64,000 nucleotides of DNA from an uncultured Clostridia bacterium (lineage in GTDB: Bacteria; Bacillota; Clostridia; Oscillospirales; Acutalibacteraceae). The stretch's first letter is position 1; every line of letters starts with the position of its first letter. This document shows, piece after piece, positions 1 to 64,000 of this stretch. Below the pieces are notes generated by a model. It was not told the DNA's origin, did not search any database, and saw only the letters and a list, made by a program, of their open reading frames with translations. The translations under genes and the position numbers were made by a program. The stretch lies in the NCBI GenBank assembly GCA_945912145.1, contig CAMEBF010000004.1, positions 1-64,000 of the forward strand, read 5' to 3'.

Positions 1-89
1 TATCTACACCATATGAGGGGGCTTTTGTACTGTCCGCACAATTTGGGGCAGTTCAGAAAATCAGACGGGTGCTGCTTTGTTTTGTGGTA

Positions 90-1244
90 TTAAATCTCCG
101 GGATATCGATCGTGACTTCTTTGCCCTCTCTGGCGGAACGGACGATGCCGTCGATGATCGCCTGGTTGTAGATGATCTGGCTCGACGGAACGGGAGCCGG
201 AAGACCGTACTTGACCGCATCGATAAACGAACGGATCTTTTTATCGAAGTTATCCGCATCGTTTTCTTTTTCGGGAATGACCGTCTCAACGGAATTGCCG
301 GCAACCTCATGATAGATTTTCAGCGGGCCGCCGATGGAGCCGTTCCAGCACTCGGTCGAGGGAATGCGCAGACCGCCTTTTGTGCCCATGATGATGGTAT
401 CGCCGGGGGTGTCAAGGTTCATTGCCCACGCGATACGGAAATCGAGCAGGATGCCGCCCTCAAGACGGATAAAGCCCGCGCCGAAATCGTCTACGCTGAA
501 CTTCTCGGCATATTCGGGATGATTGGGATAGGTCGCCGGGTCCTTGCCGAAGAAATCGGACAGATAGCCCGAAACGGTCAGCGGCTTCGGATAGCCGATG
601 GCGTTGAGTACCATATCAAGCGAATAGCAGCCGATGTCCGCCAGCGCGCCGATGCCGGCCGTCTCGTCCTCGATAAAGGACGTGCCGTAGGGAGTGGGAA
701 TGCCTTTCCGTCTTCCGCCGCCGGTCTGGATATAATAAATCTGACCGAGCTCGCCGGACTCCACAACCTTTTTCACCATCTTCATATTCTCATCAAAACG
801 GGGCTGGAAGCCGATGGAAAGCACCTTGCCGCTCTTCTTCTCGGCGCGGCAGATTTCGACGGCCTCGTCAAGCGTGACGCACATGGGCTTCTCAAGCAGG
901 ACGTTGACGCCGTGCTCAAGCGCATAAATCGTACAGGGAGCATGCTGACGGTTGTAGGTGCAGACGCTGACGGCGTCGATGTCGGGCTCGTTATCGATCA
1001 GCTCGCGGTCGCTCATATAAATCTTTGCGCCCTCGATGCCGTTATCCTCGGCGAACTTCTGCGCCTTGCCGGGGACGATATCCGCCAGCGCGACGATCTC
1101 CACATCGGGACATCTTTTATAACAGGCGGCGTGCGCCTCCGCGATCCAGCCTGTTCCGATAATGCCGACTTTTACCTTTTTCGACGCGTCAACGGTATGC
1201 GTCTCGGTGTCGGTCTTAAAACGATCAAGAATATTCTCTGCCAT
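90..1244 (-). CDS. Gfo/Idh/MocA-family NAD(P)-dependent oxidoreductase
   Basis: The 384-residue protein has an N-terminal Rossmann fold (VGIIGTGWIAEAHA, residues 26-39) and the family EKP signature at 118-120, whose lysine is the usual catalytic residue. The C-terminal half carries the alpha/beta domain with GGGRRKG and the substrate-pocket stretch DIGCYSLD. Family members oxidise or reduce sugars, inositols or their derivatives with NAD(P); the substrate here cannot be told. A ribosome site GGAGG lies about 8 nt before the ATG, and a promoter is visible just upstream (1278-1306). It is a single-gene unit. The first 89 bases of the window, downstream of it, show no gene. Confidence 0.9.
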   Translation of the reverse strand: MAENILDRFKTDTETHTVDASKKVKVGIIGTGWIAEAHAACYKRCPDVEIVALADIVPGKAQKFAEDNGIEGAKIYMSDRELIDNEPDIDAVSVCTYNRQHAPCTIYALEHGVNVLLEKPMCVTLDEAVEICRAEKKSGKVLSIGFQPRFDENMKMVKKVVESGELGQIYYIQTGGGRRKGIPTPYGTSFIEDETAGIGALADIGCYSLDMVLNAIGYPKPLTVSGYLSDFFGKDPATYPNHPEYAEKFSVDDFGAGFIRLEGGILLDFRIAWAMNLDTPGDTIIMGTKGGLRIPSTECWNGSIGGPLKIYHEVAGNSVETVIPEKENDADNFDKKIRSFIDAVKYGLPAPVPSSQIIYNQAIIDGIVRSAREGKEVTIDIPEI

Positions 1245-1277
1245 GGAAAAACCTCCAAATGTAGTTTTGCATTTGTC

Positions 1278-1306
1278 ATTTTAGCATAATTTTCAGAGAA
1301 ACACAA
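1278..1306 (-). promoter_or_regulatory. sigma-A promoter of the oxidoreductase gene
   Basis: On the minus strand TTGTGT and TAAAAT are separated by 17 nt, with an extended -10 (TATGC just before TAAAAT). It is followed after about 25 nt by a GGAGG site and the ATG at 1244. Confidence 0.55.
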
Positions 1307-1371
1307 GCCCAAATCAAATAATTTTCAACAAACAAGAAAAAATAATTTTCCTTTTACAACAAGAACGACAA

Positions 1372-1399
1372 AGCCCGCAGGGCAAACGCTCTGCGGGCT
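1372..1399 (-). terminator. terminator after the phosphodiesterase gene
   Basis: A 9-bp stem (AGCCCGCAG / CTGCGGGCT) lies just past the stop codon at 1413 and is followed on the minus strand by TTTGTCGTTCTTGTTG, a moderately U-rich tract. Confidence 0.65.
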
Positions 1400-1412
1400 G
1401 ATTTCTGATTCT

Positions 1413-2222
1413 TTATTCTTTCGGTTTGATGCCGTAGAAGTGAATGACGTTCATGTCCTCCTCCATGTCGAGCCCGTGGGAGCCGCATCCGCCGTCGATT
1501 TCATGACAGCCGTGGTCGGGACAGAAGCCATAGAAAACATCGTGGTCTTTCCACTTTTCTTTGATTTTTTCCACAAGCTCCGTATAGTAATCCACATTCT
1601 GCCGCAGCGCGTCCATCGGGATAGGCGCTTCGGGACCGTACTTATGCATCATGCCGTCGTAATTGCCGTTATAAATGACAATCAGGTCATACGAATCCTG
1701 TTCAAGAAGTTCCATTGCTTTTTTGTTGACGTCTTCAAGCGAATCATAGATGAAATAATCCATGTCGCGTTCCAGAAAGATTTTCGAGATGCTGTCGCCG
1801 CTTGTCGAGACGATCGCCGGCTTTTTGCCGTTTTCCAGAAACGCGTCAAAGAGCGTATGGGTTTTCAGAACGGGCTTTTCGTAGCGTTTAATGCCGTGGA
1901 CGTCGGGCATGACGCCGGTGTACATCGACGCAAAACAGACCGGCGTGACGCTGGGCATGACAGAGAGCATCGGCACGGCGAGATCGGAAGCGAGCGCCGC
2001 TTTTGTGAATTTTTCCGTATACTTCATATAAAGCCAGAGTGCGACGGCATCGGGATTATAGAGCACGGCGCGGTCGATCTTTCTGCCGCCGAGCTTCTTT
2101 TCGGCAAGCGACATCAGAAGCGGATTGGGCGACGCGGTATTCCCGGTATTTTCGATACCGAACATCGACAAGACCGAGGCGTACACCGATGAGATGCAAA
2201 CGGAACTGTATAAATCTGACAT
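1413..2222 (-). CDS. type I phosphodiesterase/alkaline-phosphatase superfamily protein
   Basis: The 269-residue protein resembles nucleotide pyrophosphatase/phosphodiesterases. The segment SVTPVCFASMYTG should hold the Thr/Ser nucleophile, followed by PDVHGI, and a late DHGCHEIDGGCGSHG supplies metal-binding Asp/His residues. No signal peptide or membrane segment is seen, so it is probably cytoplasmic. The ATG at 2222 was chosen because GGGAGG lies 6 nt upstream; the frame stays open nine codons further up without a ribosome site. It is short for the family (often 300-500 residues) and looks like a reduced stand-alone catalytic domain. The substrate is unknown. Confidence 0.75.
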   Translation of the reverse strand: MSDLYSSVCISSVYASVLSMFGIENTGNTASPNPLLMSLAEKKLGGRKIDRAVLYNPDAVALWLYMKYTEKFTKAALASDLAVPMLSVMPSVTPVCFASMYTGVMPDVHGIKRYEKPVLKTHTLFDAFLENGKKPAIVSTSGDSISKIFLERDMDYFIYDSLEDVNKKAMELLEQDSYDLIVIYNGNYDGMMHKYGPEAPIPMDALRQNVDYYTELVEKIKEKWKDHDVFYGFCPDHGCHEIDGGCGSHGLDMEEDMNVIHFYGIKPKE

Positions 2223-2271
2223 AAGATGCCTCCCAATCAAAAAAAACAAAGAATCTTACCCTTATTTTGAA

Positions 2272-2408
2272 TGTTCAAATTGCAAAGTTCAAAGTTCAAT
2301 GGAGGAAAAGGCTTCGCCTTTTGATTCATTTTAAATACGCGCTACAGGCATATCATGATTCAAGCCCGCAGGGCTTCCGAAATTGCACTTTGCACTTTGA
2401 ACTTTGCT
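2272..2408. repeat. intergenic word-repeat element with AAAGGC..GCCTTT core
   Basis: The left flank repeats words of the form TTGCAAAGTTCAAAGTTCAA. A mini-palindrome (AAAAGGCTTCGCCTTTT, 2306-2322) sits inside, then the 20-mer AAGCCCGCAGGGCTTCCGAA (2362-2381). The right flank (TTGCACTTTGCACTTTGAAC) is roughly the reverse complement of the left words. The element lies between the phosphodiesterase and ileS genes. A differently worded element of the same plan is at 39553-39660. Confidence 0.7.
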
Positions 2409-2464
2409 CATTGATCCTTGTAAAATGCGGACAGAGGGTATCTGCCCGCAAATTCTTTAAACTT

Positions 2465-5400
2465 TTATACTTTTGCCACAGCAATGGTGACGGTTTCACC
2501 GTTGATATCCCACTCTTTGCCGTCGGCAGCATTATCGTTGATCTCGTCCGCCAGAACGACCGCTGCGATGGCGGCTTCGTTCTTCTTCGCAACATCGTAA
2601 ATCTTCGCGTTGCCGGCAAGAGAAACGGTGATTCTGTCCGTCACGTTGAAGCCCGAATCCTTACGCATCGTCTGAATCTTGCTGATCAGCTCCTTGACGT
2701 ATCCCTCTTCGATCAGCTCCGGCGTCAGGTCGGTATCGAGCGCGACCGTAACGCCTTTATCGGAAACGGTGAACACGCCCTCTTTCTGCTTCGTATCGAT
2801 CAGAACGTCATCCGCGGAAAGCTCCACGTCGCCGCCTGCGAGCGTCAGCGTCAGCTTGCCCTCGGTGTCAAGCGTCTTCTTGGCAGAGGACGGCAATTCC
2901 GCAAGCGCGGTTCTGATCTCGCCGAGCTGTTTGCCGTATTTCGGGCCGAGTGTGCGCAGCTGCGGCTTAAAGGTATAGGTAACGAACGACTCCGCATCGG
3001 AATCAAAGTCAACATTCTTAACATTCAGCTCATCGCGGATAATATCCACATAGGTACTCTCAAGCTTCTTCTCGCACTGGACATACATTGTGGAAAGCGG
3101 CTGACGGTTTTTGATGTTTGAGCCGTTTCTCGCCGCGCGTCCGAGCACAACGATGTCGATGACTTCGTCCATATCGCTTTCGAGCTTCTTATCGATCATG
3201 CTTTCGTCCACTTCGGGGAAATCGCACAGGTGTACGCTTTCCGGCGCGGACTTATCCACACTACGGACAAGGTTGAGGTAGATCGACTCCGCCATAAACG
3301 GAATCATCGGTGCTGCCGTCTTCGCCGTGGTTACAAGCGCAGTATAGAGCGTCATGTAGGCGGCAAGTTTGTCGTCGGGCAGTCCCTGCGCCCAGTAGCG
3401 TTCGCGTCCGCGGCGGACATACCAGTTACTCATCTCATCGACGAAGCTCTGCAGCGCCTTGGCGGCCTCGGGAATGCGGTAATTGGCGAGATTGTCGTCC
3501 ACCGCCTTGACCATGGAATTAAGCTTGGAAAGCAGCCACTTATCCATGACGGTGAGCGCGCAATCGTGAATATCATATTTGGTGGGGTCAAACTCGTCAA
3601 TATTGGCGTACAGCACAAAGAACGCATAGGTGTTCCACAGCGTACCCATGAACTTGCGCTGTCCCTCTGTGACGGCCTTATCGTGAAAACGGTTCGGCAG
3701 CCACGGCGCGGAGTTCGTGTAGAAATACCAACGGATCGCGTCGGCGCCGAGCGTCTCCAATGCGGAAAACGGATCGACGGCGTTCCCCTTGGATTTACTC
3801 ATCTTCTGACCGTCCTTATCCTGAACGTGACCGAGCACGATAACATTCTTATAAGGTGCCTTATTGAACAGCAGCGTTGAGATCGCGAGCAGTGAATAGA
3901 ACCATCCTCTCGTCTGATCGACGGCTTCGGAGATGAAGTCCGCCGGGAACTGCGACTCGAACAGTTCCTTATTCTCAAACGGATAGTGGTGCTGCGCGAA
4001 CGGCATGGAGCCGCTGTCGAACCAACAGTCGATGACCTCGGGAACGCGTTTCATCGGTTTGCCGCACTTCGGGCATTTGATCGTGACAGCATCGATATAG
4101 GGTCTGTGCAGCTCGATCTCGTCAGGACAGTTGTCGCTCATGCTCTTGAGCTCTTCAATCGAACCGATTGCATGACGCTCGCCGCATTCGCACTCCCAGA
4201 TGTTCAGCGGCGTACCCCAGTAACGGTTCCGGCTGATGCCCCAATCCTGGACGTTTTCGAGCCAGTCGCCGAAGCGTCCCTTGCCGATGCTTTCGGGAAT
4301 CCAGTTGATCGTATTGTTATTGCGGATGAGATCCTCACGAACGGCGGTCATCTTGATGAACCAAGACTCTCTTGCGTAGTAGATCAGCGGTGTGCCGCAG
4401 CGCCAGCAATGGGGGTAATCATGCTCGAATTTCGGCGCGTCGAAGAGCAGACCCGCCTTGTCGAGATCAACAAGCACCAGCGGATCGGCCTTTTTGACGA
4501 ACACGCCGGCATAGGGCGTCTCTTCGGTCAGGTTGCCCTTACCGTCCACAAGCTGTACGAACGGCAGATCGTAGCGTTTTCCGACTCTCGCGTCGTCCTC
4601 ACCGAACGCCGGCGCGCAGTGGACGATGCCGGTACCGTCCGTCATGGTGACGTAGCTGTCGCACATCACGAAAAACGCCTTTTTGTGCTGCTTCTCGCAA
4701 ATGGGCAGGACATAATCAAACAGCGGTTCATATTCTTTATATTCAAGGCTCTGTCCCGGGAAGCTCTCTAAAATCTCGTAAGCGGGAGCATCCTCCGTCG
4801 CGAGCTTGCCGAGCACTTTATCGAGCAGAGCTTCCGCCAGATAATAGGTATAGCCATCCGCGGCCTTGACCTTGCAGTAGGTGTCTTTCGGGTTGACGCA
4901 GAGCGCGACGTTCGACGGAAGCGTCCAGGGCGTCGTCGTCCAGGCGAGGAAGTAGGCGTTCTCCCCTTTTACCTTGAAGCGGACAACAGCGGAACGCTCT
5001 TTGACGAGCTTATAGCCCTGTGCGACCTCATGCGAGGACAGCGGCGTACCGCAGCGCGGACAATAGGGAACAATCTTGAAACCCTTGTAGAGCAGATCTT
5101 TATCATAAATTTGCTTGAGCGCCCACCATTCGGATTCGATATAATCGTTCTCATAGGTGACGTAGGGGTGATCCATATCCGCCCAGAAACCGACGGTACG
5201 GGAGAATTCCTCCCACATCCCCTTATATTTCCAGACGCTCTCTTTACAATGCTTGATGAACGGCTCCAGACCGTATTCCTCGATCTGCTCCTTGCCGTCA
5301 AGACCGAGCATCTTTTCGACCTCTAACTCAACCGGCAGACCGTGCGTATCCCAGCCGGCCTTTCTCGGCACCATGCAGCCTTTCATCGTGCGGTAACGGG

Positions 5401-5605
5401 GAATCATATCCTTGATGACACGCGTCAGGACGTGGCCGATATGCGGTTTGCCGTTGGCGGTCGGCGGACCGTCGTAAAAGACATAGGGCGTGCCGTGCTC
5501 TCTGTCTTTGATGCTTTTTTCAAAAATCTCTTCATCGCGCCAGAATTTCTCGATTTTCTTTTCCTGCTCAACGAAATTCACGTTGGGCGAAATCGGTTCA
5601 TACAT
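2465..5605 (-). CDS. ileS: isoleucyl-tRNA synthetase
   Basis: This class I aminoacyl-tRNA synthetase charges tRNA-Ile with isoleucine. The 1046-residue protein carries the HIGH motif in NGKPHIGHVL near the N-terminus, a large CP1 editing domain, KMSKS in DGQKMSKSKGNAVD at mid-protein, and the anticodon-binding domain after it. The length fits the eukaryote-like IleS2 type (about 1030-1050 residues; the classical bacterial type is nearer 900-940). The C-terminus lacks an obvious Cys4 zinc finger. The ATG at 5605 (MYEPISPNVNF) follows AAAGGAG; 34 upstream codons are open but run back into the leader terminator. Expression is probably controlled by the T-box leader at 5606-5880. Confidence 0.97.
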   Translation of the reverse strand: MYEPISPNVNFVEQEKKIEKFWRDEEIFEKSIKDREHGTPYVFYDGPPTANGKPHIGHVLTRVIKDMIPRYRTMKGCMVPRKAGWDTHGLPVELEVEKMLGLDGKEQIEEYGLEPFIKHCKESVWKYKGMWEEFSRTVGFWADMDHPYVTYENDYIESEWWALKQIYDKDLLYKGFKIVPYCPRCGTPLSSHEVAQGYKLVKERSAVVRFKVKGENAYFLAWTTTPWTLPSNVALCVNPKDTYCKVKAADGYTYYLAEALLDKVLGKLATEDAPAYEILESFPGQSLEYKEYEPLFDYVLPICEKQHKKAFFVMCDSYVTMTDGTGIVHCAPAFGEDDARVGKRYDLPFVQLVDGKGNLTEETPYAGVFVKKADPLVLVDLDKAGLLFDAPKFEHDYPHCWRCGTPLIYYARESWFIKMTAVREDLIRNNNTINWIPESIGKGRFGDWLENVQDWGISRNRYWGTPLNIWECECGERHAIGSIEELKSMSDNCPDEIELHRPYIDAVTIKCPKCGKPMKRVPEVIDCWFDSGSMPFAQHHYPFENKELFESQFPADFISEAVDQTRGWFYSLLAISTLLFNKAPYKNVIVLGHVQDKDGQKMSKSKGNAVDPFSALETLGADAIRWYFYTNSAPWLPNRFHDKAVTEGQRKFMGTLWNTYAFFVLYANIDEFDPTKYDIHDCALTVMDKWLLSKLNSMVKAVDDNLANYRIPEAAKALQSFVDEMSNWYVRRGRERYWAQGLPDDKLAAYMTLYTALVTTAKTAAPMIPFMAESIYLNLVRSVDKSAPESVHLCDFPEVDESMIDKKLESDMDEVIDIVVLGRAARNGSNIKNRQPLSTMYVQCEKKLESTYVDIIRDELNVKNVDFDSDAESFVTYTFKPQLRTLGPKYGKQLGEIRTALAELPSSAKKTLDTEGKLTLTLAGGDVELSADDVLIDTKQKEGVFTVSDKGVTVALDTDLTPELIEEGYVKELISKIQTMRKDSGFNVTDRITVSLAGNAKIYDVAKKNEAAIAAVVLADEINDNAADGKEWDINGETVTIAVAKV

Positions 5606-5880
5606 GGGGATTTCTCCTTTCCAAAAAATAAGTCTTCGCCCTGCGAAAACAGGACAAAGACCGAAACTGTACTTTGCTATACCACCTGAATGCCACCATA
5701 CCGTCATATGTGTCCGCGATAACGGGCGAACGCCGGAGAAGCTTACTTTTCGTAAGAAGTTCAGCTCTCAGCTCCGAAGTGATCGTCATTCCCGACCGTA
5801 TTGCCGACCTCACACCGCCGCCGGCTCGCTTGGAATCGTGAAAGGGAACGCCTGTCTTCATCACAGCTTTTGATGCTATC
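5606..5880 (-). promoter_or_regulatory. T-box leader (tRNA-Ile-sensing riboswitch) of ileS
   Basis: The untranslated leader contains the T-box core AGGTGGTATAGC (minus strand, 5676-5687). Its UGGU pairs with the ACCA end of uncharged tRNA-Ile. Just downstream is an intrinsic terminator (12-bp stem at 5632-5661 followed by TTATTTTTT), the classical terminator/antiterminator layout. Upstream helices include a likely specifier AUC (complement of 5781-5783) in the context GACGAUCAC. Uncharged tRNA-Ile should stabilise the antiterminator and switch ileS on. The specifier assignment is by eye. Confidence 0.85.
5632..5661 (-). terminator. regulatory terminator of the ileS T-box leader
   Basis: On the minus strand GTCTTTGTCCTG and CAGGGCGAAGAC form a stem over a TTTTCG loop, followed by TTATTTTTT and then the ileS ribosome site. 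Confidence 0.8.
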
Positions 5881-5886
5881 GTTGTT

Positions 5887-5915
5887 ATTTTATCACAAGT
5901 TTCCTCCGAATGCAA
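5887..5915 (-). promoter_or_regulatory. promoter of the ileS T-box transcript
   Basis: TTGCAT and TAAAAT are separated by 17 nt on the minus strand, placing the start of the RNA near 5880, about 275 nt before the ileS ATG. Confidence 0.6.
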
Positions 5916-5944
5916 GCATTTGCAGCAATTTTTTTACAGAAGAA

Positions 5945-5969
5945 ATCACCGCCCGAAATGAGCGGTGAT
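5945..5969 (-). terminator. terminator after the GH125 gene
   Basis: An 8-bp stem ATCACCGC/GCGGTGAT lies 6 nt past the stop codon, followed on the minus strand by TTCTTCTGT. Confidence 0.65.
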
Positions 5970-5974
5970 GCGTT

Positions 5975-7234
5975 TTATAAGACTTTATCCAGAACGAACA
6001 CGGCGAAAAGCGTATTCGCCCAGGCGAACCAGCTCCGGGTGAAAGCGTTCGGATCGTCGCAGTCGAAGCCCTCGTGCATAAAGCCCGTTCCGGCGTCGGT
6101 TGTCATCAGAAGCTTCAGAATCCGGTCGGACGTTTCCTTGTCGCTCGTCGTCAATGCCTCCATAATCAGAGCAATGTGCCAGATATAGCGATCCGGCGTA
6201 TGCGGACTGCCGACTCCGGAAGCCGCCTTGCCGACGAAGTAATACGGATTCGCACAGCTTAACACGAAGCGTCTCGTGTTCCGATACAGTTCGTCATCCT
6301 CGCTGCAATAACCGAGATACGGCAAAGAAAGCAGGCTCGGCACATTGGCGTCATCCATCAGGAGAGAATGACCCAAGCCGTCCACCTCATAGGCGTAAAT
6401 CTTCCCGAATTCCGGCGTATCAACAACGGCGTACTTTTCGATTCCCTGTTCAATCTCTTCACACAGCGTTTTGGCGTCCTTCGCATACAAATCTTCGACG
6501 CCTGCTTTTTGCAGATTGCCGCCAAGCTCACGGAGCGTCGCGACAATGAACTGATTCCCGGGAACAAAGAACGGATACTTACACTTATCGTCACTCGGAC
6601 GGAAGCCGCTGCGCACCATGCCCGTATAGGCATAGTCAGCGCCTTTGCCGTTATTGTCAAGCGAATCTCCCTCTTCTCCCGGACGGCGGAAATAGTAGGG
6701 AGAATTTTTCGGTTCCTGCTCCGTCCTGAGCGTATCGAGAATCGTGCGATAGGTCTTGAAGAACAGCGAATCGAAGACAGTTGTATCGCCGGTATGCTCA
6801 TAATAACGATTGAGCAGCCACAGCGGGTAGATCAGCGAATCAATCTCGTATTTACGTTCCCAGACGATGTCGAGCTTATCCGTCTCGTCCTTGTGGCCGC
6901 GTCCGTTGGCACTCTCGTTGAACGCATTGGCATAAGGATCCGCCAGAATGCCGTCAAACTGACGCTTGAGAAGATCCTTGACCAGACCCCGGACGTCCTC
7001 GTCCTCACCGGCGAGCCGCACATAATGGCTGACCTGCACGCTGCTGTCACGCAGCCACATGGCTTCAATATCCCCCGTAATGATAAAGACATTGCCGTTT
7101 TCATCATACCGGACGGTTGTTTCCAGCGTATTCAGATAGCATTTGCGGAAGCGTTCCCGCAGTTCGACATCGGCAATACGCTTACACGCGTCGTCGAGAA
7201 ATTCGTATAATTTCTGAAAAGATCTGTTCGCCAT
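5975..7234 (-). CDS. GH125 exo-alpha-1,6-mannosidase (metal-independent)
   Basis: The 419-residue protein matches glycoside hydrolase family 125, inverting exo-acting alpha-1,6-mannosidases that trim mannose from N-glycans or mannan. The diagnostic N-terminal stretch TGDIEAMWLRDSSVQ (about residues 53-67) is present, followed by KYEIDSLIYPLWLLN and the late SGVGSPHTPDRYIWHIAL. There is no signal peptide, so it should act on imported oligosaccharides in the cytoplasm. It lies 10 nt after the transporter gene at 7245-9767, which makes an uptake-plus-hydrolysis operon. The start follows AGAGGAA. Confidence 0.92.
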   Translation of the reverse strand: MANRSFQKLYEFLDDACKRIADVELRERFRKCYLNTLETTVRYDENGNVFIITGDIEAMWLRDSSVQVSHYVRLAGEDEDVRGLVKDLLKRQFDGILADPYANAFNESANGRGHKDETDKLDIVWERKYEIDSLIYPLWLLNRYYEHTGDTTVFDSLFFKTYRTILDTLRTEQEPKNSPYYFRRPGEEGDSLDNNGKGADYAYTGMVRSGFRPSDDKCKYPFFVPGNQFIVATLRELGGNLQKAGVEDLYAKDAKTLCEEIEQGIEKYAVVDTPEFGKIYAYEVDGLGHSLLMDDANVPSLLSLPYLGYCSEDDELYRNTRRFVLSCANPYYFVGKAASGVGSPHTPDRYIWHIALIMEALTTSDKETSDRILKLLMTTDAGTGFMHEGFDCDDPNAFTRSWFAWANTLFAVFVLDKVL

Positions 7235-7244
7235 TGTATTCCTC

Positions 7245-9767
7245 TTATTTTTTATTCTTCTTGTTTTTCTTATCGGCTTTCAGCTGCGCGGCAAAGGCTT
7301 TTTCTTCCATCTCCTGCTGCTTTCTGCGCGCTTCCTCTTCGGCTTCCGCCTGCTCGGCGCGGACTTTCGCTTCATCGTACATTGCGGCGATCTCGTCGAA
7401 ATGCTTATAGTTCTCACGCTGTTTCAGCAGACGTTCGGCGTCAAGATAGGGCTTGGCGGCGCGGTTGAAGTTGGCGTGACGATCCATTTCCGCTTTGGAA
7501 TTTTTGCGGGCCTGCTTACGGGCTGTCTGCGTCTGTTTGATCTGCGCTTTTACTTCGGCTGCGCGCGCTCCGTCATGCTCTTTTCTCGCCATGCTCAGCT
7601 CCTGATACAGAACTTTCAGCCTGTCATCGCAGTCGTCTTCATCCTTAAAATACTGCTCAAGAACAGCAAAATCAGGCTTCTCGAATACGGCGTCGCCGGC
7701 AAAGCTCTTATCGATCGCTTTACGGGAAACTTTCTTTTTCTTGGCGACCTCAACGGCGAATTTACGAAGCTCTTTCTCTTCTTCCGTCGTTTTCGGCATG
7801 GCTTTCGCAGCAGCCAATTCAGCCTTTATGCTTGCCATATCGGCTTTGCGCAGACCTTCCAGTCCTGCGTTGTAAACCTTCTCATATACAGCAACCTGAC
7901 GCTGCGTCAGAGCGGAATCAAATTTGTCAAGCTCTTCGCAGACAAACATGGAGATCTCGATCTCCTCGTTAAATTCGAGTGCTTCGCGGTAGGCCTTTTT
8001 AGCGGCTTTACGTTCTTTCTTATCTTGTACGGATTTATAATCCTTTTTACTGACTGTTTTCGGCTCGGAAACCGCCATCCTTCTCGCGTTCTGAATCAGG
8101 TCGATCGTTTCGACAAGCTGTCTGTCATCGAGCGCGCCGTTGTCGTAATCCTCAAACAGAGCGCGGACTTTCAGCACGCGGACAACGGATTTCTGCTTGC
8201 GTTCCGTGAAATCGTACCAGAAATACGGAATGATATTCATGAGCGCGCCGACAGCGGAGATGATAATCAGAACATGCAGCAATTTCATCAGGATGTCCGG
8301 ATCATACAGCGCGGAATAGGCATTGTTATAGTTATCCTGCCCCTGCAACATCTGCTCAGAAAGAATCTGACCGACAGTCTTGCCATCGCCGAGCATACGG
8401 CTGAGGACATTGGGATTCGCGGTAACGACGGCAGCGTTTTCTTTTGTAATGCCGCCTTTTTCATAAATGAAAGGAAGAACGGAGGAAGTCGCCAAGGTAA
8501 TCAATGTACCGATCGTGGCAACTGCGGAGAACATACCGTCGATACGTTCGCCGGTTTTATATTGCTGATAGTCACGGATATCCGCCTGAATCGCGGGATT
8601 CAGGATATGCGCGAACGCGCCCATGAAGCCGTTCAGGAAGAGACAGCCGAGCACCAGCCAGATCGTGACGGCACCGTTCAGATCTTTTGTCGCAGGGAGC
8701 ATCATCAAAATGAAGACGACATTGAACATATTGGTAATAACCAGAACCGCTTTTTTGCCCCAACGGCGAATGCAGAACGGAGCCAGTAACATGCCCCACA
8801 GCGCCGAATTGCCGTAAATGGTCACGACAAGTCCGTATACATTACCCGAGCAGACACCGCCGTAGTTATACAGCCAGTAGAGAATGTTCGCATAGGAGGA
8901 CTCAAGGAAGCCGATCCAACCCGCAAGTGAAATAATCCAGAAATATTTATTCTTTGCCACTTCACGCAACGCGTCGATAAAACGGATCTGAATGACGTGA
9001 GTCTTCGCCTGAACAATCTTCTCTTCAGTGTATTTATACACAACAATACACATCAGAATACCGAAGACACCAAGAATCGGGTACAGAAGTCGGTAAACGC
9101 GGATATCGGTGGAATTTGTGTGGAAGATGTTTGCCGCTATGAGGGGTGTAATGAGGTTGACGATGGACGGCGCAAGAGAATATACGATACTCTTGACAGA
9201 CGCGACATCGGCACGTTCCTGAGAGTTGGGCGAGAGCACGTGAATGAGGTTCTCATAACCGTCATAGAAAAAGTAATAGAAGAAATGCAGGAACAGATTA
9301 AAAATCAAAATCAAGGCACACTTCGCGACATAAGCGCGGGTTTCCCCGAAAATCATGCCTTCACCGACGATGTTGACAAGCTTATCGTACGGGAACCAGA
9401 CCATCAGAATACAGATAATGGCAGTCGGGATACCCATACTGACGATGTAGGGACGATATTTACCGGCCTTATTCCGGGTATTGTCAATGATATTGGCGCG
9501 GATACCCGTCAACGGAATGTTGGCCAAAACGGCGATGACGTACAATATGTACATATCGGTCGCGTCGACGCCGAGTGTGCTGGAAATCAGCGTGTTGCCG
9601 GTCGCAAGCAGACAGGCCGTACCGAGCGTAATGATAAAATACGCGCCGATACCGCCGCCGGAATATGCGGCAATCTCACGGAAAGGCATATAACGACCTT
9701 TCATCGGCGTTTTCCAGTAAGTTTTGACCTTACCGACTGTGGTGGTGATTTTTTCTTTCAAATCCAT
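7245..9767 (-). CDS. GPH-family (MFS) glycoside transporter with long charged C-terminal tail
   Basis: The first ~530 residues are a 12-helix major-facilitator transporter resembling the glycoside-pentoside-hexuronide:cation symporters (AYSGGGIGAYFIITLGTACL at the first helix; AHILNPAIQADIRDYQQYKTG late). The remaining ~300 residues are cytoplasmic, hydrophilic and helical, rich in Lys/Glu/Ala, and end in a lysine/asparagine run. Typical family members are 450-500 residues, so the tail is an addition; it may be a coiled coil or a docking/regulatory arm. It precedes the GH125 mannosidase, suggesting mannosides as substrate. The start follows GGAGG, with a promoter at 9792-9820. Confidence 0.85.
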   Translation of the reverse strand: MDLKEKITTTVGKVKTYWKTPMKGRYMPFREIAAYSGGGIGAYFIITLGTACLLATGNTLISSTLGVDATDMYILYVIAVLANIPLTGIRANIIDNTRNKAGKYRPYIVSMGIPTAIICILMVWFPYDKLVNIVGEGMIFGETRAYVAKCALILIFNLFLHFFYYFFYDGYENLIHVLSPNSQERADVASVKSIVYSLAPSIVNLITPLIAANIFHTNSTDIRVYRLLYPILGVFGILMCIVVYKYTEEKIVQAKTHVIQIRFIDALREVAKNKYFWIISLAGWIGFLESSYANILYWLYNYGGVCSGNVYGLVVTIYGNSALWGMLLAPFCIRRWGKKAVLVITNMFNVVFILMMLPATKDLNGAVTIWLVLGCLFLNGFMGAFAHILNPAIQADIRDYQQYKTGERIDGMFSAVATIGTLITLATSSVLPFIYEKGGITKENAAVVTANPNVLSRMLGDGKTVGQILSEQMLQGQDNYNNAYSALYDPDILMKLLHVLIIISAVGALMNIIPYFWYDFTERKQKSVVRVLKVRALFEDYDNGALDDRQLVETIDLIQNARRMAVSEPKTVSKKDYKSVQDKKERKAAKKAYREALEFNEEIEISMFVCEELDKFDSALTQRQVAVYEKVYNAGLEGLRKADMASIKAELAAAKAMPKTTEEEKELRKFAVEVAKKKKVSRKAIDKSFAGDAVFEKPDFAVLEQYFKDEDDCDDRLKVLYQELSMARKEHDGARAAEVKAQIKQTQTARKQARKNSKAEMDRHANFNRAAKPYLDAERLLKQRENYKHFDEIAAMYDEAKVRAEQAEAEEEARRKQQEMEEKAFAAQLKADKKNKKNKK

Positions 9768-9791
9768 CTTGTAGCCTCCAATCAGTTTTAT

Positions 9792-9820
9792 ATTGTAACA
9801 TATTCAATCGGGTTCTGCAA
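9792..9820 (-). promoter_or_regulatory. promoter of the transporter-GH125 operon
   Basis: TTGCAG and TACAAT are 17 nt apart on the minus strand, with extended -10 TATGT. The spacing to the GGAGG site and the ATG at 9767 is about 24 nt. Confidence 0.55.
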
Positions 9821-9902
9821 CGAATTCTATGAAAAATACTGAAAAAAATACAAACTTTTTATGGTATTTTTCGAAAATGGAAAAATAAAGCACTAAAATA
9901 AT

Positions 9903-9922
9903 CCCCCGACCGGAGTCAGGGG
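9903..9922 (-). terminator. terminator after the InlB-repeat protein gene
   Basis: A stem TCCCCTGAC/GTCGGGGGA with a 2-4 nt loop is followed on the minus strand by TTATTTTAG, 18 nt past the stop codon at 9940. Confidence 0.65.
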
Positions 9923-9939
9923 AAGTCATGGTATGACAA

Positions 9940-12900
9940 TCAGACTTTCACGCCGAAAAGCATACGGAAGAAATTGAGAATGTTCTCAAAGAATTCCAGG
10001 AGAGCGCCGAAGAGACCGCCGCGATTCTCATCGTCGTCTTCATCGGGTGTAGGCGGTACCCAGTCGGGATTAACGGGACAGGTCGCCTTGATTTCAAGCT
10101 CGCCGTTCATGATCTCGGCATTGATCGTCAGCTTACCGGTCTCTTTATCATAGGTGTAGCCCTCGGTGATGAGAACACCGTCCAGATAAACATTGACCGT
10201 GTCAGGCAGGAAATAACCGTCGGGCGCATAGATCTGGGTGAAATACGCCATGCCGTCCTGCGTCACTTCCGCCGTATTGGAGGAACCGCCGTTGCCGATT
10301 GTGATGTAAACGTTGTTGTAACCGGCTGCTGCGCGCTCAGTGATATTGACGTCACCGACAATCGCTTCACCGGGCAGGAAGAAGTCGCCGGTTTCCTTGT
10401 CGTAAACATAATTCGTGATCGGTTTGCCCTTTACGGTTACTCTGACATCATCGGGCAGATCAGCACCGATAAAGGTGTACTCAAAATCTACGCCGTAGGT
10501 TACGACATCGCTGTCTTTTTCACCGGCAACATTCCAATGGATGTTGTAGGTATTGACGGTGTAAACCGCTTCAATCGTGATATTCTTCGCCGGCATGACC
10601 TTATATTCGGTCACCCATTCGCCGGTGTAGCCGACCTTTTCGGGGAGTTCCTTCGTCGGAATGATCTTTCCGTAAGCGAGGGTCTCCGTGTAGACCGTCA
10701 GACCGTCCACTTTCCAGGAAATGACATACTTTCGAGCTGTGTAAACAGCGGTAACAGAAATATCCTTTGCGGGCATCGTACGGTAGCCGGTGTTCCAGGA
10801 AGCGGTGAAGCCCTCTTTCTCGGGGATCTCGGGATTGGGAAGCTCATCACCGAAAGGAACCTCAAGCGTTGTGATGACCTGACCGTCCGCGATATAGGTT
10901 ACACGGTACTTTCTCGCGGATTCGGAGAACTGCGCCGTGTAGACAGCGTCGCCGGTAACAGTCGTGATCTCGGGAGACCAACCGGTGAAAGTAAAGTCTT
11001 TTTCCGCGGTGGATTCCTTAACGGGCGTCGAACCGCCATAAACAGGCGTGGAATCATACGCGCACTGCTGCGTTGTTTCGCCTGCGGGCGTGATCCACTT
11101 GATCGTGTAATTCTTGGGTGTGTAAATCGCCGTGATGGTGATATTATTCGCCGGCATGACGGAGGGAACACCGCCCCAGACGCCGGTATAGCCGGTCTTT
11201 TCGGGAACCGGAATCAGCGTGATAAGCGAACCGTTCGCAACTTCCTGCGTATCAACAGTCACACCGTCCGCAACATAGGTAATGGTGTACTTTCTCGCGG
11301 AGGCCTCATATACAGCCGTGTACGTCACGTCGCCCGTCACGGGGACAATTTCCTTATCCCAACCGATGAACTTATAGTCTTCCGTTACGGAAGAAGTCTT
11401 GTCAGTTGAACCGGTGTAAACGGGAGTTGAATCATAATCCCATTTTTCAGATACCTCACCGTCGCCGACTACCCATGTAACATTATATTTGATCGGCGTA
11501 TAAACTGCGTTAATCGTCAGATCCCTTGCAGGCATCGTCGTGCCCTTGTAATCCCAGACGCCAGTGTAACCGGTCTTTTCGGGGACATTGACTGTGGGGA
11601 TCGCCGTGCCGTAAGCAACGGATTCGGAAGTGACGACTGCGCCGTCCGCTTTCCACGTTACCGTGTAGGAATTGGGTGTCGCAGCAAAAACAGCATAATA
11701 GGTGACGTCGGAATCCGCGATAACGGGAAGCGTTTCGAGAGCTTCACCGCCGGGCGTCGCAGCCCAACCTGCAAATGTGTAGGTGTATTCGGCCGTAGGA
11801 TTCTTCGTCGGGGTTGCGTAGGTGTAGACAGGCGTCTGACCGTTCATAAAGATGGATTCGGACTGCGTCGCGTCATCAATGTACCAGGTAACCGTCCATG
11901 CGCCATAGGTGTAATGTCCCTCAATGATAAGGTCATGATCGGGCATGGTTTCGGGAACATCGACCCACGAACCGGCATAGCCGTAGATCTTCGGAATAGA
12001 GGGCATAGCGGTGATCGGATCGCCGTAACGAAGCGTTGAAGTCTGAACATCCGTATAGGTGACATCGTCCGTATTGTACAGTCTCCATGTGATCTCATAA
12101 GGCAGAGCAATGGTCTTGTACTGCGCCGTATAGGTGGCTTCACCCTTGACCGTGGAAACGGCAGGTGACCAACCGTTGAAAGAATAGACATACATCGTGT
12201 CCGTTGCTCTCGTCGGTGTTGCGCCGTTATAAACAGGTGTGGAGTCGTAGTCGGCGGTATCGGTTTCGAGAACCGTGCCGTCATAGTTCACCCATTTGAT
12301 CGTGTACTGCTTGGGCGTGTAATTGGGCGTGATCTCATAGTCGAACGCAGGCATCGTATCATAGACCTGTTTCCATGTGCCGTCATAACCCTCTTTTGCG
12401 GGGACAGCCTTTTCGGGAATATCTTCACCGTATTTCAGGACCGCGGAATCATAAACGGTACCGTCCTCATACTTCCAGGTCACGGTGTAGCTCTTCGGAG
12501 TCAGATCAAACTGCGCCGTATAAGTAGCATCTTTGGTAGCAAGCTCAACGGCGGGATCCCAACCGGTAAATGTATAGTAATAGCGGGCGTCATCCGTAAT
12601 GACAGGATCGGCGTGCTGCGGAGCGGTATTGTACTTAACGCTGACCGTCTCGCTGACACCGTTGACAACCCATGTGATATTATAATAGTTAATATCATAG
12701 GTCGCCGTCAGGGTGATATTACCCCAGTTGCCGGTGCCGACATGCAACTGTTCCGCCGTATAGGTTGTATTCTTCTTCCAGGAACCGGTATTTGCGGTCT
12801 GGTTGATCCACTGGTTAAAGGTATAGCCGGTCTTGGTCGGCTCTTTGAAGAAGAGGTCATCTTCGATCGTATAGGTCGTCGGCTCTAACGCGTCGCCGCC

Positions 12901-15354
12901 GGTTACGTTATAAGAAATTGTATAGACAATCGGCGTCCAATGCGCGTAAACGGTGGTGTTATCCGCGATTTTCCAAACGGTTTCCGCTGTGATTTCCGTT
13001 GTGCCGTCCGCTAAGAACCAGCCATCGAAATCATAAGCGTCTCTCGTAGGAACGGGCATCTCACCGACAGCGCTGTCATAGGTGACAAACATCGTTGCGG
13101 TCTCACAGGAAGCCTCGGTAAAGGCATCCGTATCAACATTGAAAGTCAGTGTGTAGGTATTGTCGTCCCACTTTGCGGCGAAGGTCACGTCACCGTACAT
13201 ATGTGCGTTTGTCAGCGTCTCGCCGGCATCATAGGTATCGTTTGCCGTCCAGTTGCTGTCCGCCGATACTGCCGTGATCCAGTATTCAAAGGTATAACCT
13301 ACTCTGGTGCAGCTCGGGAAGATAAATTCACTCGTTTCAATATTGTAATCAATCGTTTTCTTCTCATTCAGTGCCATGCCGTCGAACTGACCCTGATTCG
13401 GATCAAACGTCGCCGTGTAGGTGATGGGCGTCCAATGCGCATAATAGGTGGTGTCGCCTGCCGTCTTGTAAACGGTGGCAGCCGTCACCTGTGTGCCGCC
13501 TTCGGCAGCCGTGAACCAACCGTCGAATGTGTAAGCGGTCAGTTCGGGAACGGGCAGCTCACCCAAGGTGCTGTCGTAAGTCGCAGAGATAGAATCTTTC
13601 TCGCAGGTTGCCGTGCCGACGCGATTGCCGTCGTTGAGATCAAGCGTCGCGGTGTAGGAATTGGCAGTCCAGAGTGCCTTGAGCGTCACATCGCCGTATT
13701 TGCCGACAAGAGATGTTCCGGACGCGAGCTTGTCGCCTGTTGTCCAGTTGCCGCTTGCCGTCACGACTTCCCAACCGGCAAAGGTATAGCCCGTTCTGGT
13801 GGGAAGCGGAAGCGTGCCGGATTCGATAGTATAAGTCAGATTGGTCAGGGCGTCGCCGCCGTTGACATCATAAGTAACTGTATAATTGATGGGCGTCCAA
13901 TGGGCGTAAACAGTCGTATTGCTCGCCGTCTGATAAACGGTGGAGGCTGTCACCTGCGTGCCGCCTGTCGCAGCCGTGAACCAACCGTCAAACTGATAAG
14001 CAGTCATGGTGGGTGTGGGCAGTTCGCCGACCGCGCTGTCATAGGTCACGGTCTTGCTCGTTTCGGAGCAGGACGCTGTGCCCTGACGATCCGTATCATT
14101 CAGATTATAGGAAAGCGTATACTGATTGGCTTCCCAGTTCGCCTTAACGGTAATGTTGCCGTACTTGCCGGAAATCGTATTCGTTACCGGTTCGCCGACC
14201 GTCCAGTTGCCGTCCGCGTTGGAGACCGTCCAACCCTTAAAGGTATAACCGGTTCTGGTGGGTGTGGGCAGCGTCAGAGAAGTACTCTCCACATTATAAG
14301 TCTCCGAATCCTGACTGACAGAGCCGCCGTCGGGAGAATAGTTGATGGTGTAAGTGTGCGGCGTCCAGATTGCTCTGACTGCGCCGTTGCCGTTGCCGAA
14401 CGTATAGGTGCTGCCGCTGACAGAACCGACGCCGCTTGTCAGCGTCCAACCTGTGAAATCATACGCCGTCTTGGTGGGAGAAGTGAGCGTGACGGCATTG
14501 CCGGTATATTTACCCGTCACATTATTGACGGTAGAACCGCCGTTGGTATCAACTGTCAGAGTATGGGGGACATAGACCTGAACGTAACCGGAGGTTTTTG
14601 TTACACTTGAATAGCTCGGATTCGCCGTAGACCATGTCGAGCTGAATGTAGTCGTATAATCCTTGGAATCGCTGGTATTATTAAACGATGCTGTAATACT
14701 TTTGCCACTACCGGATAAAGTAACATTTGAACTGGATTTTGACCATGAGGAAGGAGCATTTACCCAACCGACACCGTACTGATCGGTAGCTGAAACAGAT
14801 ACTGTTTTATCTACTTTGGAACCGTCGGTATTGACGTAAACGGGATTCGAAACAGAAAAAGCCGCCGTCGAAACATAAGGATAAAGTGATGTATCGGCAT
14901 TCGTATCTGCATTTCTATCTTTATTACTGTAGTCCTGTTTTCCGGATTCGCCGAGTTTTACCCATGCGCCTGTATTATTGTTGTATACATAGAGCGTGCA
15001 ATAATAGGTAACACCACGAAAACGTCCCATTTTACAGCGTGTATTTACACGAACAGGAAAGCCGCTGCAAGTCCCCTCAAATGTATGCACTTGCTTTGAA
15101 TTCCACATTCCGGAATTCTCGGTAATAACGAGTTCAGTTTCTGAGGAATTGATTCCATTCTGAGTTTTGTAGTAAAGTTTTACATGACCTGCACTTGCTT
15201 TACAGGAGTCTGTAATATTCACTTCAACCTTATACTTATACACGCCATCCGCTGCGTCGGCTTGCGGTGCTAAAATCAAAAAGCACATCAATGCCGTCGC
15301 TAATGCGAGGATAAAGACAAGTATCTGGCGTGAATACTTCTTCACTTTCTGCAT
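9940..15354 (-). CDS. giant secreted InlB B-repeat (Listeria-Bacteroides repeat) protein
   Basis: The 1804-residue protein starts with a signal peptide (ILVFILALATALMCFLILAP.. then ADAADG). A ~260-residue N-terminal region resembles no catalytic domain I recognise. Then come about 19 tandem beta-repeats of 65-85 residues, each ending in a 'YxAxW/F/Y' block, e.g. GYTFxGW..AHWTPI. The first half alternates two B-repeat variants. The second half alternates a 'YGxxIPxxxVPEKTGYTG..TMPA' unit with a 'YDSTPVYxG..FTGWSPE' unit. It ends in a small beta domain, an acidic PPTPDEDDDE linker and a hydrophobic amphipathic tail (LLEFFENILNFFRMLF). A surface or extracellular adhesive/spacer role is inferred. 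No LPXTG is present. Confidence 0.88.
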   Translation of the reverse strand: MQKVKKYSRQILVFILALATALMCFLILAPQADAADGVYKYKVEVNITDSCKASAGHVKLYYKTQNGINSSETELVITENSGMWNSKQVHTFEGTCSGFPVRVNTRCKMGRFRGVTYYCTLYVYNNNTGAWVKLGESGKQDYSNKDRNADTNADTSLYPYVSTAAFSVSNPVYVNTDGSKVDKTVSVSATDQYGVGWVNAPSSWSKSSSNVTLSGSGKSITASFNNTSDSKDYTTTFSSTWSTANPSYSSVTKTSGYVQVYVPHTLTVDTNGGSTVNNVTGKYTGNAVTLTSPTKTAYDFTGWTLTSGVGSVSGSTYTFGNGNGAVRAIWTPHTYTINYSPDGGSVSQDSETYNVESTSLTLPTPTRTGYTFKGWTVSNADGNWTVGEPVTNTISGKYGNITVKANWEANQYTLSYNLNDTDRQGTASCSETSKTVTYDSAVGELPTPTMTAYQFDGWFTAATGGTQVTASTVYQTASNTTVYAHWTPINYTVTYDVNGGDALTNLTYTIESGTLPLPTRTGYTFAGWEVVTASGNWTTGDKLASGTSLVGKYGDVTLKALWTANSYTATLDLNDGNRVGTATCEKDSISATYDSTLGELPVPELTAYTFDGWFTAAEGGTQVTAATVYKTAGDTTYYAHWTPITYTATFDPNQGQFDGMALNEKKTIDYNIETSEFIFPSCTRVGYTFEYWITAVSADSNWTANDTYDAGETLTNAHMYGDVTFAAKWDDNTYTLTFNVDTDAFTEASCETATMFVTYDSAVGEMPVPTRDAYDFDGWFLADGTTEITAETVWKIADNTTVYAHWTPIVYTISYNVTGGDALEPTTYTIEDDLFFKEPTKTGYTFNQWINQTANTGSWKKNTTYTAEQLHVGTGNWGNITLTATYDINYYNITWVVNGVSETVSVKYNTAPQHADPVITDDARYYYTFTGWDPAVELATKDATYTAQFDLTPKSYTVTWKYEDGTVYDSAVLKYGEDIPEKAVPAKEGYDGTWKQVYDTMPAFDYEITPNYTPKQYTIKWVNYDGTVLETDTADYDSTPVYNGATPTRATDTMYVYSFNGWSPAVSTVKGEATYTAQYKTIALPYEITWRLYNTDDVTYTDVQTSTLRYGDPITAMPSIPKIYGYAGSWVDVPETMPDHDLIIEGHYTYGAWTVTWYIDDATQSESIFMNGQTPVYTYATPTKNPTAEYTYTFAGWAATPGGEALETLPVIADSDVTYYAVFAATPNSYTVTWKADGAVVTSESVAYGTAIPTVNVPEKTGYTGVWDYKGTTMPARDLTINAVYTPIKYNVTWVVGDGEVSEKWDYDSTPVYTGSTDKTSSVTEDYKFIGWDKEIVPVTGDVTYTAVYEASARKYTITYVADGVTVDTQEVANGSLITLIPVPEKTGYTGVWGGVPSVMPANNITITAIYTPKNYTIKWITPAGETTQQCAYDSTPVYGGSTPVKESTAEKDFTFTGWSPEITTVTGDAVYTAQFSESARKYRVTYIADGQVITTLEVPFGDELPNPEIPEKEGFTASWNTGYRTMPAKDISVTAVYTARKYVISWKVDGLTVYTETLAYGKIIPTKELPEKVGYTGEWVTEYKVMPAKNITIEAVYTVNTYNIHWNVAGEKDSDVVTYGVDFEYTFIGADLPDDVRVTVKGKPITNYVYDKETGDFFLPGEAIVGDVNITERAAAGYNNVYITIGNGGSSNTAEVTQDGMAYFTQIYAPDGYFLPDTVNVYLDGVLITEGYTYDKETGKLTINAEIMNGELEIKATCPVNPDWVPPTPDEDDDENRGGLFGALLEFFENILNFFRMLFGVKV

Positions 15355-15421
15355 AAAATTTCCTCCCTTGTGGGAATTTCACCGTAGGATTAAATAGAAA
15401 AACCCACTTTTATTCTTATAA

Positions 15422-15450
15422 AGTATACCATACTCCCCTGTCAAATTCAA
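15422..15450 (-). promoter_or_regulatory. promoter of the InlB-repeat protein gene
   Basis: TTGAAT and TATACT are 17 nt apart with extended -10 TATGG on the minus strand. An overlapping alternative pairs TTGACA with TTATAA. It lies about 70 nt before the start codon. Confidence 0.5.
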
Positions 15451-15541
15451 TAGAATTTGCACATTTTTTTCAAAATAATTCTATGTTTTTTATCACCGCA
15501 AAACAAATAAGTTTGTCCTTGCAAACGACTTACGGCAGGCT

Positions 15542-15682
15542 TGTAGGGGCGATTCTCAATCGCCCGCTGCGCAGCAGAACGGCGGAACGCCGTTTCCAAT
15601 CACATAATTGAATTGGTTTAACAAAAAAACGCCTTACGTCGTTGCACCTGACGGTGCCGGGCGATTACGAATCGCCCCTACA
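15542..15682. repeat. 141-bp MITE-like element with 25-bp terminal inverted repeats
   Basis: The ends TGTAGGGGCGATTCTCAATC.. and its near-perfect reverse complement on the right differ at only two positions over 25 nt. Each end is itself a hairpin (GGGCGATT/AATCGCCC). The interior has further small palindromes and no ORF. It lies in the gene-poor island between 15.36 and 16.45 kb. No clear target-site duplication is visible. Confidence 0.75.
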
Positions 15683-15732
15683 GGTTCGGCATCGGTTTAT
15701 TATGATTTTTAAGATCATTTTCCATAAAAAAA

Positions 15733-15756
15733 TCACGGCACATTTTTATGCCGTGA
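15733..15756. repeat. TCACGGCA palindrome (related to hairpins at 16219 and 26508)
   Basis: TCACGGCA and TGCCGTGA form an 8-bp stem over CATTTTTA. The sequence right after it, CTTGACA, supplies the -35 of the promoter at 15758. The preceding and following bases resemble those around 16219-16243, so it looks like a diverged copy of the same unit. Confidence 0.6.
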
Positions 15757-15757
15757 C

Positions 15758-15786
15758 TTGACAAATCCTGTTTTCCGGGTTATAAT
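15758..15786 (+). promoter_or_regulatory. consensus promoter of a short antisense RNA
   Basis: TTGACA-17 nt-TATAAT, a perfect sigma-A promoter, faces the promoter at 16038-16066. No protein-coding frame follows it. Confidence 0.7.
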
Positions 15787-15792
15787 ATAGTC

Positions 15793-15880
15793 AAGAGGTA
15801 ACCGTTTAAAGCGGTTAGCTTAGATTGTGATTATTTTATAATGACAACCGTCACTTTCCCGAGTGGCGGTTGTTGCTTTT
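15793..15880 (+). ncRNA. candidate antitoxin RNA (type I TA, antisense to the 29-codon ORF)
   Basis: A short RNA of about 88 nt is predicted from the promoter at 15758-15786 to the terminator hairpin at 15844-15873 with its UUGUUGCUUUU tail. Its 5' part carries UAACCG-UUUAAAG-CGGUUA, a stem-loop also present in the facing transcript (15969-16001 region). Its 3' part is fully complementary to the last ~10 codons and terminator of the small ORF at 15851-15940. No ribosome site or ORF was found in it. The antitoxin role is inferred from architecture alone. Confidence 0.5.
15844..15873. terminator. shared bidirectional hairpin of the convergent small-RNA pair
   Basis: A 12-bp stem (ACAACCGTCACT / AGTGGCGGTTGT, one G-T pair) closes a TTCCCG loop. 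Plus-strand transcripts leave it into a U-rich TTGCTTTT tract; the minus-strand side is weaker (TCATTATAAAATAAT). It overlaps the last codons (NRHSGK) of the small ORF on the minus strand. Confidence 0.75.
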
Positions 15881-15940
15881 AACACGGAATTGGAGCGTAT
15901 ATGTTCGTTTTCCAATATGAAAAGTAAATGTTAAAATCAT
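15851..15940 (-). CDS. 29-residue peptide, candidate type I toxin
   Basis: The peptide is MILTFTFHIGKRTYTLQFRV plus KSNNRHSGK. Hydrophobic and polar residues alternate (ILTFTFHI..TYTLQF), suggesting an amphipathic beta strand or hairpin with a basic tail, not the single helix usual for Fst/TxpA-type toxins. Translation is supported by a perfect AAGGAGGTGA 5 nt before the ATG, a consensus promoter at 16038-16066 and a defined terminator. The Shine-Dalgarno is sequestered by an adjacent CCTCC (stem CCTCC-GGAA-GGAGG). The same frame is open to 16066, but that extension covers the promoter, so the short start is preferred. The function is not known. Confidence 0.55.
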   Translation of the reverse strand: MILTFTFHIGKRTYTLQFRVKSNNRHSGK

Positions 15941-16030
15941 GCGTGTCACCTCCTTCCGGAGGAAATACGCTAACCGCCTTATTCTCGGTAAACCTCTTGA
16001 CTGTCCCCTACAATCCGACAGGATTCGGGA
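15941..16030 (-). promoter_or_regulatory. structured 5' leader of the 29-codon ORF
   Basis: The ~90-nt leader starts with a hairpin (CTGTCCC..GGGGACAG, about 16001-16031). It then has the GTCAAGAGGT..ACCG..CGGTTAGC element shared in inverted orientation with 15790-15819. It ends in an SD-sequestering hairpin CCTCC-GGAA-GGAGG (about 15949-15962). Such leaders hold type I toxin mRNAs translationally silent; here that role is inferred. Confidence 0.5.
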
Positions 16031-16037
16031 CAGGTTT

Positions 16038-16066
16038 ATTATAAAAGAATTGTTTATTTTTGTCAA
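16038..16066 (-). promoter_or_regulatory. consensus promoter of the 29-codon ORF
   Basis: TTGACA-17 nt-TATAAT on the minus strand, facing the promoter at 15758. The transcript start is expected near 16030. Confidence 0.7.
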
Positions 16067-16074
16067 TAGATTTC

Positions 16075-16204
16075 GCGTCGCATTGCGACGCGGTGAAGTT
16101 TGTCCCTGCGGGACAAGTGAAGCAGCCCTGCGGGCTGTGAAGCATCAGCTTCGCCGACATGAAGTTTTTGCCTGCGGAAAAAGTTTCGGAAGCCCTGCGG
16201 GCTT
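16075..16204. repeat. array of mini-palindromes spaced by (G)TGAAG
   Basis: Successive short hairpins (GCGTCGC-ATT-GCGACGC; TTGTCCC-TGC-GGGACAA; CAGCCC-TGC-GGGCTG; an imperfect CAGCTTCGCCGA; TTTTTGCC-TGC-GGAAAAA; AAGCCC-TGC-GGGCTT) are separated by GTGAAG or TGAAG. The stems differ in sequence while the separator and the TGC loop are kept. No ORF with a ribosome site is present. Confidence 0.7.
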
Positions 16205-16245
16205 AGATTTATAAAAAAGTCACAGCACTTTTCGTGCCGTGACTT
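16185..16245. repeat. composite repeat: AAGCCC palindrome plus GTCACGGCAC hairpin, copy 1
   Basis: The exact reverse complement of AAGCCCGCAGGGCTTCCGAA (16185-16204) is followed by GATTTATAAAAAA and the hairpin GTCACAGCAC..GTGCCGTGAC (16219-16243). The same two parts in the same relative order, inverted, are at 26505-26564. Confidence 0.75.
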
Positions 16246-16251
16246 GACGAA

Positions 16252-16420
16252 TGAGATATGGCTGCGCAATATGATATACGGCTGCGACCGCATGATATAT
16301 TTTCACTTTGTAAAAATATGATATAATATCCGTTCCACATAGACCGCAGGTCTATATCATCTGCGAAGCAGATATCATACCGGAGGTATATCATCCGTTC
16401 CGACAGGAACGGATATCATT
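16252..16420. repeat. array of mini-palindromes spaced by ATGATAT / ATATCAT
   Basis: The heptamer ATGATAT occurs at 16271, 16292 and 16318. Its reverse complement ATATCAT occurs at 16354, 16372, 16388 and 16413. Between them lie 9-30 nt segments, most of them small hairpins (AGACC-GCA-GGTCT, CTGC-GAA-GCAG, ACC-GGA-GGT, CCGTTCC-GACA-GGAACGG). The array is thus divided into two halves of opposite orientation. No coding potential was found. Confidence 0.8.
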
Positions 16421-16421
16421 G

Positions 16422-16451
16422 AAAAAAGCACTTCCGAAGAAGTGCTTTTTT
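16422..16451. terminator. bidirectional terminator after tRNA-Lys
   Basis: AAAAAAGCACTT and AAGTGCTTTTTT form a 12-bp stem over CCGAAG, immediately beside the 3' end of tRNA-Lys. It should end the secG-tRNA transcript on the minus strand. Confidence 0.85.
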
Positions 16452-16452
16452 C

Positions 16453-16528
16453 TGGTGACTCAGCGGGGATTCGAACCCCGGACACCCTGCTTAAAAGGCA
16501 GGTGCTCTGCCGACTGAGCTACTGAATC
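16453..16528 (-). tRNA. tRNA-Lys (anticodon TTT), CCA encoded
   Basis: The 76-nt sequence folds as a complete cloverleaf: acceptor GATTCAG/CTGAGTC, D arm starting GCTC, anticodon stem CTGCC around loop CTTTTAA (anticodon TTT), T arm CGGGG-TTCGAAT-CCCCG, discriminator A and encoded CCA. It begins 21 nt after the secG stop codon and shares its strand, so the two are probably co-transcribed. Confidence 0.97.
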
Positions 16529-16549
16529 ACGGTTTTATAAAACCTGACG

Positions 16550-16801
16550 TTACGCAAGAAAACCGACCACAAGGGTTGTTGCCAAGGTCAGAATTATAAA
16601 CGCGGTGCAAAGAATCTTTGTTATTTTTTCGAGCTTTGCTTCAATCGTGCGGCCTTTATGCTTGCCGAAGAACGTTTCCGCACCGCCGGCGATCGCACCG
16701 GAAAGTCCCTGCGACTTGCTCTGCTGCATCAGGACGATCACAATCAAAATCAAGGATATGATTATTAAAACTGCGCCGAGAATATACTCCCAAGGTGTCA
16801 T
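16550..16801 (-). CDS. secG: preprotein translocase subunit SecG
   Basis: The 83-residue protein has the SecG pattern: a first membrane helix (ILGAVLIIISLILIVIVLMQ), the conserved QQSKSQGLSGAIAGGAETFFG loop, and a second helix (ILCTAFIILTLATTLVVGFL). It is an accessory of the SecYEG channel that promotes export. The ATG at 16801 follows AAAGGAAG by 8 nt; the open frame further upstream has no ribosome site. It is followed by tRNA-Lys. Confidence 0.95.
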   Translation of the reverse strand: MTPWEYILGAVLIIISLILIVIVLMQQSKSQGLSGAIAGGAETFFGKHKGRTIEAKLEKITKILCTAFIILTLATTLVVGFLA

Positions 16802-16875
16802 CAGGGAAACTTCCTTTCTTTGCGAACTGCGGAACGGAACGCACTCAAAACATACGCTCGTTACATTGCCTGTAT

Positions 16876-16904
16876 AGATTATCACATTGCGCCGTAAAAA
16901 TCAA
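16876..16904 (-). promoter_or_regulatory. promoter of secG-tRNA-Lys
   Basis: TTGATT and TAATCT are 17 nt apart on the minus strand, 75 nt before the secG ATG. The rest of the 314-bp gap to parE is AT-rich and holds the divergent parE promoter. Confidence 0.45.
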
Positions 16905-17022
16905 GTCTTTTTTGAAATTTTTTTACTTTTTTTTATTTTCGACGAAAATCATGCCGCATGAGGGCAAAATCTATTTATCTTTTTCCGTTTTTGCTGTCGA
17001 ACAAAAATTTCATCCATACTAC

Positions 17023-17052
17023 TTGACGAAAACCGGCAAAAAATATTATAAT
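17023..17052 (+). promoter_or_regulatory. promoter of parE-parC
   Basis: TTGACG-18 nt-TATAAT, about 60 nt before the parE start codon. Confidence 0.6.
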
Positions 17053-17115
17053 ATATAAGTATGTAAAAATCTTGGTAAATTCTCTGTTCTATACATTATA
17101 TATAAAGGTGACGAT

Positions 17116-19104
17116 ATGGCAACGAAAAAGAAAGATTACGGCAACGAGGACATTAAAGTTCTGAAAGGCCCGGATAAAGTCCGGCTGCGTCCGGCGGTCA
17201 TTTTCGGTTCAGACGGCATTGACGGCTGTCAGCACTCGGTCTTTGAGATCATTTCCAACTCCATTGACGAAGCAAGAGAGGGTTACGGCTCCAAAATTAC
17301 GATTACGCGCTATCTTGACCGTTCCATTGAGGTCCAGGACTTCGGACGCGGTATGCCCGTGGACTGGAACGCCAACGAAAACCGCTACAACTGGGAGCTG
17401 CTCTTCTGCGAGATGTACGCCGGCAGCAAATACGACACCAACGAAGGCGGCAGCTATGAATACTCTCTGGGCTTAAACGGTCTGGGACTGTGCGCGACGC
17501 AGTTCGCCTCCGAATACATGGACGCAGAAATCCACCGCGACGGCAAATGCTACACGCTGCATTTTGAAAAGGGGTTCCCGGTCGGCGAGATGGAGGTCAC
17601 GCCCTATGCCAAACGCGACACCGGCACGCGCATCAAATGGCGTCCCGACCTTGAGGTCTTCACGGACGTCGATATTCCCGAGGAATACTTCCGCGAAATC
17701 TTAGACCGTCAGGCGATCGTTAACGACGGGCTGAAGTTCATCTTCAAGAATCAGATCTCCGAGACCAAATTTGAAACGACGGAATTCTGCTACGAAAACG
17801 GCATCAAGGATTATGTTGAAAAATTCTGCGGCGAAGAGGCGTTTACCGCCGTGCAGTTCTGGCAGACGGAACGCCGCGGACGCGATCGCGAGGACAAGCC
17901 CGAATACAAGGTCAAGATCAACGTCGCCCTTGCTTTCTCAAAAACAAAGCAGCTCAAAGACTATTACCACAACTCAAGCTGGCTTGAGCACGGCGGCGCG
18001 CCGGACAAGGCGGTCAAAAGTGCGTTCGTCTCGCAGATCGACGCCTATCTCAAGCAGAGCGGCAAATATCTGAAATCCGACGGCAAGATTACGTTCCAGG
18101 ACATCGAGGACTGTCTCGTGATTATCGTTTCGTCCTTTTCCACGCAGACCTCGTATGAAAACCAGACGAAGAAAGCGATTACCAATAAATTCATTCAGCA
18201 GGCGATTACGGAATTTCTGAAGCATCAGCTCGAGGTCTACTTTATCGAGAACAAGCTCGACGCCGACCGCATTGCCGACCGCGTGCTGATCAATATGCGC
18301 AGCCGCGTCAAAGCGGAAAAAACGAGACTCGATCTGCAAAAGACGCTGGCGTCCTCCAACGACATGGCGAACCGTGTCGAAAAATTCGTGGACTGCCGCA
18401 GCAAGGACGTCGCCGAACGCGAGATTTTCATCGTGGAGGGCGATTCCGCTCTGGGTGCCTGTAAACAGGCGCGTGACTCCGCATTCCAGGCCATTATGCC
18501 GGTGCGCGGCAAAATTCTCAACTGCTTAAAGGCCGATCTGGGCAAGGTGTTCAAAAGCGAGATCATCACCGATCTTGTCAAGGTGCTCGGCTGCGGCGTT
18601 GAAGTCAAAAGCAAAGCCAATAAAAATATGTCCACCTTCAATCTCGACAATCTGCGTTGGAGCAAGGTTATCATCTGCACCGATGCCGACGTGGACGGCT
18701 TCCATATCCGCACGCTGATTCTGACGATGATTTACGCGCTGATGCCGACGCTCATCGAAGAGGGCAAGGTCTTCATCGCGGAATCGCCGCTGTATGAGAT
18801 CACATCGGGCAACCAGACGTGGTTTGCCTATAACGAACAGGAAAAAACGGAAGCCCTGAACGAAATCGGCGACGCGAAATACACCATTCAGCGTTCCAAA
18901 GGTCTCGGCGAAAACGAGCCGGACATGATGTGGATGACGACGATGAATCCCGCGACGAGGCGTCTGGTCAAGGTCGAGCCGTCGCATGACGCCGAAATGA
19001 CGGCGGACGTTTTCGAGCTTCTGCTCGGCGACAATCTGCAGGGTCGTAAGGATCACATTGCCGAGGTAGGCAGCGACTACATCGAGTTCGCGGACATCAG
19101 CTGA
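17116..19104 (+). CDS. parE: DNA topoisomerase IV subunit B (clostridial type)
   Basis: The 662-residue ATPase subunit of a type IIA topoisomerase pairs with the ParC-like protein encoded 16 nt downstream. The GHKL ATPase domain (residues ~10-230) has EIISNSIDEA (metal-binding Asn), DFGRGMPVDW and GLNGLGLCATQFAS (lid). TOPRIM follows with IFIVEGDSALG and CTDADVDGFHIRTLI. The C-terminal SKGLGENEPDMMWMTTMNPATRRL matches GyrB/ParE. The usual RKRPGMYIG near the start is replaced by RLRPAVIFG. It should decatenate or relax DNA. The gyrase/topo IV assignment rests on the length and the adjacent A subunit. Confidence 0.88.
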   Translation: MATKKKDYGNEDIKVLKGPDKVRLRPAVIFGSDGIDGCQHSVFEIISNSIDEAREGYGSKITITRYLDRSIEVQDFGRGMPVDWNANENRYNWELLFCEMYAGSKYDTNEGGSYEYSLGLNGLGLCATQFASEYMDAEIHRDGKCYTLHFEKGFPVGEMEVTPYAKRDTGTRIKWRPDLEVFTDVDIPEEYFREILDRQAIVNDGLKFIFKNQISETKFETTEFCYENGIKDYVEKFCGEEAFTAVQFWQTERRGRDREDKPEYKVKINVALAFSKTKQLKDYYHNSSWLEHGGAPDKAVKSAFVSQIDAYLKQSGKYLKSDGKITFQDIEDCLVIIVSSFSTQTSYENQTKKAITNKFIQQAITEFLKHQLEVYFIENKLDADRIADRVLINMRSRVKAEKTRLDLQKTLASSNDMANRVEKFVDCRSKDVAEREIFIVEGDSALGACKQARDSAFQAIMPVRGKILNCLKADLGKVFKSEIITDLVKVLGCGVEVKSKANKNMSTFNLDNLRWSKVIICTDADVDGFHIRTLILTMIYALMPTLIEEGKVFIAESPLYEITSGNQTWFAYNEQEKTEALNEIGDAKYTIQRSKGLGENEPDMMWMTTMNPATRRLVKVEPSHDAEMTADVFELLLGDNLQGRKDHIAEVGSDYIEFADIS

Positions 19105-19120
19105 AAGGAGAGAGACAACA

Positions 19121-21361
19121 ATGGCAAGAAAAAAGAAAACCGACGGCGAAAAGAAGCCGGAGGGACTGCAGCCGAACGCGCATATTCTCGGCGCGGGTCA
19201 GGTGCAGCCGCAGATCATCACCGACACGCTTGAAAAGAACTTCATGCCGTACGCGATGAGCATTATTCTCTCCCGCGCAATCCCCGAAATCGACGGATTC
19301 AAGCCCTCACACCGCAAGCTGCTGTACACCATGTATCTCATGGGACTGCTGAACGGACCGAGAACGAAGTCCGCCAATATCGTCGGCCGCACGATGCAGC
19401 TTAATCCGCACGGCGACGCCGCAATCTATGAAACGATGGTACGTCTGACGCGCGGCAACGAAGCGCTGCTGCACCCATACGTTGATTCCAAAGGCAACTT
19501 CGGCAAGGCCTATTCCAAAAATATGGCGTACGCCGCCTCGCGTTACACCGAAGCAAAGCTCGATAAGCTCTGCGCAGAGCTGTTCCGCGACATCGACAAG
19601 GATACAGTCGATTTTGTCCCGAACTACGACAATTCCATGAAAGAGCCGACACTCTTCCCTGTGACGTTCCCGTCCGTGCTCGTCAACAGCAATACGGGTA
19701 TCGCCGCCGGTATGGCGAGCAACATCTGTTCCTTTAATCTGAACGAAATCTGCGAGACGACCATCGCACTGATCAAGAATCCCGATCACGACATTTCCGA
19801 GACACTCAAGGCGCCGGATTTCAGCGGCGGCGGCATCCTGCTGTACGACAAAGCCAAACTCGACGAAATCTACAAAACGGGGCGGGGCTCCATCCGCGTG
19901 CGCGCTCAATACACCTACGACAAGGCGAACAACTGCATCGATGTGACACAGATTCCGCCCTCAACAACCTGTGAAGCGATCATTGATAAAATTATTGAGC
20001 TCGCCAAGGGCGGCAAACTCAAGGAGATCAGCGATATCCGCGACGAGACGGACAAATCGGGCTTAAAGATCACGATCGACCTGAAACGCGGCGTCGATCC
20101 CGAAAAGCTGATGACAAAGCTCTTCCAGAAAACCCCGCTCGAAGACCCGACCGCCTGCAACTTCAACATTCTGATCGGCGGCGTGCCGAAAGTTCTCGGC
20201 GTCGGCGAGATCTTAGAGGAATGGCTCGGTTTCCGCAGCGAATGCATCAAACGCCGCACCGCGTTCAATCTGAAAAAAGCGGAGGACAGGCTGCATCTGC
20301 TCTTAGGCTTACAGAAGATTCTGCTCGACATCGACAAGGCAATCAAAATCATTCGGCAGACGGAAGAAGAAGCCGAGGTCGCCCCCAACCTGATGATCGG
20401 CTTCGGCATCGACGAGATTCAGGCGGAATACGTCGCAGAGATCAAGCTGCGCCACCTGAACCGCGAATACATTCTCAAGCGTCTTGCCGACATTGAGGAT
20501 TTAGAAAAGACCATCGAGGATATGAAAGACATTCTGGCGCATAAGGCGAGGATTCAGAAGATCATCATTGCCGAGCTTCAGGACGTGATGAAAAAATACG
20601 GTCAGGAGCGCAAAACGGAGATTCTTTACGATTATGCCGAAAGCGTCGAGGATGCTGCCGAGGAAATCCCGGATTATCCCGTGCGTCTGTTCTTCACAAG
20701 AGAGGGCTATTTCAAAAAAATCACGCCGCAGTCGCTGCGCATGAGCGGTCAGCACAAGCTCAAGGAAAACGACTGCATCATCGCGGAGAAAGACGCGACG
20801 AACGCGATTGATCTGCTCTTCTTCAGCGACCGCTATCAGGCATACAAAGCCAAGGCGGCGGATTTCGAGGATTCCAAAACGAGCCTGCTCGGCGATTATA
20901 TCCCGACGAAGCTGGGCTTCGACGCCGGCGAATCGTGCCTGTACATGGCGGCGACGACCGACTACAAGGGCTATATGCTGTTCTTCTTTGAAAACGGCAA
21001 GGTAGCAAAGGTCGATCTCGCGTCCTACGCAACCAAGACCAACCGAAAAAAGCTCCTCAACGCCTATTCCGATAAATCCCCTCTTGTTGCGGCTTACGCC
21101 GTCACGGAAGAGGAAGATTTCGTCATTCGTTCCACTTCGGGACGTCTGCTGATCTTCTCGTCGGGCGCGATCGCCTCCAAAACGACGAAGAATACACAGG
21201 GCGTCGCCGTGATGAATCTGAAAAAAGGCCACCGCGTTGCCGGCGTTGTCCCCTACAGCGAGGGAATGTTCGCCAAGCCTCAGCGGTATAAAACAAAAAC
21301 CCTGCCGTCAGCCGGCGCCGTTCTGTCCGCCGAAGACGCGGGAGAACAGCTCTCGTTCTGA
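19121..21361 (+). CDS. parC: DNA topoisomerase IV subunit A (clostridial type)
   Basis: The 746-residue breakage-reunion subunit has PYAMSIILSRAIPEIDGFKPSHRKLLYTMY (winged helix) and AASRYTEAKL with the catalytic tyrosine at 142 (usual form AAMRYTEARL). A C-terminal domain with scattered GyrA/ParC-type blades follows from about residue 510. The N-terminus has a short basic tail. It lies 16 nt after parE with GGAG before the ATG, so the two are co-expressed. It lacks a clear GyrA-box, which fits topoisomerase IV better than gyrase. Confidence 0.88.
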   Translation: MARKKKTDGEKKPEGLQPNAHILGAGQVQPQIITDTLEKNFMPYAMSIILSRAIPEIDGFKPSHRKLLYTMYLMGLLNGPRTKSANIVGRTMQLNPHGDAAIYETMVRLTRGNEALLHPYVDSKGNFGKAYSKNMAYAASRYTEAKLDKLCAELFRDIDKDTVDFVPNYDNSMKEPTLFPVTFPSVLVNSNTGIAAGMASNICSFNLNEICETTIALIKNPDHDISETLKAPDFSGGGILLYDKAKLDEIYKTGRGSIRVRAQYTYDKANNCIDVTQIPPSTTCEAIIDKIIELAKGGKLKEISDIRDETDKSGLKITIDLKRGVDPEKLMTKLFQKTPLEDPTACNFNILIGGVPKVLGVGEILEEWLGFRSECIKRRTAFNLKKAEDRLHLLLGLQKILLDIDKAIKIIRQTEEEAEVAPNLMIGFGIDEIQAEYVAEIKLRHLNREYILKRLADIEDLEKTIEDMKDILAHKARIQKIIIAELQDVMKKYGQERKTEILYDYAESVEDAAEEIPDYPVRLFFTREGYFKKITPQSLRMSGQHKLKENDCIIAEKDATNAIDLLFFSDRYQAYKAKAADFEDSKTSLLGDYIPTKLGFDAGESCLYMAATTDYKGYMLFFFENGKVAKVDLASYATKTNRKKLLNAYSDKSPLVAAYAVTEEEDFVIRSTSGRLLIFSSGAIASKTTKNTQGVAVMNLKKGHRVAGVVPYSEGMFAKPQRYKTKTLPSAGAVLSAEDAGEQLSF

Positions 21362-21457
21362 AATAACAGGATTTTCCATTGATATATTTGATTGAAAAGC
21401 TGATAATAGCAGTGACGGATACGATAAAAGAATTCGCGTTTGCCATTGTATCCGTAG

Positions 21458-21483
21458 GTCCGTATCCGGTTTCGGGTGCGGAC
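21458..21483 (+). terminator. terminator of parE-parC
   Basis: GTCCGTA and TGCGGAC pair around TCCGGTTTCGGG and are followed by TTTGCTTTTATT. It lies between parC and the convergent histidine kinase gene. Confidence 0.55.
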
Positions 21484-21490
21484 TTTGCTT

Positions 21491-22732
21491 TTATTGCAGA
21501 ATGACCGTAAAGCTGACCCACTTATTTTCTTCGCCGTCCACGGTAATCAAACCGTGATGCGCGTCCACAATGGATTTTGCGATCGACAGTCCCAGTCCGT
21601 AGCCGCCGGTTGCACGGGCACGGGACTTATCGCTGCGATAGAAGCGGTTAAAGATTTTGTCCTTTTCCTCTTCCTTGATGCCGTTGCCGGTGTTGTAGAC
21701 CTGAAAGATTTTTTTATTGCCGTTGGTCGTCAGCGTCACGCGCACGATGCCGTTTTCGTCGGAATGTTTGATCGCGTTATCAATGAGAATCGTCACCAGA
21801 TGCTTGATGGAATCCTCATTGCCCTTAAAGCGGATGCCCTCTTTGATATTCTGCTCAAACCGTTTATGATTCTCAAACGCCGTGCACTCAAACTCAAGCG
21901 CCTTGCCCAATACGACGGCGCTCAGGTCAAATTCACTCAGCACCATATCGTCTTTCGTCTCGTCCATTTTCGCAAGATCCAACAAATCGTACACCAGCTC
22001 CGACATCACAACCGACTGCTGCTTGATATTATTCAGCCATTTGTTCTCGCCGATCTCGGTTTCGAGCACGTCGGCGTTCGCCGAAATGACCGTCAGCGGC
22101 GTTTTCAGCTCGTGGCTCGCGTCGGAAATGAAACGCTGCTGATTTTCAAAGGCGGTCTGGATGGGTTTCATCGCCCATTTGGAAAGGAAATGCGTGAAGA
22201 TATACACGATCACGAGACTCGACGCGATAATGAACAACGAAATTTTGAGCAGATTCGCCAGAAGGCTCAGATCGTTGGAAATATCCACGATCACGACCGT
22301 CGTCATCAGGTCGTCCCGTGTGATCTCATACATCATATTATTATAGGTGCCCTTGTCAATTCCGCTGGACATCAGATGCTGCGCGATTGCGAAAATATCA
22401 TCGGAGGAATAGGAATCGCTCATATTTGTCGTGATAAACGGCGACGAAGGTTTGTCATTCCTCACGCTGACGTACATATACGATACCTTGCCGGACGCGT
22501 CGGCAATATTTGGGATAAAGCTGTTCGGCGAGCCGGCCGAAGCATTATCAAACACGTTGCTGAAAACAAAGCCGCGGCGTTCGCGGATCTGCTCAATATT
22601 ATCGCGACCGTTCCAATAGATCGCGCAGTAGACGCTCAGATTCAGCACGCCGAGAATCAGAATCAGAACCAGCGAGATCGAAGACAGCGTTATTACGACG
22701 AACTTGTTCCGTGTCCGTTTAATCATATTCAC
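21491..22732 (-). CDS. sensor histidine kinase (HisKA/HATPase)
   Basis: The 413-residue membrane kinase has TM1 (about residues 13-33, VVITLSSISLVLILILGVLN), an extracytoplasmic ~120-residue sensor domain, TM2 (~165-185, SLFIIASSLVIVYIFTHFL), and the HisKA box FISDASHELKTPLTVI with the phosphorylated His. The ATPase N (DNAIKHSDENG) and G (GGYGLGLSIAKSIVDAHHG) boxes complete it. Its partner regulator lies 31 nt upstream in the same operon. The signal is unknown. Confidence 0.93.
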   Translation of the reverse strand: MNMIKRTRNKFVVITLSSISLVLILILGVLNLSVYCAIYWNGRDNIEQIRERRGFVFSNVFDNASAGSPNSFIPNIADASGKVSYMYVSVRNDKPSSPFITTNMSDSYSSDDIFAIAQHLMSSGIDKGTYNNMMYEITRDDLMTTVVIVDISNDLSLLANLLKISLFIIASSLVIVYIFTHFLSKWAMKPIQTAFENQQRFISDASHELKTPLTVISANADVLETEIGENKWLNNIKQQSVVMSELVYDLLDLAKMDETKDDMVLSEFDLSAVVLGKALEFECTAFENHKRFEQNIKEGIRFKGNEDSIKHLVTILIDNAIKHSDENGIVRVTLTTNGNKKIFQVYNTGNGIKEEEKDKIFNRFYRSDKSRARATGGYGLGLSIAKSIVDAHHGLITVDGEENKWVSFTVILQ

Positions 22733-22763
22733 GGCGGATCACCTGCTTTCACAAACTTGATAT

Positions 22764-23432
22764 TCAGCCCTCTAAATAATAACCGATACCGCGCGACGCC
22801 TTGATCTGAACGGTCGATTTGATCGCGCCGAGTTTTTTTCTTAAAAAGGAAATATAGACCTCGATACTGTTATATTCCGCTTCGCTGTCGTAGCCCCAGA
22901 TTTTTTCGATAAATTCGTCCTTGGAAATGATGTTTTTCGGCGAGAACATGAACATCTGCATGATCTTAAATTCCTTGGCGCCGAGCTTGACCGAAAGCGT
23001 ACCGCAGCTAAGCTCATATGTGCTTTGGTTCAGCGTAATATCACCGAACGTCAGCTCGTTCGAGGGAATCTCCCCTTTGCGGCGTGTCAGAGCGCGGACA
23101 CGCGCAAGCAGCTCACCTTTATTGAACGGCTTCGTCAGGTAATCATCCGCGCCGCAGTCAAGACCTTTGATTTTATCGTTGACCTCGGTTCTCGCCGTCA
23201 GCAGCATGACCGGCGTCGAGATGCCGTTTGCGCGAATTTCCCTAAGCACGTCGAGTCCGTTCATTTTCGGCAGCATAATATCGAGCAGAATCAGGTCGTA
23301 AATCCCGCTGAGTGCATAGTCCAGTCCGTCGCGGCCGTCGTAAACGGCGTCCACGAAATACTGCTCCTTCTTTAAGATCGCCGTCACGGCGTCCGCCAGC
23401 GAAACCTCGTCCTCTACAATCAGAATACGCAT
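22764..23432 (-). CDS. OmpR/PhoB-family response regulator
   Basis: The 222-residue protein has a receiver domain (acidic pocket EDE near the N-terminus, phospho-acceptor Asp in LILLDIMLP, Lys in YLTKPFN) and a winged-helix DNA-binding domain ending in VQIKASRGIGYYLEG. It is the first gene of the operon with the kinase at 21491. GGGAGG precedes the ATG and a promoter is at 23456-23484. Confidence 0.95.
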   Translation of the reverse strand: MRILIVEDEVSLADAVTAILKKEQYFVDAVYDGRDGLDYALSGIYDLILLDIMLPKMNGLDVLREIRANGISTPVMLLTARTEVNDKIKGLDCGADDYLTKPFNKGELLARVRALTRRKGEIPSNELTFGDITLNQSTYELSCGTLSVKLGAKEFKIMQMFMFSPKNIISKDEFIEKIWGYDSEAEYNSIEVYISFLRKKLGAIKSTVQIKASRGIGYYLEG

Positions 23433-23455
23433 TCCTTTTTCCTCCCTTTTGTTTT

Positions 23456-23484
23456 ATTATAATAGAAAACGGGAATTGAATCAA
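23456..23484 (-). promoter_or_regulatory. promoter of the two-component operon
   Basis: TTGATT-17 nt-TATAAT on the minus strand, about 25 nt before the regulator's start. Confidence 0.6.
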
Positions 23485-23532
23485 TATTGAATTTCGGATT
23501 TATTACAAATTATTACAAAGAAAAAAAAGACC

Positions 23533-23561
23533 TTGATTCCGGTCGGAAATTGTTGCATAAT
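23533..23561 (+). promoter_or_regulatory. promoter of the MBOAT-DHHW operon
   Basis: TTGATT-17 nt-CATAAT, followed by GAAGGAGG and the ATG at 23588. Confidence 0.5.
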
Positions 23562-23587
23562 AAATAGATAGAAGGAGGTATTATGGG

Positions 23588-25066
23588 ATGGTCTTCTCAA
23601 GTTTGTTTTTTATCTGTATCTTTTTGCCGCTGAACTTAGCGGCTTATTACATTCCGACAAAAAACAGCACGAGGAACGTGATTATGCTCGTTTTCTCGCT
23701 GATTTTTTATGCGTGGGGTGAGCCGAAATACGTCTTTCTTCTGCTGTTTATGTCGTTTGCCTGCTGGTTTTTCGCGCTCTCGATCGAGAAATCCAAACAG
23801 CACGGCGATACCAAGGGAGCGCGCCTCTCGTTAGTTGCCGCCTGCGTGGTCGCGCTCGGGCTCATCGCCATATTCAAATACAGCTCGTTCTTTGTGAACA
23901 CGATCTATGCGATCGCCGGGACGGACAAGTCGATGACGCCGTTCTCCCTGCCCATCGGCATCTCGTTCTATACGTTCCAGCTTCTGACCTATGTTGTGGA
24001 CGTCTACCGAGGCGATGCGGCGGCACAGAAGAAATTCAGCTATGTGCTGCTCTACGCGAGCCTGTTTCACCAGTGTATCGCGGGTCCCATTGTCCGTTAT
24101 TCCGATATTGAAAACGAGCTGACAAACCGAAAACCGACCATGTCGGACTTCAACAAGGGCGTGATGCGCTTCTCCTCGGGACTTGCGAAAAAGGTTCTGC
24201 TTGCGAACACCTGCGGCACGTTCGCCGACACGCTGCTGCTTGACGACGCGACAGCCGGCAATGCCGCACTTCTGGCAGATAATGTTCAGAAGCTTTCCTC
24301 TGCTTCCGCGCTGACGCTCTGGTTTGGCGTGCTGTTCTATATGCTGCAGATTTATCTCGATTTCTCCGCCTACTCCGATATGGCCATCGGCATGGGACTG
24401 ATGACAGGCTTCCATTATAAAGAGAATTTCGACTATCCGTATGCGTCGTCCTCCGTCAGCGAATTCTGGCGCAGATGGCATATTTCGCTCGGTTCGTTCT
24501 TCCGCGATTACGTCTACATTCCGCTTGGCGGCAACCGCAAAGGCGCCGTCCGCACGATACTTAATCTCTTCGTCGTCTGGGCGCTGACGGGTCTCTGGCA
24601 CGGCGCGTCGTGGAACTTCGTCTTATGGGGCTTATATTTCTTTGTCTTTATCGCACTCGAAAAGCTCTTCCTCGGCAAGCTCCTCGAAAAAGCACCGAAA
24701 GCCGTCCGGCATCTCTATCTGCTTGTCGTAGTCTACTTCGGCTGGGTGCTGTTCAAGTTTGACAATATGTCTCTCGTCGGCACGGTGCTCAAGGGTATGT
24801 TCTGCCTGAATCACAATTCATTTGCAACGCATGAAGCATTCCTCTATATCTCCGACAATTTCTTCTTCATCGTGATCGCCTGTCTGGCCTGCACGCCGAT
24901 CGTCAGATACCTGAAAAACATCATCGATCATTATTCCAAGCAGAACCAAGGAATCAATATCGCCTACTCCGTTTTCCGCGCCGTGATTCCGGCGGTGCTG
25001 GTCATCGTCTCGGCGATCTGCTTAGTCGGCGATTCCTACAATCCGTTTCTGTACTTTAGATTCTGA
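23588..25066 (+). CDS. MBOAT-family membrane O-acyltransferase (AlgI/DltB-like)
   Basis: The 492-residue polytopic protein has the MBOAT signatures FSAYSDMAIGMGLMTGF, SEFWRRWHISLGSFFRDYVYIPLGG and GLWHGASWNFVLWGLYF, the last holding the catalytic histidine. Family members carry acyl groups (usually acetyl) across the membrane to surface polysaccharides. Its partner at 25084 is a DHHW/AlgX-like SGNH protein, the standard pairing for exopolysaccharide or cell-wall acetylation. The substrate glycan is not identifiable here. The start at 23588 follows GAAGGAGG; a nearby ATG at 23583 is out of frame. Confidence 0.92.
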   Translation: MVFSSLFFICIFLPLNLAAYYIPTKNSTRNVIMLVFSLIFYAWGEPKYVFLLLFMSFACWFFALSIEKSKQHGDTKGARLSLVAACVVALGLIAIFKYSSFFVNTIYAIAGTDKSMTPFSLPIGISFYTFQLLTYVVDVYRGDAAAQKKFSYVLLYASLFHQCIAGPIVRYSDIENELTNRKPTMSDFNKGVMRFSSGLAKKVLLANTCGTFADTLLLDDATAGNAALLADNVQKLSSASALTLWFGVLFYMLQIYLDFSAYSDMAIGMGLMTGFHYKENFDYPYASSSVSEFWRRWHISLGSFFRDYVYIPLGGNRKGAVRTILNLFVVWALTGLWHGASWNFVLWGLYFFVFIALEKLFLGKLLEKAPKAVRHLYLLVVVYFGWVLFKFDNMSLVGTVLKGMFCLNHNSFATHEAFLYISDNFFFIVIACLACTPIVRYLKNIIDHYSKQNQGINIAYSVFRAVIPAVLVIVSAICLVGDSYNPFLYFRF

Positions 25067-25083
25067 GGGAGGAGGACAGAAAA

Positions 25084-26502
25084 ATGGAGCAAGACAAACA
25101 AATCAGCCAGAAAAAAAAGAAAAGAAAAAAAGCCAGAACCGTCCGGATCCGGCGGCTCTCCTATCTGATCGGCTCCCTGCTCTTCGTCTGCACGCTGACG
25201 GTGATGTTCGGGCTGTCCTTTGACTTTACCGACCGTCCTTCTTTTTCCGAAAGCGAGAAACGAGAGCTGGCGTCCTTCCCGAAGCTGACAGTAAGCGCGC
25301 TGTTCAGCGGCGATTATTTCGATGACATCAATCTCTGGTTCGCAGACACGTTCCCGTTCCGCGATTCGCTGGTCACGACCTCGACGAACATCAAAAAAAT
25401 GCTCGGCATCGGGCAGTCCATTCATCACTTTTCGGAGAATACCGGCGACGCAATCCCCGACGCAGAGGACACCAGTCAGGATTATGTGGATATAAACGCC
25501 GGACAGCCGGAGCAGGCTTCCACGCCCGATCTCTATAAACCGGCGCTGCCTGCAGACAATCCGCAGAACTCGCAGCAAGGCGGCGGAGAGAAGGAGAATG
25601 CCGTCGAGCAGAATCTCGGCGCGATTTACATCTACGACGACAGCGCGTACGAATACTACAACTTTGTCCAGAGCACCGCAGACAAATACGTCAGCGCGGT
25701 CAATGCGGCGGCAACGTCCCTCAAAGGCAGCGGCATCAATGTGTACAATATGATCATCCCGACGAGCATGGACATCAAGCTGAACGACAAGACCCGTGGC
25801 AAGCTCAATTCGTCCGACCAGAAAGACGCAATCAATTATATGTACTCCAAAACGGACAGTTCGGTCAAGACGGTCGCGCTCTACGACCTGCTCAAAGCCC
25901 ACCGCGACGAATATGTTTACTTCCGTACCGACCACCATTGGACGTCGCTCGGCGCGTACTACGCCTACGCCCAGTTCATGACGGTCAAGGGAGCGCAGTT
26001 CGAGCAGCTGAGCAACTTCACGCAGTACCAGTTCGACGGTTTCCTCGGCTCGTTCTATACGGACACCGGCAAGAACCAGAACCTCGCGAAATCCCCGGAC
26101 ACCGTTTACGCCTATATGCCGCCCTTTAATGTCTCGTTCCGCATGAAAGAAAAGGGGGCAGCCGATTTTATCGACTGGCCGCTGATCTGTGACGCTTCGG
26201 ACTATTCGGAATCGTACAAATATCTCTGCTTCATCGGCGGTGACAATCCGATCTCCGTCATCGAAAACAAGGATATGCAGAACGGCGAGACCTGCGTGCT
26301 GGTCAAGGAATCGTTCGGCAACGCATTTGCGCCGTATCTCGCCTGTAACTATCAGTATGTCTATATCATAGACTACCGCTACTATGACGGCGACATCACC
26401 GATTTCGCCAAAGAAAAGGGAGCGACGGATCTGATTCTGCAAAACAACATCTCCATGACGCGCAATCAGTCGCTTGTGGATAAATTCAGCGAAACACTGT
26501 AA
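25084..26502 (+). CDS. DHHW-motif SGNH hydrolase-like protein (AlgJ/AlgX type)
   Basis: The 472-residue protein has a basic N-terminus, one signal-anchor helix (about residues 25-45) and an extracytoplasmic AlgX/DHHW domain. The eponymous motif is in YFRTDHHWTSLGAYYAYAQF. A preceding Pro/Gln/Glu-rich low-complexity stretch (~140-180) looks like a linker. ESFGNAFAPYL near the C-terminus should hold the catalytic Ser. It is the extracellular half of an O-acetylation pair with the MBOAT gene 17 nt upstream. Confidence 0.88.
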   Translation: MEQDKQISQKKKKRKKARTVRIRRLSYLIGSLLFVCTLTVMFGLSFDFTDRPSFSESEKRELASFPKLTVSALFSGDYFDDINLWFADTFPFRDSLVTTSTNIKKMLGIGQSIHHFSENTGDAIPDAEDTSQDYVDINAGQPEQASTPDLYKPALPADNPQNSQQGGGEKENAVEQNLGAIYIYDDSAYEYYNFVQSTADKYVSAVNAAATSLKGSGINVYNMIIPTSMDIKLNDKTRGKLNSSDQKDAINYMYSKTDSSVKTVALYDLLKAHRDEYVYFRTDHHWTSLGAYYAYAQFMTVKGAQFEQLSNFTQYQFDGFLGSFYTDTGKNQNLAKSPDTVYAYMPPFNVSFRMKEKGAADFIDWPLICDASDYSESYKYLCFIGGDNPISVIENKDMQNGETCVLVKESFGNAFAPYLACNYQYVYIIDYRYYDGDITDFAKEKGATDLILQNNISMTRNQSLVDKFSETL

Positions 26503-26504
26503 AA

Positions 26505-26564
26505 AAAGTCACGGCGCGAAAAAGTGCCGTGACTTTTATAATCCAAGCCCGCAGGGCTTCCGAA
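26505..26564. repeat. composite repeat: GTCACGGCAC hairpin plus AAGCCC palindrome, copy 2
   Basis: A GTCACGGC..GCCGTGAC hairpin is joined to the exact 20-mer AAGCCCGCAGGGCTTCCGAA (26545-26564). This is the inverted counterpart of 16185-16245. Downstream, ATTCACTCTTCACT-type words follow to about 26597. Confidence 0.75.
26508..26533 (+). terminator. terminator of the MBOAT-DHHW operon
   Basis: GTCACGGC/GCCGTGAC closes over GCGAAAAAGT and is followed by TTTTATAAT, 5 nt past the stop codon. It is also part of a repeat family. Confidence 0.7.
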
Positions 26565-26615
26565 CCTCTTACATCTTCACTATTCACTCTTCACTGCGGC
26601 GCGGCGCGACGCTCT

Positions 26616-26873
26616 CTACCATGCTTTGCGTTTGACATCCGGACATTTCTTATTGCGGTACGCTGCGCGGAACTCCACATAGCAGCCGCATTTCAGGCAC
26701 ACGCCGCTGATCAAATTGTCGCAGTCCTTGCACTTTTCCAATCTCTCTTGATACAGCTCGTCGGGACATTTGTCCGCGGACTTTATTTTTTGGATGTATT
26801 CCTGAACCAGCTTATAATTTTCCTCCTCCCCGCTCTGGAGGAGGAGGCATTTTTTGCATTCGCGCAGTTCCAT
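26616..26873 (-). CDS. DUF6171-like small Cys-rich protein
   Basis: The 85-residue protein has CxxC pairs (RECKKCLLL; KCKDCDNLISGVCLKCGCYVE) and a late CPDVKRKAW, probably binding a zinc or iron-sulfur centre. The pattern fits DUF6171. Its start codon overlaps the stop codon of the GH51 gene (TAATG), so it is translationally coupled to it, although a role in arabinan use is unlikely a priori. The function is unknown. Confidence 0.75.
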   Translation of the reverse strand: MELRECKKCLLLQSGEEENYKLVQEYIQKIKSADKCPDELYQERLEKCKDCDNLISGVCLKCGCYVEFRAAYRNKKCPDVKRKAW

Positions 26874-28354
26874 TATTTCGTGATTGTGAATTTGACGACG
26901 CTGCAAGGCGGAATCTTCGCCGTAAAGCCGTCGGCGGTCTTCTCGAAATCCGTATAAACGGCTGTTTTGACCTTATCCTTGTCGTCAAACGTATTATGAT
27001 CATCCATCGCGCCGGTCAGAATCTCCGCCTTGACGGTCTTAACTTCGGAATCGGCGATCTGACATTTCACTTCCTTGGTCTCGTCAAGCGAAACGTTGAC
27101 GATCGTCGAGGTAATGACGCCGTTTTCGTCCATCGAAGCACTCTCGATGAGCTTGGGCATCGTCAGTCCCTCACACTCAAGGGTATCGCTGGTCAGATAG
27201 CTGCCGAGCAGCGTGTTCTGCTGATGGTCTTTATACATCTTGAAAACGTGATAAGTCGGCGTCAGGAGCATATCTTCGCCGTCCGTCAGCACGACAGCCT
27301 GCAGGACGTTAACAAGCTGTGCGATATTCGCCATACGGATACGGTCGGAGTGTTTATTGAAGATATTGAGCGTCAGGCCCGCGACCATCGCGTCGCGCAT
27401 CGTGTTCTGCTGATAGAGGAAGCCGGGATTCGTGCCCTCTTCCACGTCGAACCATGTACCCCATTCGTCTACGATCAGATCGACGCGCCGGTCGGGATCG
27501 TGACGGTTGATGATCTCCACGTGATTCTGAATGATCTTATCAATCTTATAGGCGGTCGTGACGGTCACATAATACATATTCTCGTCAAACTCCGCCGCCT
27601 TGCCGCGTCCGTCCCAGCCGTGCGGCACCGTGTAATAGTGGAGCGAAATGCCGTTCATGTGGCGTCTCGCGGTCTTCATAAAACGCTCTGTCCAGTCGTA
27701 ATCCTCGCTGTTCGGACCGCAGGCGATGCGGTAAATGTGCTTGTTGATGCTGTCGTAATCGCGGACAAACGTATTGTAGCGGTTAAATTCATAGGCATAA
27801 TACTCGGGACGCATATTGCCGCCGCAGCCCCAATTTTCGTTGCCGATGCCGAAATACTTGACCGTCCATGGCTCATCGCGTCCGTTCTGTTTGCGAAGCT
27901 CGGACATCGGGGACAGACCGTCAAAGGTCATGTACTCCACCCATTCGCTCATCTCCTGCACCGTGCCGCTGCCGACGTTGCCGTTGATATAGGCGTCGCA
28001 GCCGAGCTGACGGCAGAGCTCGAAGAACTCATGCGTGCCGAAGCTGTTGTCCTCAACGACGCCGCCCCAATGAGTGTTGATCATCTTTTTGCGGTTTTCA
28101 AGCGGACCGATGCCGTCTTTCCAATGGTATTCATCCGCAAAGCAGCCGCCGGGCCAGCGGAGAACGGGAATGCCCATCTCCTTAAGCGCGTTTACGACGT
28201 CGCAGCGCATACCGTTCACGTTGGGAATCGGCGAATCCTTGCCGACGAAAAGTCCCTCATAAATGCAGCGTCCGAGATGCTCGGAAAAGTGCCCATAGAT
28301 GTCCTTATTGATCGTGGAAATTTTTTGGTTGGGATTGATAAGATATTTTTCCAT
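26873..28354 (-). CDS. GH51 alpha-L-arabinofuranosidase
   Basis: The 493-residue protein has the GH51 layout: N-terminal [20 protein letters not shown], acid/base Glu173 in GIGNENWG and nucleophile Glu297 in [11 protein letters not shown], then a beta-sandwich C-terminal domain. It releases terminal L-arabinose from arabinan or arabinoxylan oligosaccharides. No signal peptide is present, so it is intracellular. GGAGG precedes the ATG and its promoter is at 28393-28421. The next gene, a small Cys-rich protein, overlaps its stop codon. Confidence 0.96.
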
Positions 28355-28392
28355 TTGCCAAACCTCCGCTGACAGAACTCTGATTTTTCACA

Positions 28393-28421
28393 AGTATAGC
28401 ATACCTTGCCGCGATTTGCAA
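28393..28421 (-). promoter_or_regulatory. promoter of the arabinofuranosidase gene
   Basis: TTGCAA-17 nt-TATACT with extended -10 TATGC. The spacer starts ATCGCGG, closely matching the GH2 gene's promoter at 53740-53768. Confidence 0.6.
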
Positions 28422-28488
28422 TTCTTTTCTTGTCCGCTGTAACAAAAAACGACAACCGTCAATCTTTATGCCACATTCCGTAAATTCC

Positions 28489-28517
28489 TTGACAACAAGC
28501 AATATTTATGCTAAAAT
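28489..28517 (+). promoter_or_regulatory. promoter of the dockerin protein gene
   Basis: TTGACA-17 nt-TAAAAT with extended TATGC, 26 nt before the start codon at 28543. Confidence 0.6.
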
Positions 28518-28542
28518 ATCAATAAAGAATGGAGGTATTTTT

Positions 28543-29337
28543 ATGAAAAAAGTAAAATTATTCATCTGTGTGCTCTGTATTGCTGCGCTTTTGACAGCCG
28601 GCAGCGGAACAAGTCTTGCTTACGACATGAACCGGGAAATCCCGACGGAGCTTTTCCTTGCGGGAGACCGCCTTGTCTTGACGGAGGAAACCAAAATCAG
28701 CGACCTTACATTCAACGACACCATCATTTCCTTTACCGGCAGGGATGGCAATGCGCTTGACGGGAACGCGCAGCTCAAAACGGGAGATATGCTCTGGTAT
28801 TTCGGCGTTATCGATTACCGGGTTATTCTCCTGGGTGACGTAAACCGCGACGGTTTTATCACGGCGTCCGACGCCAGAGCCGTCTTGCGCTATGCTTCGC
28901 AGCTTGACCGTCTTTCAGCAGAAGATAATGACTGTGCCGCTGCCTGCGACGCCGATCTGTCCGGAGTGCTCACGGTGGAAGACGCCAGACTGATTCTGCG
29001 CTGCGCGGCCGGACTTGAGGATTTCGGCGGCATCAAAGAGGAGTATCTTCGCAAACAGGCAAACAAACCGGAAAGTGATTACAGCCCGTCGGAAGCCATC
29101 ATTATGCTCAATCCTGCCTGCGTGGACAACGAAGCGTGCTACACGTCGCAATTCTATGGCGAAGACAAGGTGAAAGACGTTGAAATTCTCATGGATTACA
29201 GAGAAACAGGCGAAGTCTACCTGCTGCTGACTCTATGCGAGCCGTCCAGGAAAAATGTCGACCGCATGATCGAAGAGCTCAAAGACAACGACGCCGTCAT
29301 TGCGGCGGAGAGAAACGTCATTATCAATCTTTATTAG
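28543..29337 (+). CDS. secreted protein with type I dockerin repeat pair
   Basis: The 264-residue protein has a signal peptide (LFICVLCIAALLTAGSGTSLA), an unclassified ~70-residue N-terminal domain, then a dockerin pair: DVNRDGFITASDARAVLRYA and DADLSGVLTVEDARLILRCA, each an EF-hand-like calcium loop plus F-helix. The ~100-residue C-terminal domain ends in ..AAERNVIINLY and is not recognised. A GGAGG site precedes the chosen ATG; the longer upstream frame lies inside the promoter. Dockerins attach proteins to cohesins, but none is seen in this window. Confidence 0.82.
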   Translation: MKKVKLFICVLCIAALLTAGSGTSLAYDMNREIPTELFLAGDRLVLTEETKISDLTFNDTIISFTGRDGNALDGNAQLKTGDMLWYFGVIDYRVILLGDVNRDGFITASDARAVLRYASQLDRLSAEDNDCAAACDADLSGVLTVEDARLILRCAAGLEDFGGIKEEYLRKQANKPESDYSPSEAIIMLNPACVDNEACYTSQFYGEDKVKDVEILMDYRETGEVYLLLTLCEPSRKNVDRMIEELKDNDAVIAAERNVIINLY

Positions 29338-29456
29338 CCAATCAGAAAAAGCGATGCTGCGGCCGGGAACGGTCGCAGTTTTTTACTCGCATTTTGGGTT
29401 TAAGAAAAAAAACTCACGCGATTTCCGATTTTTCTTCTACTTTTTTTCGGAAGTTC

Positions 29457-29485
29457 TTGCAATCGTCAAAAGATTCCTGTATAAT
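29457..29485 (+). promoter_or_regulatory. promoter of the GtrA-like/alcohol dehydrogenase unit
   Basis: TTGCAA-17 nt-TATAAT, about 57 nt before the TTG start at 29543. Confidence 0.65.
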
Positions 29486-29542
29486 ATTTCCGACAGACTG
29501 GGAAGTATGGCTTTCCCGAAAAAAAATTTTGGAGTGATTATT

Positions 29543-30106
29543 TTGGCTAAACTCAAAGACATCGACAACAAGGCTGCGGAAAAAGGATCGGTACTTGTCA
29601 CCATCTGGCAGTTCGTAAAATTCATCGTCGTCAGCCTTCTGGCTATGATCGTACAGTTCGTTCTGCTGAACACCCTGCAGCTTATCCCTGCAATTAAAGC
29701 ACTGGAAACCGTTGAATTCAGCTGGTGGGTATTCGTGTATCCCGTCGCCGTCGGCGGTCTCAGCTATTTCATCGTCAGCAATGTCGCGAACATTGTCGCG
29801 CAGATCGTCGCGTTCTTTGTCAATAAAGAAAAGACCTTTAATTCCGGCGCCAATGTCGCCGTCACGCTGCCCATCTACATCATCTTCACGATCGCGCTGA
29901 TCTTCTTCTCCGCATGGCTGAACCCCACGCTGAAAGAGGTCTTCGTCGGCTTCGACTGGTGCAGCGAAACGCTTGCCAAAAACATCGCCACGGCGATTTG
30001 CTCCGCGCTTCAGTTCTTCCTGTATTTCCCGGTAGACAAGATTCTGTTCCACAAGAAAAAAGAGGAAAAGACCGAAACCAAAGAGACCGCAGAAAAATCC
30101 AAATAA
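29543..30106 (+). CDS. GtrA-like small membrane protein
   Basis: The 187-residue protein has four predicted membrane segments and the family-like stretch NIVAQIVAFFVNKEKTFNSG, with a charged Lys/Glu C-terminal tail. GtrA proteins help flip lipid-linked sugars across the membrane. A TTG start is preferred because GGAG lies 8 nt upstream and the promoter ends at 29485; upstream frame would begin before the promoter. It lies 21 nt ahead of the iron-containing alcohol dehydrogenase, with no terminator between. Confidence 0.7.
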   Translation: MAKLKDIDNKAAEKGSVLVTIWQFVKFIVVSLLAMIVQFVLLNTLQLIPAIKALETVEFSWWVFVYPVAVGGLSYFIVSNVANIVAQIVAFFVNKEKTFNSGANVAVTLPIYIIFTIALIFFSAWLNPTLKEVFVGFDWCSETLAKNIATAICSALQFFLYFPVDKILFHKKKEEKTETKETAEKSK

Positions 30107-30127
30107 TTCTTTCGGGAGGTTTTTATC

Positions 30128-31339
30128 ATGAATAAAAAAGCGTATGAAGCATATTGCAGAGCCTACCAGGGCATTATGAGAGCAGCCGTCAACGTGCTCG
30201 ACTGGTCGGAGCCGAAGCTCATCAAGGGTGCCGGCGCCGTCAAGGAGCTGCCCAAAACCGTCAAACAGCTCGGCTACAAGAATGTTCTGGTTGTAACCGA
30301 TAAGGGGCTGATGGGACTGCATCTGCTCGACAGTCTGTTTGAAGAGCTCAAGAACAACGAGATCGCCTATGTCGTATACGACGGCGTTCAGCCCAATCCC
30401 ACGATTGACAATATTGAAGAAGCCAGAGCCCTCTATCTCGGCAACGGCTGTGAAGCGATCATCGCGTTTGGCGGCGGCTCGCCCATGGACTGCGCAAAGG
30501 CCTGCGGCGCAAGAATCGCAAGACCCGACAAGCAGATTCCGCAGCTGCGCGGTCAGTTGAAGGTTCTGAAAAAGATCCCGATGCTTTTCGCCGTTCCTAC
30601 GACAGCCGGCACCGGCTCGGAAACGACAATCGCTGCGGTCGTCTCCAATCCCAAAACGCATGAAAAGAACGCGATCAACGATCCGCGTCTTCGTCCGAAA
30701 TACGCGGTGCTCGACCCTGAGCTGACGGTCGGTCTGCCGCCTCACATCACGTCGACCACCGGCATGGACGCCCTGACGCACGCCGTGGAAGCCTACATCG
30801 GCCAGAGCAACACGCCCGACACCGAAGAAAAGGCGAAAATGGCGACGAAGATGATCTTTGAAAATCTCGAGGTCGCCTACAAGGATGGCAAAAATATTGA
30901 AGCGAGAGAAAATATGCTGCTCGCTTCCTACTACGCAGGCGTCGCCTTTACGAGAGCCTACGTCGGTTATGTTCACGCCATCGCGCATAACCTCGGCGGT
31001 ATGTACGGCATTCCACACGGACTGGCCAACGCGGTCATTCTGCCCTACGTTCTCGATTATTTCGGCGAATCGGCGCATAAGAGACTCGCTGAACTTGCCG
31101 AAGTCGCTGGACTCGACTGCGCCGGTAAATCCGACAAGGAGAAAGCAGAGATGTTCATTGCCGAGATCAGACGCATGAACAAGGACATGAACATTCCCGA
31201 CAAATTTGACCAGATCAAGGAAGCTGACATTTCCACCATCGCGGACCGTGCGCTGAAAGAGGGCAATCCCCTTTATCCCGTTCCGAAGATCATGGATAAA
31301 GAGGACTGCGTGAAAATCATTCGTCAGCTCATGGCGTAA
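30128..31339 (+). CDS. iron-containing alcohol dehydrogenase
   Basis: The 403-residue protein has the NAD-binding GGGSPMDCAKA and PTTAGTGSETT motifs and metal-binding HAIAHNLGGMYGIPHGLANAVILPYV (His residues). Members reduce aldehydes to alcohols or the reverse in anaerobic fermentation. The ribosome site is GGGAGG. Its stop codon TAA at 31337-31339 is immediately followed by the convergent stop codon of the DUF421 gene, with no space for a separate terminator. Confidence 0.93.
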   Translation: MNKKAYEAYCRAYQGIMRAAVNVLDWSEPKLIKGAGAVKELPKTVKQLGYKNVLVVTDKGLMGLHLLDSLFEELKNNEIAYVVYDGVQPNPTIDNIEEARALYLGNGCEAIIAFGGGSPMDCAKACGARIARPDKQIPQLRGQLKVLKKIPMLFAVPTTAGTGSETTIAAVVSNPKTHEKNAINDPRLRPKYAVLDPELTVGLPPHITSTTGMDALTHAVEAYIGQSNTPDTEEKAKMATKMIFENLEVAYKDGKNIEARENMLLASYYAGVAFTRAYVGYVHAIAHNLGGMYGIPHGLANAVILPYVLDYFGESAHKRLAELAEVAGLDCAGKSDKEKAEMFIAEIRRMNKDMNIPDKFDQIKEADISTIADRALKEGNPLYPVPKIMDKEDCVKIIRQLMA

Positions 31340-32014
31340 TCATTTCGTTTTTTTCCTGATTATATTCATATTGCCTTTCGCATCGATCGTAAGAAGCATG
31401 ATCTTCTTGGGGTCGATGCTTTTTTCTTTGCACAGCCGACTGAATTTTTCGTCCGTCATGCCGCAGTACTCGAACTCCGAATGAATGACCCTGCCATCGG
31501 AGATCAGCACGCATTGCAGTCCCTCGCTGCTGCTCTCAAGCTCCATATCCTCAATCGTCACGCCCCGTTTTTCGGGCTTGAGCAGCACGCTCAGACTGCC
31601 GTCCGTCTCGGCGATCGCATACTGCACGTCGCCGATGTCGAAAATATTTTTCTGCCGCAGCGATTCGAGCAGATCGTCCACCGTGTAGCGGATCCGCTTC
31701 ATCTGCTTCTGGTCGAGCTTGCCGTCGCGGATCACGACAAGAGAATTGCCCTGCAACAGCGAACGAACGTGAATGCTCTTCATTGCGATCAGGGAGACAA
31801 TGATCTCAAGCCCCACCAGAATCAGCACCGACACAATAGAGTTGAGCATCGGAATTTCGTTATCCTGCATCGGAATGGCGGCGATCTCGGAAATGAGGAT
31901 CGTGATGACCAGCTCGCCGGGCTGTAATTGCCCGATCTGCCGCTTGCCCATCAGCCGCATGACGAAAATCAGAAAGAAATATAAAATCACGGTTCGCACG
32001 ATTGTTATCAGCAT
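31340..32014 (-). CDS. DUF421 (YetF-like) membrane protein
   Basis: The 224-residue protein has two or three N-terminal membrane helices (RTVILYFFLIFVMRLMGKRQIGQLQPGELV) and a soluble C-terminal domain with LVVIRDGKLD and MKRIRYTVDDLLESLRQK. DUF421 proteins are common in endospore formers; the gene is divergent from the germinant receptor operon. The start at 32014 follows GGGTGAT. The precise function is unknown. Confidence 0.85.
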   Translation of the reverse strand: MLITIVRTVILYFFLIFVMRLMGKRQIGQLQPGELVITILISEIAAIPMQDNEIPMLNSIVSVLILVGLEIIVSLIAMKSIHVRSLLQGNSLVVIRDGKLDQKQMKRIRYTVDDLLESLRQKNIFDIGDVQYAIAETDGSLSVLLKPEKRGVTIEDMELESSSEGLQCVLISDGRVIHSEFEYCGMTDEKFSRLCKEKSIDPKKIMLLTIDAKGNMNIIRKKTK

Positions 32015-32092
32015 ACTATCACCCTTTCCAGTATTCGCCGATTCGGGACGCATATTCGTTTTTTTTCGGGCAATAACAAGAACGGTGGTAAA

Positions 32093-33628
32093 ATGTTTGA
32101 CAAATGGAAAAAATCAAAAATCAATCTCTCCGACCCCGTTATCGAAGAGGATATCGAAGAAATTCCCGAGGGGATTCATAAACAGCTCCGGGAAAACATC
32201 ATCGCGTTTCGTGAGCTGTTCGGCGAGAGCTTCGACCTCGTCATCAAAAATACGCAGGTCAACGGCATCAAAGCCGCCTTTATCGTGCTCGACGGGATGT
32301 ATGACAATCTGCTGGTGTCCTCCGCCGTGATTGCGCCTGTTCTGGAGATGAAATTCGGCACGACCGAACCGCAGATGATTTACGATCATATCAACGAATA
32401 CCGCGCGTCGGAATGCGATACCAAAGAGGCCATCACCATGCAGGACGCCGTGCAGAACCTTCTTTCGGGCTGCATTCTGCTGCTGATTGACGGTGTGCCG
32501 AAATGCCTTGCGTTCAGCGTGCAGGGCTATCCGAAGCGTTCTATTGATCAGCCGGAGTCCGAAGCGCAGGAGTTCGGCTCGCATGAGGGCTTCGTGGATA
32601 TGTATAAGGATAATGTGACGCTGGTACGCCGCCGCATCAAAAGTCCGTATGTCCGCTTTGAGACGCTCACGGCCGGAGAAACGAGCCATACGACCCTTTG
32701 CGTCTGCTATCACGCCAAGCGCGCCGATCCGGTGATCGTCAACGACGTCAAATCGAAGCTCAAAAATATGCAGCTCGACATCGTACCCGGAGCCGGAGCC
32801 GTCCGTCCGTTTTTAGAGGCAAAAGGGCTGTCGTTTTTTACATCGGTCGGACTGACGGAACGGCCGGATGTCTTTGCCGCAAAACTCGCGGAAGGACGCA
32901 TCGGCATCATCGTGGACGGTACGCCGTACGCGCTGATCGTGCCGTATTTATTCGTCGAAAACTTTCATTCGCTCGACGACTATCTGTCGCGACCATATTA
33001 TACGCTCATTGCGCGATTGCTGAAGATCATCTGCTTTTTCGCCGCCGTATTTCTGCCCGGCATTTACGTCGCGGTCGGCACATTTCATCAGGAGATTTTC
33101 CCATCGGACGTGATTTTCGAGATCGCCTCCTCGCTTCAGGGAACGCCGTTTCCGCTTGTCCTCGAATCATTGGTCATTCACTTTATCTATGAAATCGTGC
33201 GGGAAGCGGGACTGCGTATGCCGAAATCCATGGGACACGCCGTCAGCATCGTCGGTGCTCTCGTCATCGGCGACGCCGCCGTCACGGCGGGACTTATCAG
33301 CGCCCCCATGCTGATCATCGTCGCGATCACCGCCATCTGCTCCGCCGTGATTTCGCCGCTGCATCAGGCGTCCTCCGTTCTGAGGATGGTTTTTATCATC
33401 GTCGGCGGCATGGCGGGACTGTACGGCATCATGCTCGGCTTCGGCATCGTCGCGGTCAATCTCTGCTCCGTCAGCTCGTTCGGCGTGCCGTTTACGTCGC
33501 CGATCTCCCCCTTTGACCGCTACGCTTCGCGTGACAGTCTGCTGTTCGCCGGATGGAAAAAGGTTGGCAAACGCTTTATTCAGGTGCAGAAACTCAGAGG
33601 GAGTGATTCCGATGCCAACAAAAGCTAA
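32093..33628 (+). CDS. spore germinant receptor subunit A (GerAA/GerKA type)
   Basis: The 511-residue protein is a GerA-family subunit with a large N-terminal soluble region, then five or so membrane helices. The motif DGTPYALIVPYLFVENFHSLDDY and the C-terminal VPFTSPISPFD are typical. It sits in the spore inner membrane as part of the nutrient-sensing receptor that triggers germination. It overlaps the B subunit gene by 17 nt. A weak ribosome site GGTGG precedes the start. Confidence 0.95.
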   Translation: MFDKWKKSKINLSDPVIEEDIEEIPEGIHKQLRENIIAFRELFGESFDLVIKNTQVNGIKAAFIVLDGMYDNLLVSSAVIAPVLEMKFGTTEPQMIYDHINEYRASECDTKEAITMQDAVQNLLSGCILLLIDGVPKCLAFSVQGYPKRSIDQPESEAQEFGSHEGFVDMYKDNVTLVRRRIKSPYVRFETLTAGETSHTTLCVCYHAKRADPVIVNDVKSKLKNMQLDIVPGAGAVRPFLEAKGLSFFTSVGLTERPDVFAAKLAEGRIGIIVDGTPYALIVPYLFVENFHSLDDYLSRPYYTLIARLLKIICFFAAVFLPGIYVAVGTFHQEIFPSDVIFEIASSLQGTPFPLVLESLVIHFIYEIVREAGLRMPKSMGHAVSIVGALVIGDAAVTAGLISAPMLIIVAITAICSAVISPLHQASSVLRMVFIIVGGMAGLYGIMLGFGIVAVNLCSVSSFGVPFTSPISPFDRYASRDSLLFAGWKKVGKRFIQVQKLRGSDSDANKS

Positions 33629-34700
33629 CATCACGCCGTTTCAATTCTACACGCTGCTGTTTCTCAGCCGCACCTTTTCGCTTGTGGCGTATATCGCGAA
33701 TATGCGCGCACAGCTCTCCTCCTCGGAAACGCTGGTCGGCTCGCTTCTGATGGGCATTTTTTTGCTGTTGACTTCCCTGCCGACGCTGTGGCTGATGAAA
33801 AAGGACGCCAATTCCTCGATCCTTACACGCGCTTCGTGCCTGTCCGCCGTGTATGAAAAGATCATTTGCCTGATCTATCTGGTCGATTTTTTCTTTTACG
33901 GCATTATGACAGCCACACGGTTCGAGCTGTTCGCGTCATCCGTCATGTTCCCCGAAACCGATATGTCTTTCGTCATGCTGACGCTGCTCGCCGCCTCCGC
34001 TTACGCCGGGTATAAAGGGATCGAAGCACTCGGACGTTCCGCCGTCATTTTTCTGCTCCCCGTGCTTCTTGTCTTCGTGTTCGTCTTCTGCTCGCTTTTA
34101 GGGGATTTCGACTTCTTGAACTTTACGCCGTTTACGACCAAAAACTTAGCAGAAACCGTTGATTCGGGGCTTTACACCTGCGCGCAGACGCATGAGCTGA
34201 TCGCGGTCGGCATTCTGCTGCCGTTCGTCAAGGAACAGAAAAGAAAGTCGCTGCCGGTCTGGATTCTGCTGGTTACCGGCATCATCTTCCTGACGAATCT
34301 GATGCTCTCCGGCATTCTCGGCTCGTTCAGCACAACACAGCTTTTCGGTATGTACTCCCTTTCCGTTCTGGCGGAATTCGGTTTTGTGGAGCGCATGGAT
34401 TCCATCATCACCTGCGTCTGGATGATCTGTGCGCTCGTCAAGCTCGCTTATATCTTTTTCCTGTGCGACTATCTGCTTACGTCGCTTTTCGGCAAAGAAA
34501 AAAAGGTGCTGTATCTGCTGCTTTCCGTCGCCGTAATTTTTACGGGAATGCTCGCGCTTTCAAGGAGCATCTTCCATTTTTCACAGGTCGTCACGTCGCC
34601 GCTTTCCATTATTCTATATCTGGTTTCGGCGGTCGGCGTGCCGCTGTCGGTCGTGCTCGCGGAAAAAATCAAAGGGAGGAAACAAGATGAAAAAGCTTAG
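33612..34700 (+). CDS. spore germinant receptor subunit B (GerAB/GerKB permease)
   Basis: The 362-residue protein has about 10 membrane helices in the amino acid/polyamine transporter style (ITPFQFYTLLFLSRTFSLVAY at the first). GerAB subunits bind the germinant. The ATG at 33612 was chosen because it follows GGGAGTGATTCC inside the end of the A gene; the longer frame is an overlap artefact. It overlaps the C gene by 14 nt. Confidence 0.93.
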   Translation: MPTKANITPFQFYTLLFLSRTFSLVAYIANMRAQLSSSETLVGSLLMGIFLLLTSLPTLWLMKKDANSSILTRASCLSAVYEKIICLIYLVDFFFYGIMTATRFELFASSVMFPETDMSFVMLTLLAASAYAGYKGIEALGRSAVIFLLPVLLVFVFVFCSLLGDFDFLNFTPFTTKNLAETVDSGLYTCAQTHELIAVGILLPFVKEQKRKSLPVWILLVTGIIFLTNLMLSGILGSFSTTQLFGMYSLSVLAEFGFVERMDSIITCVWMICALVKLAYIFFLCDYLLTSLFGKEKKVLYLLLSVAVIFTGMLALSRSIFHFSQVVTSPLSIILYLVSAVGVPLSVVLAEKIKGRKQDEKA

Positions 34701-35832
34701 CCTGCTGCTTCTGCCGCTTGCCGTCCTGCTGTTGTTTTCCTCCTGCGCCGCCGGTGAAACGGAGCTGAAAAACCGCCTGATTATCGAGGGGATCGGCGTC
34801 GATTGGGACGAAAAGGAAGAGCAATACGCATTGACGGTGCAGGTACTCGTTACCGCGCTGTCAAACGGGAAAGAGAATACCGCCGAAACCCCCGTCGCGA
34901 ATTACACCGTTCGCGGCAAAACGATCGCGGAGGCGATCAACGAGCTGTGCGACACGACGGGCAAGAATCCGCTGTACAGCCAGAACCGTATCATCATTTT
35001 AGGTTCCTCGCTGTCGGATGACAAGACAATCCGCGCGCTTGATTATTTCGCACGTGAATACACGGCGAGAGCCGATGTATACGTTGCCGCGGCGTCGGGA
35101 AAAGCATCGGACATTTTACAGGTTGCCGGCAGCGGCGGCGAGATCACGGCAAAAATCATTGAGCAGTCGATTCTCGAAAGCTATCAGAATTCCATTTCCG
35201 TCAATACGGAGCTGTTCAATGTCATCAATCTGCATTTAGAGGACACAACCGCCTTTACCATGCCGCTGCTCGAAGTGGACGCAGACCGGAACGGCAAAGA
35301 GAAAAGCGTCAAGGTCACCGGCACCTATGTGCACACAAACGGGGAGAACGAAAACCGCCTGTCGTCGCAGGAGACAATGTTCTTTCTGCTCATGACGGAC
35401 AAAGCGGAAAAGGGCACGTTCAGCATCGAATCCGACGGCACGGCGGCAGGGCTTGACATCATCAAAGCGTCATCAAAGATCGACGTAGAAGTGAAAGACG
35501 GCGTTCCGCATTATACAATCCGCGTCAGATGCACGGCGGATATGCTCGAATTCGACACACCACAGTTCGGTAATTTCACGGCAGAGGACATGAAAAAAAT
35601 CGAAGCCGCCGCCGAAAGCACTCTGAAAGAGGGCATAGAGGCTCTGCTCACGCGTCAGCTCAAAGAGGAAAAATGCGATATTTTCCGTTTCGGTCGCCGA
35701 CTGATGCAAAAAGAACCAACATTTTACGAGCGCGTCAAGGACGAATGGGAAAGCTATCTGCCGAAAATCACCTATACGGTTTCGGTCTCCGTCACCATCC
35801 GCCGTATCGGCCAGGAAACCATGATCCGATAA
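34687..35832 (+). CDS. spore germinant receptor subunit C (GerAC lipoprotein)
   Basis: The 381-residue lipoprotein has a signal peptide ending in lipobox LLFSSC, then the Ger(x)C domain (ENRLIIEGIGVDWDE-like start, QNRIIILG, LDYFAREYTARADVYVA). It is lipid-anchored in the spore inner membrane and completes the receptor. GGGAGG precedes its start, within the 3' end of the B gene. A terminator follows at 35839. Confidence 0.94.
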   Translation: MKKLSLLLLPLAVLLLFSSCAAGETELKNRLIIEGIGVDWDEKEEQYALTVQVLVTALSNGKENTAETPVANYTVRGKTIAEAINELCDTTGKNPLYSQNRIIILGSSLSDDKTIRALDYFAREYTARADVYVAAASGKASDILQVAGSGGEITAKIIEQSILESYQNSISVNTELFNVINLHLEDTTAFTMPLLEVDADRNGKEKSVKVTGTYVHTNGENENRLSSQETMFFLLMTDKAEKGTFSIESDGTAAGLDIIKASSKIDVEVKDGVPHYTIRVRCTADMLEFDTPQFGNFTAEDMKKIEAAAESTLKEGIEALLTRQLKEEKCDIFRFGRRLMQKEPTFYERVKDEWESYLPKITYTVSVSVTIRRIGQETMIR

Positions 35833-35838
35833 ACAAAC

Positions 35839-35862
35839 AACGCCGGGAGCAGCTCCGGCGTT
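35839..35862 (+). terminator. terminator of the ger operon
   Basis: AACGCCGG/CCGGCGTT over GAGCAGCT is followed by ATATTTTTC, 7 nt past the gerC stop. Confidence 0.75.
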
Positions 35863-35891
35863 ATATTTTTCATAAAAAAAGAAAATACCGT

Positions 35892-35920
35892 TTGACGAAA
35901 CCCGTCTTTTATAGTATAAT
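35892..35920 (+). promoter_or_regulatory. promoter of the second two-component operon
   Basis: TTGACG-17 nt-TATAAT ahead of the response regulator start at 35944. Confidence 0.65.
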
Positions 35921-35943
35921 AATGCCATAGAAAGCGGTGGCAT

Positions 35944-36615
35944 ATGATGCTGAAAATCATGATCGTTGACGATAACGAAAATACAAGAAAACTGACCGAA
36001 GCCGTTTTGCGGCAGCACGGCTACGATACCGTCTGCGCGGCGGACGGCGAAGAGGGGCTCGAGGTGCTTGACAAGGTTCACGTCGATCTGATCGTTCTGG
36101 ACGTGATGATGCCGAAAATGGACGGCTTCGAGTTTACGAGAACGCTGCGCGAATGCGGTTGGGAGATTCCGATTCTGATGGTCACGGCCAAGGAATCGCC
36201 CATCGATAAAAAAGAGGGCTTTCTGGCCGGCACGGACGACTATATGGTCAAGCCCGTGGACGATGAAGAAATGCTGCTGCGCATTGCGGCGCTGCTGCGG
36301 CGTTCCAAAATCGCAAGCGAACACAAAATCACGATCGGCAATACCGTGCTCGATCACGATTCGATGACGGTCACAACCCCCGAAGGCACCGTCGAGCTGC
36401 CGCAAAAGGAATTCATGCTGCTTTTTCAGCTATTGTCCTATAAAGACAAGATTTTCACACGCCGTCAGCTGATGGACGAAATCTGGGATATGGATTCGGA
36501 AACCGACGAACGCACGGTGGACGTTCACATCAACCGTCTGCGCGATAAATTCAAGAACAACCCCGATTTCAGCATTGTTACCATCCGGGGACTCGGCTAC
36601 AAAGCCGTATATTAA
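35944..36615 (+). CDS. OmpR-family response regulator
   Basis: The 223-residue regulator has receiver residues DDNE, LIVLDVMMP and YMVKPVDDEE, and a C-terminal winged helix (ETDERTVDVHINRLRDKF, IRGLGYKAVY). It is the first gene of the operon with the kinase at 36626 and has its own promoter. Confidence 0.95.
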   Translation: MMLKIMIVDDNENTRKLTEAVLRQHGYDTVCAADGEEGLEVLDKVHVDLIVLDVMMPKMDGFEFTRTLRECGWEIPILMVTAKESPIDKKEGFLAGTDDYMVKPVDDEEMLLRIAALLRRSKIASEHKITIGNTVLDHDSMTVTTPEGTVELPQKEFMLLFQLLSYKDKIFTRRQLMDEIWDMDSETDERTVDVHINRLRDKFKNNPDFSIVTIRGLGYKAVY

Positions 36616-36625
36616 GGAGCTGCTT

Positions 36626-37687
36626 ATGGATAAAGAACACATTCCGATGCAAATTCTGGTCACCGTAGTGACCTTCTTTACGCTGTTTTTTTCCAGCGGC
36701 TCAGCCGTCCTGTTTTTTATCGTTCTCAGGGCGATCAAAATTCCCGCGGTCGTGCGCGCCGCGCCGATGACGTTACTAATCGGCACGTTCATTGCCAGTA
36801 TGATCATCGGCATGATCGTCACATTTTTCGTCAGCCGCTACCTCTTTAAGCCGATCGACAATCTGAGCAAATCCATGAGAAAAGTGGCAAAGGGTGATTT
36901 TTCCGTCCGTGTGGAGGAACCGAAAGTCAACAATATCATCGCCGAACTGGTACGCAGCTTCAATGCCATGGCGGAAGAGCTCGGCAGTACAGAGATGTTC
37001 CGCAACGACTTTATCAACAATTTTTCGCATGAATTCAAAACGCCCATCGTCTCTATCCGCGGCTTTGCCAAGCAGCTGCAAAAGGATTCCGTGAGCGAGG
37101 AACAGAGAAAAGAGTATATCAACATCATCGTCAGCGAGTCGGATCGGCTCTCCTCCATGTCCTCGAACATTCTGCTGTTGACGAAATTTGAGAATCAGCA
37201 GATCATCACGGACAAAACGCTGTTTTATCTCGACGAGCAGATCCGTTCCTGCATTCTGCTGCTCGAAAAACAGTGGTCAAAAAAGAACCTCAGCCTTGAT
37301 CTTGATCTCAGCGAGGTTCCTTACTATTCCAATGAAGAGATGCTCTCCCACATCTGGCTGAACATCCTCGGCAACGCCATCAAATTCACGCCGGAGAACG
37401 GTACGATCACCGTCAAATGCTACGGCGATTCCATGGGCGTGACCGTCAAGATCGCCGATACGGGCATCGGCATGGACGACAGCATCCGCTTGAAGATTTT
37501 CGATAAATTCTATCAGGGCGATTCCTCACACGCCGGCAAAGGCAACGGGCTCGGACTGCCGTTGGCGAAACGGGTCGTCGACCTTGCAGGCGGCAAAATC
37601 TCCGTCAAAAGTCAGCCCGGCAAGGGCACGGTATTCGTCGTCAAGCTGCCACAGACCGCAGGCAGTCAGGAGATCCCGTCATCATAA
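36626..37687 (+). CDS. sensor histidine kinase with HAMP domain
   Basis: The 353-residue kinase has two N-terminal membrane helices with only a few residues between them (ILVTVVTFFTLFFSSGSAVLFFIVLRA; LLIGTFIASMIIGMIVTFFVS). HAMP follows (KPIDNLSKSMRKVAKGDFSVRV), then HisKA (FINNFSHEFKTPIVSIRG) and HATPase (NAIKFTPENG; GKGNGLGLPLAKRVV). The near-absence of an extracellular domain suggests it senses within the membrane or cytoplasm. The ATG follows AAGGAG, 10 nt after the regulator. Confidence 0.94.
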   Translation: MDKEHIPMQILVTVVTFFTLFFSSGSAVLFFIVLRAIKIPAVVRAAPMTLLIGTFIASMIIGMIVTFFVSRYLFKPIDNLSKSMRKVAKGDFSVRVEEPKVNNIIAELVRSFNAMAEELGSTEMFRNDFINNFSHEFKTPIVSIRGFAKQLQKDSVSEEQRKEYINIIVSESDRLSSMSSNILLLTKFENQQIITDKTLFYLDEQIRSCILLLEKQWSKKNLSLDLDLSEVPYYSNEEMLSHIWLNILGNAIKFTPENGTITVKCYGDSMGVTVKIADTGIGMDDSIRLKIFDKFYQGDSSHAGKGNGLGLPLAKRVVDLAGGKISVKSQPGKGTVFVVKLPQTAGSQEIPSS

Positions 37688-37689
37688 GC

Positions 37690-38145
37690 TTATTTGTTAT
37701 TCAGAAGTCGCGCCAGCTCATCCATAAAGGAGTTGACGTCACGGAACTGACGGTAAACCGACGCGAAACGGACGTACGCCACTTCGTCAATACTCTTGAG
37801 CTTATCCATCGCCAGCTCGCCGATTTTAATGGATGTCACTTCGCGGTCGATGGAATTCTGCAGCGTCGCTTCAATATCGTCCACCGCCTCTTCGATCACT
37901 TCCAGCGGAACGGGACGCTTTTCACAAGCTCTCAGCATACCGCCGATGAGCTTGGAGCGGTCAAACACCTGACGCGATTTATCCTTTTTCACAACGACGA
38001 TCGGAAGCGTTTCAATCACTTCATAGGTGGTAAACCGCTTCTGGCACTGCATACATTCCCGGCGGCGACGGATTTTTTCGCCCTCTTCAGCCGGTCTTGA
38101 ATCAATTACTTTGCTTTCTTCATAGCCGCAATACGGACATTTCAT
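37690..38145 (-). CDS. nrdR: transcriptional repressor NrdR
   Basis: The 151-residue protein has the N-terminal zinc ribbon (CPYCG.. CMQCQKRF) and an ATP-cone ([29 protein letters not shown]). NrdR represses ribonucleotide reductase genes when dATP is high. The ATG at 38145 follows AGGTGA; the upstream frame overlaps the divergent promoter region. Its stop is 3 nt from the end of the convergent kinase gene. Confidence 0.96.
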
Positions 38146-38176
38146 GTCAATCACCTGTTTCCCTGTGATATTGTAT

Positions 38177-38205
38177 ATCATACCATATTTTTCAAAAAAA
38201 TACAA
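38177..38205 (-). promoter_or_regulatory. promoter of nrdR
   Basis: TTGTAT-17 nt-TATGAT with extended TATGG on the minus strand, in the 94-bp gap shared with the divergent CCA-adding enzyme gene. Confidence 0.5.
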
Positions 38206-38239
38206 GCAAACCGATAAAAAAAACTTAGGAGGCACGCTT

Positions 38240-39553
38240 ATGTTTCCGATACCCGGTCCGGTCATGACCGTACTGAATATACTGAATCAAAACGGCTTTC
38301 GCGCCTATGTCGTCGGCGGCTGTGTACGGGACAGCCTAATGGGCAAAGAGCCGCACGACTGGGACGTCACAACCGACGCGAAGCCGGACACAATCAAAGA
38401 GCTGTTTGCAGATTTCCGGACGGTCGACATCGGCATCAAGCACGGCACCGTGATGGTGCTCTCAAGCGGCATGCCGATCGAAATCACAACTTTTCGCTTG
38501 GACGGCGCGTATTCCGATAACCGTCACCCCGACAAGGTCGCCTTTACCGACAAACTCGAAGACGATCTCTCCCGCCGTGATTTCACCGTCAACGCGATGG
38601 CGTATCACCCCAAAGAGGGACTCATCGATCCGTTCGGTGGCGAAGATGATCTGAAAAGCAAAACGATCCGCTGTGTCGGCAATCCCGACACACGTTTCAG
38701 GGAGGACGCGCTGCGCATTCTGCGCGCATTGCGCTTTGCTTCGACGCTGAATTTTTCCATCGAACCCGAAACGGCGCAGTCCATATTGCAGAACGCAAAT
38801 CTGCTGAATCATATCGCAAAGGAACGCATCAGCACGGAGCTTGTCAAAATGCTTTGCGGCGACAATATCTTTGAGATACTGATGCGTTTCCGCTCTGTCT
38901 TTGCGGTCTTTATGCCGGAGCTGGCATTAGAATTTGATTTCGCGCAGCACGGCAGAAAGCACGCCTACGACGTCTGGGAACATACCGTTCACACCGTTAA
39001 TAACATCGAAGCCGACCCGATTCTACGCCTGACGATGCTGCTGCACGACGCGGGAAAGCCCGCCACTCATAAGCTCGACGCGGACGGCAATTCCACCTTT
39101 AAGAACCATGCGGCTGTCGGCGGCGTCATTGCTGAGAACGTCCTAAAGCGGCTGCGCTTCAAAAACGATATCATCAAGGCCGTCTCGTTCCTGGTTTCCG
39201 TTCACGACAAAGATGTACCCGCAACGAGAGTGCAGGTCAAAGAATATATCCGTGACCTCGGCGAAGAGAATTTCATTCGTCTGATGAAAATCCGCAGAGC
39301 AGACAAATCCGCACTGTCAAAGGATTTCCGCGATATTTCCGAAAAACTGATCTTCGCCTATTCGGAATTTGACGACGTGCTGAACAAAAACGAGCCATGC
39401 ACACTCGCGCAGTTGGCGGTTAAGGGAAATGACCTCAAGCCATACGTTCCGGAAAACGAGATCGGAAACGCGCTGAACGATCTGCTCGAAATCGTCATCC
39501 GCGACCCGGAAAAGAATAAAAAACAGACGCTTCTGGCAATGCTGAAAAATTAA
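38240..39553 (+). CDS. cca: CCA-adding tRNA nucleotidyltransferase (HD-domain type)
   Basis: The 437-residue protein starts with the class II nucleotidyltransferase motif [20 protein letters not shown] (catalytic Asp pair DxD). [11 protein letters not shown], the [17 protein letters not shown] helix and an HD domain ([21 protein letters not shown]) follow. It repairs or adds the 3' CCA of tRNAs; since tRNA-Lys here encodes CCA, its main task may be repair. The ATG follows AGGAGG. Confidence 0.94.
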
Positions 39554-39660
39554 GAATGCAGAATTATGAATGCAGAATTATGAATGCAGAATGTCGGTAA
39601 AGGCTCCGCCTTTTCATTCAAACCGGTCATTCTGCATTTTGCATTCTGCATTCTGCATTA
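39553..39660. repeat. AATGCAGAATTATG word-repeat element with AAAGGC..GCCTTT core
   Basis: Three left copies of ATGCAGAATTATGA-type words, a palindrome AAAGGCTCCGCCTTTT (39599-39614) and three right TTCTGCATT words in reverse complement. It starts right at the cca stop codon. The core AAAGGC(T)..GCCTTTT and ATTCA match the element at 2272-2408. Confidence 0.75.
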
Positions 39661-39670
39661 AAAATGAAAA

Positions 39671-39696
39671 ACTCCCGTCCGGAAAAGAACGGGAGT
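39671..39696. terminator. bidirectional terminator between cca and the small lipoprotein gene
   Basis: ACTCCCGT/ACGGGAGT stem over CCGGAAAAGA has an A-run before and ATTTTT after it, serving both strands. Confidence 0.8.
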
Positions 39697-39722
39697 ATTT
39701 TTCATAAACAGTTTGCTAACAA

Positions 39723-39905
39723 TTAAGCGTTCGTGCTGGATTCTGCACCATTGACAGCCTCAGCGGAATCAGCTTCTGCTGTAACAGCAGCAGGTGCGCT
39801 GTTATCTTCAGGCGTCTTGGTCTCTTCCTTCGTGCAGCCTGCGAAAGAGAAAACCATCGCGGCAGAAGCAAGAAGCGCAGAAACAGTAAGGATAACCTTT
39901 TTCAT
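39723..39905 (-). CDS. small lipoprotein of unknown function
   Basis: The 60-residue product has a signal peptide with lipobox FSFAGC, then a short Ala/Glu/Ser/Asn-rich unstructured tail (KEETKTPEDNSAPAAVTAEA..). It is probably a lipid-anchored surface peptide. The ATG at 39905 follows AAAGGAG by about 9 nt. No domain is recognised; the mature part is only ~38 residues. Confidence 0.7.
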   Translation of the reverse strand: MKKVILTVSALLASAAMVFSFAGCTKEETKTPEDNSAPAAVTAEADSAEAVNGAESSTNA

Positions 39906-40080
39906 TCTAATGTTAGCTCCTTTCATTCTATTCGTTTTCGGATTTTTTCCGTAGCAATGCAATCAGGAATCCCTCATTGCATTGCATACTTTACAGCAAA
40001 TCCCATCAAAAGTCAAGTAAAATAACAAATTTGTAACGTTTTGTTACAAATTTGTAATCTTTTCCGCAAAAATGAACCGG

Positions 40081-40109
40081 TTGACAAGCGTCGACATCTA
40101 TTTTATAAT
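40081..40109 (+). promoter_or_regulatory. consensus promoter of the repeat-dockerin protein gene
   Basis: TTGACA-17 nt-TATAAT, a perfect sigma-A promoter, 37 nt before the start at 40146. Confidence 0.75.
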
Positions 40110-40145
40110 ATGAAAAAAGAAGGAGTACAGAGGAGATGGAACAAA

Positions 40146-41939
40146 ATGAGGAAGAGAATCCGTACGGCTGCCCTTGTGATGCTGTTGCTGATCGCATTCA
40201 CAGCGATCGTCGCCGCCGAAACACCGTACCGCATTACATACGATCTCGGCGAAGCCGCCGTCTGCGCACAGTCCGTCGTCAATCACAATCCCGATTCGTT
40301 TGGGAAAAATGAAACCGTGACGCTGACAGAGCCCGAATGTCCCGGCTTCCGTTTTGTCGGCTGGTTTGCGGAACCGACGTGCCAAACGAAAGTCACAACC
40401 GTCGGCGGTAGTGCCGGCGACATCACAGTATATGCCAAATGGACAGAATTGACATATAACATCGCCTACGTGCTGACAACGCCCGGCTGCGAGCTGCAGG
40501 ATAGTGATATTGTCAACCCCAACGTCACCGCACGCAGTGCCGGAGAAGCGGTTTCGCTTTCAGAGCCTTTCTGCAATACGAATGCCTACCGTTTCGACGG
40601 CTGGTATCTTGACGACGCCTACACGCAACCCGTATCGGTCATCGAAGCCTACACCTGCTATGACGTCACGCTTTATGCGCATTGGGTGCCGGCGACATTC
40701 TCGATTTCCTATGATCTGGGCAAGGCATCGTCAAGCGTTTATCCCGTCCGCAATGAAAACCCGGAAATCTATTTATATAATCAGGAAATCCGGCTGCTGG
40801 ATGCCGGAACCGACGATCCCGCCTACACATTCGGCGGCTGGTACACCGACGAATTCTATTCGACAAAAATCGAAACAATTCCCGCCGGGACAAAAGGCGA
40901 TCTGATCCTGTACGCCGACTGGATCGAAACACGCTATCACATCACGTATATGCTGACCGATGACAGCGGCATTGCGGAATCAAGCATCCGCAACACGAAT
41001 CCCGACACCCGATCCGCGACTTCCGTTCTGACGCTGAGCGATCCCGTGTCGGCGGATAAATTTTACGCTTTCGCCGGCTGGTACACGTCTCCCGACCGGA
41101 ATGAAAATTCAAAAATTACGCAGATTGATGTTTCCTGCACCGAAGATCTTACTCTCTATGCAAAATGGGAAACTGCGGTCTATTCCATCCGCTACGATTA
41201 CGGCAAGATGAATCTGCTGGTCAATCCCATCGAAAACCCCAACCCGACGACCTATCGCTACGGCGACAACACCGCCTTATTACCGCTGGAAACGGACGGT
41301 TTCATCTTCAACGGTTGGTGTACGGATAAAAATCTAAAAAATCATGTTGACGCAATTCCGGCAGACGCATACGGCGAGCTCACGCTCTATGCCGATTTTA
41401 CGGAGAAGACCTATACCATCACCTATGTTCTCGCCAATAAAGGCGTCACCGCCGATCAGGTCGTGAATCCCAATCCCGTCGCGCGGCGGACATCGGAGAG
41501 CGTCCGCTTTGAAAATGCCGGCACCATCAACGCGGAATATTCCTTCGGCGGCTGGTATTTTGACGCGGACTTTACCAAGGAAGCCAACAAAATCGACTCC
41601 TATACCGCCGCAAATGTCACGGTCTACGCCAAATGGATCCGCAATTCCACCTATCTGCCCGTATGGGGCGACGCATCGCTTTCGGAAAAGCTATCTGCGG
41701 CGGACGCTCGGTTGATTCTTCGCTATGCGGCGTCTCTGGAAACGTTTAGCGACGTGCAGCTGCGTCTGGCGGACATCAACAACGATTCCAAGGTGACGGC
41801 AGCAGATGCCCGTCTCGCGCTGAGGATGGTTGCAGGTCTTGAAAAGGAAGAAGAGCTGATCGAACGCTATTCCCTGCCGGTTATCGAGCTCGTAGACGGC
41901 GAAGTGACGTTCCGGGAGCGGACAGAGCCGGAAGAATGA
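40146..41939 (+). CDS. secreted InlB-type repeat protein with C-terminal dockerin
   Basis: The 597-residue protein has a signal peptide (TAALVMLLLIAFTAIVAAET), then six tandem ~85-residue repeats. Each begins Y.I.Y.L/YDLG and ends FxGWY..DxTLYAxW (AKWTELTY, AHWVPATF, ADWIETRY, AKWETAVY, ADFTEKTY, AKWIRNS). The C-terminus is a dockerin pair: a degenerate GDASLSEKLSAADARLILRY and a better ADINNDSKVTAADARLALRM. It is likely extracellular. The first dockerin loop lacks proper calcium ligands. ATG 40146 follows AGGAG by 10 nt. Confidence 0.85.
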   Translation: MRKRIRTAALVMLLLIAFTAIVAAETPYRITYDLGEAAVCAQSVVNHNPDSFGKNETVTLTEPECPGFRFVGWFAEPTCQTKVTTVGGSAGDITVYAKWTELTYNIAYVLTTPGCELQDSDIVNPNVTARSAGEAVSLSEPFCNTNAYRFDGWYLDDAYTQPVSVIEAYTCYDVTLYAHWVPATFSISYDLGKASSSVYPVRNENPEIYLYNQEIRLLDAGTDDPAYTFGGWYTDEFYSTKIETIPAGTKGDLILYADWIETRYHITYMLTDDSGIAESSIRNTNPDTRSATSVLTLSDPVSADKFYAFAGWYTSPDRNENSKITQIDVSCTEDLTLYAKWETAVYSIRYDYGKMNLLVNPIENPNPTTYRYGDNTALLPLETDGFIFNGWCTDKNLKNHVDAIPADAYGELTLYADFTEKTYTITYVLANKGVTADQVVNPNPVARRTSESVRFENAGTINAEYSFGGWYFDADFTKEANKIDSYTAANVTVYAKWIRNSTYLPVWGDASLSEKLSAADARLILRYAASLETFSDVQLRLADINNDSKVTAADARLALRMVAGLEKEEELIERYSLPVIELVDGEVTFRERTEPEE

Positions 41940-41958
41940 AAAAATTTTCCTTTCCCTA

Positions 41959-41987
41959 TTGCATTTTCGACGGTTTCGTTGTAAAAT
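41959..41987 (+). promoter_or_regulatory. promoter of pduL
   Basis: TTGCAT-17 nt-TAAAAT, 30 nt before the pduL start. Confidence 0.6.
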
Positions 41988-42017
41988 CGTTTTGGAAAAC
42001 CAGAAAGGAAATGAATT

Positions 42018-42590
42018 ATGGAAAAATTTATTGTTGAAACATCCGCAAGACACGTTCACGTTTCGCGTGAAGATTTAGACGTTTTATTCGGTGAGGGCTT
42101 CGAGCTGACCGTCAAGAAAGAGCTTTCCCAGCCCGGTCAGTATGCCACAAACGAAAAGGTCGCCGTGATAGGCCCCAAGAGCAGCTTCCCCGCTGTCTCC
42201 ATTCTCGGTCCCGTCAGAAACGCGACGCAGGTCGAGCTCTCCGCGACGGACGCCAGAAGCATCGGCGTCAAGGCTCCCGTCCGTGAATCCGGCGACATTG
42301 CCGGCTCCGGCGCGTGCAAAATCGTCGGTCCCAAGGGCGAAATCGAAATCAGCGAAGGCGTGATCGTCGCCAAACGTCACATTCATATGACGCCTGCCGA
42401 CGCCGAAACCTACGGCGTAACGGATAAAGAAGTCGTCAGCGTTAAGATTGATTCCGACGGTCGTTCCCTTGTATTCGGCGACGTCGTCGTCAGAGTCAGC
42501 GACAAGTTCAGTCTCGCCATGCACATCGACACCGACGAATCCAACGCCTGCGGCGCAACTCCCGCAACGATGGGCGAAATCGTCAAATAA
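42018..42590 (+). CDS. pduL: phosphate propanoyltransferase (PduL)
   Basis: The 190-residue protein matches the PduL family of zinc-dependent phosphotransacylases: ETSARHVHVSREDLDVLFG with metal His residues, GPVRNATQVELSATDARSIGV, and VIVAKRHIHMTPADAE. It converts acyl-CoA plus phosphate to acyl-phosphate and CoA, and feeds acetate/propionate kinase. No microcompartment shell genes lie nearby, so it may serve as the housekeeping phosphotransacetylase. It has its own promoter and terminator. Confidence 0.95.
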   Translation: MEKFIVETSARHVHVSREDLDVLFGEGFELTVKKELSQPGQYATNEKVAVIGPKSSFPAVSILGPVRNATQVELSATDARSIGVKAPVRESGDIAGSGACKIVGPKGEIEISEGVIVAKRHIHMTPADAETYGVTDKEVVSVKIDSDGRSLVFGDVVVRVSDKFSLAMHIDTDESNACGATPATMGEIVK

Positions 42591-42603
42591 ACAATACGAT
42601 ACC

Positions 42604-42637
42604 AAAAACCGACGGCCTTTTCCGAGACCGCCGGTTT
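42604..42637 (+). terminator. terminator of pduL
   Basis: AAAACCGACGG and CCGCCGGTTTT pair with one mismatch and the right arm runs into TTTTATAAT. Confidence 0.7.
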
Positions 42638-42683
42638 TATAATTTACCTCAAAGAATGCGTCTGTTCATCGGTATCGCCGTTT

Positions 42684-43631
42684 TTATTTTTTCTCGATAA
42701 TAACGGCTTGCGATCCATTTCCCATGAAAGCAGCTATGGATTCTTCCCGTCCGTATTTTTTACATTCTCCTGTTATGGGATCATTGAAATAATATCCGTT
42801 CTCGTCAAAACCAACGAGCAGCAGGCAGTGGTTCGGGCTAATCCAGGTATATGTTTTATCTGACCCTATTACATGAATCGTAGCGTTGACACGCGGGCTC
42901 TTCATGTCTGCCGTCGCCCATACAAGAACGGGCATATCATTGACAATATAACGCGCACATAAACTGTCCAAACTTTCTGAATAGGTATATGAAACGTCAT
43001 AATAATCGGGTTGGTCATCAAAAAACCGCTGCAGTGCGCGACAAAGTCCCGGCGCCCATATCCCCCAACTTTTGGAATCAGTCGGACTGCCGAGGAATGA
43101 AACATCCGGATCGCTGCCATACCAAACTCCGTTGATTCGATAGGGCGCAGTACCAAGTGATAAATACCTGTCAATAAATTGATACACGGTAATCTGAAAA
43201 CCGTAATACTTCAGCGCCATAACAGCCGAAACAGCCTCGCAGCCGGTAGGATATTCGGGATATTGACAAATTGTGTTGACTTGAATGAGCTTCGAGGTAA
43301 TCGGCTCCGGTTCCGGCTCATCAACGGCAAGACCTGCTGAAACCCTCAGCACCATTCTGGCGTCAACTGCTGTAATCATATTATCTCCATCATAATCAGC
43401 GGCTTTCCACGGAATATCCGACATATGAACCAAGCCGGACGCGGTACGCAAAATCAGGCGTGCATCAACAGCTGTCAAGACACCGTCCCCGTCCACATCT
43501 CCACACACAAACGCTTCATCAGCCGCTATTGGCTTCGATACGCATTCTTCTGACGTTGCTGCCGGAAAACACAAACAGGCAATCATTACGAAAACCAACC
43601 AAAATGATGGAACGATTTTTCTTATAATCAT
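42684..43631 (-). CDS. secreted C39-family cysteine peptidase-like protein with dockerin
   Basis: The 315-residue protein has a signal segment (FWLVFVMIACLCFPAATS), a dockerin pair (CGDVDGDGVLTAVDARLILR; AADYDGDNMITAVDARMVLR) and a Peptidase_C39_2 domain. In the latter, QYPEYPTGCEAVSAVMALKYYG holds the presumed catalytic Cys, and NHCLLLVGFDENGYYFNDPI the His and Asp. It could cleave proteins or peptides outside the cell. The start at 43631 follows GGAG by about 10 nt; no better start lies upstream. Confidence 0.85.
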   Translation of the reverse strand: MIIRKIVPSFWLVFVMIACLCFPAATSEECVSKPIAADEAFVCGDVDGDGVLTAVDARLILRTASGLVHMSDIPWKAADYDGDNMITAVDARMVLRVSAGLAVDEPEPEPITSKLIQVNTICQYPEYPTGCEAVSAVMALKYYGFQITVYQFIDRYLSLGTAPYRINGVWYGSDPDVSFLGSPTDSKSWGIWAPGLCRALQRFFDDQPDYYDVSYTYSESLDSLCARYIVNDMPVLVWATADMKSPRVNATIHVIGSDKTYTWISPNHCLLLVGFDENGYYFNDPITGECKKYGREESIAAFMGNGSQAVIIEKK

Positions 43632-43752
43632 TCTGCGATTTCTCCATCTGCAATGATATAAAAACACTATTTTCCGCAAATTGCGACAATGCAGATCATT
43701 CATTTTTTCCGGATAAAATATAGAATCTATTACGAATAATTCGTGATATGAT

Positions 43753-43782
43753 ACGGACAGAAGCCGCAAAGCCTCTGTCCGT
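43753..43782 (+). terminator. hairpin between the C39 peptidase and DUF4179-like genes
   Basis: ACGGACAGA/TCTGTCCGT over a 12-nt loop with TTTTCTT on the plus strand. The neighbouring genes are on the minus strand, where it has no U tract, so its use as a terminator is uncertain. Confidence 0.4.
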
Positions 43783-43794
43783 TTTCTTATCCCC

Positions 43795-45066
43795 TTATCG
43801 GCTCAGATCCACGAGAATACATTCACGCGAATCCAGCGTAATCTCCATCGCAAGATTCGACAAATCCTTGTCGCTGTCCACCAGGAAACCGACCGTTACG
43901 GTTTTGGTTTCATCCTTTGCAACGGGGACAAAAAAGAAGCTACCCGAATCACCGTTCTGTCCGCTGATGTAGAACATATGACTATCGCTGAAATATTCTC
44001 CTGTGACAGCGTCCTTAAGGACTCCGTCAACATAGTATTCTGCCTGCTCGCCGGTTCTGTTTTCCACCGTCATTTCAACCAGTACCAGACGGCGTCCGAC
44101 GATTTCCGATTTTTCCAGCACATTCAATGTGTCTATGCCGTCGCCATACCGATAGGTTTTACGTTCATACGGCTTCAGATTGCCTGATTCATCAATTTCA
44201 TCACGGTGACTCTTATTGATGGACGTCATATCAAGGTTCGACACATTGTCGCAAACCTGCACCCCTTGAACGGTCATCCGGAACCCCTCATTCGGCCATT
44301 TGGTAAACGAAATCGTATCTCCGCAGGATTTATGAATCGTATTTTTGTTCAGTATTCCTGCCGGAACGCTGATCTCCTCTACACCGGAAATATACGTTTC
44401 TACGATGAAAGCGTTCGATTTGTCCGTTTCCTCAAGAGAGATATTTTCGGCAATTTTCAGCAGCTCCTCGTCGCTGACGTCTTCATCCGCCATACAGCGA
44501 AGCACATAGCCGAAATCATCAAAATAGATGAGCAGCTCCCGGCTGCCGGAATCCGCGTACCGAATCACGGCGCCTTTCCTCTCGCCGAACATTGTCTCCG
44601 TCACGCTGCCGACATATCTGAAATCCAGATTCTTCGCCGTCTCCTTCTCATACAGAATAAAGGTCAGACCACCGACTCCGTCACCGTTTGTACTGGTATA
44701 CTTATACGGAGGATCAAGCGGTATGATGCTCTCCGGCAGCCAACCGAGATTGACTTTGACATACGGCACGGTTTTGGCCGCTTCCCCACTCTCATCTTCC
44801 GATGCCTCACTGTCATCTTCCAATGACAGGGCAACCTGATACCTTCCGATCTGATGCAGCCAGCTCTGCACGGTTTCGCTGTTTGCGAAAACCGAGACCG
44901 CCAGAACAACCGTCATCGCCGCCGCGATCAACGCGATTTTCACGGTTTTCGGGAATGCTTTTCTCTTATTCTGTCCGACGCAGTCCAGCGAAGACAGCGT
45001 TTCTGCAATCTGCGCGTGAAAGCTTTCCGGCATTTTCACATAGTCTTCTTTTTGCCTTTTATCCAT
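43795..45066 (-). CDS. membrane protein paired with an ECF sigma factor (DUF4179-like, putative anti-sigma)
   Basis: The 423-residue protein has a cytoplasmic ~40-residue N-terminus, one membrane helix (VKIALIAAAMTVVLAVSVFA) and a large extracytoplasmic region with YGDGIDTLNVLEKSEIVGRRLVLVEMTVEN near the C-terminus. It lies 2 nt after the sigma factor gene, a typical sigma/anti-sigma pairing. It lacks a visible zinc ZAS motif. The anti-sigma role is inferred from the position and topology. Confidence 0.7.
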   Translation of the reverse strand: MDKRQKEDYVKMPESFHAQIAETLSSLDCVGQNKRKAFPKTVKIALIAAAMTVVLAVSVFANSETVQSWLHQIGRYQVALSLEDDSEASEDESGEAAKTVPYVKVNLGWLPESIIPLDPPYKYTSTNGDGVGGLTFILYEKETAKNLDFRYVGSVTETMFGERKGAVIRYADSGSRELLIYFDDFGYVLRCMADEDVSDEELLKIAENISLEETDKSNAFIVETYISGVEEISVPAGILNKNTIHKSCGDTISFTKWPNEGFRMTVQGVQVCDNVSNLDMTSINKSHRDEIDESGNLKPYERKTYRYGDGIDTLNVLEKSEIVGRRLVLVEMTVENRTGEQAEYYVDGVLKDAVTGEYFSDSHMFYISGQNGDSGSFFFVPVAKDETKTVTVGFLVDSDKDLSNLAMEITLDSRECILVDLSR

Positions 45067-45068
45067 GA

Positions 45069-45533
45069 TTACTCCTCCAGTATCGTTTTCAGTTTTTGTC
45101 GTCCTGCCGACAGGCGGCTTTTTACCGTTCCCGGCGGAATCCCGAGGATTTTCCCCGTTTCCTCCACCGAATAGCCCTCGATGTAGTAAAGCTCCACCGT
45201 GATTCTGATTTTTTCGGGAAGTGACGCGACGGCTTCATAGAGTTCGGTGCGGTTTTCTTCCTCACGTACGCCATCGGCCTCCATGTACTCAGAAAACACC
45301 GTCTGCCGGCGTTTTTCCCTCTGCACCCGATAGCATTCGTTCAGCAGAATCCGCACAAGCCATGTCGTGAAATACTGCTCCTCCCTGAGTCGCGGCAAAG
45401 CGGCATACGCCTTGTATATCGCCTGCGCGACGGCGTCCTCACAATCGCTGTCCGAAAACAGAATCGTCTTGGCGATCCGGTAAAGCATCTGCTCATTCGA
45501 CAGAACCTTTTCGGAAAAAGTCTCTTTATCCAT
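45069..45533 (-). CDS. ECF-family RNA polymerase sigma factor
   Basis: The 154-residue protein has region 2 (DCEDAVAQAIYKAYAALPRLREEQYFTTWLVRILLNECYRVQR) and region 4 (LPEKIRITVELYYIEGYSVEETGKILGIPPGTVKSRLSAGRQKLK). It belongs to the sigma-70 ECF group, in which the partner membrane protein commonly controls the factor. The ATG at 45533 follows AAAGGA; the longer frame has no ribosome site. Confidence 0.93.
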   Translation of the reverse strand: MDKETFSEKVLSNEQMLYRIAKTILFSDSDCEDAVAQAIYKAYAALPRLREEQYFTTWLVRILLNECYRVQREKRRQTVFSEYMEADGVREEENRTELYEAVASLPEKIRITVELYYIEGYSVEETGKILGIPPGTVKSRLSAGRQKLKTILEE

Positions 45534-45719
45534 GCTTTGTATCCTTTCCATGCAAACGGTACCGATTTTGCATTTCACTAATTAGATGATTTCAGGCGTA
45601 AACGGTTCGCTTCCTTTATAAAAAAAGCTTAGCCTGTTTTTTACACGCAGTCAAGAACTGATAAAAAAAAATCGCCCCAACTTTTTTCGCATTTCTTGTA
45701 TTTTTTTTCGTTTTGCCTA

Positions 45720-47456
<1,737 letters not shown>

Positions 47457-47465
47457 GGTGATTTT

Positions 47466-48341
47466 ATGAAATCTGCGAAAAAAATCAACGCAAAAGAAGT
47501 TTTTCTGGATATTGCCATCTGCATCGCCGGCAGCTTCATCTATGCCGTTGGCGTCAACTGTTTTATCTCGTCCAATGATATTTCCTCCGGCGGTGCAACG
47601 GGTCTTGCCATTCTGATCAACTACCTGTGGGATCTGCCGATCGGCGCGTCCATGTTCGTGCTGAACATTCCGCTGTTTATCATTTCGTTTATTGTTTTCG
47701 GCTGGCAGTTCATCGTCAAAACGCTGTTCGCGACCTTATCGGTCTCTGTGCTGATCGACGTCGGCGCACTGTTTTTGCCGGTCTACAGCGGCGATACACT
47801 TCTGGCGGCACTCTTCGGCGGCGCGCTGATGGGCGTCGGGCTCGGCGTTATTTTCACACGAGGCGCGACAAGCGGCGGCACCGATATTCTCGGCAGGCTG
47901 CTCAAAAAGAAATTCCCCCATGTTTCCATGGGCAGGCTCGTCATGATCTGCGATCTGTTCGTCGTCATGCTCTCGGGGCTTGTGTACCGCAACATCGAAA
48001 ACATTCTGTATGCGACCATCGTCTTCCTCGTCTCGAGCAAGGCCATCGACTTCGTGCTCTACGGCAGCGACCGCGGCAAAATGATGATGATTATCTCCCC
48101 CAAAGCGAAGGAAATCGCCAAGGCTATCACCGCCGAAACACCGCGCGGCGTCTCGATTCTTCCCGTTCAGGGCGCCTATACCGGCGAAGAGAAGCATATG
48201 CTGCTCAGTGTCGTCCGGCCGCATGAAGTGGCGACGATCCGCAAAATCGTCAGACGCTTCGATGAACAGCCGTTTATTATCATTTCCGACGCGTCGGAAA
48301 TTCTCGGCCTCGGCTTCAAGCCGACTGACAACGACCTTTAA
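47466..48341 (+). CDS. YitT-family membrane protein (DUF161/DUF2179)
   Basis: The 291-residue protein has five or six membrane helices (CIAGSFIYAVGVNCFISSNDISSGGATGLAILINYL..) and a C-terminal cytoplasmic DUF2179 domain (KEIAKAITAETPRGVSILPVQGAYTGEEKHMLLSVVR). The role is unknown. GAGGTGATTTT precedes the ATG and it lies 9 nt after mrnC. Confidence 0.9.
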   Translation: MKSAKKINAKEVFLDIAICIAGSFIYAVGVNCFISSNDISSGGATGLAILINYLWDLPIGASMFVLNIPLFIISFIVFGWQFIVKTLFATLSVSVLIDVGALFLPVYSGDTLLAALFGGALMGVGLGVIFTRGATSGGTDILGRLLKKKFPHVSMGRLVMICDLFVVMLSGLVYRNIENILYATIVFLVSSKAIDFVLYGSDRGKMMMIISPKAKEIAKAITAETPRGVSILPVQGAYTGEEKHMLLSVVRPHEVATIRKIVRRFDEQPFIIISDASEILGLGFKPTDNDL

Positions 48342-48356
48342 TTCCGGAGGAAATCC

Positions 48357-50165
48357 ATGAAAATACCAAAGAAACACATCAGAAATTTTTCCATCATCGC
48401 CCATATCGATCACGGCAAGTCCACGCTGGCCGACCGTCTGCTGGAGCTGACCAATTCCGTCGCGAAGCGCGATATGCAGCAGCAGATCTTAGACGATATG
48501 GACTTAGAGCGTGAGCGCGGCATCACGATCAAGGCGCACGCCGTCACGCTTTACTATACGCAGGACGGCGAAGAATACGAGCTGAACCTCATCGACACCC
48601 CCGGTCACGTGGACTTTAACTATGAGGTCTCGCGTTCCCTGGCGGCGTGCGAAGGCGCCGTGTTGATCGTGGACGCGACGCAGGGCATCGAAGCGCAGAC
48701 GCTCGCGAACACCTATTTAGCACTCGATCACGACTTAGAGTTAGTGCCTGTCATCAATAAAATCGACCTGCCCGCCGCCGATCCCGACCGTGTCGCGCTC
48801 GACATTGAAGAGATTATCGGTCTGGACGGCTCCCTTGCGCCGCGCGTTTCCGCCAAAACGGGCGAAAATGTGGAGGAAGTGCTCAAGCAGATTGTGGCTC
48901 TCGTTCCCTGTCCCGAAGGCGACGATGACGCGCCGCTGCGCGCACTTGTTTTTGACTCGGTTTATGATAATTACAAAGGCGTTATCGTCTATGTCCGCAT
49001 CATGGACGGCACGATCAAACCCGGCGACACCATGCGGATGATGGCGACCGGTGCGGAATTCACCGTCGTGGAAGTCGGCAAGATGGCGGCGACATCCCTG
49101 AATCCCGCGAAAAAACTTTGCGCGGGAGAAGTCGGCTACATAACGGCGTCGATTAAAACCGTTCGCGATGCGCGTGTCGGCGACACGGTGACAACGGCGG
49201 AGAACCCCGCCGCCGAGCCGCTTGCCGGCTATAAAAAGGTCAATCCCATGGTCTTCTGCGGCATCTATCCCGCCGACGGCGCAGACTACGAAGCACTCAA
49301 AGAGGCACTCGAAAAACTGCAGCTCAACGATGCCGCGCTGTCCTTTGAGCCCGAGACGTCCGGCGCGCTGGGCTTCGGCTTCCGCTGCGGCTTTCTGGGA
49401 CTTCTGCACCTCGAAATCATTCAGGAACGTCTGGAACGCGAATACGATCTGGATCTGGTTTCGACCGTACCGAGCGTTATCTATAAAATTCATATGCGGA
49501 ACGGCGAAGTACTTGAGATCGACAACCCGACCAAATATCCCGACCCGGCGGAGATCGACTTCGCCGAAGAGCCGATGACGGACGCGCACATCTTCTCGCC
49601 GCCCGAATTTGTCGGCACGATTATGGATCTGTGTCAGGAACGGCGCGGCAATTACAAGGGCATGATCTATATTTCCGCCGACCGTGTGGAGATCAGCTAC
49701 GACCTGCCGCTCAACGAGATCATTTATGATTTCTTCGACGCGCTCAAATCCAGAACTAAGGGCTACGCTTCGTTCGACTATGAGCTCAAGGGTTACGAAC
49801 AGAGCAATCTCGTCAAGCTCGACGTCCTGCTCAACGGTGACGCCGTGGACGCGCTGTCCTTTATCATTCATTCGGACAAGGCCTACGGCCGCGCCAGAAA
49901 AATCGCCGAAAAGCTCAAGGACAACATTCCGCGGCAGATGTTTGAAATCCCGATTCAGATCGCCATCGGCGGCAAGATCATCGCCCGCGAAACGGTCAAG
50001 GCGTTACGGAAAGACGTTCTGGCGAAGTGCTACGGCGGCGACATCACGCGAAAGAAAAAGCTGCTCGAAAAGCAGAAAGAGGGCAAAAAAAGAATGCGCT
50101 CTTTCGGCACGGTCGAAGTGCCGCAGGAGGCATTTATGGCGATCCTCAAGCTCGACGAGCAATGA
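48357..50165 (+). CDS. lepA: elongation factor 4 (LepA)
   Basis: The 602-residue translational GTPase has [15 protein letters not shown] (P-loop), [34 protein letters not shown] and [10 protein letters not shown]. The C-terminus is the LepA type ([38 protein letters not shown]). It back-translocates or rescues ribosomes. GGAGG precedes the ATG. Confidence 0.97.
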
Positions 50166-51274
50166 AAGGGCTGTATTTTCACATTCCGTTCTGCCGCTCG
50201 AAATGCCCGTACTGCGATTTCTATTCCCGTCTGCCGGACGATGCTATGCTCGACGCCTATACCGACGCGCTGTGTGACGAAATGAGCACCGGCACGCGCA
50301 CGGCGGCTTTTACCGAAAACGCCGACCTGTCCTTTGACACCGTGTATTTCGGCGGCGGCACGCCGTCCGTTTTAGGCGGTGAGAGGCTGCTGCGGATTCT
50401 GAACGAAGCCAAAAAGGCTTATCGCATTGCTGAAAATGCAGAAATCACCGTGGAATGCAATCCGTCGGGTGTGGACGAAGAATTTTTCCGACAGCTCGCG
50501 CACGGCGGCGTCAATCGGATTTCGTTGGGACTGCAATCGGCAGTCGATGCGGAACGACGGCAGCTCGGACGCTTCGCCGACAAAAAACAGGTGGAAAAAG
50601 CCCTGAAAAACACCCAAAAAAGCGGGATCACGAACCTCTCACTTGATGTGATGATCGGCATTCCGGATCAGACGATCGCGTCCCTTGACGAAACGCTGCA
50701 ATTCTGCCTCTCCATGGGCGTCCCGCATATCAGCGCCTATATGCTCGCGCTCGAGGAAAATACCGTTTTCTACAGACGGCGCGACAGGCTGAACCTGCCC
50801 GACGAGGACGCAGTCTGTGAGCTGTATCTGCATATGGCGGAAACGCTTACAAAAAACGGAATCCTGCAATATGAAATTTCCAATTTCGCAAAACCGGGTT
50901 TCCCCAGCCGTCACAATCTGAAATACTGGAACTGTGAGGAATATCTGGGGCTCGGCCCATCGGCGCACTCCTTCCTCGGCGGAAAACGGTTTTTCTTTCC
51001 CCGCGATACGGACGGATTTATAAAGGGAGACTGCGCCGTTTTTGACGCTTTCGGCGGCGATGCGGAAGAATACCTGATGCTTCGTCTGCGGCTGACGGAC
51101 GGCGTACGATTTGCCGACTACAAAGAGCGTTTCGATTCTCCCCTGCCGGACGGTTTTCTGAAAAAAGCGCACGCTTTCGCCGGACAGGGACTGATGACTC
51201 TCACGGATGAACACGCCGCGCTGACGCGAAACGGATTTCTGGTATCGAATTATATTGTAAGCGAATTACTGTAA
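50162..51274 (+). CDS. hemW: radical SAM heme chaperone HemW
   Basis: The 370-residue protein has the radical-SAM [12 protein letters not shown] cluster motif (CxxxCxxC, plus aromatic), [11 protein letters not shown], and the late [36 protein letters not shown]. HemW proteins bind heme and pass it to targets; they resemble the oxygen-independent coproporphyrinogen oxidase. Its ATG overlaps the lepA stop (ATGA). Confidence 0.95.
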
Positions 51275-51283
51275 GGAGAAACT

Positions 51284-51544
51284 ATGGATTCAAGAGTAAA
51301 AAAACGCATTGGCGCGAACATGGACATTGATTTCAGCAACGCCGACTTCGGGAATACCCGTTGTCCGTGGAACGACGCCGAAAACACCGTTATGCACAAA
51401 TGTGCGGTCAAGAACACCTCGATCTGCCCGTATTTCTGCGGCGTTCAATACTTAGACAGCGTGCTGTGCAGTTACCCGCATGAAACGCTGACCGTTTTGA
51501 CGCAGGACGAAATCGACAGAAACATAGAGGAGCTGCGGGAATGA
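51284..51544 (+). CDS. uncharacterised small Cys protein
   Basis: The 86-residue protein has several cysteines (CPWNDAENTVMHKCAVKNTSICPYFCG..LCSYPHE) and no membrane segment or signal. It is probably a metal-binding or redox peptide. It lies 9 nt after hemW behind AAGGAG, and its last codons overlap the next start (ATGA). No family is recognised. Confidence 0.75.
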   Translation: MDSRVKKRIGANMDIDFSNADFGNTRCPWNDAENTVMHKCAVKNTSICPYFCGVQYLDSVLCSYPHETLTVLTQDEIDRNIEELRE

Positions 51545-51918
51545 AACGGGAATTGGGAATCGCGCGCTGCGGCCTTGCTTGCTGTCTTTGTTCGGAAAAC
51601 ACGGTCTGCACCGGCTGTCAGGATGACGCCTGCGCGGGAAAAGACTGGTGCGAAAACAGAAAATGCTCCCGCGAAAAAAATTTTGCCGGTTGCTATGAAT
51701 GCCCCGAGAACTGCCGCAAAGGAATGCTCGCGAAGAGCAAGCCCTACGGCTTTACGCAATTCACCAAGCGATACGGCGCCAAGGAATTGCTCGACTGCCT
51801 CGAACGCAATGAGGCAAACGGCGTGATCTATCACCGAAACGGCATTGTCGGCGACTACGACGGATTCGATTCCGCAGAGGATTTGGCAAAATTTATAAAA
51901 ACAGGAAAACGAACATAA
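51541..51918 (+). CDS. DUF3795-like Cys-rich protein
   Basis: The 125-residue protein begins with CGLACCLCSENTVCTGCQDDAC and has GCYECPENCRKGML, matching the cysteine spacing of DUF3795 zinc-binding proteins. The start overlaps the previous gene by 4 nt. It is the last gene of the operon; a terminator follows. Confidence 0.85.
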   Translation: MKRELGIARCGLACCLCSENTVCTGCQDDACAGKDWCENRKCSREKNFAGCYECPENCRKGMLAKSKPYGFTQFTKRYGAKELLDCLERNEANGVIYHRNGIVGDYDGFDSAEDLAKFIKTGKRT

Positions 51919-51922
51919 AAGC

Positions 51923-51950
51923 AATCGGCTCTCCGAACGGAAAGCCGATT
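51923..51950. terminator. bidirectional terminator
   Basis: AATCGGCT/AGCCGATT stem is followed by CTTTG on the plus strand. It lies between the obgE operon end and the convergent GH2 gene. Confidence 0.65.
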
Positions 51951-51957
51951 CTTTGTA

Positions 51958-53709
51958 TCATTCTTCAATTTTCGCTTTCTGAAGATTGCATTCGCGGATT
52001 TTCTGTCTCGCCTGTTCGCTGAATTTATGCGCTCTGGCGTAGGTCACAAGGCCGTTCTGCTCCTGTTCGACGTCGGTCAGCTGCGTGTAGCACATCCCCA
52101 TGCAGTCGCTTTTCAGAATCGCTTCGGTATCGGAAATATAGTGCGCGACAAAATCGTCCTCGCTGGTTTCCTTGACATAGCCCCAGCTGACGGATTCGTC
52201 ATTGTTGAACGCGATGCCGCCGTACTCCGAAAGGAAGATGGGTAATCCTTTGAGCTGATGCTGCGTCAGGAAGCCTGCTTTCTGAATTTTATTGAGCATC
52301 AACAGCTTCTTTTCTTCTTTCGTGCCGTTCTTATGGTTATGCACGTGCTCCGTGATCTCCTCGGCAGTGTGGGAATAATCGTGATAATCATCGATGTCCG
52401 TCACGTAGAGATAGCCGCCGCTTGAACCGATTACCGGACGGTACGGATCGTATTTTTTCGTCTCGGCATAGAGCACCTTCTGGCAGTATGCGTCGCAGAA
52501 CTGCGCGCCGTCCCAGGTTTCATTCAGCGGACACCAACCGATGATGGCAGGATGATTATAATCGCGTACCAGCTCTTCGCGCCATTCGGATACAAAATGA
52601 TTCAGTCCCTTTTTGCTCTTTTTGGAATCGAGCGAGCAGCCCCAGTTCGGGAACTCTCCCCAGATCAGATAGCCTTTCTGATCGGCATAATACAGATACT
52701 GCTCCTCAAAAATCTTTTCATGCGGTCTTGCGCCGTTAAAGCCGAAATCGATCGCGATGTCGATATCCTTCTCGATATCCTCGGCGGTCGGGAACGTATA
52801 AATTCCGTCGGGATGGAAGCCCTGATCGAGAATCTGCCGCAGAAAAACGGATTTTCCGTTGAACAGGAATTTGCCGTCTTTCAGCTCAATGCTGCGGAAG
52901 CCCGTATAGGTCTTGACGGTATCGACAACTTCACCGTCCTTTTTCACCGTCAGCACGATGTCGTAAAGCTCCGGCGCAAGCACGTCCCAGAGCTTCACTT
53001 CGCCGTCAAGCGTCACGCTGAACGCAAAGCTGTCCTTTTGGACGGCTCCCTCACCCTCGGCGACCTTTTCGCCCTGATAGAAAACCTCTGCCGACACAAC
53101 CGCGTTCGCGCCGTTTTCGACAATGCCCTTGATGTCGATCGTCTTGGTTTCGGGGAACGCCGTAATCTTGCGAGCCGAAATGTAAGTATCCGCTACAAAT
53201 TCCAGCCAGACGGTCTGCCAGATGCCCGTTGTACGCGTATAGGAGCAGCCATAGCTCTCAAAGCGGTTCGACTGCTTGCCCGACGGGATCTCGAGGCTCT
53301 TCGTATCGTCCTTGGCATTGAGCACCAGCGTGTTTTCGCCCTCATGCAAGTATTCCGTAATATCAAACGAAAAAGAAATATAGCCGCCTTTGTGCGTTCC
53401 CGCTTTTTTGCCGTTCACATAGAGAATCGCTTCATAATCGACCGCGCCGAAATGCAGCAGCACGCGGCCGGCAAGCTCTTCCGCTGTCATCGTCACCGTG
53501 CGTCTGTACCAGACAGATGTCATAAAATCCTTATGCTCAATGCCGGACAGCTTGCTCTCCGGGCAGAACGGCACTTCGATTTTTGCGGCATACGCCGTTT
53601 CGTCGGCAAGATAATTCTTCTTATCGTCAATTTCAAAGTCCCACTGGCCGTTCAGATTGCGCCAGTTTTCGCGCACAAAAGACGGTCTGGGGTATTCGGG
53701 TCTGTACAT
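51958..53709 (-). CDS. glycoside hydrolase family 2 enzyme (beta-galactosidase/glucuronidase type)
   Basis: The 583-residue protein has the GH2 sugar-binding domain (ENWRNLNGQWDFEIDDKKN), an Ig-like domain and the TIM barrel (FLFNGKSVFLRQILDQGFHPDG). The acid/base Glu397 is in CPLNETWDG and the nucleophile Glu495 in FLSEYGGIAF. It has no signal peptide, so it acts inside the cell. The substrate could be a beta-galactoside, glucuronide or mannoside. The promoter is at 53740-53768; GGAGAG precedes the ATG. Confidence 0.93.
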   Translation of the reverse strand: MYRPEYPRPSFVRENWRNLNGQWDFEIDDKKNYLADETAYAAKIEVPFCPESKLSGIEHKDFMTSVWYRRTVTMTAEELAGRVLLHFGAVDYEAILYVNGKKAGTHKGGYISFSFDITEYLHEGENTLVLNAKDDTKSLEIPSGKQSNRFESYGCSYTRTTGIWQTVWLEFVADTYISARKITAFPETKTIDIKGIVENGANAVVSAEVFYQGEKVAEGEGAVQKDSFAFSVTLDGEVKLWDVLAPELYDIVLTVKKDGEVVDTVKTYTGFRSIELKDGKFLFNGKSVFLRQILDQGFHPDGIYTFPTAEDIEKDIDIAIDFGFNGARPHEKIFEEQYLYYADQKGYLIWGEFPNWGCSLDSKKSKKGLNHFVSEWREELVRDYNHPAIIGWCPLNETWDGAQFCDAYCQKVLYAETKKYDPYRPVIGSSGGYLYVTDIDDYHDYSHTAEEITEHVHNHKNGTKEEKKLLMLNKIQKAGFLTQHQLKGLPIFLSEYGGIAFNNDESVSWGYVKETSEDDFVAHYISDTEAILKSDCMGMCYTQLTDVEQEQNGLVTYARAHKFSEQARQKIRECNLQKAKIEE

Positions 53710-53739
53710 CGTTATCTCTCCTGAATGTTTATTTTCTTG

Positions 53740-53768
53740 ATTTTACCATACGTCACCACGATTTGCAA
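53740..53768 (-). promoter_or_regulatory. promoter of the GH2 gene
   Basis: TTGCAA-17 nt-TAAAAT with extended TATGG on the minus strand; 22 of 29 positions match the GH51 promoter at 28393-28421. Confidence 0.6.
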
Positions 53769-53798
53769 GACAAAGTTTTTCTTTTTAGAAAAAAATAA

Positions 53799-53825
53799 CG
53801 GCGCCGGAGGAAACCTCTGACGCCG
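53799..53825 (-). terminator. terminator after the lipoprotein gene
   Basis: CGGCGTCAGAGG and CCTCCGGCGCCG pair on the minus strand around TTT and are followed by TTATTTTTTTC, 15 nt past the stop. Confidence 0.75.
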
Positions 53826-53839
53826 GAAATATATCTCTT

Positions 53840-54682
53840 TTACATGGATGTAAACAGATTCAGAATCGAAGCCGCTTTTGTATAGCCGGTGAGTGAGATG
53901 GGCGACAGCACTTCGGGAATGAACGCCGAAACGACGAAGTTCATCTGTCTGAGACCGTCCGCATCGAAAACATCAATGATCTTGAGCGTGCCATCCTGCG
54001 TATAGATACGGATGGTGCCGTATTCAGTCTTATACATCGAGCAGAGGTACTCCTGTCCGTCCAAAGTCGCGGTGTATTCGGAGTATTCGCCGTCGTTGAT
54101 GTACTGTGAATAGTCCATATTCTGATCGAAATTCGCCATCATATTTTTCATTTCCGCAATATCCTGACTGTTGAAGGAAACGCCGAATGCCGACAGGCTC
54201 TTCATGACCTGATCCATATTTGCCAGCGCCGCATCGTCGATCACGACATAGGAATTGGTGCCGTTGTTGACAAGATACGGGGTGCCGTCAAGATAGATAA
54301 CGGACATTTTCATCTGCGCCGATACCATTTCCAGACGGTAATTATCGCCGTCGCAGGTCGCTTTGGCATCGACAGTCTGTCCGCCGTTCAGGTTCATCGT
54401 ACCTGACATATAGAACCGCTTGGATTCAAGCGTATCGATGATGCCCTGAATGGATTCGCCGTCCTTCGGTGCGCCCGTCGTCGTTTCCGCTGCGGCAGCC
54501 TGCGTCGTCGGCGCTTCGGTCGTCATCGCCGGAGCAGCCGTCGTCGCCTGTGTCTGCGACATCACTTCGGCGTCATCTTTCGTCGGAGCTTCCGGATCGC
54601 TCTTGGAACAGCCGGCAAATGCGGCGGCCATCAGAACCGCAAGAAGAAGACTGATTACTTTTTTCCATGATACTTTAACCAT
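53840..54682 (-). CDS. lipoprotein of unknown function
   Basis: The 280-residue product has a signal peptide with lipobox (ISLLLAVLMAAAFAGCSKSD), a Thr/Ala-rich linker (residues ~35-75), then a soluble domain (ESIQGIIDTLESKRFYMSGTMNLNGG...). It is lipid-anchored outside the membrane. The domain resembles LppX/LolA-like lipoproteins only loosely. GAGGTGATAGT precedes the ATG. Confidence 0.8.
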   Translation of the reverse strand: MVKVSWKKVISLLLAVLMAAAFAGCSKSDPEAPTKDDAEVMSQTQATTAAPAMTTEAPTTQAAAAETTTGAPKDGESIQGIIDTLESKRFYMSGTMNLNGGQTVDAKATCDGDNYRLEMVSAQMKMSVIYLDGTPYLVNNGTNSYVVIDDAALANMDQVMKSLSAFGVSFNSQDIAEMKNMMANFDQNMDYSQYINDGEYSEYTATLDGQEYLCSMYKTEYGTIRIYTQDGTLKIIDVFDADGLRQMNFVVSAFIPEVLSPISLTGYTKAASILNLFTSM

Positions 54683-54752
54683 ACTATCACCTCATGATAT
54701 TGAATTATACACGTGTAATATGAACTGAAAATAAACAAAAACATCTTTTTTA

Positions 54753-56177
54753 TCACATAATCCACGAAACAGCATCAAATGCCTTTTTAAAATGCGAGGA
54801 ATCCGACGACGCATACAGCTCAGACAACCCCGTCTGGGCATTATAATTTTTCCTGTAGAACACGGCGGTATCCGTCACATAGCAGCTGTGGACGGATTCA
54901 TCGACTTTCTCGCCGTACTTCATCCCGGCGGAGGCATACAGACTGCCGTCGGTCAGCAGGAACAGAAGCTTATTGTCGGCCGTTATATAAAGGGTTTCGG
55001 CATCGGAGGCGAGCTGCTGCGTTTTTCCGCCGTGATACGCGAAGAGATCATGATTCGCCGTGATATAATAGATATATTTTCCGTTTTTGCAAGCCACCGC
55101 CTGTCTGACGCCGTCAGCGATCGCTTCCGACTCTTCTCCGCGCCAGAGATACAGTCTGCCCTGATCGCTGATGTAAATGAGAGAATCCCCTCCCGCTTCG
55201 GAAAACTGCACAACAGAATTGTTTATATCTACCCGCTCATTGCCTTTCGTCAGGGAAAACAGGACATCCGTCGCGCCGTGAGACGCATAAATGATATCGG
55301 TCAGATCGTCATCGTCATACACATAGGAAACACCGTAGGAATCGCAGACGGCGTGGGACCTGAGAGCCGGTTCGGCCACACCGGAAATAATACGGATCCG
55401 GCTTTTTCCCTCATGCGATATATATGTATACGATGCGTCGCTGAAAACAACGCTGGAAACGTCCGACGAAAAGCAGAACGCCGACGACGGATTGACCTGC
55501 GAACACAATTTGGAACGCATTGTACCGTCCCGTTTGAGCAGACACAAGGAGTTATCCGCACTCAACGCATAAATATACGATGCGTCGTCTGAAACGGCAA
55601 GAGGCGTATACTGTTCACCGATACACGTCGCCGAACCTTTTTCATACAAGTACAGGACGGATTTTCCCTCTCCGGTTTTTGTGAAGAGAATGCGGCTTCC
55701 GTCCGGCGAGACGGCAAAGCGATCCGCGCCATCGCTGAGCGTTTCCGTTTTCTTTTTCGCCGTATCGTACCGGTACAGAACACCCACGGAATCCGTATAA
55801 ACAACGGCAGAGCCGGAATAAGCGATCACATAATGATTCGTACTGTTCCCGGCGACGACAGTATGCTGTTCGCCGTCCGTATAATAGAGTTTATATGAGC
55901 CGCCGTCCGGAATTAGCACGGCGCACGATGATGAGCCGCCGCTGAAACGAAATGACGAAACTCCTTTGCCGGGCAACACTTCGCCGGAATACTGATCGTC
56001 AGAAAAAACCAGCACGCCGCTTTGACCGGGAGAATAAAAAAGGGCTATCACTTCTTTGTCAGGACGCAGGCAAGCGATCAGGATCGCGACCGTGAGCACG
56101 GCGATCACAGCCAAAATCCACACCTTGCCGACCCGGCGGTGTTTGTTCTTTACCTTCTCAGGCTGCTGATCGTCCAT
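54753..56177 (-). CDS. membrane-anchored beta-propeller-like protein
   Basis: The 474-residue protein has a cytoplasmic N-terminus with basic residues, one membrane helix (VWILAVIAVLTVAILIACL) and then repeated ~40-45-residue beta-blade segments (DSVGVLYRYDTAKKKTETLSDGADRFAVSPDGSRILFT...). It reads like a WD40/TolB-type propeller displayed outside the cell. The start 56177 follows AGGAGGGG. It has no enzyme motif and its binding partner is unknown. Confidence 0.75.
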   Translation of the reverse strand: MDDQQPEKVKNKHRRVGKVWILAVIAVLTVAILIACLRPDKEVIALFYSPGQSGVLVFSDDQYSGEVLPGKGVSSFRFSGGSSSCAVLIPDGGSYKLYYTDGEQHTVVAGNSTNHYVIAYSGSAVVYTDSVGVLYRYDTAKKKTETLSDGADRFAVSPDGSRILFTKTGEGKSVLYLYEKGSATCIGEQYTPLAVSDDASYIYALSADNSLCLLKRDGTMRSKLCSQVNPSSAFCFSSDVSSVVFSDASYTYISHEGKSRIRIISGVAEPALRSHAVCDSYGVSYVYDDDDLTDIIYASHGATDVLFSLTKGNERVDINNSVVQFSEAGGDSLIYISDQGRLYLWRGEESEAIADGVRQAVACKNGKYIYYITANHDLFAYHGGKTQQLASDAETLYITADNKLLFLLTDGSLYASAGMKYGEKVDESVHSCYVTDTAVFYRKNYNAQTGLSELYASSDSSHFKKAFDAVSWIM

Positions 56178-56290
56178 CAAGACCCCTCCTAATCTCATTT
56201 AGCTTACCATTTTAGCAGGGAAAATGTCAAGAGAACTCAAAAATTTCTTAAGACTTTTTAAATTTTTTTGTAAAAAATGCCGTAACCTTA

Positions 56291-56319
56291 TTTACAAATT
56301 CAACCGGATATTGTATAAT
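56291..56319 (+). promoter_or_regulatory. promoter of the parallel-beta-helix protein gene
   Basis: TTTACA-17 nt-TATAAT, 37 nt before the start at 56356. Confidence 0.6.
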
Positions 56320-56355
56320 GAATGCGTATCAATTTTTCCGATAGGAGGAAATTAC

Positions 56356-57876
56356 ATGAAAGGCTTCAAAAAAGGACTGGCGCTGTTTCTTGCCATGCTG
56401 ATGATCTTGGCGGTATCCCCGATTGCCGCATTCGCAGAAGGCGAAGAAACCACAACAGGCGAGGAAACAACGACCGAAACACCGGCTGAGCCGGAAGCGG
56501 CTTGGTATACATCATTCGGCATGAAAAAAGGGGAAGGTACACTCAAGGAAGCTGCCGCCAATGTCACGGCAGGCGGCTCCATTGCGATTCTGAAGGATCT
56601 GACGATCAGCGATACTATCGCCTTTACCAAAAATGCTACCTTGGAAGGAAACGGTTTTACCCTGACCCGTGACGAGGCGTTTACGGGCCTTATGATGACA
56701 GTCGGCAATGCTGCAAAAGTCACCCTTTCCAATGTGACAGTCGACGGCAACTCCGACATTATTCCCGGCGAAACGGACAGCATCGCAGTCGTCAACAACG
56801 GTACGCTGGTTCTCGGCAGCGGCGCAAAGCTCATCAAAAACTTTGCCAGCAGCGCGAACGGCGCTGCAGTCGTTGTCGGTTCTTACGACAGCGCATCCAC
56901 AACCGAAAGCGCACTTGTGATCAACGAAGGCGCTGAGATTTCCGATTGTACCGCGGCATACGGCGGTGCGGCTATCGCGCTCTACGGTGCCACGATCAAA
57001 CTGGCCGGCGGCACTGTCAAGGACTGTTATGCACTCTCTGACGGCGGCGCGTTCGACCTCGCCAGAAAAGGTGCCAAGTTCATCATGCAGAGCGGCGAGA
57101 TCACCGGATGCAGAGCGGGCATCAAAAATGAGGGAAGCTGGGGCAGTGCGATTTCCGTTGAGAGCGGCGGCTCCGCAGTAATCACCGGCGGCAAAATCAC
57201 CGACAACTTCAATATGGGCAGCGAGCTCGGTGCAGTTTATGTTGAGCAGGGTGCGTCCATAACGGTCGGCGACAGCGTTTATATCGCCGGCAATACCGCC
57301 CAGGGTGGCAAGGCGTCCAATATCTATCTCGAGAAGAACACCGTTCTGAAGGTTGATCCCGCATTTGCGGAAGGCGCCGAAATCAGCGTCACCATCGAGG
57401 ATATGGATCCCGACAATATCTCCCTTGATTTCATTGACTACGACGGCGATATGACCGGCTTCGTTTACAGCGATACCAACGGCGACACGTTCTATGTCTC
57501 CGGAGGCGTCGTCACGCTGATCGAGGTCATTAAGGTCACGTTCGATCCCGGCAACGGCACCTGCGAAGTTGCGTCCAGAATCTATCCGGTTGACGTTGAC
57601 TTCGGCTATCTGCCGACGCCTGATGAAAGAGAAGGTTTTGAATTCCTCGGTTGGTACACCGCGAACGATGTGCTGATTACCGAAGATTCCGCGGTAACGT
57701 TCCACGAAGACATCACCCTGTATGCGAAATGGGAGAATCTCAATAAACTGGATGACAATCCCTTTGCCGTGATCGGTCGTTTCTTCGAGAGAATCGCCGA
57801 ACTGATGCGTGAGGCATTCCGGTTCCTGGCGAACCTCTTCACCGGCACCGGTGACAAAGACCTCGGAAATCTGTAA
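56356..57876 (+). CDS. secreted beta-helix (pectate-lyase-like) protein with InlB repeat
   Basis: The 506-residue protein has a signal peptide (LALFLAMLMILAVSPIAAFAEG), a Thr/Glu-rich segment and a right-handed beta-helix-type domain with repeated glycine/valine turns (GGSIAILKDLTISDTIAFTKN.. LEGNGFTL.. GGAIALYGATIKLAGGTVKD). One InlB B-repeat follows (VTFDPGNGTCE.. GFEFLGWYTAND.. DITLYAKWENLN). The C-terminus is a hydrophobic amphipathic stretch (IGRFFERIAELMREAFRFLA) similar to that ending the 1804-residue protein. The surface role is inferred. ATG follows AGGAGG. Confidence 0.85.
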   Translation: MKGFKKGLALFLAMLMILAVSPIAAFAEGEETTTGEETTTETPAEPEAAWYTSFGMKKGEGTLKEAAANVTAGGSIAILKDLTISDTIAFTKNATLEGNGFTLTRDEAFTGLMMTVGNAAKVTLSNVTVDGNSDIIPGETDSIAVVNNGTLVLGSGAKLIKNFASSANGAAVVVGSYDSASTTESALVINEGAEISDCTAAYGGAAIALYGATIKLAGGTVKDCYALSDGGAFDLARKGAKFIMQSGEITGCRAGIKNEGSWGSAISVESGGSAVITGGKITDNFNMGSELGAVYVEQGASITVGDSVYIAGNTAQGGKASNIYLEKNTVLKVDPAFAEGAEISVTIEDMDPDNISLDFIDYDGDMTGFVYSDTNGDTFYVSGGVVTLIEVIKVTFDPGNGTCEVASRIYPVDVDFGYLPTPDEREGFEFLGWYTANDVLITEDSAVTFHEDITLYAKWENLNKLDDNPFAVIGRFFERIAELMREAFRFLANLFTGTGDKDLGNL

Positions 57877-57894
57877 TAAACCTGTAACAACAAC

Positions 57895-57918
57895 GCGCAC
57901 GGTCTTCTGACTGTGCGC
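57895..57918 (+). terminator. terminator of the beta-helix protein gene
   Basis: GCGCACGGTC/GACTGTGCGC over TTCT is followed by TGCTTTTT. Confidence 0.8.
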
Positions 57919-57941
57919 TGCTTTTTGCGAAAGGAAATACT

Positions 57942-58766
57942 ATGAAAACACTCTACATATCCGACCTCGACGGGACGCTGCTGAACGCCGACGCCGAGAT
58001 CAACGAAGAAACGGCGCAGACGCTGACTCAGCTGATTCAGAACGGGCTGCATTTTTCCATCGCCACGGCGCGCACACAGGCCACCGTCGTGCAAATGCTG
58101 CAAAATATCCCCGTCAATGTCCCGATCATCCTGATGAACGGCGTCGCGATTTACGACTTGCAGCAGAAGCGTTATACCCATATCGAGCCGATCGCGAAAA
58201 ACGGCGCGCTGGCACTGCTCGACGCCATTGACAAGCAGCTTCATTCGGGGTTTCTCTATTGCATCGATGACGGACATCTCTCGACCTATTACGAAAACAC
58301 CGACTCCCCGACCGCGCAGGCGTTCATCGAAGAGAGACAAAAAAAATACAACAAAAAATTCACAAAGGTTTCGTCTTTCCGGGAATGTTTGAGTAGGAAC
58401 ATCGTCTATTACTCCATCGACAACAAAAAAGAATGCCTTGAGCCAGCCTATGAGACGCTCTGCCGATGCCCCGATCTGCACGTCGAGTTCTACCGCGACA
58501 TCTACAATACGGATCACTGGTACCTTGAGATCAGCTCGGCGAACGCCTCCAAAAAGAACGCCGTGCTGCGCCTCAAAGAATCGGGCGGATTCGACCGCGT
58601 CGTCTCTTTCGGCGATAATCTCAATGACTTGCCTATGTTCGAGGTCAGCGACGAATGTTACGCGGTACTGAACGCCAAAGACGAAGTCAAATCCCGCGCC
58701 ACCGGCGTCATCGCCGCCAACACGGAAAACGGCGTCACGCACTTTCTGAAGACCAGAATTGAATAG
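57942..58766 (+). CDS. Cof-type HAD-superfamily phosphatase
   Basis: The 274-residue protein has DLDGTLLNADAEI (catalytic Asp pair), a C2-type cap and GDNLNDLPMFEVSDECYAVLNA. It hydrolyses a sugar phosphate or other small phosphoester; the substrate is unknown. The ribosome site is AAAGGAA. Confidence 0.93.
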   Translation: MKTLYISDLDGTLLNADAEINEETAQTLTQLIQNGLHFSIATARTQATVVQMLQNIPVNVPIILMNGVAIYDLQQKRYTHIEPIAKNGALALLDAIDKQLHSGFLYCIDDGHLSTYYENTDSPTAQAFIEERQKKYNKKFTKVSSFRECLSRNIVYYSIDNKKECLEPAYETLCRCPDLHVEFYRDIYNTDHWYLEISSANASKKNAVLRLKESGGFDRVVSFGDNLNDLPMFEVSDECYAVLNAKDEVKSRATGVIAANTENGVTHFLKTRIE

Positions 58767-58776
58767 ACAATCAAAA

Positions 58777-58814
58777 AAAGCGATACGGACGTTTCTCACA
58801 GTCCCTATCGCTTT
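58777..58814. terminator. bidirectional terminator between the HAD gene and proS
   Basis: AAAGCGATA..GGAC and GTCC..TATCGCTTT pair around GTTTCTCACA with flanking A and T runs. Confidence 0.7.
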
Positions 58815-58827
58815 ATCTTTTTTATTC

Positions 58828-60561
58828 TTATTCCGCCTTACATTGATCGAGCAGGTCGGCGACCAGTTTTTTGACGGCGTTTATGGTATCTTCAACCGGG
58901 ATTTTTTCGCTGTAGGTCTTGTCTCTTGTCACGACTTCGCAGACATTCTCTTTCAGGTTTCTGGGGCTGACGATCACACGGACAGGAACGCCCAGCAGAT
59001 CGGCGTCGGAGAACATGAAGCCCGCGCTGACCTTACGGTCGTCATAAATAACCTCCAGTCCGGCGTTCTGTAAGTCCTCATAAAGCCTGTCAGCAGCAGC
59101 GTGCGCCTCTTCGTCTGCGGATTTAACGCAGCAGAGGTGAACCTGCCAGGGGGCGATAGAGATCGGCCAGATCGGACCGTATTCGTCGTGATGCGCTTCG
59201 CAGACAGAAGCCGCCAGACGGCCGACGCCGATGCCGTAGCAGCCCATAATCGGGTAATGGCTCTCGCCTTTTTCGTCAAGATAGGTCATGCCCATGGACT
59301 TCGTATATTTCGTGCCGAGCTGGAAGATATTGCCGACCTCGATACCGCGGGAAACCGTGATCGACGGCTTGCCGCACGACGGACAGATGCCGCCTGTGAT
59401 GATCTTGGCAAAATCGTGATACTCGGCGTCGGGGAAATCACGCGTCATATCCAGACCCGTATAATGGAAATCAACTTCGTTCGCGCCGCAGACCATATTG
59501 TTCGTGCCCTGAATGGAGGCATCGAACAGAATCAGCGGTTTTGCGGCGGCATTCATTGCCACAGGCCCGATGAAACCGGCATTGATGCCGCTCTCTTCGG
59601 TAATCACGGCAGGATGAATATTCTCGCCTAAGAAGTTCGTCAGCTTTGTCTCGTTGACGTCCAGATCGCCGCGGATAAAGACAATGACATAGGCATCGTC
59701 GGCGTTTTTCTGATAGACGACCGCTTTGACGCTCTTTTCGGCAGGCGCGTGCAGGAAGTCGCAGACTTCCTCAATCGTGTGCATTTCAGGCGTCGCAACC
59801 TTTTTCAGCTCTTCGGAAACCTCGTCGCGGGTATTCTTAATAATGCTTTCGGCGGCTTCCATATTGGCGCGGTAGCCGCATTCGGGGCAGATCGCGATGG
59901 AATCCTCACCGATCGACGTCAGGAGCATATATTCATGCGAAATATTGCCGCCCATCATGCCGGAATCGGACTTGACAACGATCGTCTCGGGAATGCCGGC
60001 TCTGGCGAAAATCCGCTCATAAGCATGGTAGCATTTCTCGTAATAATCTTCGAGATCCTCCTGCGACGTATGGAACGAATAGGCGTCCTTCATCGTAAAC
60101 TCACGGACACGGATCAGACCTGCACGCGGTCTTGCCTCGTCGCGGAACTTTGTCTGGATCTGATAAATCATAAACGGATAGCGGGTATATGTATTGCCGT
60201 ATTCGCGGACAAGCTGCACGGCGGCCTCCTCATGGGTCATACCGAGCACCATCGGCGCGCCGTTTCTGTCTTTGAAGCGGCACAGCGAATTATCGATGGA
60301 CTGATACCGGCCGGACTCTTCCCACAGAGAAGCGGGCATCACAACCGGGAACTGCACTTCCTGACCGTCGATCCGATCCATCTCATCACGGATAATATTC
60401 TCAATTTTTTTCGTAATCCGGCGCAGCGGCATAAAGGACGAATAAATTCCGTTCGCCACGAATTTCATATATCCGCCGCGAATCATCAGCGCGTGACTGT
60501 CTACCACGCAGTCAGAGGGTTTTTCCTTAAATCGCTCACCAACAAGCTTATCGAGTTTCAT
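58828..60561 (-). CDS. proS: prolyl-tRNA synthetase (bacterial type)
   Basis: The 577-residue class II synthetase has the motif 2 and 3 regions (TKFRDEARPRAGLIRVREFTMKDAYSFH; GCYGIGVGRL) plus the insertion/editing domain (DAYVIVFIRGDLDVNETKL) and the anticodon-binding C-terminus. It charges tRNA-Pro. The gene starts 26 nt after the HAD hydrolase stop, so it may share a transcript with it. Confidence 0.97.
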   Translation of the reverse strand: MKLDKLVGERFKEKPSDCVVDSHALMIRGGYMKFVANGIYSSFMPLRRITKKIENIIRDEMDRIDGQEVQFPVVMPASLWEESGRYQSIDNSLCRFKDRNGAPMVLGMTHEEAAVQLVREYGNTYTRYPFMIYQIQTKFRDEARPRAGLIRVREFTMKDAYSFHTSQEDLEDYYEKCYHAYERIFARAGIPETIVVKSDSGMMGGNISHEYMLLTSIGEDSIAICPECGYRANMEAAESIIKNTRDEVSEELKKVATPEMHTIEEVCDFLHAPAEKSVKAVVYQKNADDAYVIVFIRGDLDVNETKLTNFLGENIHPAVITEESGINAGFIGPVAMNAAAKPLILFDASIQGTNNMVCGANEVDFHYTGLDMTRDFPDAEYHDFAKIITGGICPSCGKPSITVSRGIEVGNIFQLGTKYTKSMGMTYLDEKGESHYPIMGCYGIGVGRLAASVCEAHHDEYGPIWPISIAPWQVHLCCVKSADEEAHAAADRLYEDLQNAGLEVIYDDRKVSAGFMFSDADLLGVPVRVIVSPRNLKENVCEVVTRDKTYSEKIPVEDTINAVKKLVADLLDQCKAE

Positions 60562-60587
60562 TCTTTAACCTTCTTTAGTTTTCTATT

Positions 60588-61214
60588 CTATATCACGACG
60601 CCTTTTTTCCGAAGGGCGTCTTTTAAGCATTCAACACTTGAAAATGACGGAGAGAAGCAGATACCATCCATACCGCACGCCGCCGCACCGTCAATATTTT
60701 CCTGCACGTCGTCGATAAACAGGCATTCGGACGGCTCAAGACCGTATTTCTGAAACAGAACTTCATAAATGCCGCGTTCGGGCTTGAGCAGCCGATACTC
60801 GCAGGAGATCACCTGACCGTCCATCAGCCCGATCGCCGGGATGCCTTTGGAATACTCGTAAAAATCAAAGCCCGCGTTGCTCAGCAGATACGTCTTATAG
60901 CCGTTTTGCTTCAGTTTTACGATCAGATCGTACATCTCGGGAAAAACAGGCATTTCCTCTTTGCCGAAGCACTGGTCAAGATACAACCTTTTCAACAGCG
61001 CGACGAGATGTTCGGGCAACGAGCCGGAAATCTCCTCGATTACCTCAGCGTAAGTCCGCACACCACGGTCGCAGTCACGGTATATGCCGCTGTTATAAAA
61101 CACTTGGAGGATCTGATCGATCTCTTCCTGTTTCGTTAAATATTTTTTCAGCGTTTTTTCCGGGTAAAACATGACGAGCACGTTCCCCATATCAAAAACA
61201 ATGTTTCGAATCAT
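60588..61214 (-). CDS. HAD-superfamily hydrolase (YihX-like)
   Basis: The 208-residue protein has FDMGNVLVMFYPE (motif I, with Asp), TYLLSNAGFDF and PSECLFIDDVQENIDGAAACGM (motifs III/IV). It is a phosphatase of the pyrimidine/sugar-phosphate type. It lies between acpP and proS. Confidence 0.92.
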   Translation of the reverse strand: MIRNIVFDMGNVLVMFYPEKTLKKYLTKQEEIDQILQVFYNSGIYRDCDRGVRTYAEVIEEISGSLPEHLVALLKRLYLDQCFGKEEMPVFPEMYDLIVKLKQNGYKTYLLSNAGFDFYEYSKGIPAIGLMDGQVISCEYRLLKPERGIYEVLFQKYGLEPSECLFIDDVQENIDGAAACGMDGICFSPSFSSVECLKDALRKKGVVI

Positions 61215-61240
61215 ACGTCACCGTCAAATGAAAATCAAAC

Positions 61241-61264
61241 GGGCGGAAGCGATCCTTTCCGCCC
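61241..61264 (-). terminator. attenuator-like terminator between acpP and the HAD gene
   Basis: GGGCGGAA and CTTCCGCCC pair on the minus strand, followed by GTTTGATTTTC. The U tract is weak, so partial read-through into the HAD-proS genes is plausible. Confidence 0.5.
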
Positions 61265-61270
61265 TCATTT

Positions 61271-61492
61271 TTAAACCTCTTCGACAAAATCGACAATGTC
61301 GCCGACGGTCGAGAATTTCTCTATCGCGTCATCGGGAACTTCCATGCCAAATTCATCTTCAATTCCCATGACAATATCAACAAGATCGAGACTGTCCGCT
61401 CCGAGATCCTCCAACAGAGAATCTATCGCAACGTCGTCCTCGTTCAGATCCAACTGTTCGCAGATGATTGCTCTTATTTTTTCAAACTCCAT
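61271..61492 (-). CDS. acpP: acyl carrier protein
   Basis: The 73-residue protein has the phosphopantetheine attachment Ser in LGADSLDLVDIVMGIEDEFG and the AcpP-like DEDVAIDSLLEDLG/EKFSTVGDIVDFVE helices. It carries fatty-acyl chains during synthesis. Its promoter is visible at 61545-61573; AGGAGAG precedes the start. Confidence 0.95.
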   Translation of the reverse strand: MEFEKIRAIICEQLDLNEDDVAIDSLLEDLGADSLDLVDIVMGIEDEFGMEVPDDAIEKFSTVGDIVDFVEEV

Positions 61493-61544
61493 ACAATAAA
61501 ACTCTCCTTTTGCAAAAAATCAAAGCAATATCATGTATATTAAG

Positions 61545-61573
61545 ATATTATTGAATTTTGACTGTTTTGTCAA
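61545..61573 (-). promoter_or_regulatory. promoter of acpP
   Basis: TTGACA-17 nt-TAATAT on the minus strand, about 53 nt before the acpP start. Confidence 0.65.
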
Positions 61574-61670
61574 TAGTTTTGCAAAAGTTTTTCAACTTTT
61601 TGAAGCACGGAGAAAAACCTATCCTTATATAATAGAAAGAAAGAGAAAACCTGTCGTTTATCAGGGAAAA

Positions 61671-61692
61671 GCGGCGTCCGTAAAGACGCCGC
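61671..61692 (-). terminator. terminator of ftsZ
   Basis: GCGGCGTC/GACGCCGC stem lies 37 nt past the ftsZ stop and is followed on the minus strand by TTTTCCC. Confidence 0.65.
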
Positions 61693-61728
61693 CGGTTCGT
61701 TGCAAAATGTTGCGTTCAGAGAAGCCTG

Positions 61729-62829
61729 TCAGCTTCTGCTTTTGAACATATCGAAGATATCGCTGAGGTCATCGTCGTTCGTGCCGAACTCCTGTGCGGG
61801 CTTTTTCTCTTCTTGCGCAGCGGGAGCCGCCGCTTTCTCGGGAGCCTTGACCGCAGCAGGCGCGCTGTTGCCATTCTCGCCGAAGCCTGTCGCAACAACC
61901 GTCACGACCATTTCATCGTCAAGAGAGGAATCAAGCGCAACGCCGAAGATGATGTTGGCGTCCGGATCGGCCGTCTCGGAAATGATGGAGCTTGCGACGT
62001 CCACAGCGTCCAGCGTAATATCGGGGGACGCAGAAATATTGATGATGATGCCCTTGGAGCCCTGAATCGAGGTCTCAAGCAGCGGGCTGGTAATTGCCAT
62101 TCTGGCGGCCTCTTCGGCTTTATCCTTACCGGAAGCGCGTCCGACGCCCATGTGAGCATGTCCGGCGTCTTTCATGACGGAAGTCACGTCGGCGAAATCG
62201 AGGTTGATAAGGCCGGGAACCGTGATCAGCTCGGCAATGCTGCGAACGCCCTGACGAAGCACATCGTCGGCGATCTCGAACGCATTGGAGAAGGTGATCT
62301 TTTCATCGGAAACAAGCTTGAGTCTCTCATTGGGGATGATGATCAGGCTGTCAACGTGCTGGGACAGCTCCGCAATGCCCGCTTCCGCCTGGCTCATACG
62401 GCGTTTGCCCTCAAAGTTAAAGGGCTTCGTAACGATACCGACGGTCAGGATTCCTTTATCCTTCGCCATCTGCGCGATCACGGGAGCCGCACCTGTTCCG
62501 GTACCGCCGCCCATGCCGGCCGTGATGAATACCATATCGGCGCCGTTGAGCGAATCGTTAATGGCGTCCATGCTCTCCTCAGCCGCTTTCTGACCAATGT
62601 CAGGTCTTGCGCCTGCACCCTTACCGTCCGTCACCTTTTCACCGATCTGGATCTTATTGGTGGCTTTGGAATACATCAGCACCTGTTTATCGGTATTTAT
62701 TGAGATAAACTCGACGCCCTGTACGCCGGCATCGACCATTCTGTTGATTGCATTGCCGCCGCCGCCGCCAACGCCGATGACTTTGATTTTGGTAACTTCT
62801 TCGTTCTCATTTGCGATTTCAAAAGACAT
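61729..62829 (-). CDS. ftsZ: cell division GTPase FtsZ
   Basis: The 366-residue protein has [16 protein letters not shown] and the tubulin signature [14 protein letters not shown]. It polymerises into the division ring. The C-terminal tail ends [16 protein letters not shown], a degenerate form of the conserved peptide that binds FtsA/SepF. ATG 62829 follows GAGGAAG. It has its own promoter at 62884-62912 and lies 150 bp after ftsQ. Confidence 0.97.
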
Positions 62830-62883
62830 TTGACTTCCTCCATATATGAAATTTTCGGGAAATAAACACAACTATACTTTTAT

Positions 62884-62912
62884 ATAATACCATGAGTTTT
62901 TGCAAATTGCAA
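62884..62912 (-). promoter_or_regulatory. promoter of ftsZ
   Basis: TTGCAA-17 nt-TATTAT with extended CATGG on the minus strand, in the gap between ftsQ and ftsZ. Confidence 0.5.
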
Positions 62913-62979
62913 TATGAAATCTACGCTAAATATTACAATATTATCCTGCCGAAAAAAAGACAGAATGCACAAACCGACG

Positions 62980-63879
62980 CTATCCGACCGAATCGGGAAG
63001 GTCACCGTCGTACTCCGGTGCCGTCGTCATCGCTTCCGAGACATCTTCGTCATAAGGCGAATAATCATTCCGAACGTAAGAACGGTCTTTTTCGCTTACG
63101 TCGATGATAATCCGGACATACGGGTCGTTTTCCCGCTCGGCCTCGATCGTTTTCATGCCCGTCCGGAGTTTCTCCGGGAGATCGGTGATCGTACCGAGGA
63201 TAAGCGTGATGCGGCCGTCAATCACAATTTTGACACTTGCGATATTGGTCAGATCCAGCTTTGTCACCGTTCCGATCTGCGCGTCCTCGCAGGCTTGCAT
63301 CACAGACTCAATCCGATCCTTGTACGCTTCGTCGGTGAAACAAATCTCGGAACCGGGTTCGGCGGAATCAACCGACACGCCGATGAGCTTTGTGCAGGAT
63401 TTTGGCACCTCTGCGACGGTTTCGAGCACCTTATAATCTTTATCAAACAGGATAAATCCGCCGGTTTCAACGGCAAAATCCGCCTTGGTGTCTTCAACAA
63501 TGATCCGCAGCGTCGAGGGGTATTTCCGTTTCACCTGGGCATTGCCGATATACGGAAGCAGCTTCTCAATATTTTTTTCAATACTCGATTTGGAAATATT
63601 CACAAGGCTGCCGCCTGTCTCCGCGCCGGAAGCCCGGATAATTTCTTCGGCAGTATAATAGCTGCTGCCGGCAGTCACGTCGCCGTTCTCGTCGGGAATG
63701 CCGCACACTTCAATGGTATCGATCTTAAAAAAGACAAATGCGGACAGCAGATACAGCACCAAAGCCAGCGCAAGGCAAAGACCTGCGCCGACTTTCAGTC
63801 GTCTGATTTTCTGTATTCTCCGTCTTCGTTTTTCGCGTTCGGCTTTTTTTTCAGCCGCCGTCTTCTGCGTTGTTTCCAT
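62980..63879 (-). CDS. ftsQ: FtsQ/DivIB-family cell division protein
   Basis: The 299-residue protein has a basic cytoplasmic N-terminus, one membrane helix (LKVGAGLCLALALVLYLLSAFVFFK), POTRA-like beta segments (IDTIEVCGIPDENGDVTAGSSYYTAEEIIRASG) and an FtsQ-type domain. It recruits later divisome proteins. Its ATG lies within the 3' end of murA (29-bp overlap) behind AAGGAAG, so the two are coupled. Confidence 0.85.
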   Translation of the reverse strand: METTQKTAAEKKAEREKRRRRIQKIRRLKVGAGLCLALALVLYLLSAFVFFKIDTIEVCGIPDENGDVTAGSSYYTAEEIIRASGAETGGSLVNISKSSIEKNIEKLLPYIGNAQVKRKYPSTLRIIVEDTKADFAVETGGFILFDKDYKVLETVAEVPKSCTKLIGVSVDSAEPGSEICFTDEAYKDRIESVMQACEDAQIGTVTKLDLTNIASVKIVIDGRITLILGTITDLPEKLRTGMKTIEAERENDPYVRIIIDVSEKDRSYVRNDYSPYDEDVSEAMTTAPEYDGDLPDSVG

Positions 63880-64000
63880 CGGAAGCTTCCTTTTTTTCCA
63901 TTCTTATATCACATCCGAGCTGTGTCAGCACGCCGCTCAGGTTTTCATACCCTCTTGCAATATAGCGCACGTCGTCAACCGTCGTCGTGCCGTTTGCCGC
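63851..64000 (-). CDS. murA: UDP-N-acetylglucosamine 1-carboxyvinyltransferase, C-terminal fragment
   Basis: Only the last 49 codons are in the window. The translated end TVDDVRYIARGYENLSGVLT followed by QLGCDI matches the conserved MurA C-terminus ('..DRGYE.l..kL..LGA.I'), with a short hydrophilic extension (RMEKKEASDGNNAEDGG). MurA transfers enolpyruvate to UDP-GlcNAc, the first committed step of peptidoglycan synthesis. It continues past the window edge. Its end overlaps ftsQ by 29 nt. Confidence 0.8.
   Translation of the reverse strand, partial: AANGTTTVDDVRYIARGYENLSGVLTQLGCDIRMEKKEASDGNNAEDGG

Follow-up and report, generated by a model that had tools for sequence, protein, structure and literature searches.

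An array of tagged hairpins behind a tRNA-Lys terminator in a Clostridia genome: a candidate small mobile DNA element that includes the Gut-1 motif

In a stretch of 64,000 nucleotides from the genome of an uncultured Clostridia bacterium (assembly GCA_945912145.1, contig CAMEBF010000004.1, positions 1 to 64,000; this whole stretch is referred to as the window), a constant heptamer separates a row of short palindromes with different stems, and its orientation flips in the middle of the row. The locus raises the question of what kind of genetic entity keeps its separators fixed while its hairpins are free to change.

The array and its surroundings

The heptamer ATGATAT is present at 16271, 16292 and 16318, and its reverse complement ATATCAT at 16354, 16372, 16388 and 16413. 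An earlier note on this DNA, made from the letters alone, had given all seven positions and orientations exactly, together with the stems of four hairpins (which lie at 16341-16353, 16361-16371, 16379-16387 and 16395-16412) and the flip of orientation at the centre, which falls between 16324 and 16354. The array is genuine, and chance does not account for it: the window contains 23 heptamers against 7.6 +/- 2.8 expected, and seven of them are clustered in 170 nt, where 200 dinucleotide shuffles of the window gave a maximum of three. Beyond the array as first noted, there are an eighth, degenerate copy of the heptamer, ATGAGAT, at 16251 and three further hairpins on the left side (16258-16270, 16278-16291 and 16299-16317); moreover, one arm of the last hairpin (16395-16412) recurs in the centre as AATATCCGTTCC at 16325-16336. 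The array is the core of an element of about 170 bp, located directly behind the terminator of a tRNA-Lys gene. Read on the minus strand, the order is tRNA-Lys, terminator hairpin, spacer, hairpins 1-4 with ATGATAT, the arm copy and hairpins 5-7 with ATATCAT; the features are as follows.

16453-16528, minus strand: gene for tRNA-Lys (TTT), immediately upstream of the element (ARAGORN, Rfam)
16421-16452, minus strand: hp0, the tRNA terminator, a perfect 14-bp hairpin with A-tract and T-tract, abutting the array
16413-16419, minus strand: outer left spacer, ATGATAT on the minus strand
16395-16412, minus strand: hairpin 1, with CCGTTCC arms, the outer of which has a second copy in the centre
16388-16394, minus strand: spacer copy between hairpins 1 and 2
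16379-16387, minus strand: hairpin 2, ACC/GGT
16372-16378, minus strand: spacer copy between hairpins 2 and 3
16361-16371, minus strand: hairpin 3, CTGC/GCAG
16354-16360, minus strand: spacer copy between hairpins 3 and 4
16341-16353, minus strand: hairpin 4, AGACC/GGTCT
16349-16421, minus strand: match to Rfam RF01706 (Gut-1), 54.9 bits against a cut-off of 50, covering hairpins 1-3 and spacers
16325-16336, minus strand: centre, where the hairpin 1 arm appears for a second time; this gives arm 1 a choice between a local partner and one beyond hairpins 2-4
16318-16324, plus strand: spacer copy, flipped orientation
16299-16317, minus strand: hairpin 5, ATTTTCA/TAAAAAT
16292-16298, plus strand: spacer copy, flipped
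16278-16291, minus strand: hairpin 6, imperfect, ACGG/CCGC
16271-16277, plus strand: spacer copy, flipped
16258-16270, minus strand: hairpin 7, imperfect, ATGGC/GCAAT
16251-16257, plus strand: ATGAGAT, a degenerate spacer at the outer right end
16093-16214, plus strand: neighbouring related array with spacers GTGAAGT, GTGAAGC and ATGAAGT; Gut-1 match below threshold (36.2 bits)

Copies, layout and putative sites of insertion

The right part of the element exceeds, on the minus strand, the gathering cut-off of the Gut-1 covariance model. Gut-1 was originally described from human gut metagenomes as a likely noncoding RNA without assigned function (Weinberg et al. 2010, PMC2864571). The source genome contains 47 Gut-1 matches at E <= 10, nine of them over the cut-off, so that the array is one of many and not the single copy that the earlier note had held out, together with invariance, as the contrary outcome; pairs of ATGATAT in direct order, 6-30 nt apart, number 33 in this genome versus 1 for a reversed-pattern control. 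The neighbouring GTGAAGT-type array (16093-16214) is a high-copy cousin in the same genome. Gut-1 matches were found in 33 of 60 relatives, with 1 to 48 per genome, while several of these relatives belonging to the same genus have none; the spread is therefore patchy, from 0 to 48. Nor is the motif restricted to the human gut, since genomes from deer and sheep gut are among the carriers of an array at the orthologous site.

Sixty-four distinct full elements were parsed from the loci around the best Gut-1 matches in relatives, found by means of the Gut-1 model and a P1/P1'' filter. They have a fixed layout, consisting of a terminator hairpin, a hairpin array, a centre and a second array with reversed spacer; in nearly all arrays the spacers come first and the reversed spacers after. 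A perfect hairpin of at least 8 bp, mostly 13-20, abuts one end in 55 of the 64. A tRNA end lies at most 130 nt upstream in 20 of the 64, a looser text pattern that combines a CCA end with an A-tract hairpin matches 33 of 63, and several more follow, by eye, the 3' end of a tmRNA. All 64 repeat the outer hairpin 1 arm in their centre, having been selected for at least 7 nt of such repetition; the median length is 11 nt and 41 different arm sequences occur.

The tRNA-Lys/secG site was compared across species through a scan with the neighbouring ParE-like protein, which gave 80 loci. The array is absent in L113, L114 and L119 (84-87% ParE identity), while the same layout is present with the spacer ATGAAAT in L115 and L118, with GTATGTAATC in L110 and L112 and with ACATCGTT in L111. 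Within the genus and its neighbours the site is thus either empty or occupied by one of several tag families, which is the pattern expected from insertion at a preferred landing site and not the invariance named in the earlier note as the contrary outcome. The earlier note had proposed that a mobile unit might be involved and that arrays might differ between strains at one site; the first proposal agrees with these loci, and the second holds in the form of differences between species. Pattern searches revealed a spacer family with a 10-mer in four relatives, and for the two other spacer families all six loci examined adjoin a tRNA terminator (five for the 10-mer, and the single match of an 8-mer).

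A recent expansion is visible in another genome of the same genus, G003, which contains about 40 copies of a cousin with spacer GTGATAT, 89-97% identical and with unrelated flanks, many of them located right after stop codons. No target duplication was seen by eye in the flanks of these copies. At one locus of this genome (L529), the cousin has apparently landed in the end of a reading frame and supplies its stop codon (AAA CAG TAA).

Dispersed copies, presence or absence at one site across species and the recent burst, the last seen for the GTGATAT cousin and not for the subfamily of the window, support a mobile element. We consider it somewhat probable, from sequence comparison, that the array represents a small mobile DNA element, non-autonomous and present in many copies, whose hairpins would act as folded single-stranded DNA and whose spacer would be a recognition tag. 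Such an element would insert beside terminator hairpins, with a preference for the ones that follow tRNA and tmRNA genes. In each half, the DNA strand reading ATATCAT or ATTTCAC may fold into successive mini-hairpins whose loops are GNA or GNNA. A transposase or an enzyme of strand transfer would recognise the sequence of the single-stranded spacer, its tag, but only the shape of the hairpins; this would explain a tag that is constant and changes as a set in both halves, and stems that need only pair. Through the arm copy in the centre, the first hairpin may alternate between two pairings, and the two ends of the element would be equivalent.

Folding, stem change and alternative explanations

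On the ATWTCAY strand, 222 distinct hairpins are 95.7% paired, compared with 53.6% when the arms are re-dealt. The right-half units, which lie outside the coverage of the Gut-1 model and were taken without score filter, provide a test independent of the model; alone they are 91.6% paired, versus 54.2% with re-dealt arms and 42.9% after letter shuffling. Other features were counted on this strand as well: G.T exceeds A.C by 31 to 3 (p = 8e-7), triloops are GNA in 86 of 121 cases and tetraloops GNNA in 58 of 87, equally divided between GNRA and GNYA (29:29), the loop is closed by a C-G pair in 196 of the 222 hairpins, and all 18 tandem GA/GA mismatches are found in a pyrimidine-GA-purine context. 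In DNA, hairpin loops of the GNA and GNNA types are the especially stable ones when a C-G pair closes them, and in RNA tetraloops GNRA is favoured. ATWTCAY is read on the plus strand of the window in the left half and on the minus strand in the right half; the polarity of loops and mismatches supports a model in which one strand would be folded per half. Counting against the proposed element, the loops of the two other spacer families have the opposite polarity with respect to the tRNA. The predicted folded form is strictly conserved among copies and the hairpin sequences are not; with 222 different paired hairpins and spacers in agreement in 61 of 64 elements, the proposal that stems vary around a fixed spacer is borne out.

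The same data were considered with respect to a structured RNA, as the Rfam family assumes, namely a noncoding or tRNA 3' flanking RNA whose hairpins and UGA-centred spacers bind a protein. This explanation accords with the Gut-1 match over the cut-off and with the original description as a likely noncoding RNA (PMC2864571), with the pairing that includes G.T wobbles and GA tandems, with the strong terminator and with the RNA annotation having come first; the minus strand of the array also has a predicted RNA fold of -58.7 kcal/mol (z -4.4), better than all 200 of its own shuffles. However, the element sits behind the terminator, the tetraloops have no preference for GNRA, and the arrays occur patchily and in many copies. 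What speaks most strongly against one functional transcript is the split strand polarity: since good loops, wobbles and GA tandems switch strand between the halves, no single transcript is favoured throughout. An RNA function is accordingly judged rather unlikely, although it is the alternative that survives best.

Palindromes might also be made or kept perfect by mutation, through hairpin-templated or template-switch repair, without selection for the fold and with the spacers as leftovers. Stems that differ widely between copies and yet are paired, whole units that are exchangeable and a first hairpin whose tip varies between close copies would all suit such a process, but it does not predict GNA loops, C-G closing pairs, tandem GA or a G.T bias on one strand, and templated repair would remove mismatches. 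Array stems were, moreover, hardly altered in the recent G003 burst: the four array stems were copied essentially unchanged and the differences are mainly in loops, first hairpin and tail. A mutational origin is therefore quite improbable, and the suggestion in the earlier note of a process that creates palindromes, if taken to act anew with every copying, is not supported by these roughly 40 copies. Over longer times the picture is different. In the 15 elements of the subfamily of the window, spacer and core are shared, while 8, 10 and 13 different sequences occur at hairpins 2, 3 and 4; in L076 and L239 the usual hairpin 5 is found in position 6. Because stems of the burst are unchanged and units are exchanged over longer times, the main spreading process is duplication of whole elements, with stems that drift slowly while pairing is kept, and with units sometimes exchanged or inserted. 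The interpretation offered in the earlier note is thus supported in part.

A chromosomal insulator, in which clustered sites for termination or topology follow stable-RNA genes with strong transcription and are kept for the benefit of the host, would explain the preference for tRNA and tmRNA 3' flanks; a gyrase-binding role has been proposed for BIMEs, to which such a function can be likened. Close relatives, however, lack an array at the same tRNA, and related genomes contain anywhere from 0 to 48 copies, which makes this role very improbable.

The spacers of the 64 elements (n=445) are GTGAAAT, GTGATAT, ATGATAT and ATGAAAT only, a set defined by the search criterion. Their fifth position (A/T) is the same in both halves in 61 of 64 elements, and in all spacer families seen the right spacers are the reverse complement of the left ones. 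This last feature would be expected if left and right spacers paired and the element formed a ladder of four-way junctions, with concerted spacers as base-pair covariation, but we give this explanation hardly any weight, as the individual partners should then covary and the spacers within one half are all alike, which pairing alone does not require. Indeed, nested left-right partners agree at the first position (A/G) in 56 of 93 cases versus 56.6 in shuffles; because they covary no more than the element average, left-right base pairing is not the cause of spacer agreement, which is due either to a shared reader of the spacer or to common descent within a copy.

Candidate enzymes, known systems and minor observations

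Four enzyme families (Y1, Y2, IS110 and group II maturase) were tested as mobilisers of the proposed element, and the mobilising enzyme was not found among them. Mobilisation by a RAYT or IS200/605 enzyme was rejected: no Y1 gene (PF01797) is present in the source genome, Y1 is not linked to copy number in the 60 relatives, and PF01797 was not found in G059, G039, G047 and G013, which carry 21-48 copies. The reverse transcriptase of group IIC introns was also discarded, its maturase family being absent from the source genome and present in only 5 of 60 genomes, as were IS110 and Y2/IS91, which are absent from the source genome and absent or rare elsewhere; none of the four families varies with copy number. 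Among the fetched loci, no longer element was seen that shares these ends, as an autonomous partner would.

Among known systems, Gut-1 (RF01706; PMC2864571) corresponds to hairpins 1-3 with their UGAAAU-type spacers; the motif covers no more than 77 nt of a longer element with two arms, is found in tens of copies per genome and outside the human gut, and has sister families with other spacers. Its expression as RNA was assumed in the description. REP elements and BIMEs are palindromes tagged by GTAG/CGTC, for which single-strand recognition of tag and hairpin is the model (PMC3733652, PMC8266576); the REP element is a folded single strand whose tag is recognised by its Y1 enzyme (PMC8266576). 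The element resembles them as a set of short, multi-copy extragenic palindromes, found downstream of genes in opposite orientations, in which an unpaired tag is constant and the stems vary. In place of an unpaired GTAG/CGTC on a palindrome of 20-40 bp, however, it has RTGAWAT, or another 8- or 10-mer, and palindromes mostly of 9-20 nt, six to eight per element and in fixed order; it is also tied to tRNA terminators and has no accompanying RAYT (Y1) gene. It is therefore not a REP element, given its tag, its architecture and the missing Y1 gene, nor an IS200/IS605 element, as the source genome has no Y1 HUH transposase.

Miniature transposons (MITEs) are comparable for their dispersed copies of about 170-400 bp with inverted ends and no coding sequence, and for recent bursts such as that of the approximately 40 near-identical cousin copies in unrelated flanks of G003. 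The ends of the element are, conversely, hairpin arrays and not one inverted repeat, no cognate transposase was found among the four enzyme families tested, and by eye no target duplication was seen. Group IIC introns insert directly behind terminator hairpins. The element shares this position, but it has no intron structure, and the maturase family is lacking in the source genome and in most carriers.

We tentatively suggest, as a broader possibility that we would not yet call probable, that these arrays belong to a superfamily of miniature transposons of gut Clostridia, which would use a folded single-stranded DNA route without a known Y1, Y2, IS110 or group II enzyme, with a family-specific tag between free hairpins and with tRNA terminators as shared landing site. 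An orphan family of noncoding RNA would then become part of a class of mobile elements with several interchangeable tags, and its dozens of natural variants differ freely in sequence while keeping their shape. Two questions can be addressed experimentally, namely whether Gut-1 is an RNA or a folded DNA and which enzyme reads the tag. The family is also a warning that, where a hairpin motif is present in many copies, covariation does not necessarily point to an RNA.

Plasmids and isolated phages were searched for array carriage and gave no match. Pattern scans of IMG/VR gave mostly chance matches, with real arrays in four viral contigs. The phage-like IMG/VR contig L320 contains three heptamer-tagged arrays between genes, near 1516, 2620 and 4307, and encodes what by eye look like portal and capsid proteins; these arrays suggest that entry into phages or prophages also occurs. 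In a second IMG/VR contig, L336, isolate-derived by its name, an element with the layout of the window is located at 13093-13260, directly behind a tRNA-Ser and its terminator, and this isolate is a possible cultured carrier.

In genome G009, a symmetric element (L101-L109) has the palindromes CAATAATTTA...TAAATTATTG at both ends, and its tips differ between otherwise near-identical copies (GCGAAGC, TCTTTGA, GCAACGGAGTTGC and others). The window contains another intergenic inverted repeat at 15525-15690, GTAGGGGCGATTCTCAATCGCCC ... GGGCGATTACGAATCGCCCCTACAG, and a similar motif, GTAGGGGCGGTCATTGATCGCC, follows an array in the viral contig L320. A repeated cassette, GTCAAGAGGTAACCGTTTAAAGCGGTTAGC ... 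CACCTCCTTCCGGAGGAAATACGCTAACCGCC, is present at 15767-16030 of the window and in L027, another contig of the source genome, in both cases beside a GTGAAGT array. Finally, positions 9940-15354 encode a secreted-looking protein of 1804 residues, largely made of repeats with GYTFxGW motifs that may be of the Listeria-Bacteroides type.
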